Positions 1 through 40,068 of a stretch of 40,068 nucleotides of DNA are shown piece by piece; the stretch's first letter is position 1, and each line of letters begins with the position of its first letter. This DNA comes from Thermoplasmatota archaeon (lineage in GTDB: Archaea > Thermoplasmatota > Penumbrarchaeia > Penumbrarchaeales > Penumbrarchaeaceae): the NCBI GenBank assembly GCA_016928095.1, contig JAFGLL010000039.1:1-40068 (forward strand). Reading direction: 5' to 3'. Both the position numbers and the translations under genes were made by a program. The notes under the pieces are model-generated. The model had not been told where the DNA came from. It saw nothing but the letters and a program-made list of their open reading frames with translations, and did no database searches.

Positions 1-38
1 ATATCCGGTTTTGGTATCTCCGCATCCTTCGGTTCCAA
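1..38 (-). CDS. N-terminus of an unknown protein, cut by the window edge
   Basis: A TTG codon at 38-36 opens a frame reading MEPKDAEIPKPD to the edge. It is preceded by AAGGAGTGAT, a good ribosome binding site that overlaps the stop of the next gene upstream on the minus strand (stop at 43-45). The close spacing suggests co-transcription and translational coupling. Only 12 residues are visible, so no function can be given. Confidence 0.45.
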   Translation of the reverse strand, partial: MEPKDAEIPKPD

Positions 39-42
39 CGGA

Positions 43-978
43 TCACTCCTTTTCAAGCGCCTTCATGAACTCGATCTGCTGTTTCTTGATATATTTTAAC
101 TTCTTTTTCCAGTAGAGGTCTTCCTTTCTCATCATGAAGTACATGATGGATGTTATTATCAATACGACCCAGGGGAACAGTAGCAGCACCCCAAGCATCA
201 CCAATATCATCGCGAACAGCAGATTGATCGTGGCCAGCAGGAATGAGAACGCCAGCATTGTGAGCAGCAGGGACGATATGACCAGAAGATAGGCCATTCT
301 TCTCCTTGTCCATGATTCCGATCTCTCGATCAGCTGAAGGAGAGTTTCGGTGGTGGAAACCTTTTTCTTGATCTTCTTGGTCTTCATATACGCCCGGAGG
401 GAGACCTCGATGATCACGATCGCTATTATCAGTATCAGAGAGGGAAGGCAGAACCCTGCGAATGTAATTATGTACCCGAAATCAATATCGATATTCAGGT
501 CCTCCCCTCCGAAAATGAGATCGAGGTCATTGTAGTCTTCCCAGTATAAACTCCCGTTTCCCAGCATCAGCGGTGTGGTTATGTGGAGCGTGATTTTTCC
601 TATGTCCTTTCCGGTGAGATCCACACCCCGGGAACCGATCTCAAGTGTCCTGTTGTCGTTCGTCCACACATGTGAATAGGGGAATCGGCTGTTCGATAAA
701 AGCCACGAATCCCCTATATGAACGACCTCTATATGCATCTCCGCAAACGAGGTATCCAATGGCTTGGGGAATGTCAGCCATATCGTGAATTCCGATAGAT
801 ATCCTTTAACATCGAACGAGAACTCGCATTCCGTCTCGATCTCCCTTTCGGGATGCTCGCCAGAAGCCTTGACAAAGGGTGTGGTTCCGATCAGTATGAT
901 CGATAGAAGAACGATGGAGGCCGTAAAGAACACACTTGTCCATCTTCTCTTCCTAACGGGCTTTTTTTCTGGATGCAT
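43..978 (-). CDS. Membrane protein with an extracytoplasmic domain, unknown function
   Basis: The start chosen is the ATG at 978, which follows GGTGATCAA and gives 311 residues. The open frame runs further upstream, to 1104, but that part passes through AT-rich promoter-like sequence. A basic N-terminus (KKPVRKRRW) leads into a signal-anchor helix at about 13-38. A predicted beta-rich ectodomain of about 140 residues follows, then a membrane helix near residues 170-195 (FGYIITFAGFCLPSLILI), a short basic loop (KTKKIKKK) and two closely spaced helices near 225-280. The tail is basic and ends in LEKE. No family was recognised. The next gene begins five bases after the stop. Confidence 0.75.
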   Translation of the reverse strand: MHPEKKPVRKRRWTSVFFTASIVLLSIILIGTTPFVKASGEHPEREIETECEFSFDVKGYLSEFTIWLTFPKPLDTSFAEMHIEVVHIGDSWLLSNSRFPYSHVWTNDNRTLEIGSRGVDLTGKDIGKITLHITTPLMLGNGSLYWEDYNDLDLIFGGEDLNIDIDFGYIITFAGFCLPSLILIIAIVIIEVSLRAYMKTKKIKKKVSTTETLLQLIERSESWTRRRMAYLLVISSLLLTMLAFSFLLATINLLFAMILVMLGVLLLFPWVVLIITSIMYFMMRKEDLYWKKKLKYIKKQQIEFMKALEKE

Positions 979-1111
979 TTGATCACCGGTCACATCATCT
1001 CTGAAGATACATGCAGACGGTAATTTAAGGGACTTGCTTACCGCTGATGAGGAAATTATATATATTGAATTTTTGGGAGTACTATCTGCCATTATCATCA
1101 ACAACCATCAT

Positions 1112-1249
1112 CTAGGCGCATGCTTGCGCGGGTCGGTCGATGTAGCATCTCGAGAGGGCAGGACCGTACTTGAATACGGACCTGTAGGCATTCAACCAGA
1201 CGATCTCGTTCTCAGGCAGATTTCCGTTGTGGATCATTTTTGTGTTCAT
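1112..1249 (-). CDS. Small ORF of 45 codons, unknown
   Basis: The frame begins MNTKMIHNGNLPENEIVWLN and ends RPAQACA. The ATG follows TGGTGATAAAAA, a GGTGAT ribosome binding site at normal spacing, and a TATA-like TTTTATATC lies about 30 bases upstream on the minus strand. Codon choice (ATC, AAG, AGG, GTC, GAG) matches neighbouring genes. It is either a genuine small protein or the N-terminal stub of a decayed gene; the adjacent 1.4-2.3 kb stretch holds other remnants. No homolog is recognised. Confidence 0.45.
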   Translation of the reverse strand: MNTKMIHNGNLPENEIVWLNAYRSVFKYGPALSRCYIDRPAQACA

Positions 1250-1712
1250 TTTTTATCACCATATCACCCATTGCAGGGGATATAAAAGGCCGAACCTCCG
1301 CGCGGATAAGTCATGAAGATGAGTTATGTTTAAATAATAGAAAAATGCGAAATTTGACAACAATATACAAAAACAATGAAATAAATACAATAAATACCAA
1401 GATAATTGTCAAGTATAATGATGGTCAGTGATCCACCCGATGAACTTCAAGAACGATCGTCCGTACGATCACGGAACCGTATCCTGACGATGATCGGGCA
1501 GCCTATCCTCAGGTTCATCCTCGAAACGATCTTTTATGGGATCTGGATGTCTCCACCGTCATCCGCTATCTTCCTCATGGGGGCCGCGATCTCGCCCGAC
1601 GGATCATACTCTCCCCTTGTGGAGGTCTCTATGAGGACAGTCCTTCTCTTGATCTCGCGCGGCAGCTTCCAGATGTATCACGTCCAGCTGATCCTGGTTT
1701 AATGGGAGCGGT

Positions 1713-1913
1713 GTGATGGGCGGGATCGGTGTGATGAACATCTTCCTATATTTCGTGAAGAACCCTGCGGAAAACATACAGAAGTACATCGGGAACCTTG
1801 CACAGGTGGAGACAGCCTTCCTTGGTTTTGTCGATATGATGGACAGGTCCGACAGTGTCGAGGTGAAGAACCGGGGTGACCTACTGAGGGTCGAGGCATT
1901 GATAGGTTCATGA
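1713..1913 (+). CDS. Possible 66-residue small protein or gene remnant
   Basis: The frame begins MMGGIGVMNIFLYFVKNP and ends with LLRVEALIGS. The start is preceded by GCGGTG, and a second in-frame ATG (MNIFLYF) follows ATCGGTGTG, so either could be used. Codons such as AAG, ATC, GAG and AGG look native. It sits among broken fragments and no family is recognised, so it may be the tail of a lost gene. Confidence 0.25.
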   Translation: MMGGIGVMNIFLYFVKNPAENIQKYIGNLAQVETAFLGFVDMMDRSDSVEVKNRGDLLRVEALIGS

Positions 1914-1951
1914 ACATTGGTATCGATCGCTGTCCAGATAAGTTGACGGTT

Positions 1952-2080
1952 CTACGGACACTCCTTAAATAATGGCCCGGAAGGTTTTTCAGGGACCACC
2001 TTCAAGGCCCGGGCGATATCCTCAAGGGTGACGAGGCGGGATATTTCGATCAGTAGTAATTTTGTATCAGCGGATAGTAG
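1952..2080 (-). pseudogene. Coding remnant with helix-turn-helix-like sequence
   Basis: An open frame of 42 codons reads LLSADTKLLLIEISRLVTLE, followed by DIARALKVVPEKPSGPLFKECP and a TAG stop. It has no ATG, GTG or TTG start. The VTLEDIARALKVV segment resembles the first two helices of a DNA-binding HTH, but that is a weak impression. It overlaps the end of the NosD-like fragment in another frame, which fits a decayed locus. Confidence 0.3.
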
Positions 2081-2295
2081 TCAACATTGGCGTTAGGGAG
2101 ATCGTTTTTCCCTATTCCGTCGTCATCGGTGTCCTCTCCCCCGTGATCGGACCAGTAGTTGCCTTTTCCTTCATCGTTGTCCCAGGTGCTGTCCGAAGGT
2201 TCGGCCATAGAGCATTTCGGGTCTGTCATGTGGGATGAATGATGGGAGAAAGTGATCTGCGAAAAGATATCCGTACCTTGCAGTCCCCCGATCAT
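2050..2295 (-). pseudogene. Detached C-terminus of a NosD-type beta-helix protein
   Basis: The open frame includes STWDNDEGKGNYWSDHGGED, then TDDDGIGKNDLPNANVDYYPLIQ. This W-D-x-x-x-x-GNYWSD...DxDxDGIG...YPL pattern is the characteristic C-terminal end of NosD/periplasmic copper-binding-type right-handed beta-helix repeats. The intact protein at 23310-26666 has the same signature (WDIDGKGNYWSDH...DGI...YPL). Here no beta-helix coils precede it; the roughly 30 upstream residues are unrelated. It is read as the remnant of a deleted surface-protein gene rather than a working 81-residue protein. Confidence 0.65.
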
Positions 2296-2298
2296 GCA

Positions 2299-2400
2299 TT
2301 TTAAAGGATAACTATATGTAGGGGAACCACCTCGCAGGGTCGCTCTGAGCTTGAAATTCGGTGGTTCTTACCCCTGAGATCAGGCGAAGGGGGTACTCGA
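2299..2400 (+). promoter_or_regulatory. Promoter and structured leader of the RRM gene
   Basis: A TATA-like TTTTAAAG/AACTATATG stretch lies at 2299-2317. The following leader contains a long hairpin: GGGGAACCACC at 2321-2331 pairs with GGTGGTTC at 2360-2367 and CCCC at 2371-2374, with TTA bulged. The ribosome binding site GGGGGT (2390-2394) lies just downstream. A structured leader before an RNA-binding-protein gene suggests autoregulation or temperature-dependent translation, which is inference. Confidence 0.45.
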
Positions 2401-2667
2401 ATGAACATATACATAGGAAATCTCTCGTACGATGCGGGGGAAGATGATATCAGGAAGGTTTTTGAAGAATTCGGTTCCGTCGACACCGTGAAGATCGTCA
2501 TGGACAAGTTCACCAACAGGTCCAAGGGCTTCGGTTTCGTGGAAATGAACAACGATGACGAGGCAAAGAAGGCCATCTCCCAGCTCGATGGTAAGGACCA
2601 TCTCGGCAGGGCACTCAAGGTCAATCCCGCCCGCCCCAAAGAAGAGAGAAGGCCCAGGTCCTGGTGA
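2401..2667 (+). CDS. RRM-domain RNA-binding protein
   Basis: This 88-residue protein is a single RNA recognition motif. RNP2 is IYIGNL at residues 3-8 and RNP1 is KGFGFVEM at 42-49, with the expected aromatic positions for stacking on RNA bases. A short basic tail (RPKEERRPRSW) follows. It resembles the small cold-induced RRM proteins known from bacteria, such as cyanobacterial Rbp. Such proteins are patchily distributed in archaea, so transfer is possible, though codon use looks native. The start follows AGGGGGTACTCGA. It is monocistronic: its own promoter, a hairpin leader and a terminator at 2697-2729. The likely role is RNA binding or chaperoning under stress. Confidence 0.9.
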   Translation: MNIYIGNLSYDAGEDDIRKVFEEFGSVDTVKIVMDKFTNRSKGFGFVEMNNDDEAKKAISQLDGKDHLGRALKVNPARPKEERRPRSW

Positions 2668-2696
2668 TCTGCCCACATAATTCCCGATTAGGGAGG

Positions 2697-2729
2697 GGTC
2701 CAACCCCCAGGGTTGGATCCATTTTTTTT
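2697..2729 (+). terminator. Hairpin plus T-tract terminator of the RRM gene
   Basis: GGTCCAACCC (2697-2706) pairs with GGGTTGGATCC (2710-2720) with one bulge, and is followed immediately by ATTTTTTTT. It lies about 30 bases after the RRM stop codon. Confidence 0.8.
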
Positions 2730-2863
2730 AGAATACTTAATGGTCATTCTATCTGTTAGCATTACAGGTGTATCCTTTCATCAACCTATCACTGAACCTG
2801 CATTTTTGGAAGGTAACGAGGACCGAACGAACAGCTCATTGATGGTCTACGTTCTGATGATCA

Positions 2864-3958
2864 TCATTTCCTCTTGGGGAACGGGATGGAATTCTTTATA
2901 TCAAAATCGAGGTCCGATCCGGTGAGGGGAAGCTCCACCGGCCTTTTCTCCAGCGCGGAAATATGGGCGGCCTGCATGACCTCCACCGTGAGCCTGCCTT
3001 CGGCAGCAGAGACCTTGGCCTCCTTCCCGTCCCTCAGGACCTCGATGACGTTCTGCAGGACCTTGTCATGGTTAGACATCGACCCCTGATATCCTCCCTT
3101 GTAAGTGTTCGGAGGCCCTCCAGGTGGGATCTCCGGCCTCTCGACCCCTTCCACGTTCCACTCCGAGAGCTCGTTCAGGTACTTCCCCCCCACCTTCACG
3201 GATCCCTTCGTACCGAGAACGGTAATGGACCCCTCCAGGTTCTTCTGGAACGTTGCTGTGGTGTAGTTCATGACAGCGATCGAACCATCCTCGAACACGA
3301 CCTTGATGGCGCCCAGGTCCTCCGTCTCGATGTAGGGGTGCTCCACGTTCTTCATGGTAGCCTCCACCCGCACAGGTCTCTTCGACACCCACAGTATCAG
3401 GTCCACGAAATGTGAGCTCTGGGTGAAGAGCGCGCCGCCATCGAGTGCCAGGGTCCCTCTCCACCTCTCATCATCGTAGTATGACCTCTTCCTGTTCCAG
3501 AAGACATCCGATATGATGAGGAACAATGCCCCGAGCTTTCCCATGTCAAGTACCTCTTTGAGGGCAGCCACGGGAGGGTTGTAGCGGTTCTGCTTCACAA
3601 GGAAATATCTCATCTTTGTCCGTTCCTGCACCTCTATTATCCTGTCGGCCTCACCAAGGTTCAATGCCATGGGTTTCTCCGAGATAGCGTTCTTCCCAGC
3701 CTCCATGGCCGCTATGGACATATCCGCGTGAAGTCCGGACGGGGTGCATATATCCACCACATCCACCTCAGGGTCCCCCAGAACATCCAAGAACGAGGTC
3801 ACGAAACGGCAGCCTGCTTCCTCCCCTCCTTCTCTGGCTCTATCCTCGTTCTCGTCACATATGAGTGTTATCTTGGCCCCCTCAAGCTCCTTGAGGAACT
3901 TGACATGCCTGCTCCCGATGTTCCCGTAACCCACCACTGCGAAACGGATGCTGTCCAT
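2864..3958 (-). CDS. Gfo/Idh/MocA-family sugar dehydrogenase (WlbA-like)
   Basis: The N-terminus is a Rossmann fold with IRFAVVGYGNIGSRHVK (Gly10, Gly12, Gly15). The family catalytic motif EKP is at residues 94-96, and a C-terminal alpha/beta domain carries GGALFTQSSHFVDL. Length (364 residues) is typical of NAD(P)-dependent Gfo/Idh enzymes, which oxidise a hydroxyl of a nucleotide sugar or inositol. In this operon, with a DegT aminotransferase and a hexapeptide acetyltransferase, a WlbA/WbpB role is likely: 3-oxidation of UDP-N-acetylglucosaminuronate. The start chosen is MDSIRF at 3958; an earlier ATG at 4006 overlaps the preceding stop as ATGA but adds 16 atypical residues. It is the last gene of the cassette. 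Confidence 0.85.
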   Translation of the reverse strand: MDSIRFAVVGYGNIGSRHVKFLKELEGAKITLICDENEDRAREGGEEAGCRFVTSFLDVLGDPEVDVVDICTPSGLHADMSIAAMEAGKNAISEKPMALNLGEADRIIEVQERTKMRYFLVKQNRYNPPVAALKEVLDMGKLGALFLIISDVFWNRKRSYYDDERWRGTLALDGGALFTQSSHFVDLILWVSKRPVRVEATMKNVEHPYIETEDLGAIKVVFEDGSIAVMNYTTATFQKNLEGSITVLGTKGSVKVGGKYLNELSEWNVEGVERPEIPPGGPPNTYKGGYQGSMSNHDKVLQNVIEVLRDGKEAKVSAAEGRLTVEVMQAAHISALEKRPVELPLTGSDLDFDIKNSIPFPKRK

Positions 3959-4002
3959 GTTCTTTCCCGTGGGTTGAAGGATGGCGCCGTATAAAAAAAC
4001 AT

Positions 4003-5172
4003 TCATGGATACAGGCTCAGAAGCTTTTTCGCCTCTACCTCAACGGAAAGCTCCTTTTCGACCGCTTTTCGACCTCTCTTACCCATCTCCTTTCTCCTAT
4101 GAGGATCATCGAGTAGCTCCGAGATCGTCCTGGCTATGGCTGAAGTGTCCTGCTTCACATAGACCCCGTTGTCCCATTTCAGAAGGTCCTTCATATTGGG
4201 CTCGTCGAAAAGGACGAGCGGAAGACGGCATCCCATCGCTTCCCTGATGGTTATCGATGCCTTTCCCCAGAGTCCAATGTCAGCGGCGCAGTAAAGGTCG
4301 GCAAGCTCATCCGACCTCTTGAAGCCCAGGAACCGGACCCCGGGTCCGGAGTCCTTCCTCAACTTCCGGAGATAGTCCTCGTCACCCTGCCCGACCACGA
4401 GGAGGGTCACATCGTCCCGCTTCATGACGTTCACGGAACCTATGAAATGCTCCAGCCTCTTTGCTCTGTCCAGCCTTCCCGCCGTTATCAGCAGGAATTC
4501 ATCCGGACCGATGCCCAACTCTTCCCTTGCCCGCTCTCTGGCCTTTATCCTGAATGAGAACTTCCTGTGATCGATACCCAGAGGTATCAGGTGTGCTTTA
4601 TGAAAGTGATAGAAACTTTTCAGGAAATCATCGGTCTCCTCACATATCGCCACTACCTCGTCCGCCTCCTTCAGGGAGCGTCTTGCAACAGGGGCCCTGA
4701 AAAGCCTGTATTCCTTGTCCAGAAGGAAGTTCTTGAAGGTCCTGGATCGATCATACGTCGTGGAGTATCCATGCTCGTCCATGACGAGTCTGTATCCCAG
4801 CTTATCCTTTGCCCTGGAGGCGCATCGTGTCCCCCATGTCCATAGATTATGTGCATGGACCACATCGGGCTTTATCTCGGCAAGCTTCTCCTCAACATCT
4901 TTGTACACTATCATATCATATAGTAACTCGTGGGAGGTTCTCAACCTGTGTACAATGAATCCCTCCATCTTCTCCTCACCGACCGGACGTTTCCGGTCCC
5001 TGAAAGGAGATCCGATGTCCGATAGCATCTTCTCGACGTTGCGGAAGGGGAATATCCTGTCCGATGTCACCACGTGGACCTCGTGGCCGAGAGCGGCCTG
5101 CTCCCTTGCAGAGTAATATTCCTCATACCCGAACTCGGGCTGGAAATAAGATACCACGTGAGCTATCCTCAA
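4003..5172 (-). CDS. GT4-family glycosyltransferase
   Basis: The protein starts MRIAHVVSYFQPEFGYEEYY and continues SAREQAALGHEVHVVTSD, the usual GT-B N-terminal pattern of PimA-like retaining transferases. A C-terminal Rossmann domain carries AGRLDRAKRLEHF and the E-x7-E region (ITIREAMGCRLPLVLFDEP) that contacts the nucleotide-sugar donor. It has 389 residues and no membrane helix. The start codon is TTG at 5172, preceded by GAGGTG six bases upstream; the in-frame codon before it is a stop region, so no earlier start is available. It lies 12 bases after the aminotransferase stop. The likely role is adding one sugar to a lipid-linked surface glycan; donor and acceptor are unknown. Confidence 0.85.
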   Translation of the reverse strand: MRIAHVVSYFQPEFGYEEYYSAREQAALGHEVHVVTSDRIFPFRNVEKMLSDIGSPFRDRKRPVGEEKMEGFIVHRLRTSHELLYDMIVYKDVEEKLAEIKPDVVHAHNLWTWGTRCASRAKDKLGYRLVMDEHGYSTTYDRSRTFKNFLLDKEYRLFRAPVARRSLKEADEVVAICEETDDFLKSFYHFHKAHLIPLGIDHRKFSFRIKARERAREELGIGPDEFLLITAGRLDRAKRLEHFIGSVNVMKRDDVTLLVVGQGDEDYLRKLRKDSGPGVRFLGFKRSDELADLYCAADIGLWGKASITIREAMGCRLPLVLFDEPNMKDLLKWDNGVYVKQDTSAIARTISELLDDPHRRKEMGKRGRKAVEKELSVEVEAKKLLSLYP

Positions 5173-5184
5173 CCACTACACCTC

Positions 5185-6267
5185 TCAGGGTCTGAAACCT
5201 CTCACAGATCCGATAATATACTTGAGCTCCTCCTCTGTGAGCAGAGGATGGATCGGCAGAGAGAGTATCTCCTCAACGGTCCTCTCGGTGACAGGCAGGT
5301 CCCACGCTCCTTTGAAATACGGCATCTTGTGGGCCGGGACCCTGTAATGGACCCCTGTGGAGATGCCTCTGGATGAAAGATGCTCCGCCAGTCGGTCCCT
5401 GTCCTGAAGTCTGATCACATAGAGATAGTACACATGACGGGCCCAATCCATCTCCACAGGTGTCGTGAGCCAATCCAGGCCTTCGAGCTCCTCATTGTAT
5501 ATCCTTGCTATCTCCCGTCTCCTGTCTATCCACTTGTTCATGTGGCTCATCTGCACGACACCCACGGCCGCCTGGATCTCCGGAAGCCTGAAATTGAACC
5601 CGGGCATGGATGATACGTCCCTTTCCCCCTCGTAACGACCATGGTTCCTCAGAGCCTTTAAAAGATCCGACAGTTCCGGGTCCCCACAGGTTATCATCCC
5701 TCCTTCACCGGCAACGGTGACGACCTTTGAAGGGAAGAATGAATAACATGTCATGTCGCCCAAAACGCCCACATCCGCTCCCCTGAACCTTGCACCGTGA
5801 GCCTGTGCGGCATCCCCTATCAGGGCGATCTCCTTTTCGACCGCAAGCTCCTCCAGAACATCCATCCTCGCAGGATGGCCGTAGATGTGTACGGGCAGTA
5901 TCGCAGCGGTCCTATCGTTGATCGCCAGCCTTGCGGCATCCACATCCATGGTAAACGTTTCCCGATCTATATCGACGAACCTCGGGACAGCTCCGAAGTG
6001 CTGGAACCCGTTGATGCTGGCTATGAAAGTATGGGAAGGGACGATCACCTCGTCGCCTTTCCCTATTCCCAGAGCCCTGAAGGCCAGCATGAGCGCTGTT
6101 GATCCGGAGGAACAGCTGACAGAGAACGGAGCTCCGATGAGCTCGGAGAAAATGTTCTCGAGCTCATCGGCTTTGGGTCCCTTGACGTAACGACCGCTCT
6201 CGAGAACTTCCAAGACAGCTTTTCTAGTATCGTCGTCGACGAACATCCTGTTCAGCGGAACTTTCAT
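5185..6267 (-). CDS. DegT/DnrJ/EryC1/StrS sugar aminotransferase (WlbC-like)
   Basis: This is a PLP-dependent fold-type I aminotransferase of 360 residues acting on nucleotide 3- or 4-keto sugars. The PLP-binding GDAAQAHGA is near residues 151-158, and the Schiff-base lysine is in CYSFFPSKVVTVAGEGG (about Lys181). GVHYRVPAHKMPYF near the C-terminus is the family substrate loop. The start is ATG at 6267, overlapping the preceding stop as ATGA, with GGAGG nine bases upstream; the in-frame ATG at 6276 touches that site and is too close. Beside the Gfo/Idh and acyltransferase genes it is best read as the WlbC/WbpE step, making a 3-amino sugar. Confidence 0.87.
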   Translation of the reverse strand: MKVPLNRMFVDDDTRKAVLEVLESGRYVKGPKADELENIFSELIGAPFSVSCSSGSTALMLAFRALGIGKGDEVIVPSHTFIASINGFQHFGAVPRFVDIDRETFTMDVDAARLAINDRTAAILPVHIYGHPARMDVLEELAVEKEIALIGDAAQAHGARFRGADVGVLGDMTCYSFFPSKVVTVAGEGGMITCGDPELSDLLKALRNHGRYEGERDVSSMPGFNFRLPEIQAAVGVVQMSHMNKWIDRRREIARIYNEELEGLDWLTTPVEMDWARHVYYLYVIRLQDRDRLAEHLSSRGISTGVHYRVPAHKMPYFKGAWDLPVTERTVEEILSLPIHPLLTEEELKYIIGSVRGFRP

Positions 6268-6830
6268 TCGAACCATTCCTCCCTGATATCATCCACATGC
6301 ACGAAGATGACGCCCGCGGATCCCGCGCATCTTCTATCGATATCGGAATTACCTATAAAAACCGCTTCCCCCGGACCCTTCCCGTGGGCTTTCAATATCA
6401 GTTCCAGTCCCTGAGGGTCCGGTTTCGGGCTTTCAATGTTCTCTATACCGATAATAGGATAGAAACCCCAGTGACCAAGGACCTTTTCGAGGGTATTGCG
6501 GGAGTTCAGGGAGAGCACCGCGGTCGGTAATGACCTGGACAACCTCCATCTTGCTGCTTTCACACCTCCGGGTACCATCGAGATGTCCAACAGGCATTCC
6601 TCCTCCATCTCGGCCTGTGCTTCCACGAGCCTCTCCTTGGCCCGATAGACCTTTTCAGACCAGAGGTAGGCCTCCACCAGGGACCGGAAGATCCCAACAT
6701 GGCCGTATTCCCTGGAGATCCAGGAGAGCCTCTCATATACTTTTTCCCAGTCAACGTTCAGTCGAAAGAGGGTCCCATCCAGATCGAAGACCGCAACGGC
6801 CGCTCCCTTGATCGCCTCCTCAGGACCCAT
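6264..6830 (-). CDS. HAD-superfamily phosphatase
   Basis: The protein carries the HAD motif I nucleophile in VAVFDLDGTLF. A small cap region follows (residues about 30-80), then TAVLSLNSRNTLEK (motif II), a Lys-Pro in IESPKPDP (motif III) and VFIGNSDIDRRCAG (motif IV). At 188 residues it is like phosphoglycolate-phosphatase-type C1 HADs. The ATG at 6830 follows GGTGGAAG; a GTG at 6842 would add four residues. It lies between the acyltransferase and aminotransferase genes and overlaps the latter by four bases, so it is part of the cassette. A sugar-phosphate or lipid-phosphate substrate is inferred. HAD genes are not standard members of the Wlb pathway. Confidence 0.8.
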   Translation of the reverse strand: MGPEEAIKGAAVAVFDLDGTLFRLNVDWEKVYERLSWISREYGHVGIFRSLVEAYLWSEKVYRAKERLVEAQAEMEEECLLDISMVPGGVKAARWRLSRSLPTAVLSLNSRNTLEKVLGHWGFYPIIGIENIESPKPDPQGLELILKAHGKGPGEAVFIGNSDIDRRCAGSAGVIFVHVDDIREEWFE

Positions 6831-6845
6831 GTCGTCTTCCACCGA

Positions 6846-7541
6846 TCATATCTCCTTGATGGAACCCGAACCTTCCCTGTACTTCTTCCCGCAGTCGCTG
6901 CAGTAATGTTCTTTGCCAGCTGGTTTGAGGGGAAGTCCGCAGGAGCATACCCATCCTATCCTTCTGGCAGGGTTCCCAAGGTAAAGCCCCTGGGGGACCG
7001 TGTCCCTGACGACAAGGGCTCCGGCCCCGATCAGGCACCCTTCCCCTATTTTGACGCCTGGCAGTATGGTCGAGTTCGCCCCGACCTTTGCATTCTTGCC
7101 GATGGTAGGACCTTGCAGCTGGACCTTGGTGAGCCTGGTCTTTGGATATCTTGCATTGGTGAGGACAACGTTCGGGCCGAGCCAGCAGCCCTCCTCCAGT
7201 AAAGAGTACTCCGGGACGAAAACCTGGGAATGTATCCTCACGCCATTTTCGACCTTTATGTGATGCTCGAGGATGGAGAGTGTACCGATGCTCACGTCGT
7301 CCCCGATCTCGTTGGACTCCCGTATATTTGCCTTGTTACCGGTCTGGAAACGGTCTCCGATGGTATTTCCCGCATAGATCACGGTATGTGACCTTATGAC
7401 CGCCCGGTCCCCTATGATGGTCGGCGGATGCGGCTCGTCAACTCTAGATCGAGCTCCGATCACGACGAAATCCTCGACGATGCAGTCAGAACCAAGCTCG
7501 ACGTTCTCATGGACCAGGGCTGTCCTGCTGATATTGTTCAT
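6846..7541 (-). CDS. Left-handed beta-helix acyltransferase with C-terminal zinc ribbon (WlbB-like)
   Basis: Hexapeptide repeats run from about residue 10 to 185 (for example VELGSDCIVEDFVVIG, TIGKNAKVGANSTILPGVKIG), ending in the typical LYLGNPARRIGW. A Cys4 zinc-ribbon tail follows (CSC near 200 and CSDC near 215-218), a known extension in some archaeal and bacterial relatives. Relatives WlbB/WbpD transfer acetyl from acetyl-CoA to a 3-amino nucleotide sugar. GGGTGAT precedes two adjacent ATG codons (7544 and 7541), and the second gives the better spacing. It begins 12 bases after the glycosyltransferase upstream. The adjoining dehydrogenase and aminotransferase support this role. Confidence 0.85.
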   Translation of the reverse strand: MNNISRTALVHENVELGSDCIVEDFVVIGARSRVDEPHPPTIIGDRAVIRSHTVIYAGNTIGDRFQTGNKANIRESNEIGDDVSIGTLSILEHHIKVENGVRIHSQVFVPEYSLLEEGCWLGPNVVLTNARYPKTRLTKVQLQGPTIGKNAKVGANSTILPGVKIGEGCLIGAGALVVRDTVPQGLYLGNPARRIGWVCSCGLPLKPAGKEHYCSDCGKKYREGSGSIKEI

Positions 7542-7555
7542 CATATCACCCTTCT

Positions 7556-8470
7556 TCAGAGATATTCCTCGATCCTTCTGGCGGCGGCCATGGGGTCATG
7601 GACCTTCAACGCATATTCCCTCGAGGACCGGCCTATCCGCGGGAGCTCTTGCCGCTTTTCCCACAGGCCCATCAGGGTTCGACCGAGCTCACCCGGTCTC
7701 GACGGGATGATGGGGATCTCCTCCGGATACAATGACCGGTCTATGTTGCAGACGGTGGGGATCTCCCTGACCATCGCCTCGATGGAAACCACCCCGTGGA
7801 TATCGTAGTTGGGGGACATCCAGTCTATACATATGTGTGCGTTCTCGAGCCGTCTCATGGCCTCATCCACGAACACTCCCTCGATGATATCCAGATCGAT
7901 CCTCGCTCCTTGGGCTCTTGCCTGCTCAACCCCCCTGATAACGTTGTCTGTCCCCTTGACCTCCCTTCTTGTCGGCAGGTGTGCAATGCGAAGCGGTCCA
8001 TCCTCCGAAAGTCCGGCCTCCCTCGAGATCCAATCAACCGGTGAAACCCCGTCGATCAAGACCGGGTTAGGTATGTGGATCAGCTCCCGGTCACCGACGT
8101 TGGCACGGTAGCGCAGAAGATCGGGGGTCGAAATGAACAACCTCTCACAAACGAAATGGAAGGAGGTCTGTATATTCTCCCTCAGTTCCGACCCGTGATA
8201 ATGGGCGAAGAACCTCTTGTTCGCGGCCTTGAGAGGAAGCAGACCTGCCCCGGATATCCCCACACCGCCGTGAACATGTATGAGGTCATAGTCCCGTGCC
8301 AACTTCAACAGTTTCAGGAATATGTCCTTCACACCGGACGCTTCCTTATCGGGAGGCCTCTGGGTCTCCTTCCTGACCGCCAGGAGGTCCGAGGTGTGAC
8401 CAAGCTTGCGCTGGGCTCTGGAAAGCAGATACCCCACGGATGCCTGGTTGTTCACATGCAGTATCCTCAT
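7556..8470 (-). CDS. GT4-like glycosyltransferase, first gene of the sugar cassette
   Basis: The 304-residue protein begins MRILHVNNQASVGYLLSRAQ and has DYDLIHVHGG and FAHYHGSE in the N-terminal GT-B domain. The C-terminal domain contains REVKGTDNVIRGVEQA and HGVVSIEAMVREIPTVCN, the acidic donor-binding region of GT4 enzymes. It is short for the family, near the lower limit, but no domain looks missing. There is no clear ribosome binding site, and AT-rich sequence lies 35-45 bases upstream, so the transcript may be nearly leaderless. All six genes of 8470-2864 are on one strand with gaps or overlaps under about 50 bases. Confidence 0.8.
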   Translation of the reverse strand: MRILHVNNQASVGYLLSRAQRKLGHTSDLLAVRKETQRPPDKEASGVKDIFLKLLKLARDYDLIHVHGGVGISGAGLLPLKAANKRFFAHYHGSELRENIQTSFHFVCERLFISTPDLLRYRANVGDRELIHIPNPVLIDGVSPVDWISREAGLSEDGPLRIAHLPTRREVKGTDNVIRGVEQARAQGARIDLDIIEGVFVDEAMRRLENAHICIDWMSPNYDIHGVVSIEAMVREIPTVCNIDRSLYPEEIPIIPSRPGELGRTLMGLWEKRQELPRIGRSSREYALKVHDPMAAARRIEEYL

Positions 8471-8574
8471 CCTGCGAGGTAAATGGGCTGCCCAATCATA
8501 ATGTTATTGGAAAGGTGAGCGGTGTACGGTTGTGATGGGTAAATTTGTTATCCAACCTAAGCCATCGGACACCG
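8471..8574. promoter_or_regulatory. Divergent promoter region of sugar cassette and amidohydrolase
   Basis: The gap between the two divergent starts contains TAAATTTGTTA at 8540-8550, placed about 25-30 bases before the amidohydrolase ATG. AT-rich AATAACATTATG on the minus strand at about 8498-8510 lies at a similar distance from the cassette's first ATG. Both transcripts would have little or no leader. Confidence 0.5.
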
Positions 8575-9675
8575 ATGGAAAGCATCCTGCTCAGAGGTCA
8601 CATCCTCCATCTCGACGGTTGGACCGAAGGGTCCGTTCTCCTTGAGGGGGGCAAGATACTGGACAGATCGGATTCGTCCGGATTTGATCTTACTGCGGAT
8701 ATAGAATATGAAGGTCTCATCTTGCCTGGCCTGTTGAACATGCATACCCACCTGGGGGACCACGGGGCAAGGGGTATGCTTCCGGCATCTCTTGAGCAGG
8801 TCGTCCTTCCCGGCGGGATCAAGCATTCCTATCTATCTTCCGCTTCGACCATGGATAAGGTCTCTTCCATCAGGGCATCTCTGAAGGAGATGCATCCGGG
8901 AGTCACTTTTATCCTGGATTACAGGGAGGAAGGGGGTCTGGGCCTTGACCTGCTCTCGGAAGCTCTATCATCGGGTGGACCGATGGTCTGCCCCCTTGCA
9001 CGCGTTGGACCGGGTGATGATCCCGATGAACTCATTCAAAAGAGCTTCGGCATCGGACAACCGTCCCTATCGGAGGGTCTTATCGAGCTTCGGAACCTGA
9101 CAAGGGCCAGAAAGAAGATGTTCAGCATGCATGCTTCCGAACTTTTCCGGGAGGACATCGATAGTATACTGGAACTGAGTCCCGATCATGTGGTACACAT
9201 GATATCCGGGACAGAGGATGACTGGAAGGCCTTATCGGACAGGCGGATCCCCGTGACCCTCTGTCCGAGGTCTAACCTTGCATACGGCCTTGATCCACCA
9301 CTTGGAGATATGCTGAATAGCGGTTTGAAAGTCTCCCTCGGAACCGATAACGCACTTTCCACGATACAGGATATGTTCAGGGAGATGGAAACCGCATGGC
9401 TCCTTCTGAGGAGGAGCGGTTACGAGGGTTCCGAGGCATCCAGGTGTGTCTTCGATATGGCAACCGGAAGGATGATGCAGGGTTCGATGTTTTGGGAGCT
9501 TCTACCCGAATGGACCAGATGGGGGGAGACTGGGTGGCCGAAGGTCGGAGACCCTGGGCACCTGTTCCTCATGAAGGGACCGGGAGGTTGCCTGTGGGAG
9601 AAAGACCCTTTTTCACAGCTTGTCAGGTTCTCCGGCAGGTCACAGATCGTTCACACACCAGACATACCACATTAG
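8575..9675 (+). CDS. Metal-dependent amidohydrolase (deaminase-like)
   Basis: The amidohydrolase TIM-barrel metal site is complete. His57 and His59 are in NMHTHLGDHG, His186 in FSMHASE, His208 in DHVVHM and Asp258 in LGTDNALS. CPRSNLAYG after strand 6 is typical of the TrzA/MtaD/SsnA deaminase branch (S-adenosylhomocysteine, methylthioadenosine, guanine or related substrates). The 366-residue length is slightly short because the C-terminal beta-sandwich is brief. The start ATG at 8575 lies 25 bases after a TATA-like box; an upstream in-frame ATG at 8545 overlaps that box. It is not obviously linked to its neighbours, and the substrate cannot be assigned from sequence alone. Confidence 0.82.
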   Translation: MESILLRGHILHLDGWTEGSVLLEGGKILDRSDSSGFDLTADIEYEGLILPGLLNMHTHLGDHGARGMLPASLEQVVLPGGIKHSYLSSASTMDKVSSIRASLKEMHPGVTFILDYREEGGLGLDLLSEALSSGGPMVCPLARVGPGDDPDELIQKSFGIGQPSLSEGLIELRNLTRARKKMFSMHASELFREDIDSILELSPDHVVHMISGTEDDWKALSDRRIPVTLCPRSNLAYGLDPPLGDMLNSGLKVSLGTDNALSTIQDMFREMETAWLLLRRSGYEGSEASRCVFDMATGRMMQGSMFWELLPEWTRWGETGWPKVGDPGHLFLMKGPGGCLWEKDPFSQLVRFSGRSQIVHTPDIPH

Positions 9676-9755
9676 CCCTCTTCGTTAGGCCTCTCGCAAT
9701 CCTTTAATATCATACCCATCATTGAGCATTCGACCCGGTATCTGGAGGTATGGGT

Positions 9756-10595
9756 ATGAATGTATCCGAGATCATGGTAAAGGACCCCGTCACAGCTGAA
9801 CTGCCCATAACCAGGGAAGAGGTACTTTCTCTTCTTGTCAAGTATAAGAGGACCGGTATGCCTGTTGTGGATTCGGAGGGTAAGGTACTTGGTGTGATCA
9901 CCCGAAAAGATATATTCGAGAATCCTGGCGAGGAGCAGGTGGCCGTGATCATGGAATGGGACGTTCCAACAATATCTCCGTCCGCAACCGTTGAAAAGGC
10001 TGCCAAATTGATGTGGGAGGAGAACGTCAGAAGGTTGCCTGTCGTCAAGAAGAACGAGCTGGTCGGTCTGCTGACTCCATCCGACCTCCTCCGGGTGGTC
10101 GAGAAGAAGAAGGTGAACAAACCCGTTGAGGATTTCATCTCCAGACCCATTGCATGTATCTACAAGGATACTCCGGCAAATGTGGCGGCCACCATGATCA
10201 ACCTCTCCAAGGTGTACGCATTACCCGTCCTCGACAGTGATGCAAAACTGTGTGGCCTCATAACCGACAGGGACCTTTTTGATGTGAAATTCCTTGGGGA
10301 GAACATAAAATTAACGACACTCGGCATCTCGGAGGACGAGGATTCCTGGACCTGGGAAGGCCTCCGCAATGTCATGAACCTTTACTATCAGGAGGCGAAG
10401 ATCAAGCTTCCGAGGGAGCCCATCGAGAAGTTCATGGCCAGGAACGTCTCCACCGTGTACAGGCTTGCACCGGTCTGGGAAGCTGCCAAGTTGATGAGAC
10501 TGAACGACTTCGATCAGATACCCGTCGTCGATAAAGAGGACAGCCTCTGTGCCATGATCAACGACATGGACCTCATGAAGAGCCTTTTCGAGTGA
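9756..10595 (+). CDS. Four-CBS-domain protein
   Basis: The protein consists of two Bateman pairs and nothing else. CBS1 begins MNVSEIMVKDPVTAELPITR, CBS2 is around VAVIMEWDVPTISPSATVEK, CBS3 around VEDFISRPIACIYKDTP and CBS4 around IEKFMARNVSTVYRLAP. Each ends in the usual G/A-x-I-T/N-x-x-D-L/I strand-helix (GVITRKDI, GLLTPSDL, GLITDRDL, AMINDMDL). CBS pairs commonly bind adenosine nucleotides or SAM and sense energy state. The start at 9756 follows GGAGGT with six-base spacing, preferable to the ATG at 9750 inside the spacer. A TATA-like TTTAATATC lies near 9702-9710. birA follows after 10 bases, so the two are probably co-transcribed; the target is unknown. Confidence 0.9.
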   Translation: MNVSEIMVKDPVTAELPITREEVLSLLVKYKRTGMPVVDSEGKVLGVITRKDIFENPGEEQVAVIMEWDVPTISPSATVEKAAKLMWEENVRRLPVVKKNELVGLLTPSDLLRVVEKKKVNKPVEDFISRPIACIYKDTPANVAATMINLSKVYALPVLDSDAKLCGLITDRDLFDVKFLGENIKLTTLGISEDEDSWTWEGLRNVMNLYYQEAKIKLPREPIEKFMARNVSTVYRLAPVWEAAKLMRLNDFDQIPVVDKEDSLCAMINDMDLMKSLFE

Positions 10596-10605
10596 AGGGG
10601 TCCAG

Positions 10606-11397
10606 ATGGGGGATGTGATCTCAGAGGGATGCCTTCGTGGAGTGGGAACGGGTATTATCGGCAGGCATCTGGAGATCATCGACAATGTCACATCCACCAA
10701 TGATATCGCCAGGGAGAGGGCGAAGGCGGGATGCAGGGAAGGCTTGATAATAGTGGCACGTTCCCAGAGCGACGGAAAGGGAAGGATGGGGAGGAACTTC
10801 CATTCCCCCGAAGGGGGTCTCTATCTCTCCATCGTGCTCAGACCAGATGCACCTCCGTATCTGGCCTCAACACTGCCGCTTCTTGCCGGTCTTGCGGTAT
10901 CGAAGTCCATTTCGACGACACTGATGCTCAAGACCTCTTTGAAATGGCCCAACGACGTTCTTATCGATGGAAGGAAGGTTTCAGGCATACTCGCAGAATC
11001 CTCCATAAAAGGAGACCGGCTTGAATACGTGATCATCGGCATCGGGATCAATGTGAACTTTCCAATGACCGACCTTCCACAGGAGCTTTGGGAATGTGCT
11101 TGGACGTTGAGAGATGCCTCGGGTTCAATGGTCGATATGGAGGAGCTACTGCGTAACCTTGTATGTTTCCTCGAGAACCTTTACAACAGGTTCATGGAGG
11201 GAGATGTCGGGCCGATCCTCGAGGAGTGGTCCGATAGGTCGGAGACCCTAGGAAGGCTTGTCAGGGTTCGGACACCGTCCAGCGAATTGGAAGGAACAGC
11301 ATTGGGTTTGGACCAGACCGGAGCGCTTCTCATCAGCATAGATGGTCTACTACACCGGATAGATTCGGGAGACGTTGAACATCTTTTCGGTCAATAA
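10606..11397 (+). CDS. birA: Biotin--protein ligase
   Basis: This protein of 263 residues activates biotin to biotinyl-AMP and transfers it to a lysine of biotin carrier proteins. The adenylate-binding motif SDGKGRMGR is at 55-63, KWPNDV at 113-118, GRKVSGILAE at 122-131 and GIGINVN near 145-151. A short C-terminal SH3-like domain follows (LVRVRTPSSELEGTALGLD). There is no N-terminal DNA-binding domain, so it is a catalytic-only (class I) enzyme and not a repressor. AAGGGG lies before the ATG, and it follows the CBS gene closely. No biotin-dependent carboxylase or decarboxylase gene lies in the window. Confidence 0.93.
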   Translation: MGDVISEGCLRGVGTGIIGRHLEIIDNVTSTNDIARERAKAGCREGLIIVARSQSDGKGRMGRNFHSPEGGLYLSIVLRPDAPPYLASTLPLLAGLAVSKSISTTLMLKTSLKWPNDVLIDGRKVSGILAESSIKGDRLEYVIIGIGINVNFPMTDLPQELWECAWTLRDASGSMVDMEELLRNLVCFLENLYNRFMEGDVGPILEEWSDRSETLGRLVRVRTPSSELEGTALGLDQTGALLISIDGLLHRIDSGDVEHLFGQ

Positions 11398-11423
11398 AAG
11401 AAACAAGGAGGCATAGGCCTCCT
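11388..11423 (-). terminator. Terminator of the giant beta-helix gene
   Basis: On the minus strand AGGAGGC and GCCTCCT (plus positions 11406-11423) form a seven-pair stem with a four-base loop. TTGTTTCTTTTATTG follows. It lies about 40 bases after the stop of the gene ending at 11463 and also sits just behind birA, so it may separate the two convergent transcripts. Confidence 0.6.
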
Positions 11424-11462
11424 GTTCCGCTATCCCTTAAGTTACCCGCTACTGCTCCGCTC

Positions 11463-14400
11463 CTACGGGGACGGGTGGTTGTCCTGTGAAGGTGGTGCTT
11501 CAGGCTTTGGGACCGTTCCGGCCGGAGCAGCCTGCATGGGAACCGGCTCGACGGGTTCAGGTGCGGGTTGTATTTCCGGTGGTTCCTGCTGAGGTTCGAC
11601 CTGAGGCTGTTCGTCGCCAACGGGTTCCGGCTGTGGTTCCATGGGCGGCTCCTGACCGATGTATGCCTCGGTGGGAGCTGCCGGGAGGGCCTCAAGCTCC
11701 TGTCCGGCCCCGGTGGCAGAAGGCAGTGCGGGACCGGAGACACCCGGATATGCTACTCCGCTCAGGAGGGCCTGTAGCTGTTCCTGGGCTGCCAGGGCAT
11801 CCTGCTGCTGTTGTGCGACAAGTGCCTCATGTGCCTGCTCCTCTGCTTCGGCGGTCCGGGCCAGGGGGTCCTTCCTGAATACAAAGAACAGCAATACCGC
11901 CAGGAATATCACCGCAACTATTATCAGGATTATTATCAGGGTCATCGTCCCGGTATCACCGGTTTCACCCTCTTGGTTGAACGGTATCGTATCCTCTTTG
12001 ACCGTCACGAAGATCCGTATGGTGGTGTCCTTCTGCACCCCGAAGGTGTCCTTCACAACGAGCCTTATCGTATAATTCCCGGTTACACCGAACCTGTGTT
12101 CGACCACGTTCCCCGCATTCGTTATCTCTTCCCCATCGCTGAAATACCATTCATATGTGAGCCTTTCATCGGAGTTCGGTATGTCGAAGTCAGGGTCGTA
12201 GCAGTCCTCCGCTTCGAACCTGATCCTTTCTCCCTTCTCCTGTACCAGGTTGGCCGAGTCTGCAGGGCTTGATATGACCGGGTCGGTCATCTCATCATTG
12301 GTGTTATCGACCACGAGTCGGATCGATACCGTGGAAGATGCATCGTTGCTATCTGTAACGGTAATATTGAAAAGGTGCTCCCCCACAAGCGCGTTCGACA
12401 GGAACACTGAAAGGTGTCCCGAATTGATCTCGAACTGGAAATCGGATTCGGGTATCTCCCCCACCTTATCAAGGAAATCCGTTGAGAAAGTCCAGGTGTC
12501 ACCGAAGATCTCATCGACATCAGACGCATCCATTGTTATTACCGCAGTGGAACCCTGAACTCCCTGTATCAGTACGGTCTCCCCGAAACCCACCGCTTTT
12601 TGATTGACGAGATCGATAGTCGGGACATCGTTCACGGAGACCACGGTAACATTGATAGTAACGGTGGGCCAACCCTCTTCATGGACCTTTGTGTCAAAGG
12701 CCTCTATAACGACCTTATCATCGCCAACCCAGTTCGGATCGGGGATGAAGGACACAGCATTGGTCACCTGGTCTATCACCACCTGAACATGCCTCTGGCT
12801 CTTCACACGGTACGAAAGGTCGTCGCCGTCCCTGTCATTGAAATAGGATATCAGTTCGATGAGGTCATATCCTTCTTCGTCCTCGTTGATGGTTATATCC
12901 ACATACTCGATCAATACCTCTGGCACGAAGTTCACTATGTTGGTGGTGAGTTCTGTGCTCTCTCCGTACGAGATACCATCGTAGGCTTTCACGACGACCT
13001 TGATATCCTCACCTTCGTGAGTCCTATCGGACGGGAGTGTCATGAGGTTCAGACCGGATGACAGGAGCACCCAGCTGTTCTCCTTGAATGCATACCAATC
13101 GACGAGATAGACTATATCGTCCACCGGATCCGTGTCGACATCCGTGCTTCCATTGAGAATGACCACCGTTATGTCATCTCTGGTCGACACCGGTCTGTTC
13201 AGAAGATCGATGACTGGCGTGGTGGGCGGTGTGTTGACCGTTTCGAAGCTGAAGATGATCGAATCGGAAAGACCCCACGGGTCAAAGGATGTGATCTCCA
13301 CCCAGTAGATGCGATTGTAGCGGAGGTTCTTGACGAAGGTATATTCACTTATGTCCACTACCTGGTCCACCACTAAATGTTCCCCGGTGTAGAGATCGTC
13401 CATATAGACATTTACATTGTAATTGATGATATCGCTGTTCCAATCCCATGCCTCGCTCCAGTTCAAGGTCGGCCTCTTCTGGTGTGTCGCCTCGGGGGTG
13501 TGCCCGGGCGGGATCGGGAAGAGAGGAGGTCTGTTCTCCGAGAGGAGTATGCTCCTCTCTATATTGCCCTCGAGGTTCTCGCTTCCGCCCGAGTATGGGA
13601 CATAACCATCCTTGTCCACGGTAATAGTCACCGGATTGTAGTCATAGGTCGTTTGCCCCACGATCCTGTATGATGGGACATGGCCCGAAAAGGAGCCGTC
13701 GAAGATGGTGAAGGACCGTTCAATGATGTCACCCGTTGATGAATAGACCACCACCTCCGCGAGGTCGATGGGTTGTAACGTAACATTGTCTGCAACCGTA
13801 AGCGTTACCCTCCAGAACTGCCAGAGCTCCGATTTGCTATCGGCTATGGAGACCAGGTTCATCGGGAGGGCGATCTCGAACACCTTGGCGATGGAAGCTC
13901 CATTGAGCTTCACATCCATATTATTGGACTGCATGACAGCTTCCATGAGTGAGAAATTGGCACCGGCTATCGCGCTGATCGCGGTGTTCGTCGATCTCTT
14001 GAACGATACGTTCTTGATCTCGATGTAATGGCCTCCCTCGATGAGAAGCCCTATGGCGTTCTGGTCGAAGGTGCTTTTTCGGAGAGGGAAGGTACCTGTC
14101 TCATCAAGGTGTAGTCCAATTTCCGTATTTGAAGTGAACTCGTTCGAGTCCATCTCGATCCTGTTACCCTGTATCCTGGCACCTATCCTGTTATTGTTGA
14201 ACTTGTTGTTGGCGATGAGAGATGAGCATCTTGCCCCTGCTAACAAACCGATGTCGGTCCCGTAGATCTCGTTCATGGTGATGGTGGGGGAAGCGTCCTC
14301 CAGCAGGGTTACGCCATTGGCGGTTGTGGAGTTGATGATGTTCCCCGATAGCATCAGGGTGTCACCGGTATCGACCTGGACATTGCCCAATACGTTATCG

Positions 14401-15617
14401 TATATTCTGCAGCTGGAGACCGCACCGCCTGACCCCTGGTCATAGATCCCGTAGCCTGCGTTCCCGTAGATCTTGCAGTCGAACAAGGATACATCCACCT
14501 GATCATCTACCGGGATGTTCACTCCATTCCCCCCGTTGTAGGCTATCTCCACCCCGCTGATGGTAGCAGGACATGATTCGAATGAGGAGCCGATACCGTC
14601 CATACCGTTGTCCTTCACCATGCCGCCGTTCACGACCACGGTCTGTGTGTAAGCGGTATCGTGGGCCAGCTCGATCCCAAAATTCGAGTTGCCGAACATA
14701 TCGCAGTTGTTCAATGTAACGGCCCCGCCCCTCCTCGCCGAATAACCGAACTTGGCGTCCGCGAAAACGCAATCGTTCAGCGTCATGGAGGCGTAGTTGA
14801 TGGGGTCGAAGGTCATTGCCAGGTCCGGGCATCCCCTCAGGTCCACATTGTCGAACCTCCCGGTGGCCCCGTAGAAATACTGGGCCCCTCGGTATCCGCT
14901 GCCCCTCAATGTCAGGTTGGTGACGGTGGGACTGGATCCGGCCCCACCCGCGAAGAGTGCCCATCCTGTGACGTTCTGGACATACACGTTGTTGATGATG
15001 GGATCGTATCCTCCAAGGGTGTCCTCGGTGTCGCTAACCGTCGATATGGCGGACTGCTCAGTGTTGAATATGCTAACGTTCTGTATCAGGATATCATCGC
15101 TGTAGCACTGGATGCCGCCTCTCGCCGAGGAGAGTGAGTTACCATTAGCTCCCCACATGTAGCTCAACTCGCAGTTCTCGACCCTTGCCTTCCCTCTGAT
15201 ATCGAACTTCCAGTGTATCCCCCATGTCTTGGACCAAGGAATTCCGCCGGACACTTCCACCACGGTCGAAACATCATTTGCAGTGAAGTTACAGTCGTGG
15301 TTAATGTACAGTGTACCACCGGCCTTCACATATAGACCATACTGTCCATCGGTCGTACCCCCCCACATAATGTCGGTACCATTTATGTAGAGCGTTCCGC
15401 CGGAATTGACCTCGATGTTCGCTTTCATGATCCATTGCTCGTTGTTGATGGATTTGACCTCACCGTAATTCACAATATAGCTCGATGTCTGCTCCGTGAA
15501 CTCCGTAGGTTCCTCAGCCTGGACCGATTCTCCTCCCGCCGGTATGTTCACAAGAACGGTAGAACCCAGCAGTATGGTCACTGTCATGACGATCAATAAT
15601 ACTTTTTCTACTTGCAT
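11463..15617 (-). CDS. Giant membrane-anchored parallel beta-helix surface protein
   Basis: The start chosen is ATG at 15617 after GGTGGGG, giving 1384 residues; the longer frame would run into hutH. A signal peptide (about 4-28) is followed by a right-handed parallel beta-helix of PbH1/NosD type (about 60-575), then a carboxypeptidase-regulatory-like domain (about 605-690), an FN3-like domain (about 700-795), two to three cadherin/Ig-like domains (about 796-1110) and a PKD-like domain (about 1115-1200, ending YTIRLVVKDTFG). One membrane helix (LIIILIIVAVIFLAVLLFF) precedes a cytoplasmic tail of about 135 residues, rich in Gln, Pro and Glu. It is probably a glycosylated surface protein binding polysaccharide or forming appendages; the precise function is unknown. 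Nearby glycosyltransferases and a subtilase fit a surface role. Confidence 0.85.
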   Translation of the reverse strand: MQVEKVLLIVMTVTILLGSTVLVNIPAGGESVQAEEPTEFTEQTSSYIVNYGEVKSINNEQWIMKANIEVNSGGTLYINGTDIMWGGTTDGQYGLYVKAGGTLYINHDCNFTANDVSTVVEVSGGIPWSKTWGIHWKFDIRGKARVENCELSYMWGANGNSLSSARGGIQCYSDDILIQNVSIFNTEQSAISTVSDTEDTLGGYDPIINNVYVQNVTGWALFAGGAGSSPTVTNLTLRGSGYRGAQYFYGATGRFDNVDLRGCPDLAMTFDPINYASMTLNDCVFADAKFGYSARRGGAVTLNNCDMFGNSNFGIELAHDTAYTQTVVVNGGMVKDNGMDGIGSSFESCPATISGVEIAYNGGNGVNIPVDDQVDVSLFDCKIYGNAGYGIYDQGSGGAVSSCRIYDNVLGNVQVDTGDTLMLSGNIINSTTANGVTLLEDASPTITMNEIYGTDIGLLAGARCSSLIANNKFNNNRIGARIQGNRIEMDSNEFTSNTEIGLHLDETGTFPLRKSTFDQNAIGLLIEGGHYIEIKNVSFKRSTNTAISAIAGANFSLMEAVMQSNNMDVKLNGASIAKVFEIALPMNLVSIADSKSELWQFWRVTLTVADNVTLQPIDLAEVVVYSSTGDIIERSFTIFDGSFSGHVPSYRIVGQTTYDYNPVTITVDKDGYVPYSGGSENLEGNIERSILLSENRPPLFPIPPGHTPEATHQKRPTLNWSEAWDWNSDIINYNVNVYMDDLYTGEHLVVDQVVDISEYTFVKNLRYNRIYWVEITSFDPWGLSDSIIFSFETVNTPPTTPVIDLLNRPVSTRDDITVVILNGSTDVDTDPVDDIVYLVDWYAFKENSWVLLSSGLNLMTLPSDRTHEGEDIKVVVKAYDGISYGESTELTTNIVNFVPEVLIEYVDITINEDEEGYDLIELISYFNDRDGDDLSYRVKSQRHVQVVIDQVTNAVSFIPDPNWVGDDKVVIEAFDTKVHEEGWPTVTINVTVVSVNDVPTIDLVNQKAVGFGETVLIQGVQGSTAVITMDASDVDEIFGDTWTFSTDFLDKVGEIPESDFQFEINSGHLSVFLSNALVGEHLFNITVTDSNDASSTVSIRLVVDNTNDEMTDPVISSPADSANLVQEKGERIRFEAEDCYDPDFDIPNSDERLTYEWYFSDGEEITNAGNVVEHRFGVTGNYTIRLVVKDTFGVQKDTTIRIFVTVKEDTIPFNQEGETGDTGTMTLIIILIIVAVIFLAVLLFFVFRKDPLARTAEAEEQAHEALVAQQQQDALAAQEQLQALLSGVAYPGVSGPALPSATGAGQELEALPAAPTEAYIGQEPPMEPQPEPVGDEQPQVEPQQEPPEIQPAPEPVEPVPMQAAPAGTVPKPEAPPSQDNHPSP

Positions 15618-15783
15618 ATGCCCCACCTGATACACGTCTCTACTAGGAAGCAGGATTGTGCACACAACACAACCTCTATTAGGATAGCTGTTAAGTATTA
15701 CCGTTTTACCATATTTAATTTTCCATGACCGGAGAATGCACTGGACACGGTTCCCTGTGTGCTGCCGAAAAGGAAGTGCATGA

Positions 15784-17307
15784 TCAGAGAGCAAGCTCTC
15801 CCAACTCGTCCTCCACCGCTTTGACCAGTCTTCCTGAGCGTATCAGTTCCGAGATCGCCTTGATGTGCGGGTGGATCGACATGTCCTCCTCCATGAACGG
15901 TACCACCTCGCGGATGATGCCAAGGGCGATCCGCGGTCCCTTGCCGGGTGATAGCGGACCTCTGAGGTCCAGCGCCTGCGCTGCCGCAAGCATCTCAACG
16001 GCGAGGACGCCGATCGTGTTCTCATGCACCTCCTTGAGGTGCCTGATCGCGATCGGCCCCATGGAGACATGGTCCTCCTGGTCCGCGGACACGGAGATGG
16101 AATCCACGGATGCGGGGTGGGATAGCACCTTGTTCTCTGATACCATGGCGGCAGCGGTGTACTGCGCCACCATGAGTCCCGAGTTCATCCCCGCTCCCCT
16201 GATCAGGAACGCCGGGAGACCGGACAATACCGGATTGAGAAGTCTATTGGTATGCCTCTCCGAAAGGTTGCACATCTCGGACATCCCGATCTTCATCAGG
16301 TCCGCTGCAATGCCTATCGGCTGTCCGTGGAAGTTCCCGGCCCCTATATGCTCCATCTCATCGGGGAAGAAGACCGGATTGTCAACGACGGAGTTCAACT
16401 CGATCTCTATGGTCTCCCTTGCGTACTGCCATAGATCAAGGGTTGGCCCGAGGACCTGAGGGGTGCATCTCATGGAATAGCCATCCTGGACCTTTCCGGA
16501 TGGTCGTGCAAGGATCTCGGAATCGGACAGAAGCTTCCTGAGATGGGCAGCCACCTTGATCTGTCCCTTATGAGGCCTGACCAGATGGACCCTCTCATCA
16601 AAGGGTTTCACGACGGTGTTCAGAGCGTCCAGCGACATCGCCGAGGCTATCAGGCCGTTCTTTATCAGGTTCTTTGCATCATACAGCAGCAGGCACATCT
16701 GCCCGACCATGACCTGCGTCCCGTTGATGAGTGCAAGCCCTTCCTTGAAAGTGGGTTCGACAGGTTCGATCCCGGCCATCCTAAGAGCTTCGGGTCCAGG
16801 ATGGACGGACCCGTTATACCTGGCCGTACCCTCCCCGATAACGACCTCTGCTATCTGGGACAGAGGGCTCAGGTCCCCGGAGCATCCAACGGAACCTTTC
16901 TCGTAAACGACGGGGACCACTCCTTTGTTGATCATATCTATATAGGTCCGGGCGGTGGAATACCTCAGACCGCTGTGTCCCTTTGGCCATACGTTCGCTC
17001 TCGAGACCATGGCAGCCCTGACCTCCTCTTCCGGAAGCACGTTCCCGTAGGATGCGGAGTGTGAGACTATTATCTTCCTCTGAAGTTCGAGCCCCTGTTC
17101 CGGAGACAGGATCACCGATGAGAGCTCCCCGATCCCGGTGGTCACTCCGTAGATCTTCTCTCCCCTGCGGACAAGCTCATCGATCATTTTCTGACATCTT
17201 TCTATCCTTGAGATCCCCTCTTCGGAGAACCTCACACGGGCCCCATGTCTGGCGACATTCACAACGTCCTCATAAGAGGAACCATCACCGTTCAGAACGA
17301 CTTCCAT
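15784..17307 (-). CDS. hutH: Histidine ammonia-lyase
   Basis: The 507-residue protein belongs to the MIO-dependent aromatic ammonia-lyases, which deaminate L-histidine to urocanate. Tyr54 in YGVTTG, Ser82-His83 (histidine-type selectivity rather than the HL of tyrosine lyases), QDGYSMRCTPQVLGP, GAGNFHGQPIG and SADQEDHVSMG are all present. The MIO triad at 142-144 is Cys-Ser-Gly within GSVGCSGDLSPLSQ, where Ala-Ser-Gly is usual. The ATG follows GAGGTG at six-base spacing. A TATA-like ACATTTAAGG lies about 50 bases upstream. No hutU, hutI or hutG gene is nearby, so the gene stands apart from a full histidine degradation operon here. Confidence 0.9.
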   Translation of the reverse strand: MEVVLNGDGSSYEDVVNVARHGARVRFSEEGISRIERCQKMIDELVRRGEKIYGVTTGIGELSSVILSPEQGLELQRKIIVSHSASYGNVLPEEEVRAAMVSRANVWPKGHSGLRYSTARTYIDMINKGVVPVVYEKGSVGCSGDLSPLSQIAEVVIGEGTARYNGSVHPGPEALRMAGIEPVEPTFKEGLALINGTQVMVGQMCLLLYDAKNLIKNGLIASAMSLDALNTVVKPFDERVHLVRPHKGQIKVAAHLRKLLSDSEILARPSGKVQDGYSMRCTPQVLGPTLDLWQYARETIEIELNSVVDNPVFFPDEMEHIGAGNFHGQPIGIAADLMKIGMSEMCNLSERHTNRLLNPVLSGLPAFLIRGAGMNSGLMVAQYTAAAMVSENKVLSHPASVDSISVSADQEDHVSMGPIAIRHLKEVHENTIGVLAVEMLAAAQALDLRGPLSPGKGPRIALGIIREVVPFMEEDMSIHPHIKAISELIRSGRLVKAVEDELGELAL

Positions 17308-17438
17308 ATCAGCACCTCACTGGCGATATCAGCTCGCAGTATCGGAACATCAACCTTAAATGTATCGGGAAGAAGATATTTTTGCACATCTCCCTCCCGG
17401 GGGAAATCGTTAAGTATGCACTTGGAGTTCAAAGAACG
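17308..17438. promoter_or_regulatory. Divergent promoter region, hutH and small tail-anchored protein
   Basis: On the minus strand a TATA-like CATTTAAGG lies at about 17353-17361, in front of hutH. On the plus strand TAAGTATG (17411-17418) sits about 25 bases before the ATG at 17439, with no ribosome binding site, indicating a leaderless transcript. Confidence 0.4.
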
Positions 17439-17642
17439 ATGCCCATAGTGGATGAGGAAAAGCAGATCTCGGAAACACCCCCCCCATTCTCACTCCCAAA
17501 GGTATTTAGCACCCTCAGGGAGAAGGGGTTCAAGGCGATCGATGATCCGGAGCAGGGACCTCATGTCCACCTCACACTCCTGCTTGCGACGGTTTTCGTG
17601 GTTTCCGTTCTGATCATCTTGATAACCGAGTTCGTGATCTGA
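17439..17642 (+). CDS. Small tail-anchored membrane protein (67 residues)
   Basis: It begins MPIVDEEKQISETPPPFSLP and ends in a single C-terminal helix (LTLLLATVFVVSVLIILITE). The middle, LREKGFKAIDDPEQGP, is polar, so the N-terminus should lie in the cytoplasm. The general layout, a short soluble segment and a C-terminal anchor after a Gly-Pro, is reminiscent of Sec61-beta/SecG, but the match is not strong enough to name it. The ATG at 17439 fits a leaderless promoter. Confidence 0.6.
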   Translation: MPIVDEEKQISETPPPFSLPKVFSTLREKGFKAIDDPEQGPHVHLTLLLATVFVVSVLIILITEFVI

Positions 17643-17732
17643 GGTCACATGGATGGATGGTTTTTTTCCAGTGACACTTGAAAGAAAAGTGTTAAATAAA
17701 TCCGTGAGGTTCCAACCTCTGGAGGCGGAAAA

Positions 17733-17861
17733 ATGGCGGAAATATTCTTTCCACCCTGTCCGAAATGCGAGAAGGGCAACCTTATACCTTTCTCGAGAGG
17801 CCAGGATATATTCGAGCTCTGGAAATGCACCAACTGCGCTTATACCATTAACAAGAGGTAA
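17733..17861 (+). CDS. Small zinc-ribbon protein (42 residues)
   Basis: The frame begins MAEIFFPPCPKCEKGNLIPF and ends KCTNCAYTINKR. Two CxxC pairs (CPKC at 9-12, CTNC at about 33-36) form a compact Cys4 zinc ribbon. A TATA-like GTTAAATAAA at 17691-17700 and a strong GGAGG at 17721-17725 precede the ATG at 17733, making this a convincing gene despite its size. Such ribbons resemble the N-terminal ribbons of RPB9/TFS and other nucleic-acid-binding proteins, but no specific family is claimed. Confidence 0.75.
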   Translation: MAEIFFPPCPKCEKGNLIPFSRGQDIFELWKCTNCAYTINKR

Positions 17862-17951
17862 GTCGGGACCACCCGTCCGGGAGCGTTTCCTGGGTACGAG
17901 GGAGAGGGGCCAATGATACCTTCCTCTTCAGCTTTGGTGCTGATATCGATC

Positions 17952-18371
17952 TTACCTTGCGAATATCTCGGAGCTCCTCCCTGCCTTCCTGACGATCAGG
18001 TGCCCGCGTTTCTTCAGGGACCTTATATGATAATTGGCGACCTGCCTGGTAATATCCAACTCCCTTGCCACACGGGATTGCGAGATACCAGGTCTGACGA
18101 TGACCACATCCATGATCTGCTCCTCGAGGTCCTTGGGGACCCTGCCACCTGATGGGTAGAACCTGCGGAATATCCCCATCTTCTTGGAAATGACAACTCC
18201 CTCTCTCTCCAGTTTAACAAGGTGATGCGACAATGTTCCGTTCTTGATCCCAAGAAGCGACCTGAGATCGGTGAAACTGGATCCGGGATTCCTTTTTATC
18301 GTATTGTATATCAACGCTCTGTTGGCATTCTGCATCAGATCTTCCATGGAACCGGTCCGTCTATATCCCAT
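17952..18371 (-). CDS. Transcription regulator with two winged-helix domains
   Basis: Two winged helix-turn-helix domains are arranged in tandem in 139 residues. The first is about 15-75 (GSSFTDLRSLLGIKNGTLSH then HLVKLEREGVV). The second is about 80-139 (ISQSRVARELDITRQVANYH then IRSLKKRGHL). Both match ArsR/MarR-like archaeal regulators that bind DNA as dimers; no ligand domain or metal motif is visible. The ATG at 18371 lies about 31 bases after the TATA-like CTTAAATAAT (18401-18410), so the transcript is nearly leaderless. It is transcribed separately from its neighbours, and its targets are unknown. Confidence 0.85.
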   Translation of the reverse strand: MGYRRTGSMEDLMQNANRALIYNTIKRNPGSSFTDLRSLLGIKNGTLSHHLVKLEREGVVISKKMGIFRRFYPSGGRVPKDLEEQIMDVVIVRPGISQSRVARELDITRQVANYHIRSLKKRGHLIVRKAGRSSEIFAR

Positions 18372-18490
18372 TAGGACACCATGAAGAGGTTAGGCCGGAG
18401 ATTATTTAAGGAGATTCCCGAAATGCGTAACAAGCTTGTCATGAACGGACCCCGCACCGGCCGGACCCGGTCCGATCCCGAGTTGCTGGC

Positions 18491-20827
18491 CTAAACCCCT
18501 CTTCGCTTCTTCTTGTAAAGGACCCATCCTCCGGTCAGGGCCGCGGCGACGATCAGGAGGCCAAATATGAAAGGCCAGGGTGACCCCTTGTCCTCATCCC
18601 CATGTGTGTCCTCCTCGAATGGCAGGACCCGGTCCAGATCGTAGACCGTCCCCATTATAGACACCACACCGCCCGGGTACCCCTGGGAAGGTATCCCTCC
18701 TTCCCAGCGGGAAACCATGGAATTGGGTGTCGGAGGGAACACCTCCAGTATTCCGGTCTCGGGGATGGCCACCTTCATGCTCACCCCTATGGTGTATTCG
18801 ATCCTCAGTTCCATGTATTCTCCGTCCTGGACAGGCCTTATGAGCTTGAAACCCCGCCCGTACACCCCTATCGCCCAGTACATGTTCGTCTTACCTTCCA
18901 GTTCGGTGAAGGTATGGGTCTTGCTCCCCAACGTCATCGTCCTCAGGAAAGGCTCCTGGTAATCCACCTCCCCGTCAAAGCCGTGATCGACGATGAAGGT
19001 GAGTTCCCCCATGGTCCTATCCACCACGTCTATGGGGTTGAAGTTGAGGTTGATGGTGATCTCCTGGGCACTCTCGGGGACCCAGACGAGCCTGGACTGG
19101 TTCTGGACCAGTATAGGGCTGTCACCGTCCTGCGCATATCTGGCGAACTCCGCGCTCCACTCCGTTTCAAGGATATCGGTGGATAGCTCCCTTGCACCCT
19201 GTCCGAACACTTCCCGACCATTGTATATCCCGATAGCATCCTTGACGGTCCATTTATCATGGGGATACCTTGTCCTCAACTCCTGGAGGGTCAGTGCTAT
19301 TCCGACCGCCTTCTCGGCGTTGACCAGGCCGTAACCCTGGGCCCAATCGATCCTCCGGCCGTCCCATCCGATCTCGGTCTCTCCGCGATCGGATGCCTCG
19401 GGTACACCGTTATCCTCCTGTTCGTTCGATAGCGGGATGCCGTCGGGTTCCAGGTATGTCGCCGACTGCTCCATTATCCATTCGACCTCATGTATGCGGT
19501 TGTATTCGTTCCCGTACCACCATTCCTTGTCGGGACCGGAATAGTCCTCCCATCTATCGGAAATGGTTAGGGAAGGGGCGGCTTGGAAGATCAAGGCAGC
19601 GAGACCTGATACATGAGGGGTCGCCATCGAGGTTCCAGAGATAGCCAGATAATAGGGGTTCGGATTGCCCGCGATCTTGGACATTGCGGAGATCTCCGTC
19701 AATCTCGCATGGGCGGACCATATCTTTACACCAGGGGCACCCACATCGGGATAGGTCTGATTGAGGCCCTTCATCCCTCTGGATGAGAAATATGCAATCC
19801 CCGAACCGTCCCTCTGGAAGGCCGCCACCCCGATGTTCGACGGGATCAGGCCCGTTGGGGATGCGGTCAGTTCCTGGCCCTCATGGTATCCGCTGCCAGC
19901 ATTGCCCATGGCAAAAACGACAACGACGTTATTCTCGTAGGTGAGCTTCTGGCAGATCTGAGAGGTGGCATCCTGAGGGTCGTATTCGGCTGCTCCCCCT
20001 CCCCACGAATTGGAGACCACCTTTATGTTCATTTGATTAGGTTTTTTCGAATTAAGATATACCCACTCCAGTCCCTCGTAGGTGTTGGTGAGGGTTATCC
20101 CGACGTCACCAACGCAAAGACCTATCAATTTGGAACCGGGTGCGACCCCTGCTCTGGCCCCTGCAGATGCATCCCCGTTACCCGCAATGGTCCCTGCGCA
20201 GTGGGTCCCGTGACCGTAGCTGGTGTCGGAGTTCTCGATCTCGTAGAACGGTCTCCCTGGTTTATCCTGTTTCAGGTTGATGATGGTCTTCTCGCCATAG
20301 TCAAGGTCCGGATGACCCGCATCTATGCCGGTATCCACCACCGCGACTGTCACACCTTCCCCTGTTATTTCGGGGTACCTGTCCCTTGTGGACCGGATGA
20401 AGCTGTTCCAGGCGATCGTGGCGTTTATGGTGGAAAGGGACTCTTCCATCAGAAGTTCCAGCTCCCCGTCATATTCCATCCAATAGGTCCGGGGGTAACC
20501 GGAGAGCCTTTCGAACCCTTCGCTGGTCCCCTCGAGAAGCACCGCAGGGAGAGCCTTCATTGTCGCGATATGCTTCAATCCTATGCTTTGGGCATATACT
20601 ATATCAACCTCGATAGGCCAGCTTCTGAATTGCACCAGAGATCTGAATGTCTCCTCTCCATCTTGCTCCTTCATCATCTTCTGAAGGAAGGGGTCGATCG
20701 CTCCATCGAACCTTGAATATGTGGCCGGACATTCCGGGATGAACGCCGACATTGTCGGGGTGATGAGGATACCCAGAATAAGGGTGGCAATTACGAAGGC
20801 CGGATTCGTGATCGGATGTCTGGGCAT
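18491..20827 (-). CDS. Membrane-anchored subtilisin-like serine protease (S8)
   Basis: The 778-residue protein has a signal peptide (about 1-28) and an I9-like propeptide (about 60-125). The S8 catalytic domain contains Asp165 in VVDTGIDAGHPDL, His206 in GHGTHCAG, the oxyanion Asn309 in AMGNAGSG and nucleophile Ser400 in GTSMATPHVSG. The domain is interrupted near 425-500 by a tryptophan-rich insertion, and an approximately 200-residue beta-rich region follows. A C-terminal helix (WPFIFGLLIVAAALTGGWVLY) with a KKKRR stop-transfer tail anchors it outside. It likely processes or degrades extracellular proteins, perhaps the beta-helix proteins nearby. A TATA-like ATAAATATATGG lies about 40 bases before the ATG. 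Confidence 0.92.
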   Translation of the reverse strand: MPRHPITNPAFVIATLILGILITPTMSAFIPECPATYSRFDGAIDPFLQKMMKEQDGEETFRSLVQFRSWPIEVDIVYAQSIGLKHIATMKALPAVLLEGTSEGFERLSGYPRTYWMEYDGELELLMEESLSTINATIAWNSFIRSTRDRYPEITGEGVTVAVVDTGIDAGHPDLDYGEKTIINLKQDKPGRPFYEIENSDTSYGHGTHCAGTIAGNGDASAGARAGVAPGSKLIGLCVGDVGITLTNTYEGLEWVYLNSKKPNQMNIKVVSNSWGGGAAEYDPQDATSQICQKLTYENNVVVVFAMGNAGSGYHEGQELTASPTGLIPSNIGVAAFQRDGSGIAYFSSRGMKGLNQTYPDVGAPGVKIWSAHARLTEISAMSKIAGNPNPYYLAISGTSMATPHVSGLAALIFQAAPSLTISDRWEDYSGPDKEWWYGNEYNRIHEVEWIMEQSATYLEPDGIPLSNEQEDNGVPEASDRGETEIGWDGRRIDWAQGYGLVNAEKAVGIALTLQELRTRYPHDKWTVKDAIGIYNGREVFGQGARELSTDILETEWSAEFARYAQDGDSPILVQNQSRLVWVPESAQEITINLNFNPIDVVDRTMGELTFIVDHGFDGEVDYQEPFLRTMTLGSKTHTFTELEGKTNMYWAIGVYGRGFKLIRPVQDGEYMELRIEYTIGVSMKVAIPETGILEVFPPTPNSMVSRWEGGIPSQGYPGGVVSIMGTVYDLDRVLPFEEDTHGDEDKGSPWPFIFGLLIVAAALTGGWVLYKKKRRGV

Positions 20828-21023
20828 GCCTTAGGCCTCATGGGTCCAAGGAGAACATTACCATATATTTATTATGGGTAATGGGGCAAACTGTAGCCCC
20901 ATCAAGTGACAGGGAAACCCGGAAACGACGGAATGTTCATGTCCAGTAAGGCCTTGGGATCTCCCATCGCGGGTATATTGTCCCAAAAAGGATTAAATAA
21001 TATCCATATCGTAATTTCGATCG
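20828..21023. promoter_or_regulatory. Divergent promoter region, subtilase and Cas4-like nuclease
   Basis: On the minus strand AATAAATATATGG (about 20861-20874) serves the protease gene. On the plus strand GATTAAATAATATC (20991-21004) sits about 25 bases before the ATG at 21024, without a ribosome binding site, indicating a leaderless nuclease transcript. Confidence 0.55.
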
Positions 21024-22523
21024 ATGCCTAGCGATGCTCCGGACCGACTCATATCCGCATCAGAGGTGGAGAGGTGGTGCTATTGCCCGCTGTCCTGGAA
21101 GCTTGAAAGGATGGGAGCAAAGGAGGATACCGAGGTCCTTGACCGGGGATCCGCCAAACATGAGCAGATCGGAATGAAGGTCGGATCGGTCAAGATAGCC
21201 CAGAACAAGGCAAGGGAGGACACCATTATAACATGGACCTTTTTGATATTCTCCGTTGTCCTGCTCCTGATGGGGATCTCCCTGGTGGTCGTCACCTGGG
21301 TGGGTTCGCTGTACATAGACATATGGAGGATCGGGGTCATTTTCTTCTCCATCCTCCTGATCGGGGTGTCGGTGGTCTATTATTTTTCCCGAAGGCAAGA
21401 AGATGGAAAGGGGCCATTCGATTCCCTGAAAGGGGTGTTCGGGAGCATGGGATCGAACAGATTGAAGAGGTCGAACACACCTCTTCTATTCTATCTCTAT
21501 GGAATTCTTCTGATGGTCAATGGTGTGATACTTCTCAGACCATTTGGTATGGAGCATCACATCATATCGGCAGTGCTGGCCGGATCGTTGTTGCTCCTCT
21601 ACCTGATACTTCTGATATCGTTCACCAATTACTTCATGTCACGCAGGTCCGACCCGGACCGATCAGGTTCAAAGATAGGAGGGCCTATGGTCCTCATGCT
21701 GCTGATATCATTGTCCGTCCTGTTCATCTTCATATCCGATGAGATCGACAGCAGGGGGGATCTGGGCTGGGCCTTCCTTTTCATCTCATTGCTATGGTTC
21801 ATCGGGGCGATAGGATACGATCTTGTCAACCAGTTCCGGAGAGGTTTCAGGAAGAAAAGGTCCACGAGCAAAGAAGAGCTCACCATCACGGTGCTTGCAC
21901 TTTTGGCATCGGTCTTCACGGCATCGACGTTCCTTGCCAAAGGGGACAATCTCCAAGAATACTACCTTGCATCGGTGGTTATGGCAGCTGCTTGGCTGAT
22001 AGGGGCTGTCTTCTTCTTCTGGAGGGGGATATATCAGAGAAGGACCGCCGAGAACGGTCTTGAGGAACTCTCCCTTCCGACCGAGGCCAGGATAGTCTCA
22101 TATGACGATCCAAAGCTGAGGAAGGAGAATAGACCGCTGACCTCGATCAGACATTTCCTCGTCGGTACCCCGGACCTGCTCCTTGATGAAGAAGGATACA
22201 AGATACCGGTCGAGGTCAAGACCGGGCGTATCCCGCCCAGATCTCATTTCAGCCATGTCATGCAGCTTTCCGCTTATATGATACTGACCGACGTGAACTT
22301 CGACCAGACGACCCCTTACGGGTATATCGATTACTCACCCGGTGACAGCGAGGGAAAACGGTTCAAGGTGGAATGGGACCTCATGACAAAGGCGCTCGTG
22401 CTGTCCAAGGTCTCCGAGATAAGGGAGGCAGAAAGGACCGAAGAGGTCCATCGCAACCACGAAAGGGCCGGTAAATGCAGGAACTGCTCACGGAGCCAGG
22501 GCTGCCCCGAAAAGCTTGTCTGA
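21024..22523 (+). CDS. Cas4-like PD-(D/E)XK nuclease interrupted by a multi-helix membrane domain
   Basis: The 499-residue protein begins like Cas4/RecB-type nucleases: LISASEVERWCYCPLSWKLE (Cys19, Cys21) and RGSAKHEQIG (His46). Residues 68-335 then form about eight membrane helices in pairs joined by basic loops. The nuclease resumes with GTPDLLL (Asp384), PVEVKTG (Glu397, Lys399) and HVMQLSAYM (Gln414, Tyr418), the full catalytic series. A C-terminal Cys cluster (Cys485, Cys488, Cys494) would, with an N-terminal Cys, hold the Fe-S cluster known for Cas4. The even helix number keeps both halves on one side, presumably cytoplasmic. It has its own leaderless promoter, and no cas1, cas2 or CRISPR array is in the window. 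The role, perhaps membrane-localised DNA processing or defence, is inferred. Confidence 0.85.
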   Translation: MPSDAPDRLISASEVERWCYCPLSWKLERMGAKEDTEVLDRGSAKHEQIGMKVGSVKIAQNKAREDTIITWTFLIFSVVLLLMGISLVVVTWVGSLYIDIWRIGVIFFSILLIGVSVVYYFSRRQEDGKGPFDSLKGVFGSMGSNRLKRSNTPLLFYLYGILLMVNGVILLRPFGMEHHIISAVLAGSLLLLYLILLISFTNYFMSRRSDPDRSGSKIGGPMVLMLLISLSVLFIFISDEIDSRGDLGWAFLFISLLWFIGAIGYDLVNQFRRGFRKKRSTSKEELTITVLALLASVFTASTFLAKGDNLQEYYLASVVMAAAWLIGAVFFFWRGIYQRRTAENGLEELSLPTEARIVSYDDPKLRKENRPLTSIRHFLVGTPDLLLDEEGYKIPVEVKTGRIPPRSHFSHVMQLSAYMILTDVNFDQTTPYGYIDYSPGDSEGKRFKVEWDLMTKALVLSKVSEIREAERTEEVHRNHERAGKCRNCSRSQGCPEKLV

Positions 22524-22557
22524 AGCTGCCAGGTATATAGAAGTGTAAGGTCTATGC

Positions 22558-23172
22558 TCAACTGAAACGTATCCTCTTCCCCGGCCTCTTGGCGTGTTTA
22601 TGTGCGGAGACCGAGGGACGAACCTTTTCAGCTCCCATCCCCTTGCTCATGAGACCGCGACTCCTCTTTCCGGCAGAGGTCAGGCCTCTATGGACCCTCC
22701 CTGTATGCTGCCTTTCATGGATCCAGTTGATCTTCGGATCGTTCACGATGGATGGATGATGTGGGTCGACGAGTATGACCTCGTAGAACTTGTGCTTTCC
22801 ATCCTCACCGACCAGATAGGAGTTCAGGACCTCCATGTTGGAGTGCCTCTTGGCGGTCCTCTCCTCGGCGATCCTCTGAAGGTTCTTCTGGACCCTCATC
22901 CGGATGATACCTTTCCTCTTGGCACGGCGACCCTTCCGTATGGCCCTCTTCCTCAGTGACCCCATACGGACCTTTGCCCTTACGATCACATAACCCTGTT
23001 TGGCACGATATCCCAGGGCTCTGGCCCTGTCAAGCCTCAGCGGCCTTTCCATACGGACGAAGGTGGGCTCGTGTCTCCATTGGACGAGGCGCTCCCTGTT
23101 GATCTCCTTTACCTCTCCGTGATAGGGTCTCTTCCATGCCTCGCTGATATATTTGTATACGCTCTTGGTCAT
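22558..23172 (-). CDS. rpl15e: 50S ribosomal protein L15e
   Basis: The basic 204-residue protein reads MTKSVYKYISEAWKRPYHGE and continues with YRAKQGYVIVRAKVRMGSLR, then HRGLTSAGKRSRGL near the C-terminus, all conserved in archaeal and eukaryotic L15e of the large subunit. The ATG at 23172 was chosen because it gives the family's usual N-terminus; a GTG at 23196 would add eight residues. It is convergent with the nuclease gene (gap 34 bases) and monocistronic, with a leader of about 90-100 bases. Confidence 0.97.
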   Translation of the reverse strand: MTKSVYKYISEAWKRPYHGEVKEINRERLVQWRHEPTFVRMERPLRLDRARALGYRAKQGYVIVRAKVRMGSLRKRAIRKGRRAKRKGIIRMRVQKNLQRIAEERTAKRHSNMEVLNSYLVGEDGKHKFYEVILVDPHHPSIVNDPKINWIHERQHTGRVHRGLTSAGKRSRGLMSKGMGAEKVRPSVSAHKHAKRPGKRIRFS

Positions 23173-23309
23173 CACGTTCACTTCCTTGGGATTCACCCCA
23201 AAGGGGGTACATTTCCCGGTCTTACGACACGCGGAGGGAACAATCCCCCTGTAAGCGTGGAGATGGGTCGAAACTGCTGCTACTATTTAATCATATCCCG
23301 GACGCATGC
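23173..23309 (-). promoter_or_regulatory. Promoter and structured leader of rpl15e
   Basis: On the minus strand a TATA-like GATTAAATAG lies near 23284-23293. The leader holds a hairpin at 23228-23259: CACGC pairs with GCGTG and GGGGGA with TCCCTC around a TTGT loop. CTTAC (23221-23225) and GTAAG (23251-23255) offer a competing pairing. A structured leader on a ribosomal-protein gene could mediate autoregulation, which is inference. Confidence 0.35.
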
Positions 23310-26300
23310 TCATTCCTCGGTGTGGCCTGTTCTATCCTTACGCCTGTTCGATCTGGCAATGAGCCCTATGATCATCAGAACGAGAAGCAACACCATGGGG
23401 ACCCCGCAGCAGAGGTAGCATCCTACCTTGAGACCATTGAACGGGTCGTCCTCCTCCTCTTCCTCCATGACAAGCCCACCGGATGGAATGGTGATGTTAT
23501 CGTTCGCCTCGACGGACCATGTAAGATCCTCGTACCCATCCTTGCTGAAGGTGAGCATCCTGGGACCTTTATCCACCATTATGATGAAGTTACCGTTGGA
23601 ATCCGTCTCCGTCGTGGCACCATCGTCCGATCCGACCTTGACCCCGGATATGCCATTATCTTCCTTGTCAACCACCTTGCCCGATATCCTGACCTTCTCC
23701 GGAGGGATCTCCTCGGAATAGATATGGAAGGCGACGGATACCTCTCCGATGTTGCCGGCCTCATCCACTGCCCTGACAGCCACCGTATGGTTGCCGACCT
23801 CGAGTCCCGTGATATTGAAGAACGAACCGGGTCCGACCAGGACCCAATCGGATCCGTCGACGCTGATCCAGTGGGTGGGCGTTCCCGGTGCGGTCTCGAC
23901 CGTGAACCATCTGACGTTGATGTCCCTGTCCAGTGTCTGCAGATCGTCCACAGGCCATAATATATGCACATCCGGAGGTGTCAGATCAACGAAGATTTTC
24001 TCCATTGCCGTATCATGATTGCCTGCCAGGTCGGTGGCCATCACCATGACCTCATGGGGGCCTTCTGACAAACCTTCGAACAAAAAGCCAAGGGAGGTGT
24101 CGACATCCACCCATTCACCTTCGTCCATCCTGACGTCATATCGGGCGATATCGTTATCATCGACACCCATCCACATGAGCATGAACGTCGTTCCCCTTGT
24201 GATCAGGTCCTCCGGATCATTGGTTATCTCCACCTGCGGAGGGGTGAGGTCTATTATGAAGGTGATGCTGGTCCCGTTCCGGTTCCCCGCAATATCCACA
24301 CCCACAAGATGGAAGACATGGTAGCCCTCGTCGATAGGTCCGATCGAGACGTTATCGGCATTGCCTGCGTTCACCGGGTCCCGGTCGTCCAATTGGTACT
24401 CGAAGTGGTCCAGGGAAACGTCATCGGTCCCGTTCCATGAGAACATCAATTCGGTACTGTTCGTGATGTACCCGTTCACGGGAGAGGTGATCTCCACAAC
24501 GGGCGGGGTTCCGTCAGGGGTGACGGACACCTCCGCTGAGCTTAAACCTGTACCGTACCTGTTGAGACCCGCGACCCGGTAATGATATTCCACATTGTTC
24601 TCCACATCAAGGTCCAGCAGAATTGTGTCCTTATCCTCCACCAGGAAGGTCTCGACCAAAGGCCTGTCCCCTTCCCTCTTGAAGACGATATATCCTTCCA
24701 CCTCTGTATCCATGTTGAATTCCGGTGGAGACCAGGTCAGTGTCACCATACCGTTACCCGGAACGGCCATGAGGTTGATGGGCCCGGAAAGGAAGACAAC
24801 GGGTGGTACACAAAGCGGGTATGAATCGAAGCTCTCTCCTCCGAATATTAGGTAAGGGTCGTCCACTATACCGTCAAGGTCATCGTCCGGGGTCAGATGA
24901 TCGCTCCAGTAATTTCCCTTCCCATCGATATCCCATCGGTTGTTCACCGATCCGTCCCTGGCCTGTATCCGGGACGGGGAATAGACATCATCGGAACCGC
25001 GGTTCTTCAACATATCGTTCCCTGCGAGGACGTTTGAGTGGGACTCGCCGACCCATATCCCGAACCCCGTCGAGTTGTAGATGAGGTTCCGGGAATAATG
25101 ACCCCCCATTGACCGGTTAAGTTCGATCCCTGTTCCATTCGTATCCTCGATCCGATTATCCGTCACGGTGTTGTGCCAGGATCCGCCCCAGTACCTTCCG
25201 TTGACGCTGATGGCCAATTGCGATCCCTCTATCAGATTGCCCGAGACAGTAATGTTCTTCGTATTGAACAGCTCGATACCGGTCGATCCTGTGGATATGG
25301 TGTTGTTGGTTATCCTGGACATTTCCTCCATCTGTGCATATATACCCCTGTTCTCGAAATCTATTATCTCATTGCAGGCCACTGTATTGTTCATACCCTT
25401 TGAGATATCGGACATGGTAGTAACAAGGCTGATACCATCCCAGCAACCTACCATCCGGTTCCATGAAATGGTATTGTCCATGGAGGACCCGAACAGGTAT
25501 ATTCCCCTGTCCCCGGCAATATCGTTACCCGTTATGACATTCCCGCGACCTCCTTCCATACTGATGGCCGTTTCCTGGATACCGTTGAACCCGTTCCATA
25601 GGATGGTGGAATTGGACGTCCCGAAGAGTACCATCCCGTTATCGTGGGCGTTCACGGTGCAGTTGGTTATGGACAGCCCGTCACAGTAACCGGCTATGAC
25701 CGCGACCGTTCCTCCTTCGAACTCGATGGATGACAATGAGATCCCCGTGACACCTGCAAGAATGACCTCCCCCGCATTGGCGGGTACCCTATTTCCATGC
25801 GTACTTGAGCTACTGTAATAATAGATAGGGTCCCCGTTGACCGTGTTGTTCTTCGTGATGGTCTGTTCCATGATGGAACCTTGTTCATCGTAGAACCCGA
25901 TACCCCCGGCGATCATCTGGTTCCCCATGAAGATGTTGTCCGGGCAGTATCCCAAGACAGCCAAGGCGTCATTGGTATTGTTCTGGACAACATTGTGCTT
26001 GAAGGAGCATTCCTCCATGTTGGTCACCAGTATCCCGTTTCCCTTGTTGATCATGATCGTGTTCCCTTCTGCGATCACGCGGCTGCCGAACGATAGTTCG
26101 AGTCCAGATCCATGATTGGAGACCATCAGGTTCTCTTCGATCCGGATATCGGAGCACCTGAAGGCTTGGACACCCGAGGACATGTTCGAATCTGAGATGG
26201 CGTTCCTGTAGATGGTGACATTCAGGCATGTGTTCAGCATGATGTTCTGGTATTCATTATCGTAGATCATATTGTCACGAATGATCCCGTTCGATACCCC

Positions 26301-26666
26301 CACCAGGTATATCCCGTTGCCCTTGTACTGCGGACTTGTCTCCGTATCGGCATTGTGTACGTGGCAGTCAAGTATGACGAAGTGCTCCTCTGTTCCACCT
26401 ATGAATATCCCGAAGCTGCTACCGGTCGCATCTATGTCCAGGTCCTCTATCCTGTAAGGGTCGTTCTCGGTCCCTGCCCCGGGCCAACCTTCTTCGGAAG
26501 CCTTCTGGCTGAAATTGTTGTATATATGGATGGGGGCATGGGGCAGATATGGGGCCCTATCTATCATTGGCTCGACCCGGGTATGTCCGGCAAGGGACAA
26601 TGAAGCGGTCATAATGACCATAGCGATGATGACAACAATCGTTCCTGATATCCTTATGGAGTGCAT
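23310..26666 (-). CDS. Giant membrane-anchored NosD-type beta-helix surface protein
   Basis: The 1118-residue protein has a signal peptide (about 7-27) and a long right-handed beta-helix (about 40-600). The beta-helix has many Asn-rich coils and ends in WDIDGKGNYWSDH...YPL, the NosD signature. An FN3-like domain (about 635-720) is followed by three homologous Ig-like repeats of about 87 residues, each starting TPPxVxI (about 722, 805, 894), and a carboxypeptidase-regulatory-like domain (about 990-1060). The C-terminal helix (MVLLLVLMIIGLIA) has a basic tail. The domain plan mirrors the 11463-15617 protein, so the two are probably paralogous surface proteins. The ATG follows GGGGGAAG. A TATA-like TTTAATAATC lies about 45 bases upstream. 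Ligand and function are unknown. Confidence 0.87.
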   Translation of the reverse strand: MHSIRISGTIVVIIAMVIMTASLSLAGHTRVEPMIDRAPYLPHAPIHIYNNFSQKASEEGWPGAGTENDPYRIEDLDIDATGSSFGIFIGGTEEHFVILDCHVHNADTETSPQYKGNGIYLVGVSNGIIRDNMIYDNEYQNIMLNTCLNVTIYRNAISDSNMSSGVQAFRCSDIRIEENLMVSNHGSGLELSFGSRVIAEGNTIMINKGNGILVTNMEECSFKHNVVQNNTNDALAVLGYCPDNIFMGNQMIAGGIGFYDEQGSIMEQTITKNNTVNGDPIYYYSSSSTHGNRVPANAGEVILAGVTGISLSSIEFEGGTVAVIAGYCDGLSITNCTVNAHDNGMVLFGTSNSTILWNGFNGIQETAISMEGGRGNVITGNDIAGDRGIYLFGSSMDNTISWNRMVGCWDGISLVTTMSDISKGMNNTVACNEIIDFENRGIYAQMEEMSRITNNTISTGSTGIELFNTKNITVSGNLIEGSQLAISVNGRYWGGSWHNTVTDNRIEDTNGTGIELNRSMGGHYSRNLIYNSTGFGIWVGESHSNVLAGNDMLKNRGSDDVYSPSRIQARDGSVNNRWDIDGKGNYWSDHLTPDDDLDGIVDDPYLIFGGESFDSYPLCVPPVVFLSGPINLMAVPGNGMVTLTWSPPEFNMDTEVEGYIVFKREGDRPLVETFLVEDKDTILLDLDVENNVEYHYRVAGLNRYGTGLSSAEVSVTPDGTPPVVEITSPVNGYITNSTELMFSWNGTDDVSLDHFEYQLDDRDPVNAGNADNVSIGPIDEGYHVFHLVGVDIAGNRNGTSITFIIDLTPPQVEITNDPEDLITRGTTFMLMWMGVDDNDIARYDVRMDEGEWVDVDTSLGFLFEGLSEGPHEVMVMATDLAGNHDTAMEKIFVDLTPPDVHILWPVDDLQTLDRDINVRWFTVETAPGTPTHWISVDGSDWVLVGPGSFFNITGLEVGNHTVAVRAVDEAGNIGEVSVAFHIYSEEIPPEKVRISGKVVDKEDNGISGVKVGSDDGATTETDSNGNFIIMVDKGPRMLTFSKDGYEDLTWSVEANDNITIPSGGLVMEEEEEDDPFNGLKVGCYLCCGVPMVLLLVLMIIGLIARSNRRKDRTGHTEE

Positions 26667-26825
26667 GTTCTTCCCCCGAGATCATTTGCATAAGGTCTCT
26701 ATGATTATTAAAGGTGAACCATTTTAACGACGGCCCGATCGCTACCGCGGGATGGGATAGCCTTTTCTCGTACACCTGGAGCATCCGTTCTTCCGGTTCA
26801 CTTTTCAAGGATGACAGGGACCGGT

Positions 26826-27533
26826 TCATGATACGATATCGGAGAAGTCCTCACCTGGTCCAAGTGATCGGGGGGTGAACCTCTTCTTGAAAAGGAAGAT
26901 TTCGTTCTTGAACCCATCCTTCCATGTGTTCAACGACTTCTGGCCCTTTCTTACCTTGTACGGGACAGATACCTCCTTTGCCTTGATCTTTGGGTTCCTG
27001 AAGGCCTCTATCTTGATCTCCTCGGACATCGGCATGCCGTCGGAGGTTATTTTCAGGTCCTTCAATATTCTCTTTCGAAAGACCCACATCCCGGTCTGGG
27101 AATCGTTCAGCCTCGTTCCGAACAGGAGGTTCATGGTCACCTTGAGGACCCAATTACCTAATGCGTGGGTGGTGGTGAAGGCCCCTTTTTCGGCTTTCCT
27201 GATCCTGTCGCAGGAAATGAGGTCCATTCCTTCACTTTCCATCTGGGCCACGAGCTTAGGGATCAGCTCAGCGGGATATGTGGTATCCCCATCCAGGGTG
27301 ACTATAACATCCCCCTTTGCCTCTCTGAACCCGGTCTTGTAGGCCCTTCCGTATCCTCTTCTCTTCTCCTCGATGATACGGGCGCCCTTCGATGAAGCTA
27401 TCTCCCTGGTACGGTCGGTGGATAGACCATCGATGATCATCACCTCCGTTTCGGAGGAACCCGGTATCTGGTCCAATGTCTCTCCGATGGACTCCTCTTC
27501 GTTGAGGGTGGGAATGATCACGCTAACCTTCAT
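26826..27533 (-). CDS. Dpm1-like GT2 glycosyltransferase
   Basis: This 235-residue GT-A protein begins MKVSVIIPTLNEEESIGETL. It carries IIDGLSTDRT, the metal-binding TLDGDTTYP (DxD) and NDSQTGMWVFRKRIL, the acceptor-side motif typical of dolichol/polyprenyl-phosphate mannosyl- or glucosyltransferases. No membrane helix follows, so it is the soluble, Dpm1-type form. The frame is open to 27755, but the ATG at 27533 gives the canonical N-terminus and lies about 32 bases from the TATA-like AGTATAAATC (27565-27574). It probably makes a lipid-linked hexose donor for surface glycosylation. Confidence 0.88.
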   Translation of the reverse strand: MKVSVIIPTLNEEESIGETLDQIPGSSETEVMIIDGLSTDRTREIASSKGARIIEEKRRGYGRAYKTGFREAKGDVIVTLDGDTTYPAELIPKLVAQMESEGMDLISCDRIRKAEKGAFTTTHALGNWVLKVTMNLLFGTRLNDSQTGMWVFRKRILKDLKITSDGMPMSEEIKIEAFRNPKIKAKEVSVPYKVRKGQKSLNTWKDGFKNEIFLFKKRFTPRSLGPGEDFSDIVS

Positions 27534-27642
27534 CAGAGCACCGTTTGGGGTTAATCCAGTTTCCGATTTATACTTTGGGGGGGAAGGATCATTGGGCATC
27601 CGAAAGGTAAATGACATATCATATTCTTGAGGTGTCGAGAAC
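27534..27642. promoter_or_regulatory. Divergent promoter region, GT2 and polyferredoxin
   Basis: AGTATAAATC on the minus strand (27565-27574) serves the GT2 gene. On the plus strand an AT-rich CATATCATATTC (about 27612-27624) and the ribosome binding site GAGGTG (27629-27634) precede the polyferredoxin ATG at 27643. Confidence 0.4.
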
Positions 27643-28878
27643 ATGACATCGGGACGGAGCAGGGTCACCCTCAATGTCCTCAGGACATCCAGCAGGATCT
27701 TCTTCTTCCTCATTGCCGTACTTGGGATATTCGGTGTGTCGATGACCGGGCTCATCTATCCTTATTTCTTCTGCCCGGCGAGCCCTGCCGCGTGCGCTGG
27801 ATGTCCGATATGGGTCATCGAGCACGGGACCATCAATATCGTCAAAGGCGCAAATGAAGGTCTTTACATGCTCCTTTACCTGTTAGGATTGTTCCTGGTG
27901 ATCGGCGTCCTTGTCGGAAGGTCCTTCTGCGGATGGGCATGTCCCATGGGGACCCTCCAGGACATCTTCTCATTCTTTGACAGGGTCCTCAAGAGCATCA
28001 AATGGATACTGGTCCTGGCCGGGGCATCGTTGGCCATGCTCGTTTTCGGGATCGTCTTTCCCTACGTCATGAGGGAGGCGGAGATGGATATCCTGACCTA
28101 CATGTGGGCGGGATATATCGGAGCCCTTGGCGCATTCCTGTCCGCTCTATCAGGGGTCATGCTCCTGAAAAGGAAGGAGAGCCTCCTGCCCCCGATAATA
28201 CTGGTCGTTGCCGGGGTCCTGATGTGGGTCCTGACCCTTGCCGCCGATCGGGCCGGATGGGGGTTCACGCCTCTCGCAAGCATCGAGCTCATGGGGCTTC
28301 TTGGACTGATGTTCGGAACGATCGGATCACTGGGGGTGGCCCGGTTCTTCCTGAGGGAGAGGGTCCCGAGGATGAGCGCGGGAAGCAGGACCGATAGGAG
28401 GATAAGATGGACCAAGTACGGCATACTGCTTGCCATTGCGCCCACCTCCTGGCTCTTCGACACGCTGTTCTTCACGGATTACGACCCGATAGGAGGTATA
28501 ACCGCCACGCTTCCCGAGCTGCTCCTGGACCCCTCCGGATGGTCCGGGAACCAGTTCTTCTGGATGAAGGCCATCTTCGTCGTGGGTGTCATCACCCTGA
28601 TATCCTTCGTAGACAGAGGCTGGTGCAGATATCTCTGCCCCGTAGGCGCCATGTATGCTCCCTTGAACAAGGTCTCCATCTCGGACATCGAGTATACCGC
28701 GGAGGAGTGCATACACTGTCAGCTCTGCATCAGGAACTGCCCCATGGGGTTGAACCCGAAGGAGGACAAGAGGGACCCCGAATGCATAAGATGCGGCAGA
28801 TGTGTCACCTCGTGTCCGACCAGGGCGCAGAGGTTCGTTCCTTTCAACAGGTCCCTCAGGGGGGTGTTCGGAAAATGA
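27643..28878 (+). CDS. Membrane polyferredoxin (NapH/CcoG-like)
   Basis: The 411-residue protein has about six membrane helices. Cysteine motifs at the membrane edges include FFCPASPAACAGCP (Cys44, 51, 54), CGWACPMG (96, 100) and CRYLCPVG (328, 332), as in NapH, CcoG and MauN-type proteins. The C-terminus carries two complete [4Fe-4S] ferredoxin motifs, CIHCQLCIRNCP (356, 359, 362, 366) and CIRCGRCVTSCP (381, 384, 387, 391). Such proteins pass electrons across or along the membrane. The ATG follows GAGGTG. The stop overlaps the next start as ATGA, tying it to the thioredoxin-like gene; together they may reduce extracytoplasmic disulfides. Confidence 0.9.
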   Translation: MTSGRSRVTLNVLRTSSRIFFFLIAVLGIFGVSMTGLIYPYFFCPASPAACAGCPIWVIEHGTINIVKGANEGLYMLLYLLGLFLVIGVLVGRSFCGWACPMGTLQDIFSFFDRVLKSIKWILVLAGASLAMLVFGIVFPYVMREAEMDILTYMWAGYIGALGAFLSALSGVMLLKRKESLLPPIILVVAGVLMWVLTLAADRAGWGFTPLASIELMGLLGLMFGTIGSLGVARFFLRERVPRMSAGSRTDRRIRWTKYGILLAIAPTSWLFDTLFFTDYDPIGGITATLPELLLDPSGWSGNQFFWMKAIFVVGVITLISFVDRGWCRYLCPVGAMYAPLNKVSISDIEYTAEECIHCQLCIRNCPMGLNPKEDKRDPECIRCGRCVTSCPTRAQRFVPFNRSLRGVFGK

Positions 28879-29579
28879 GCGGAACAGAGGGTCGGGACCC
28901 GTTCCCGGGATATGGCGGAGAACATATGCCGCCGCTCCTTGCTATCGGGGTCTCCCTCATGGTCCTCTCCGTTGGGATCGGCATCGTTGCATTCGGGTCC
29001 CGGGGCGGGGGTTATGACAATGTCGAGAAACTGGCAAGCGTTAAATGTCTCGGCTGCCTGGGTCTTGACCCGGTGGTTCCAGGGTTCAACGGTTTCTGGA
29101 CCTACTATCCGGAGGGTCACACGAGAGAGGGGGAGATAGTGGATCATCCGGAATGGATGGAGGAAGCCCTGGCAAGGGATGATGTCGAGCTGATAATACT
29201 CTTCTACTGGACCCCGGGTTGCGTCCCATGCGCTCAACAATGGGACGAGATGAGGAGAGCAGGTCTGGTCTCGGGGGAGGAGGAAGGCGGGAGAGAGGGG
29301 GACAGGTATCAGGGTGTACTGGTATATTCCCTGGATGCCAGCGAGTTCGACGAGGTCGATCTGATGCTGTTCGATGATGATGTGAAAGTGGTCCCAAATG
29401 ACCTTTTCTGGATATACCATTTCAACGGTGACCCGTATTATAACGGTGTCCCGGACACTGTCTTCCTTTTCGAAATGGACGGCCAGGTACACTGGTTCAT
29501 GCATTACGGAAGAATGGATGCTTCGGATGTGGACGGTATGATCACCAATGTCCTGTACAACGAGATAGCGCATGCCTAG
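28875..29579 (+). CDS. Membrane-anchored thioredoxin-like protein
   Basis: The start is the ATG at 28875 within the ATGA overlap. The 234-residue protein has an N-terminal signal anchor (LLAIGVSLMVLSVGIGIVAF, about 21-40). Right after it comes a conserved-looking CLGCLG pair (Cys58, Cys61), then a thioredoxin fold with redox motif CVPC (116-119) in FYWTPGCVPCAQQW and the cis-proline loop GVPDTVF (Pro193). The fold should face outside the membrane. The extra CxxC next to the membrane could relay electrons between the polyferredoxin upstream and the thioredoxin active site. The general class is clear; the substrate is not. Confidence 0.87.
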   Translation: MSGTEGRDPFPGYGGEHMPPLLAIGVSLMVLSVGIGIVAFGSRGGGYDNVEKLASVKCLGCLGLDPVVPGFNGFWTYYPEGHTREGEIVDHPEWMEEALARDDVELIILFYWTPGCVPCAQQWDEMRRAGLVSGEEEGGREGDRYQGVLVYSLDASEFDEVDLMLFDDDVKVVPNDLFWIYHFNGDPYYNGVPDTVFLFEMDGQVHWFMHYGRMDASDVDGMITNVLYNEIAHA

Positions 29580-29646
29580 ACCCATCGGGGATAAAAACCA
29601 TAATTATGCTTGTAGCCCTTCGACCTGATGCAGCCCGGGAGCTCTG

Positions 29647-31050
29647 ATGATGAAGGTCCTCATACTTGGCGGAGGAACGGTCGGGGGAAAACTTGCCCTT
29701 GACCTCGACGAACCTTTTGTATTGATAGAGGCGGATCCCTCCAGGGTATGGGAACTCCGCAATATGCTGAAGGACAGGAGGGTGGACTTCAAGGTCGTTC
29801 ACGGGGACGGGAACTCCGTTGACACGATCGAGGGCTCCGGATCAGGTTTTGATGTCGCCGTGGTCCTGATGAACAAGGATGCCGAGAACCTCGAAGCCGT
29901 CTCCATCCTTAAGGGATTGGGGATCCCCAGGATCATAGCGAGGGTGAACAAGAGCCATAATATGTACAGGTTCATAGGCATGGGGGCCGAGGTTTTCCAG
30001 CACCCCATCGGTTATGAGGAAGGCATCATAAGGACCATGCTCTTCCCGGACGCCAGCCATGCACTACAGATCTTCGTGAAGGATGGCTCTCCCGCCATTG
30101 GAAGCACCATAAAGGACCTGGGCCTTCCCCAGGGCTCGGTCATCGGCTCCATCCTGAGGGACGACGAGCTGATCCCACCAACCCCGTCAACGGAGATCAG
30201 GCTTGGGGACCTGATAGCGATCGATACTGTCGGAAAAAAGGCCAGTCAGGTCTGGAAGGCCTTCTCGAAGACCGGAAAGGTCGAATCATCGGGCCACCTT
30301 CTCTTTCCGCTGTCAAATGATAGGGACCTCGTTCCGATAAAGGAGGTCGAGCAGCTCTCGAAACATCTCGGGTCCGAGATCGTGTTCATCCCCTTGAAAG
30401 ATGACAAGGGACTCGTTACCTCTGCAAAGGGTCTGATATCCACAAGGCTCCCCATCCGCGTGTTGGAACCCTGCCCTGCGGAAGGACCGTCCCAGGAAGA
30501 AACGGAATGCGTGGACCTTCCTGGCCTCGGGCATAAGGATAGATACCTGCAGAAAGCGATCCGGGACCACATGGATGAGGGGTCCCCTCACCTGGACGTG
30601 TTCATAGTCCCGGGACCCGCACCGCCGATCCTTTTCATGCCGTTCTTCACACGTCCCCTGGACAGGATGATCGTGAACTCACCCATGCCGGTACTGGTTT
30701 CGAGGTCTATCAGGAAATACCGGAAGATACTGCTGTATCTGCATTCCAACTGTGTTCAGGAGATATCCATTGCCATACAGATCTGCAGGGCCATTGGCTC
30801 GAGCATCACAGCAGTCTACAGGCCGCGGAACTCCAAACGAGCCCAGTATCTCAAGAGGTTCGCACAGGTCTACAATATCAAGGTAGAGGAAAGGAAGGTT
30901 ATCGGGAACCCGACCGTCGAGTTCATCAAGGAGGTCAAGGAGAACCATTACGACCTGATAATAATCAAAAAGGACCTGAAGGACATCCAGACATCCCAGC
31001 TCAGGAGGCTGGTCCACATATGGACCGGCTCCATCATGTTGGTACCGTAG
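29647..31050 (+). CDS. TrkA-type RCK protein with C-terminal USP-like domain
   Basis: An RCK_N Rossmann domain (MMKVLILGGGTVGGKLALDL, with acidic IEAD after strand 2) is followed by a TrkA_C domain (about 135-205). A region of about 130 residues and a C-terminal UspA-like fold follow, where KYRKILLYLHSN starts the first strand and NPTVEFIKEVKENHYDLIII matches USP proteins. RCK proteins gate potassium channels or Trk/antiporter partners by NAD(H) or nucleotide binding. The start has GGGAG upstream, with ATGs at 29647 and 29650. A TATA-like GGATAAAAAC lies at about 29588-29597. The antiporter gene starts nine bases after its stop and is the likely partner. Confidence 0.85.
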   Translation: MMKVLILGGGTVGGKLALDLDEPFVLIEADPSRVWELRNMLKDRRVDFKVVHGDGNSVDTIEGSGSGFDVAVVLMNKDAENLEAVSILKGLGIPRIIARVNKSHNMYRFIGMGAEVFQHPIGYEEGIIRTMLFPDASHALQIFVKDGSPAIGSTIKDLGLPQGSVIGSILRDDELIPPTPSTEIRLGDLIAIDTVGKKASQVWKAFSKTGKVESSGHLLFPLSNDRDLVPIKEVEQLSKHLGSEIVFIPLKDDKGLVTSAKGLISTRLPIRVLEPCPAEGPSQEETECVDLPGLGHKDRYLQKAIRDHMDEGSPHLDVFIVPGPAPPILFMPFFTRPLDRMIVNSPMPVLVSRSIRKYRKILLYLHSNCVQEISIAIQICRAIGSSITAVYRPRNSKRAQYLKRFAQVYNIKVEERKVIGNPTVEFIKEVKENHYDLIIIKKDLKDIQTSQLRRLVHIWTGSIMLVP

Positions 31051-31058
31051 GTGACCCT

Positions 31059-32249
31059 ATGAGCGACCTTGATCCATTCCTTGTGCTCACCCTCGTCGCA
31101 ATACTCGCTTTCGAGGCCCCGTTCTTTGCAAAGGCGTTGAAGCTCCCGCTTGTGGTAGGGGAGATCCTCTTCGGTGTCATTGTGGGAACGATCCTGCATC
31201 TCCTCGATAATTTCGGACTTCAGGTCAACCTCACGAGTGATGTGCTTGAGGTACTCTCCACCCTTGGTTTCATCATGCTGATGTTCATGGTCGGAATGGA
31301 GAACGACCTGGAAGAGCTGAAGAACTTTTCAAGGAGGGAAAAGTGGTCGGTCCTGTTCATCCTTCTGGCAAACTTCCTGATAGCCGTTGCTGCCATCACC
31401 ATATTCGGCCTCCCGATCATCATAGGCATATTGCTCGGGGGTGTTTCGGTGGCGGTCCTTCTGCCGATATTGAAGGAATTGCAGCTGGTCAGGACGGGGT
31501 TCGGTTTCAAGATCCTGCTGATAGCCAACCTGGCCGATATCATAGCCATCGTACTCATCTCCGTGACCACCGCAACATTGAGCGGTTGGGTTGCGTTGAT
31601 AGAGATACTTGTTATTCCCATAGCCTTCATGGCGATCTTCTGGTTCATGGATATACTGATCTGGCACAGACCCAAGACCATTTCCAGGATATTGAATCCC
31701 AATGATCAGTCCGAACTCGGTGTAAGGTCGATGCTGGCGATCGTGCTCATCTTCTACGGCCTTGCGTTCTTCATCGGTATGGAGGCGATACTCGGGGCGT
31801 TCTTCGCCGGCATGCTGTTCTCAGCCATTTTCAAGGAAAGGGGCGCGCTGATGGACAAGTTCATGCCCCTTGGTTTCGGATTCCTGATCCCGATCTTCTT
31901 CATATACCAGGGTTTCGAGCTCTCCTTCCTTTCCCTGTTCGACCCTTATGCCCTGGGACTCCTTCTGCTCTTCATTCTCACGGGCGCTATCTCCAAGGTG
32001 GTTCCCCTTCTGGTCTCCAGGTTCTTCAAGCATAGATGGAGCGATCTCGCGGGGGCCATGCTCCTCGGGACGAACCTCTCGGTGGTCATTGCTGGGGTCA
32101 ACATGGGTCAAAAGGCCGGTATACTCGATCCCGATGTGGCTTCGGTCCTGATATTGTACGGGATAATCTCATGTGTGATCTTCCCGATGATCTTCAAACG
32201 TATTTTCCGAAAATATCTTGAAAGATACCTGCTTGACGATCCAAAATAG
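31059..32249 (+). CDS. CPA2-family monovalent cation/proton antiporter
   Basis: The 396-residue protein has about 12 membrane helices, beginning FLVLTLVAILAFEAPFFAKA then LKLPLVVGEILFGVIVG, the typical Kef/NapA N-terminus. LIANLADIIAIVLISV probably holds the ion-binding aspartate. There is no C-terminal RCK domain in this protein; that function is supplied by the separate RCK protein just upstream. The ATG at 31059 follows GGTGACCCT; an in-frame ATG at 31020 lies inside the upstream gene. Together the two genes likely form a regulated Na+/H+ or K+/H+ exchanger. Confidence 0.88.
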   Translation: MSDLDPFLVLTLVAILAFEAPFFAKALKLPLVVGEILFGVIVGTILHLLDNFGLQVNLTSDVLEVLSTLGFIMLMFMVGMENDLEELKNFSRREKWSVLFILLANFLIAVAAITIFGLPIIIGILLGGVSVAVLLPILKELQLVRTGFGFKILLIANLADIIAIVLISVTTATLSGWVALIEILVIPIAFMAIFWFMDILIWHRPKTISRILNPNDQSELGVRSMLAIVLIFYGLAFFIGMEAILGAFFAGMLFSAIFKERGALMDKFMPLGFGFLIPIFFIYQGFELSFLSLFDPYALGLLLLFILTGAISKVVPLLVSRFFKHRWSDLAGAMLLGTNLSVVIAGVNMGQKAGILDPDVASVLILYGIISCVIFPMIFKRIFRKYLERYLLDDPK

Positions 32250-32275
32250 CATAAGAATGTCGTTTCGGAGCATCA

Positions 32276-33577
32276 TCATTGAGGCGGAGATAACCTCCTG
32301 AACCTTGATGCCTCGGTTCCAGTCTCCTCCTCGGCATCGTTCTCGATCTTCCTGAACACAGGTTCGGTCTGCCGTGTCGAGACGTTCTCTTCCTCCCTGC
32401 CGGCCTTGGTCCGCTCATGGACCGCATGGTAGATCGATATGCCGAGTGAAAAAAGCATCATGGCCGCGCCTGCAAAGGAAATGAACATACCTGGTTGATA
32501 TGAGAGACCTTCCGTCGCTCCCAGAAGCCTTTCGGAAAGCAGGTCAACTGCGGCGTTCATGCCCACCATGAACCAGATGGGAGCCAGGAGTGATAGGATA
32601 GTCGCGGGGATCAACAGAGATAGATAGAACCTGCCTTTCAGGAACGCTGTTATCAAAGCCGCCAGACAGAGTATCAGGGAGATCATCATTAGTGGCAGGG
32701 CAAGAGGAATACCCACCCCTGAGACGAGCTTACCCATCGTCAGGGGATATACGTTGATCGGGTTGGCCTTTCCCGAAAGAGGTGATAGTTCAGCTCTTCC
32801 CCAGTAATCGGTCATGTTACCTTCTGTCTTCACATAGAAACCGGCAGCGTCGGTCCCCGTCGGATATCGGATGGAGAGATCAAGGGACCTGGAGTCCCCG
32901 GTCCTGTCGAACGTGATGGGACCCGACCTCTCTCCCATCAGGGTATCTTCACCGGTGTACTCTCCTGTGCCCTTGTCGTATCCTGTCTTGGCCCAGATCT
33001 GGACCTTGTTGACCTGGACCAGAAAGGTCTCCCTTTCCGACTCGTCAACATCATCCCAGAGATCGATCTTCACGAGCTCGATATCTACCGAAAGGGTCCT
33101 CCTTCCGGTCTCTGGCCACCATGGTACAAGGTCGGATAGCAGGGTTATGTTCAGGATCGCGGAGGGGTTACCTATACCGTTCCAGGTGATGTCGCTGTCC
33201 TGGGGTGGCGACCTCATCTTCAGTTCATATTGATAGGTCTTGGTCCTGTAGGAATTGTACAATATTCCGATGTTATCCAGGAACTCGCCCCTGACCTCCG
33301 GATATGACTTGCTGTCCGAGATGGAGAAGTTGCTGCCGAGACCGCCCCCGATCCCCCCGAACGGGTCACTTCCGTCCCCACTCCCTGTCTCCATGGTATA
33401 GTCGAAACCCACGGCATCGAAATCCGCCGAAAGGCGGTAATCCACAGGGCCGATCCGCCGACCTCTGTCGAAAGACGCCCAATCCGGGAAAGCTGATATG
33501 ACCATGAGGACCGATGCCAGGAAAAGGATCACCATGGTGGTCATGACGGGTAAGGACGGTCTTTTAAGGGGTGGCAT
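32276..33577 (-). CDS. Membrane protein with large ectodomain, unknown function
   Basis: The 433-residue protein has an N-terminal signal anchor (VMTTMVILFLASVLMVISAF) and an ectodomain of about 240 residues. The ectodomain includes a glycine-rich loop (GSGDGSDPFGGIGGGLGSNF) and beta-rich segments. Three to four membrane helices follow (about 283-400), and a charged cytoplasmic tail of about 45 residues ends SRFRRLSPPQ. The layout (signal anchor, ectodomain, membrane cluster, tail) recalls the 43-978 protein but no sequence similarity is evident by eye. The ATG at 33577 lies about 25 bases after TATA-like ATTTATATC, so it is leaderless. No family was recognised. Confidence 0.75.
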   Translation of the reverse strand: MPPLKRPSLPVMTTMVILFLASVLMVISAFPDWASFDRGRRIGPVDYRLSADFDAVGFDYTMETGSGDGSDPFGGIGGGLGSNFSISDSKSYPEVRGEFLDNIGILYNSYRTKTYQYELKMRSPPQDSDITWNGIGNPSAILNITLLSDLVPWWPETGRRTLSVDIELVKIDLWDDVDESERETFLVQVNKVQIWAKTGYDKGTGEYTGEDTLMGERSGPITFDRTGDSRSLDLSIRYPTGTDAAGFYVKTEGNMTDYWGRAELSPLSGKANPINVYPLTMGKLVSGVGIPLALPLMMISLILCLAALITAFLKGRFYLSLLIPATILSLLAPIWFMVGMNAAVDLLSERLLGATEGLSYQPGMFISFAGAAMMLFSLGISIYHAVHERTKAGREEENVSTRQTEPVFRKIENDAEEETGTEASRFRRLSPPQ

Positions 33578-33826
33578 CCCGTCTCAATTACCGGTTTGAT
33601 ATAAATTGATTGTCGATGGAACATGCAACCCTCGTGTTGTGAACATGAGGAAGTCGCGGGTCCAGATTCCCTCGTCCGGACCCGCGCGAGGTGGTGTATA
33701 GCGTCCCTTTCCCATTCCCGGTCTGAAAAAGTATGCTGAACAGTCCTATCCGTGATATAAGATGGGGAAATAGGGTTTTCCTCGGGATACCCCAAAAGAT
33801 ATGACAGGAATGAACGATGCCCCGTC
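33578..33826. promoter_or_regulatory. Intergenic region with two strong hairpins and promoter elements
   Basis: GATATAAAT at 33598-33606 can serve the minus-strand gene and reads as TATAAA on the plus strand as well. On the plus strand about 25 bases further on are two hairpins. CCTCGTGTT (33630-33638) pairs with AACATGAGG (33642-33650), nine pairs including one G-U. CGCGGGTCC (33655-33663) pairs perfectly with GGACCCGCG (33678-33686). CCTCG (33669-33673) and CGAGG (33687-33691) offer an alternative. The region may encode a small RNA or be an RNA leader; no ORF is convincing here. Confidence 0.4.
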
Positions 33827-34600
33827 ATGGACGATGTGTTCTGTGAAGGTGATCATGCGCTCCTTCTGACCGAGGGAAGGTCGTTGATCGTGAAGCTCGA
33901 CGGGTCCATGGCCCGAATGAAGGGGCTCCGGGGTGGGGTCCAGACATCCCGGATGATAGGTATGTCCCCGGGTGACCGGGTCACCATCGGCAACCTGGAG
34001 TTCCTTCTTTTGAGACCCGATATCCGGGACCATATCGAGAACCTGGAGAGAGGCCCGCAGATAATTGTTCCCAAGGATGCGTCGGAGATCGTCTGGGGAC
34101 TCGCACTTTCCAACAGGTCAAAGGTACTGGAGGGTGGAGCGGGATGTGGAGGCCTCACTCTCTTCCTCCTCAATGCCGTGAACCCGGACGGCATGGTGCA
34201 TAGCTACGACGTCAGGGAGGACCATCTGAAGATAACCGCATCTAACGTTGAAAGAGCAGGCCTATCAGCTCTGTGGAGGGGGAAGATAGGAGATGTCACC
34301 GGGGATCTTGACGAGTACGATATGGATGCGGTCGTCCTGGATGTCCCGGAGCCGGAGCGTGCGGTCGGGACCGTTGCCAGGACCCTGAGGACCGGGGGGC
34401 GTTTCTGTGCATACATACCTACTACCAATCAGCTGGAGAGGGTGGTGCTGGCACTGAGGAAGGCCGGTTTTGCGGAGGTCGAGCCATTGGAGATAATCAG
34501 GAGACCTTACAGCGTAAAGGAAGGAGCGACAAGACCTGTCACGGAGATCATGTCGCATACGGGTTTCCTTGTCTTCGCAAGGTTCGTCGGTTCACCTTAA
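33827..34600 (+). CDS. tRNA (adenine-N1)-methyltransferase, TrmI-like
   Basis: The 257-residue protein has a small N-terminal beta domain and the TrmI hallmark RGPQIIVPKD (about 75-84). The SAM-binding motif is VLEGGAGCGGLTLFL, SYDVRED is motif II, VVLDVPEPERA is the catalytic-loop aspartate region (motif IV) and YIPTTNQ is motif VI. Archaeal TrmI methylates N1 of A57/A58 in the T-loop of tRNAs. Unlike the usual GTGSG, the SAM loop reads GAGCG. It overlaps the convergent TPR gene by nine bases at its 3' end. No strong ribosome binding site precedes the ATG. Confidence 0.88.
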   Translation: MDDVFCEGDHALLLTEGRSLIVKLDGSMARMKGLRGGVQTSRMIGMSPGDRVTIGNLEFLLLRPDIRDHIENLERGPQIIVPKDASEIVWGLALSNRSKVLEGGAGCGGLTLFLLNAVNPDGMVHSYDVREDHLKITASNVERAGLSALWRGKIGDVTGDLDEYDMDAVVLDVPEPERAVGTVARTLRTGGRFCAYIPTTNQLERVVLALRKAGFAEVEPLEIIRRPYSVKEGATRPVTEIMSHTGFLVFARFVGSP

Positions 34601-35059
34601 TCGGTCCGTTATCATCTGTTTCAACCGCGGGTCCGTTATATAGGGCAATATCCCTTCGTATATCTTCTTCATCTCGGTGAACCTGACCGTATCCATGTAG
34701 AGCTGTGCCAGATTGAGCTTTACATTGAGGTTGCCCGGGTTCCTGTCAATGGCATTCCGATATTCTTTTTCCGCTTCCTCGTAGCGGTTCTGCGAATGGT
34801 AAAGGGCACCAAGCGATGCGTGTGGTTCGGAAAGCTCCGGGTCCATTATCATCGCCTTCCTGAACTCCACTTCGGCCGCCTTGGGCCTCATCGTCTGCTT
34901 GAGGAGATCTCCGTAGTTCACATGCGTCGCGGCATTGTTGGGATCGAAGCTCAATGATGAGCAGTATCTCATCTCCGCGCTCTTTAGGTCACCCTTACGG
35001 TGGAACTCTATCCCTTCATCAAGGAGCTTTCTGGCCTTCTTCTTCGACAGGAGTCCCAT
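34592..35059 (-). CDS. TPR-repeat protein
   Basis: The 155-residue protein consists of about four tetratricopeptide repeats: RKLLDEGIEFHRKGDLKSAE (about 10-30), AATHVNYGDLLKQTMRPKAA, PEPHASLGALYHSQNRYEEA-like and LNVKLNLAQLYMDTVRFTE. It has a basic N-terminus (LLSKKKARK), no signal and no membrane helix, so it is cytoplasmic and probably a protein-protein adaptor. The ATG follows GGTGAT (ATAGGTGATGCGGAATG). Its 3' end overlaps the convergent TrmI gene by nine bases. No specific partner can be named. Confidence 0.88.
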   Translation of the reverse strand: MGLLSKKKARKLLDEGIEFHRKGDLKSAEMRYCSSLSFDPNNAATHVNYGDLLKQTMRPKAAEVEFRKAMIMDPELSEPHASLGALYHSQNRYEEAEKEYRNAIDRNPGNLNVKLNLAQLYMDTVRFTEMKKIYEGILPYITDPRLKQMITDRLR

Positions 35060-35172
35060 TCCGCATCACCTATATCATGCCTTGGCCGTCATCTTGATAT
35101 GAATGTGGAATAGCGCTATATGTTTATATTATATGGATTTGACCGTATCACTAGTATCGAGAAGGTGGTCAT
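35060..35172. promoter_or_regulatory. Divergent promoter region, TPR protein and NadX-like protein
   Basis: A near-palindromic AT block (TATATGTTTATATTATATGG, 35117-35136) provides TATA-like elements to both sides. The NadX-like start lies about 40 bases downstream and the TPR start about 60 bases away. Confidence 0.45.
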
Positions 35173-35985
35173 CTGAAGATAGGGATCGTGGGCTGCGGGT
35201 TCATCGGCACGACGATCGGAGGTGCTGTTGAACAGATGGAGGAGATCGAGGCGATCAACCTGATCGACCTGGACTACGAGGCCGCTGTCAGGTTGAGCTC
35301 CAAACTCTCCAAATCGGTCGTCTTCATGTCAACCGAGGTCGAGCTCTTGATCAAGGCATCGGACCTGGTCATCGAAGCCGCCTCCCACACAGCGGTCGAG
35401 GAGATCGTCCCGATGGTCGTCGAACATGGGAAGGATGTCATGATCATGTCGGTCGGAGCCCTCGTGGATGATGACCTGTGGAGCGATATCAAGCACAAGG
35501 CAAGGAAGAACTCCTGCAAGGTTTACATCCCATCGGGGGCCATCTCCGGCATCGACGGGATAGTCTCCGGTTCCATGGCCGATCTGGAATGCGTGACCCT
35601 GACCGTGAGAAAACCTCCGAGAGGGCTTTCGCTACCTCCCGAGCTCCACCACCTGTCCGAATCGCTTAAGGACCCGACAGGACCCGTGGTGCTCTTTGAG
35701 GGTAAAGCGAGGGAGGCGGTCAGGATGTTCCCCAGGAACGTGAATGTCGCGGCAACGGTTTCCCTTGCAGGCATAGGATTCGACAGGACGATGGTAAAGG
35801 TCATTGCAGATCCCAATGTCCAGAGGAACATACAGAGGATAGATGTGAGGGGGCGCTTCGGAGAGATGCAGTTGCAGATGGAGAACCAGCCCTCGACATC
35901 GAACCCCAGGACAAGCTACATGGCGCCTCTGTCTGCGATAGCGGTGATCAAGAAGATAGTCTACGGTATCAATATCGGCAACTGA
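35173..35985 (+). CDS. L-aspartate dehydrogenase-like protein (NadX family), CTG start
   Basis: With the start at CTG 35173 the protein begins (M)KIGIVGCGFIGTTIGGAV, a complete Rossmann GxGxxG of NadX, which oxidises aspartate to iminoaspartate for NAD synthesis. The length of 270 residues is typical. AAG-GTGG (35162-35168) precedes the CTG by four bases. No ATG, GTG or TTG lies in frame between the upstream stop (35152) and GTG 35188, which would cut off strand 1. FPRNVNVAATVSLAG, ADPNVQRN and ENQPSTSNPRTS fit the family, but the motif N-x-H-x-I carrying the presumed catalytic histidine reads N-I-Q-R-I (Gln221). It may be inactive or act on another substrate. Confidence 0.85.
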   Translation: MKIGIVGCGFIGTTIGGAVEQMEEIEAINLIDLDYEAAVRLSSKLSKSVVFMSTEVELLIKASDLVIEAASHTAVEEIVPMVVEHGKDVMIMSVGALVDDDLWSDIKHKARKNSCKVYIPSGAISGIDGIVSGSMADLECVTLTVRKPPRGLSLPPELHHLSESLKDPTGPVVLFEGKAREAVRMFPRNVNVAATVSLAGIGFDRTMVKVIADPNVQRNIQRIDVRGRFGEMQLQMENQPSTSNPRTSYMAPLSAIAVIKKIVYGINIGN

Positions 35986-36100
35986 GACGTAACCGTCCCT
36001 TTCGATGGATAAATCCTTCCAGCGACGAGATCCCTTCACCTCGATATCCCATAATCAAAAATAAAGGCATGTTATTAACCATGTCCGGGGAGGTAACCCG

Positions 36101-36697
36101 TTGAGGTTCGATGAAAGACTTGACCCGCTCCTGGAGGAGATCGCCCAGAAGATCAGGTCCTGCAACAAATGCCAACTTGCAAAGGGAAGGACCAATGCGG
36201 TCCCGGGTGAAGGTCCTCAGCACGCGACCATGATGCTCGTGGGTGAGGCTCCGGGATCGGCAGAGGATACATCGGGGAGGCCTTTTATCGGCCAGTCCGG
36301 AAAACTGCTGACCGATACAATGACAAGTGTTGGTATCCAGCGGGAGAACGTCTTCATAACGAACATCGTGAAATGCAGGCCTCCGGAGAACAGGGACCCG
36401 ACGGATAAGGAGATCGGAACTTGCGCCCCTTACGTCCTTTCACAGATGGATTCGATCTCTCCAGTGGTCCTGGTCACACTGGGCAATGTATCCTATGATT
36501 TCTTCTCCACGACCTTTTACCTTCCAAAGAAGCAGGTCGGGGAGGTCAGGGGCAAGGTCTTCAGGCTTCATTCCACCGGATGCAAGTTCCTGATACCCAC
36601 ATACCATCCCGCCGCGGTAATATACAACAGGAAGCTCCAGCCAGATTTCATTGAGGACCTGAGGAAAGCGGAGAGATACCTGAAGGTGCCGTCGTAG
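36101..36697 (+). CDS. Family 4 uracil-DNA glycosylase
   Basis: This Fe-S base-excision enzyme of 198 residues removes uracil from DNA. Motif A is GEAPGSAED (48-56) and motif C ends in HPA (169-171). The four cluster cysteines are Cys21, Cys24, Cys92 and Cys108, spaced as in known thermophilic family 4 enzymes. FIGQSGKLL and NIVKCRPPENRDP are family hallmarks. The start codon is TTG at 36101, preceded by GGGGAGGT with six-base spacing, a near-perfect ribosome binding site. It follows the NadX-like gene by 115 bases and is convergent with the GT2 gene (gap one base). Confidence 0.95.
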   Translation: MRFDERLDPLLEEIAQKIRSCNKCQLAKGRTNAVPGEGPQHATMMLVGEAPGSAEDTSGRPFIGQSGKLLTDTMTSVGIQRENVFITNIVKCRPPENRDPTDKEIGTCAPYVLSQMDSISPVVLVTLGNVSYDFFSTTFYLPKKQVGEVRGKVFRLHSTGCKFLIPTYHPAAVIYNRKLQPDFIEDLRKAERYLKVPS

Positions 36698-36698
36698 A

Positions 36699-37523
36699 TC
36701 AGGCCTTGTGGACCTTGTATCTCCTGTGGGCCATCAGGTATGAGAAATAACCCATGAAGGCAACGATCGTCCGTGCCAGCCACCAGAACCCGATCTGTCT
36801 GTATAGCATCGCCGAGGGATCGTAGCTGCTCCACAACGATCCATGTTTCTTTGTGAGCTGTTTTCTTCCGAAACCGTTCCAGAACGCTTGCTTGAAGAAA
36901 CCTATGATCGTGGAGCGCTCCTTATGATAGACCACCATCCTCTCGTTCCCGATGAGGTGATACCCTCGGTCCACGGCCCTGTAGTTCAAATCAACGTCCT
37001 CCGCCGTGACGAACCTGGGATCGAAACCTCCGATTTCATCCAGGATATGTTTTCTGTATGCAAGGTTGCATGAGGGGAAGGTGATGTCGAACCCCTTATA
37101 GTACACCTCCACCCGGCCCAGCGTCCTGAAGGGTTCATACCCCATCGCCATCGTTCGGCCACCAACGATGTCGTCCTCCTGAAGGCTTTTACGGATCTCC
37201 CTTGCCCAGAACGGGTTGGTAATGCAGTCACCGTCCGTGAAGGCGACAATGGACCCCTTTGCCATCTGGATGCCCATGTTCCTTGACTCTCCTCTCTGTG
37301 CAGCATACTGATGAAGAAATACGGACCGGTGGTCCTTCATGTATTCCTTCACTATCTCCTGGGTCCCGTCAGTGGAGGCCGCATCTATGATGATGATCTC
37401 GACCGGAGGTTCCTGGGTGATGAGGGAATCCAGGAGGTCCCTGATATTGGCCGCCTCGTTCTTGGTAGTAACGACAACGGATATCAGCTCCCGTGTCCCA
37501 TCCTTGACCTTTTTTTCGGCCAT
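36699..37523 (-). CDS. GT2-family glycosyltransferase
   Basis: The 274-residue GT-A enzyme begins with LISVVVTTKNEAANIRDLLD and has IIDAASTDGT, the metal-binding FTDGDCITNPFW and the ED acceptor motif in VTAEDVDLNYRA. GFDITFPSCNLAYRKHILDE is the usual loop before it. Weakly hydrophobic segments near 245-265 (FWWLARTIVAFMGYFSY) suggest membrane association. GGAG lies about 12 bases before the ATG. It follows the MBF1 gene by 31 bases and is probably co-transcribed with it. It likely adds a sugar to a surface or lipid-linked glycan; donor and acceptor are unknown. Confidence 0.87.
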   Translation of the reverse strand: MAEKKVKDGTRELISVVVTTKNEAANIRDLLDSLITQEPPVEIIIIDAASTDGTQEIVKEYMKDHRSVFLHQYAAQRGESRNMGIQMAKGSIVAFTDGDCITNPFWAREIRKSLQEDDIVGGRTMAMGYEPFRTLGRVEVYYKGFDITFPSCNLAYRKHILDEIGGFDPRFVTAEDVDLNYRAVDRGYHLIGNERMVVYHKERSTIIGFFKQAFWNGFGRKQLTKKHGSLWSSYDPSAMLYRQIGFWWLARTIVAFMGYFSYLMAHRRYKVHKA

Positions 37524-37554
37524 TTACCATCGGTCTCCTTTAACTAAGGGCCAC

Positions 37555-38031
37555 CTACCTGTCCTTGTACACTATGAAATCAGCAAGCGTCATGCCTCTT
37601 GAACCGGCATCCGCCGTTACGTGGACCTCTTCAACATCCTCCATCAATTTGACCTCGAGCGTGCGCTCGAGCTTCTTGATGAGGCTGTCCGGGGGATGCA
37701 TCTCTCCGTTCTCCAGCTTGGTGATGATGGATACCCTCTCGTTGAGCTTCCGACCTAGATCCTCCCTGGACCATCCTTTCTTCTCCCTGGCTCTCTGGAT
37801 CCTTCTGGGATAGTCCTCCGCAAGTTCCCTGGTCCTCTTGGTGAGAGCATCCGGTTTGGGTGTCCTTTCGGTTCTTGGCCTTGTGACCATGGTGGTCGGG
37901 GGAGAAGATGGTTGGTCCACCTTCACCAGGTTCCCGAACCTGGTACAATCGGGACAAACGTACATGCGGGCCCCCTCTATCTCCACCAGCTGGAGCCTTG
38001 CCTTCCTTCCGCATCTCTCGCAATCCGACAT
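37555..38031 (-). CDS. Archaeal multiprotein bridging factor 1 (MBF1)
   Basis: An N-terminal zinc ribbon (Cys4, Cys7, Cys26, Cys29) is followed by a linker and a Cro/C1-type helix-turn-helix (RAREKKGWSREDLGRKLNER then VSIITKLENGEM), the MBF1 layout. The ATG at 38031 follows GAGGGTGA; the frame is open to 38076 but that start lacks a binding site. Archaeal MBF1 has been linked to ribosomes and stress rather than to classical TBP bridging. Its position 75 bases after aIF5B fits a translation link. The length of 158 residues is normal. Confidence 0.93.
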   Translation of the reverse strand: MSDCERCGRKARLQLVEIEGARMYVCPDCTRFGNLVKVDQPSSPPTTMVTRPRTERTPKPDALTKRTRELAEDYPRRIQRAREKKGWSREDLGRKLNERVSIITKLENGEMHPPDSLIKKLERTLEVKLMEDVEEVHVTADAGSRGMTLADFIVYKDR

Positions 38032-38106
38032 GAGCGTCACCCTCGCAGCTGAACCTTGATGGGTATTTGACCACAAAAAGGTAACCCTTGTGGGGGGATC
38101 ATCCGG

Positions 38107-39870
38107 TCAACCCATCCCCCAGGTCGGTTTCTCCCTCCTCTTCACCTGGATTATGTGGTCGAGCACCTCCCTTTCCTCAACGGAAAGTTCACCACGAAGG
38201 AGCTCCGGCACCTTATGTTCCGGAATATCGATGTAGAGCACCTCCTCCTCGTTGAAATGCCTCCCCACCATGGGGCCGGAAATGGCCATGGCCATCTCCT
38301 CGCCCATCTTCGCCTCCTTCAGCGTCCTTTTTTCCGACTGCATGGAGACGATCTTACCAAGGACCTTGCCGTCCTCCCTCATAACGGACTGCGATGCCCT
38401 TATCCGGCCTGCCAGTATCCTGACCCCCACCACGGCCGGCTTGGATACCCGGAAGGTATGGTCCCTCATCACCAGGAACTTTGCAGGATGGGCATACTCC
38501 ATCCTTCTCTCGTCATCAAGCTCCTGTTTCCTCTTCCTGTACCATTCCTCATGGTCCTCGATGATCTTGTATATCACATTGTTCCTGATGATCCTCACAT
38601 CGCTCTCCTCGGCCAGTTCATCAACGCCGGGCAGGGTTCTCACATTGAAGGCGAGTATGATCCTGCGGAGGGGGTCCTCGAAGGAACCGACATCCTTGAT
38701 GTCCCTCTCGGAGATATCACCGACCTCGGCCTTCCATATCTTCACATCCTTACCGGTCAGAAGGTGGTTCAGCGCCTCAAGTGACCCGATGGCATCGGCT
38801 TTGATGTACAGGCCGTCGGGTGTGGTCTCAAAGGATACCTCCGTCAGAGCTCTTACCTGCTTGATCGCCATTTCCTCGGTCATATCACCCGAAACGACGC
38901 GGATGGGCGCACCGGCTATCACTCCCTCGGCGTTCTTGGCCAGTATCTTCACACCTGCGGCAGCATGGGCCTCGTGGATGTTGTAGAACTTTTCCCTGGG
39001 GTCCCTAATCTCATCGAGAGGTTTGGGTTTGAGGAGCGACTTCACGCGAAGGATGGCAGGTTCCCCCCTGGTCCCGACAACGATCCTGTCGTCCTTCTGG
39101 ATCATGCCGCTGAATATGATGGAATCGAGGGTGGTCCCCAGACCCTTTTCTTCCTTCACCTCCAATATCGTCCCCTCACCGGGTCCGTCCTCGGTGTGCA
39201 GATCCTCTTCGAGGAAACGCTGGGCGAGACCGATCAGGAGCATCAAGGCATCGGGGATGCCCATCCCCTTCACCGCTGACATGGGGACCATGGCGATGGT
39301 CTTCCTGAAATCGTTCACCCTCGTGTAGATGTCGGCGTTGAAACCGTGTTTCGATAGCTCGCCCATCAGATCGTAAATGCGATTGTCCAGCTCCTGCTTC
39401 AGCAGATCATCCTGCCTCTGCAGGTTGACAGCGAACGTCTCGTCCTCCATGACGGACCATCCGTTGATCCTGTCCAGCTTGTTCAAGCCGATAATGAACG
39501 GGGTCTTGTACTGCTTCAGGATATTGATGGATTCCAGTGTCTGGGGCTTGATGCCTTCCATTATATCCACGATCAGTATGGCAAGATCCGCCAAAGAACC
39601 TCCGCGAGCGCGGAGGGTGGTGAAGGATTCGTGCCCTGGTGTATCGATGAAGAGTAGACCCGGGATGGTCAGGCTCTTTCCCTGCATCAGGCAGCCGCAT
39701 AACCGGAGTATCGCTTCTGTAGGGACCTCCGTGGCCCCGATGTGCTGCGTTATCCTGCCGGCCTCACGATCGACGACAGCGGTCCCCCGGATCCTGTCCA
39801 GGAATGTGGTCTTGCCGTGATCGACGTGCCCCAGGACCGACACTATGGGCTGTCTGATCCTAATGGTCAT
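38107..39870 (-). CDS. infB: Translation initiation factor aIF5B (IF-2 homolog)
   Basis: The 587-residue GTPase promotes subunit joining and initiator tRNA binding. GTPase motifs are GHVDHGKT (14-21), the switch-II DTPGH and NKLD. Domain II and the long-helix C-terminal domain IV are both present. The ATG at 39870 (MTIRIRQP) follows GGTGGTG and lies about 31-40 bases after the TATA-like GATATTTATAAG (39901-39912); the in-frame ATG at 39891 is too close to the box to be transcribed. No intein is present. It heads the run aIF5B-MBF1-GT2. Confidence 0.95.
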   Translation of the reverse strand: MTIRIRQPIVSVLGHVDHGKTTFLDRIRGTAVVDREAGRITQHIGATEVPTEAILRLCGCLMQGKSLTIPGLLFIDTPGHESFTTLRARGGSLADLAILIVDIMEGIKPQTLESINILKQYKTPFIIGLNKLDRINGWSVMEDETFAVNLQRQDDLLKQELDNRIYDLMGELSKHGFNADIYTRVNDFRKTIAMVPMSAVKGMGIPDALMLLIGLAQRFLEEDLHTEDGPGEGTILEVKEEKGLGTTLDSIIFSGMIQKDDRIVVGTRGEPAILRVKSLLKPKPLDEIRDPREKFYNIHEAHAAAGVKILAKNAEGVIAGAPIRVVSGDMTEEMAIKQVRALTEVSFETTPDGLYIKADAIGSLEALNHLLTGKDVKIWKAEVGDISERDIKDVGSFEDPLRRIILAFNVRTLPGVDELAEESDVRIIRNNVIYKIIEDHEEWYRKRKQELDDERRMEYAHPAKFLVMRDHTFRVSKPAVVGVRILAGRIRASQSVMREDGKVLGKIVSMQSEKRTLKEAKMGEEMAMAISGPMVGRHFNEEEVLYIDIPEHKVPELLRGELSVEEREVLDHIIQVKRREKPTWGMG

Positions 39871-39933
39871 CACCACCGAGATGGGGCCCATATGTTAGGT
39901 CTTATAAATATCTTGCAAGGAGGTAAAGAAGAT

Positions 39934-39999
39934 ATGAACATCAGGGAAATAGCAGCGTATGTAGATCGGGATGCACTTTTGATCTGCTGTGTTGCATAA
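39934..39999 (+). CDS. Short ORF with promoter and ribosome binding site
   Basis: The 21-codon frame begins MNIREIAAYVDRDALLICC. It sits about 25 bases after the TATA-like CTTATAAATATC (39901-39912) and behind a perfect AGGAGG (39918-39923) with spacing ten. The strong signals are unusual for random sequence, so it may be a leader peptide, a small protein or the stub of a frameshifted gene. It diverges from aIF5B and shares its TATA region. Confidence 0.35.
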   Translation: MNIREIAAYVDRDALLICCVA

Positions 40000-40044
40000 C
40001 TCCATTTAACCATGTATAAACATTAAGAAATCGGATCAATTATT

Positions 40045-40068
40045 ATGCCTCTCCATATCTTTTCAGGG
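40045..40068 (+). CDS. Possible N-terminus of a gene running off the window
   Basis: ATG at 40045 reads MPLHIFSG to the edge. A TATA-like TGTATAAAC at 40013-40021 lies about 25-30 bases upstream, matching the leaderless layout seen elsewhere here. Too little is visible to identify it. Confidence 0.3.

Follow-up and report, generated by a model that had tools for sequence, protein, structure and literature searches.

A predicted membrane-embedded Cas4-like nuclease widespread in Thermoplasmatota

Cas4 nucleases are familiar as soluble enzymes of CRISPR adaptation or of repair. The stretch of Thermoplasmatota DNA analysed here (40,068 nt, hereafter the window) carries on its forward strand, at 21024..22523, a coding sequence with an ATG start for 499 aa plus stop, in which a Cas4-like nuclease appears to be split in two by a membrane domain. 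This raises the questions of whether the two flanks still form one nuclease, and what such an enzyme would do at the membrane. A fusion artefact of assembly could be excluded because homologues of the coding sequence (25–64% identity, many of them full length) occur in many independent genomes.

All motifs listed in an initial annotation of this DNA were found at the positions given there. The N-terminal flank (aa 1–67; 21024..21224, +), delimited by joined-flank profile matches and AlphaFold, holds the Fe-S ligand C21 in a YCP motif within SASEVERWCYCP and the active-site region around H46. The C-terminal flank (aa 338–499; 22035..22520, +), supported by AlphaFold and by Pfam matches to PDDEXK_1 (366–495) and Cas_Cas4 (380–494), contains GTPD at 381–384 with the metal ligand D384 (22164..22175, +), EVKTG at 397–401 with E397 and K399 (22212..22226, +), QLSAY, a QxxxY motif, at 414–418 (22263..22277, +) and a CxxCx5C tail, C485-x2-C488-x5-C494, with three Fe-S ligands (22476..22505, +). 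The catalytic H, D, ExK and QxxxY are present in order in an alignment of 49 members that are 25–64% identical. The G, P and D of GTPD, K399, Y418 and all four cysteines (C21, C485, C488 and C494) are invariant, and E397 and Q414 are kept in at least 90% of members, so the earlier claim that catalytic and Fe-S positions are retained extends, invariantly or nearly so, to these divergent relatives. One N-terminal and three C-terminal cysteines suit a predicted Fe-S cluster.

The native protein matches PDDEXK_1 (E 7.8e-9) and Cas_Cas4 (E 1.8e-6) above the curated cut-offs, both in the C-terminal half. Joining the two flanks improves the PDDEXK_1 match to E 2.8e-10 in one stretch (residues 10–221 of 225), improves the Cas_Cas4 match as well, and raises the PADLOC Cas4 model from 53 to 60 bits over profile positions 5 to 160 of 161. 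The best PDB profile matches are the Cas4 entries 4ic1, 8d3l and 4r5q (E 1e-7 to 5e-7). Given the Pfam E-values, the gain on joining the flanks and the motifs kept across divergent relatives, the nuclease match is not a chance one. The predicted PD-(D/E)XK fold, the N-terminal Cys with the CxxC..C tail and the H, D, ExK and QxxxY motifs are shared with Cas4 (PF01930 / TIGR00372; 4ic1, 4r5q, 8d3l and 7mi4), and by residues and predicted fold the protein belongs to the Cas4 / PD-(D/E)XK Fe-S nuclease superfamily. However, the NCBIfam cas4 equivalog TIGR00372 scores 51.9 bits for the native protein and 52.9 for the joined flanks, below its cut-off of 65.

Structure prediction points the same way. 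AlphaFold, run on the window protein with 49 sequences, gives a mean pLDDT of 76.7 and a pTM of 0.69, with pLDDT about 92–98 over most of 371–470, lower values at the tail, mostly 82–95 over 11–70 and low confidence (about 48–75) in the membrane part; a four-helix relative reaches a mean pLDDT of 91 and a pTM of 0.80. The model of the window protein contains a confident nuclease core, and from the confidence values and the profiles the N-terminal flank is predicted to pack onto it. Foldseek returns type I-C Cas4, Cas4/Cas1, MGME1, ACE1 and EXO5 at the top of one search and Dna2, Cas4 and MGME1 at the top of another, with AdnA also among the structural neighbours. Dna2, EXO5 and Cas4 have an Fe-S cluster in common. 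Dna2, MGME1, EXO5 and ACE1 have a related fold but are soluble and lack a membrane insertion. The suggestion that both flanks belong to a single Cas4-type nuclease is therefore upheld by the joined-flank profiles, AlphaFold and Foldseek alike.

Between the flanks lies a strongly predicted membrane domain of four helical hairpins, or eight helices (aa 68–337; 21225..22034, +), defined by hydropathy and positive-inside charges. Hydropathy shows eight peaks (window starts 72, 103, 153, 180, 218, 250, 286 and 315) over residues about 68–335, in agreement with the eight helices first proposed. The last helix of the N-terminal flank continues into TM1, and in the model helices 36–92 and 310–348 pass from the nuclease into the membrane. 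Most relatives have four helices in ~330 aa; two helices occur in others and eight in the window's class. For 128 proteins we counted the helices that lie from the N motif to GxPD and obtained 4 (103 proteins), 8 (7), 2 (7), 3 (10) and 7 (1); 117 of the 128 thus have 2, 4 or 8, and counts of 3, 5 or 7 are most likely threshold effects. In 114 of 117 proteins, the charges near the helix ends indicate that both nuclease halves face the cytoplasm, with a K+R fraction of 0.209 inside vs 0.059 outside, as expected from the positive-inside rule. Together with the even helix number, this agrees with the earlier claim that the flanks lie on the same side of the membrane, and we predict an integral membrane protein with both flanks cytoplasmic. 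A Cas4 fold interrupted by membrane hairpins is the architecture to which sequence, structure prediction and comparison all point, and we regard it as well supported. The hairpin array would interrupt the fold between the N-terminal Cys/His helices and the catalytic sheet. Because the helix number is even, the chain ends up back in the cytoplasm, where the halves would come together as a single active nuclease lying against the inner membrane face.

The hairpins themselves appear to have multiplied. In the four-helix form the two hairpins are homologous repeats (hhalign 98.1%, E 8e-14), and each scores a median of 26–28 bits against the profile of the other, whereas 291 control hairpins score at most 13 bits; growth by hairpin duplication is thus evident from the sequences of this form. 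Among the four hairpins of eight-helix proteins, the third and fourth match those of four-helix relatives, whereas hairpins 1 and 2, including those of the window protein, mostly find no match to the four-helix hairpin profiles; hairpin 2 of one eight-helix relative (L040) clearly matches by sequence. Hairpins 1 and 2 of the window protein have no demonstrable homology to 3 and 4, and for this protein the same mode of growth is inferred. Variable, repeated hairpins are also found in channel and sensor modules, and the hairpins could accordingly be a sensor or channel, with the nuclease acting on RNA or another substrate. One relative does carry a C-terminal RNA-binding TRAM domain, but the catalytic core is nearest to DNA nucleases and no known channel fold was found among the Foldseek matches, and we consider this reading very improbable.

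In one family, f17, the gene is naturally split, which could serve directly to test whether the halves assemble through the membrane. The C-terminal half is present in 30 of 30 genomes searched, and in 22 of 30 loci the N-terminal half is a separate, overlapping ORF, never in the same frame (19 junctions). The break falls in an external hairpin loop, leaving one helix on each piece, and this position agrees with the predicted topology. A Shine-Dalgarno-like GRGGTGRT stands just ahead of the N-half stop in 17 of 19 junctions (L177, L179–L184, L186, L187, L189, L190, L192–L195, L197 and L198). The C-frame codon that overlaps this stop reads ATA in 14 of the 17, TTG in 2 and TTA in 1. The junction may reflect re-initiation at a rare start or a −1 frameshift.

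The initial annotation treated the window protein as a single odd case, but it belongs to a family that spans the phylum. In the window's class, 11 of 12 genomes carry the membrane Cas4-like gene. A phylum search gave matches in 245 of 390 genomes with weak f8 and f29 matches included, and in about 209 of 380 Thermoplasmatota genomes and 39 of 54 families without them, in samples that differ by ten genomes. A 906-aa ORF in genome G049 is a false extension; the real protein begins MGYSAAD. The single window protein retrieved zero relatives from a scan of GTDB genome contigs and the alignment confirmed 263, so an alignment query is essential. Among the best 80 of the 263, all are Thermoplasmatota or Euryarchaeota/archaeon records of uncertain placement, with Aciduliprofundum/DHVE2, Methanomassiliicoccales, Halarchaeoplasmatales and others represented. 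A phylum-wide distribution of the architecture in Thermoplasmatota is therefore well supported.

For phylogeny, we removed the membrane columns and compared 47 membrane members with 22 ordinary Thermoplasmatota Cas4 retrieved with PF01930, most of which lie next to cas1 or are fused to it; hydrophobic peaks are absent from these 22 apart from one each in L210 and L219. All 47 fall on one side of a branch with support 100/99, as a clade of their own. The tree would fit a single gain of the membrane architecture, at a node where, according to a tool warning, long branches meet. Such a phylum-wide, membrane-built branch of Cas4 would represent a new use of the fold.

The gene does not behave as part of a CRISPR system. 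No Cas1 was detected in the window genome and none of the ORFs annotated in the window was a cas gene, in line with the earlier description of a solo gene outside cas loci. Across the phylum, Cas1 is present in 30 of 209 carrier genomes vs 47 of 171 non-carriers. With a TIGR00372 score below the cut-off and no cas1/cas2 adjacency, the protein is not a CRISPR-associated Cas4 as that model defines it, and the lack of Cas1 in its own genome and the separate clade rule out a CRISPR adaptation protein. Instead, it is a solo-Cas4 in the sense of Hudaiberdiev et al. 2017 (PMC5704561), in whose survey Cas4 family genes likewise lie outside CRISPR loci, are vertically inherited in archaea and have no assigned function. 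The main text of that survey contains no Thermoplasm- names and describes no domain architecture, insertion or membrane domain, its sole 'membrane' match being in a gene-name list. In the titles and abstracts of the open-licence literature searched, we found no description of a membrane-split Cas4, as the initial annotation had supposed; this absence is no proof, but within that literature the architecture appears not to have been described before.

The surroundings are of a chromosomal housekeeping type, with ribosomal, sugar metabolism, transport and tRNA-modification genes; no tRNA genes or Rfam families were found within the window. Across the window's class the Cas4-like gene stands alone between the ribosomal protein L15e gene (22558..23196, −; Pfam), whose adjacency is a matter of synteny that in part rests on an antisense ORF, and a divergent gene for a secreted subtilisin-type peptidase (18491..20827, −; Pfam) that is conserved in the window's order. 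Neither neighbour is considered part of the system. This gene content gives no support to a defence-island setting. A mobile element gene is rejected as well: searches of viral contigs and phages gave no relatives, and a search of plasmids gave no full-length one, its matches being Dna2/Cas4-domain proteins on Bacillus plasmids that cover ~42% of the query. These observations bear on the proposal of an innate membrane nuclease that attacks the ends of foreign viral or plasmid DNA at entry, as a constitutive barrier. The Cas4 fold, the membrane position and the frequency of the gene where Cas1 is absent (179 of 209 carriers) would suit such a barrier, but vertical, phylum-wide inheritance in stable housekeeping neighbourhoods, the lack of any match to a membrane-Cas4 model in PADLOC and the absence of viral, phage and full-length plasmid relatives do not, and we think it rather unlikely.

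One recurrent partner elsewhere is a protein with a lamin-tail domain (LTD), a PLD domain with two HKD motifs, an N-terminal signal-like stretch and a C-terminal helix, which is predicted to be secreted and membrane-anchored. Of 80 named loci, 21 from several lineages have its gene beside the Cas4-like gene in the same orientation, 20 times upstream (at most 28 bp apart or overlapping as called) and once downstream; overlaps of at least 150 bp probably reflect start-codon choice in the ORF caller. On the tree the adjacency requires six changes, at least five of them forced. LTD-PLD proteins occur throughout the phylum (246 of 380 genomes) and are found in 165 of 209 carriers vs 81 of 171 non-carriers, a co-occurrence confounded by ancestry. 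Lipids, too, can be substrates of PLD-like enzymes. The partner has the same layout of signal, lamin-tail domain, hydrolase and C-terminal anchor as ExeM-type LTD nucleases (PMC6085458), although its catalytic domain is PLD and that of ExeM is EEP, and the likeness concerns the neighbour and not the window protein. ExeM, with its C-terminal anchor, was recovered almost exclusively from the cytoplasmic membrane fraction (PMC6085458), and by analogy its location may be a fair model for the place of the partner.

A link to DNA import through ComEC is not supported. A profile search (PF03772; control positive in 10 of 14) detected no ComEC in 380 Thermoplasmatota genomes, so any DNA import would need another route. 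The claim that the nuclease acts on incoming DNA is plausible, with indirect support from the recurrent same-strand LTD-PLD adjacency. We give an even chance to the best overall explanation, a nuclease that is tethered to the membrane and processes DNA at its inner face, working independently of CRISPR adaptation. It would most likely resect or degrade strands of DNA arriving at the membrane or passing through it. Where a lineage has an upstream LTD-PLD exoenzyme, the pair might make the first cuts in DNA outside the cell and complete the digestion within, serving nucleotide salvage, removal of foreign DNA or both. Counting against this explanation, the gene in the window's class has no LTD-PLD neighbour; the homologue of the window genome lies far from the Cas4-like gene (contig C13:14824-16605 of G000, in a 2070-codon open frame). 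A bolder version, in which anchored LTD-PLD outside, membrane Cas4 inside and oligomerised hairpins as a possible DNA passage make up a new transmembrane DNA-processing system, is doubtful. In Thermoplasmatota, with few CRISPR systems and no ComEC detected, the membrane Cas4 would provide a testable entry to DNA handling at the cell surface.

A second recurrent neighbour bears on a further alternative. In 11 sampled loci and 14 named ones (for example, L068:3510-4292), the gene immediately upstream encodes, in the same orientation, a TPD-domain (PF14811) protein; these include many Methanomassiliicoccales-like genomes in which glmS flanks the other side, an arrangement that may be inherited synteny. 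Human CDIN1, a relative of the TPD protein, has been described as a nuclease (PMC11911400). The immediate same-strand pairing with this TPD/CDIN1-type gene (23 tree rows), near-universal vertical inheritance, neighbours such as rpl15e, glmS and trm1 and the structural neighbours Dna2, MGME1, EXO5 and AdnA could all indicate a housekeeping repair or replication nuclease with a Dna2- or MGME1-like fold, whose membrane anchor would serve its localisation or the handling of the chromosome. However, repair enzymes of this group are soluble, an elaborate membrane domain that varies between 2, 4 and 8 helices points to a role beyond anchoring, and the LTD-PLD pairing is left unexplained; we hold this possibility to be a minor one.

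Two further features were observed in passing. The relative with the TRAM domain (L009/L039, genome G002) carries it in a C-terminal extension (Pfam E 3e-8). The window also encodes two very large beta-helix/NosD proteins on the minus strand (11463-15794 and 23310-26666) with Ig, PKD or fn3 domains, which are probably surface proteins.
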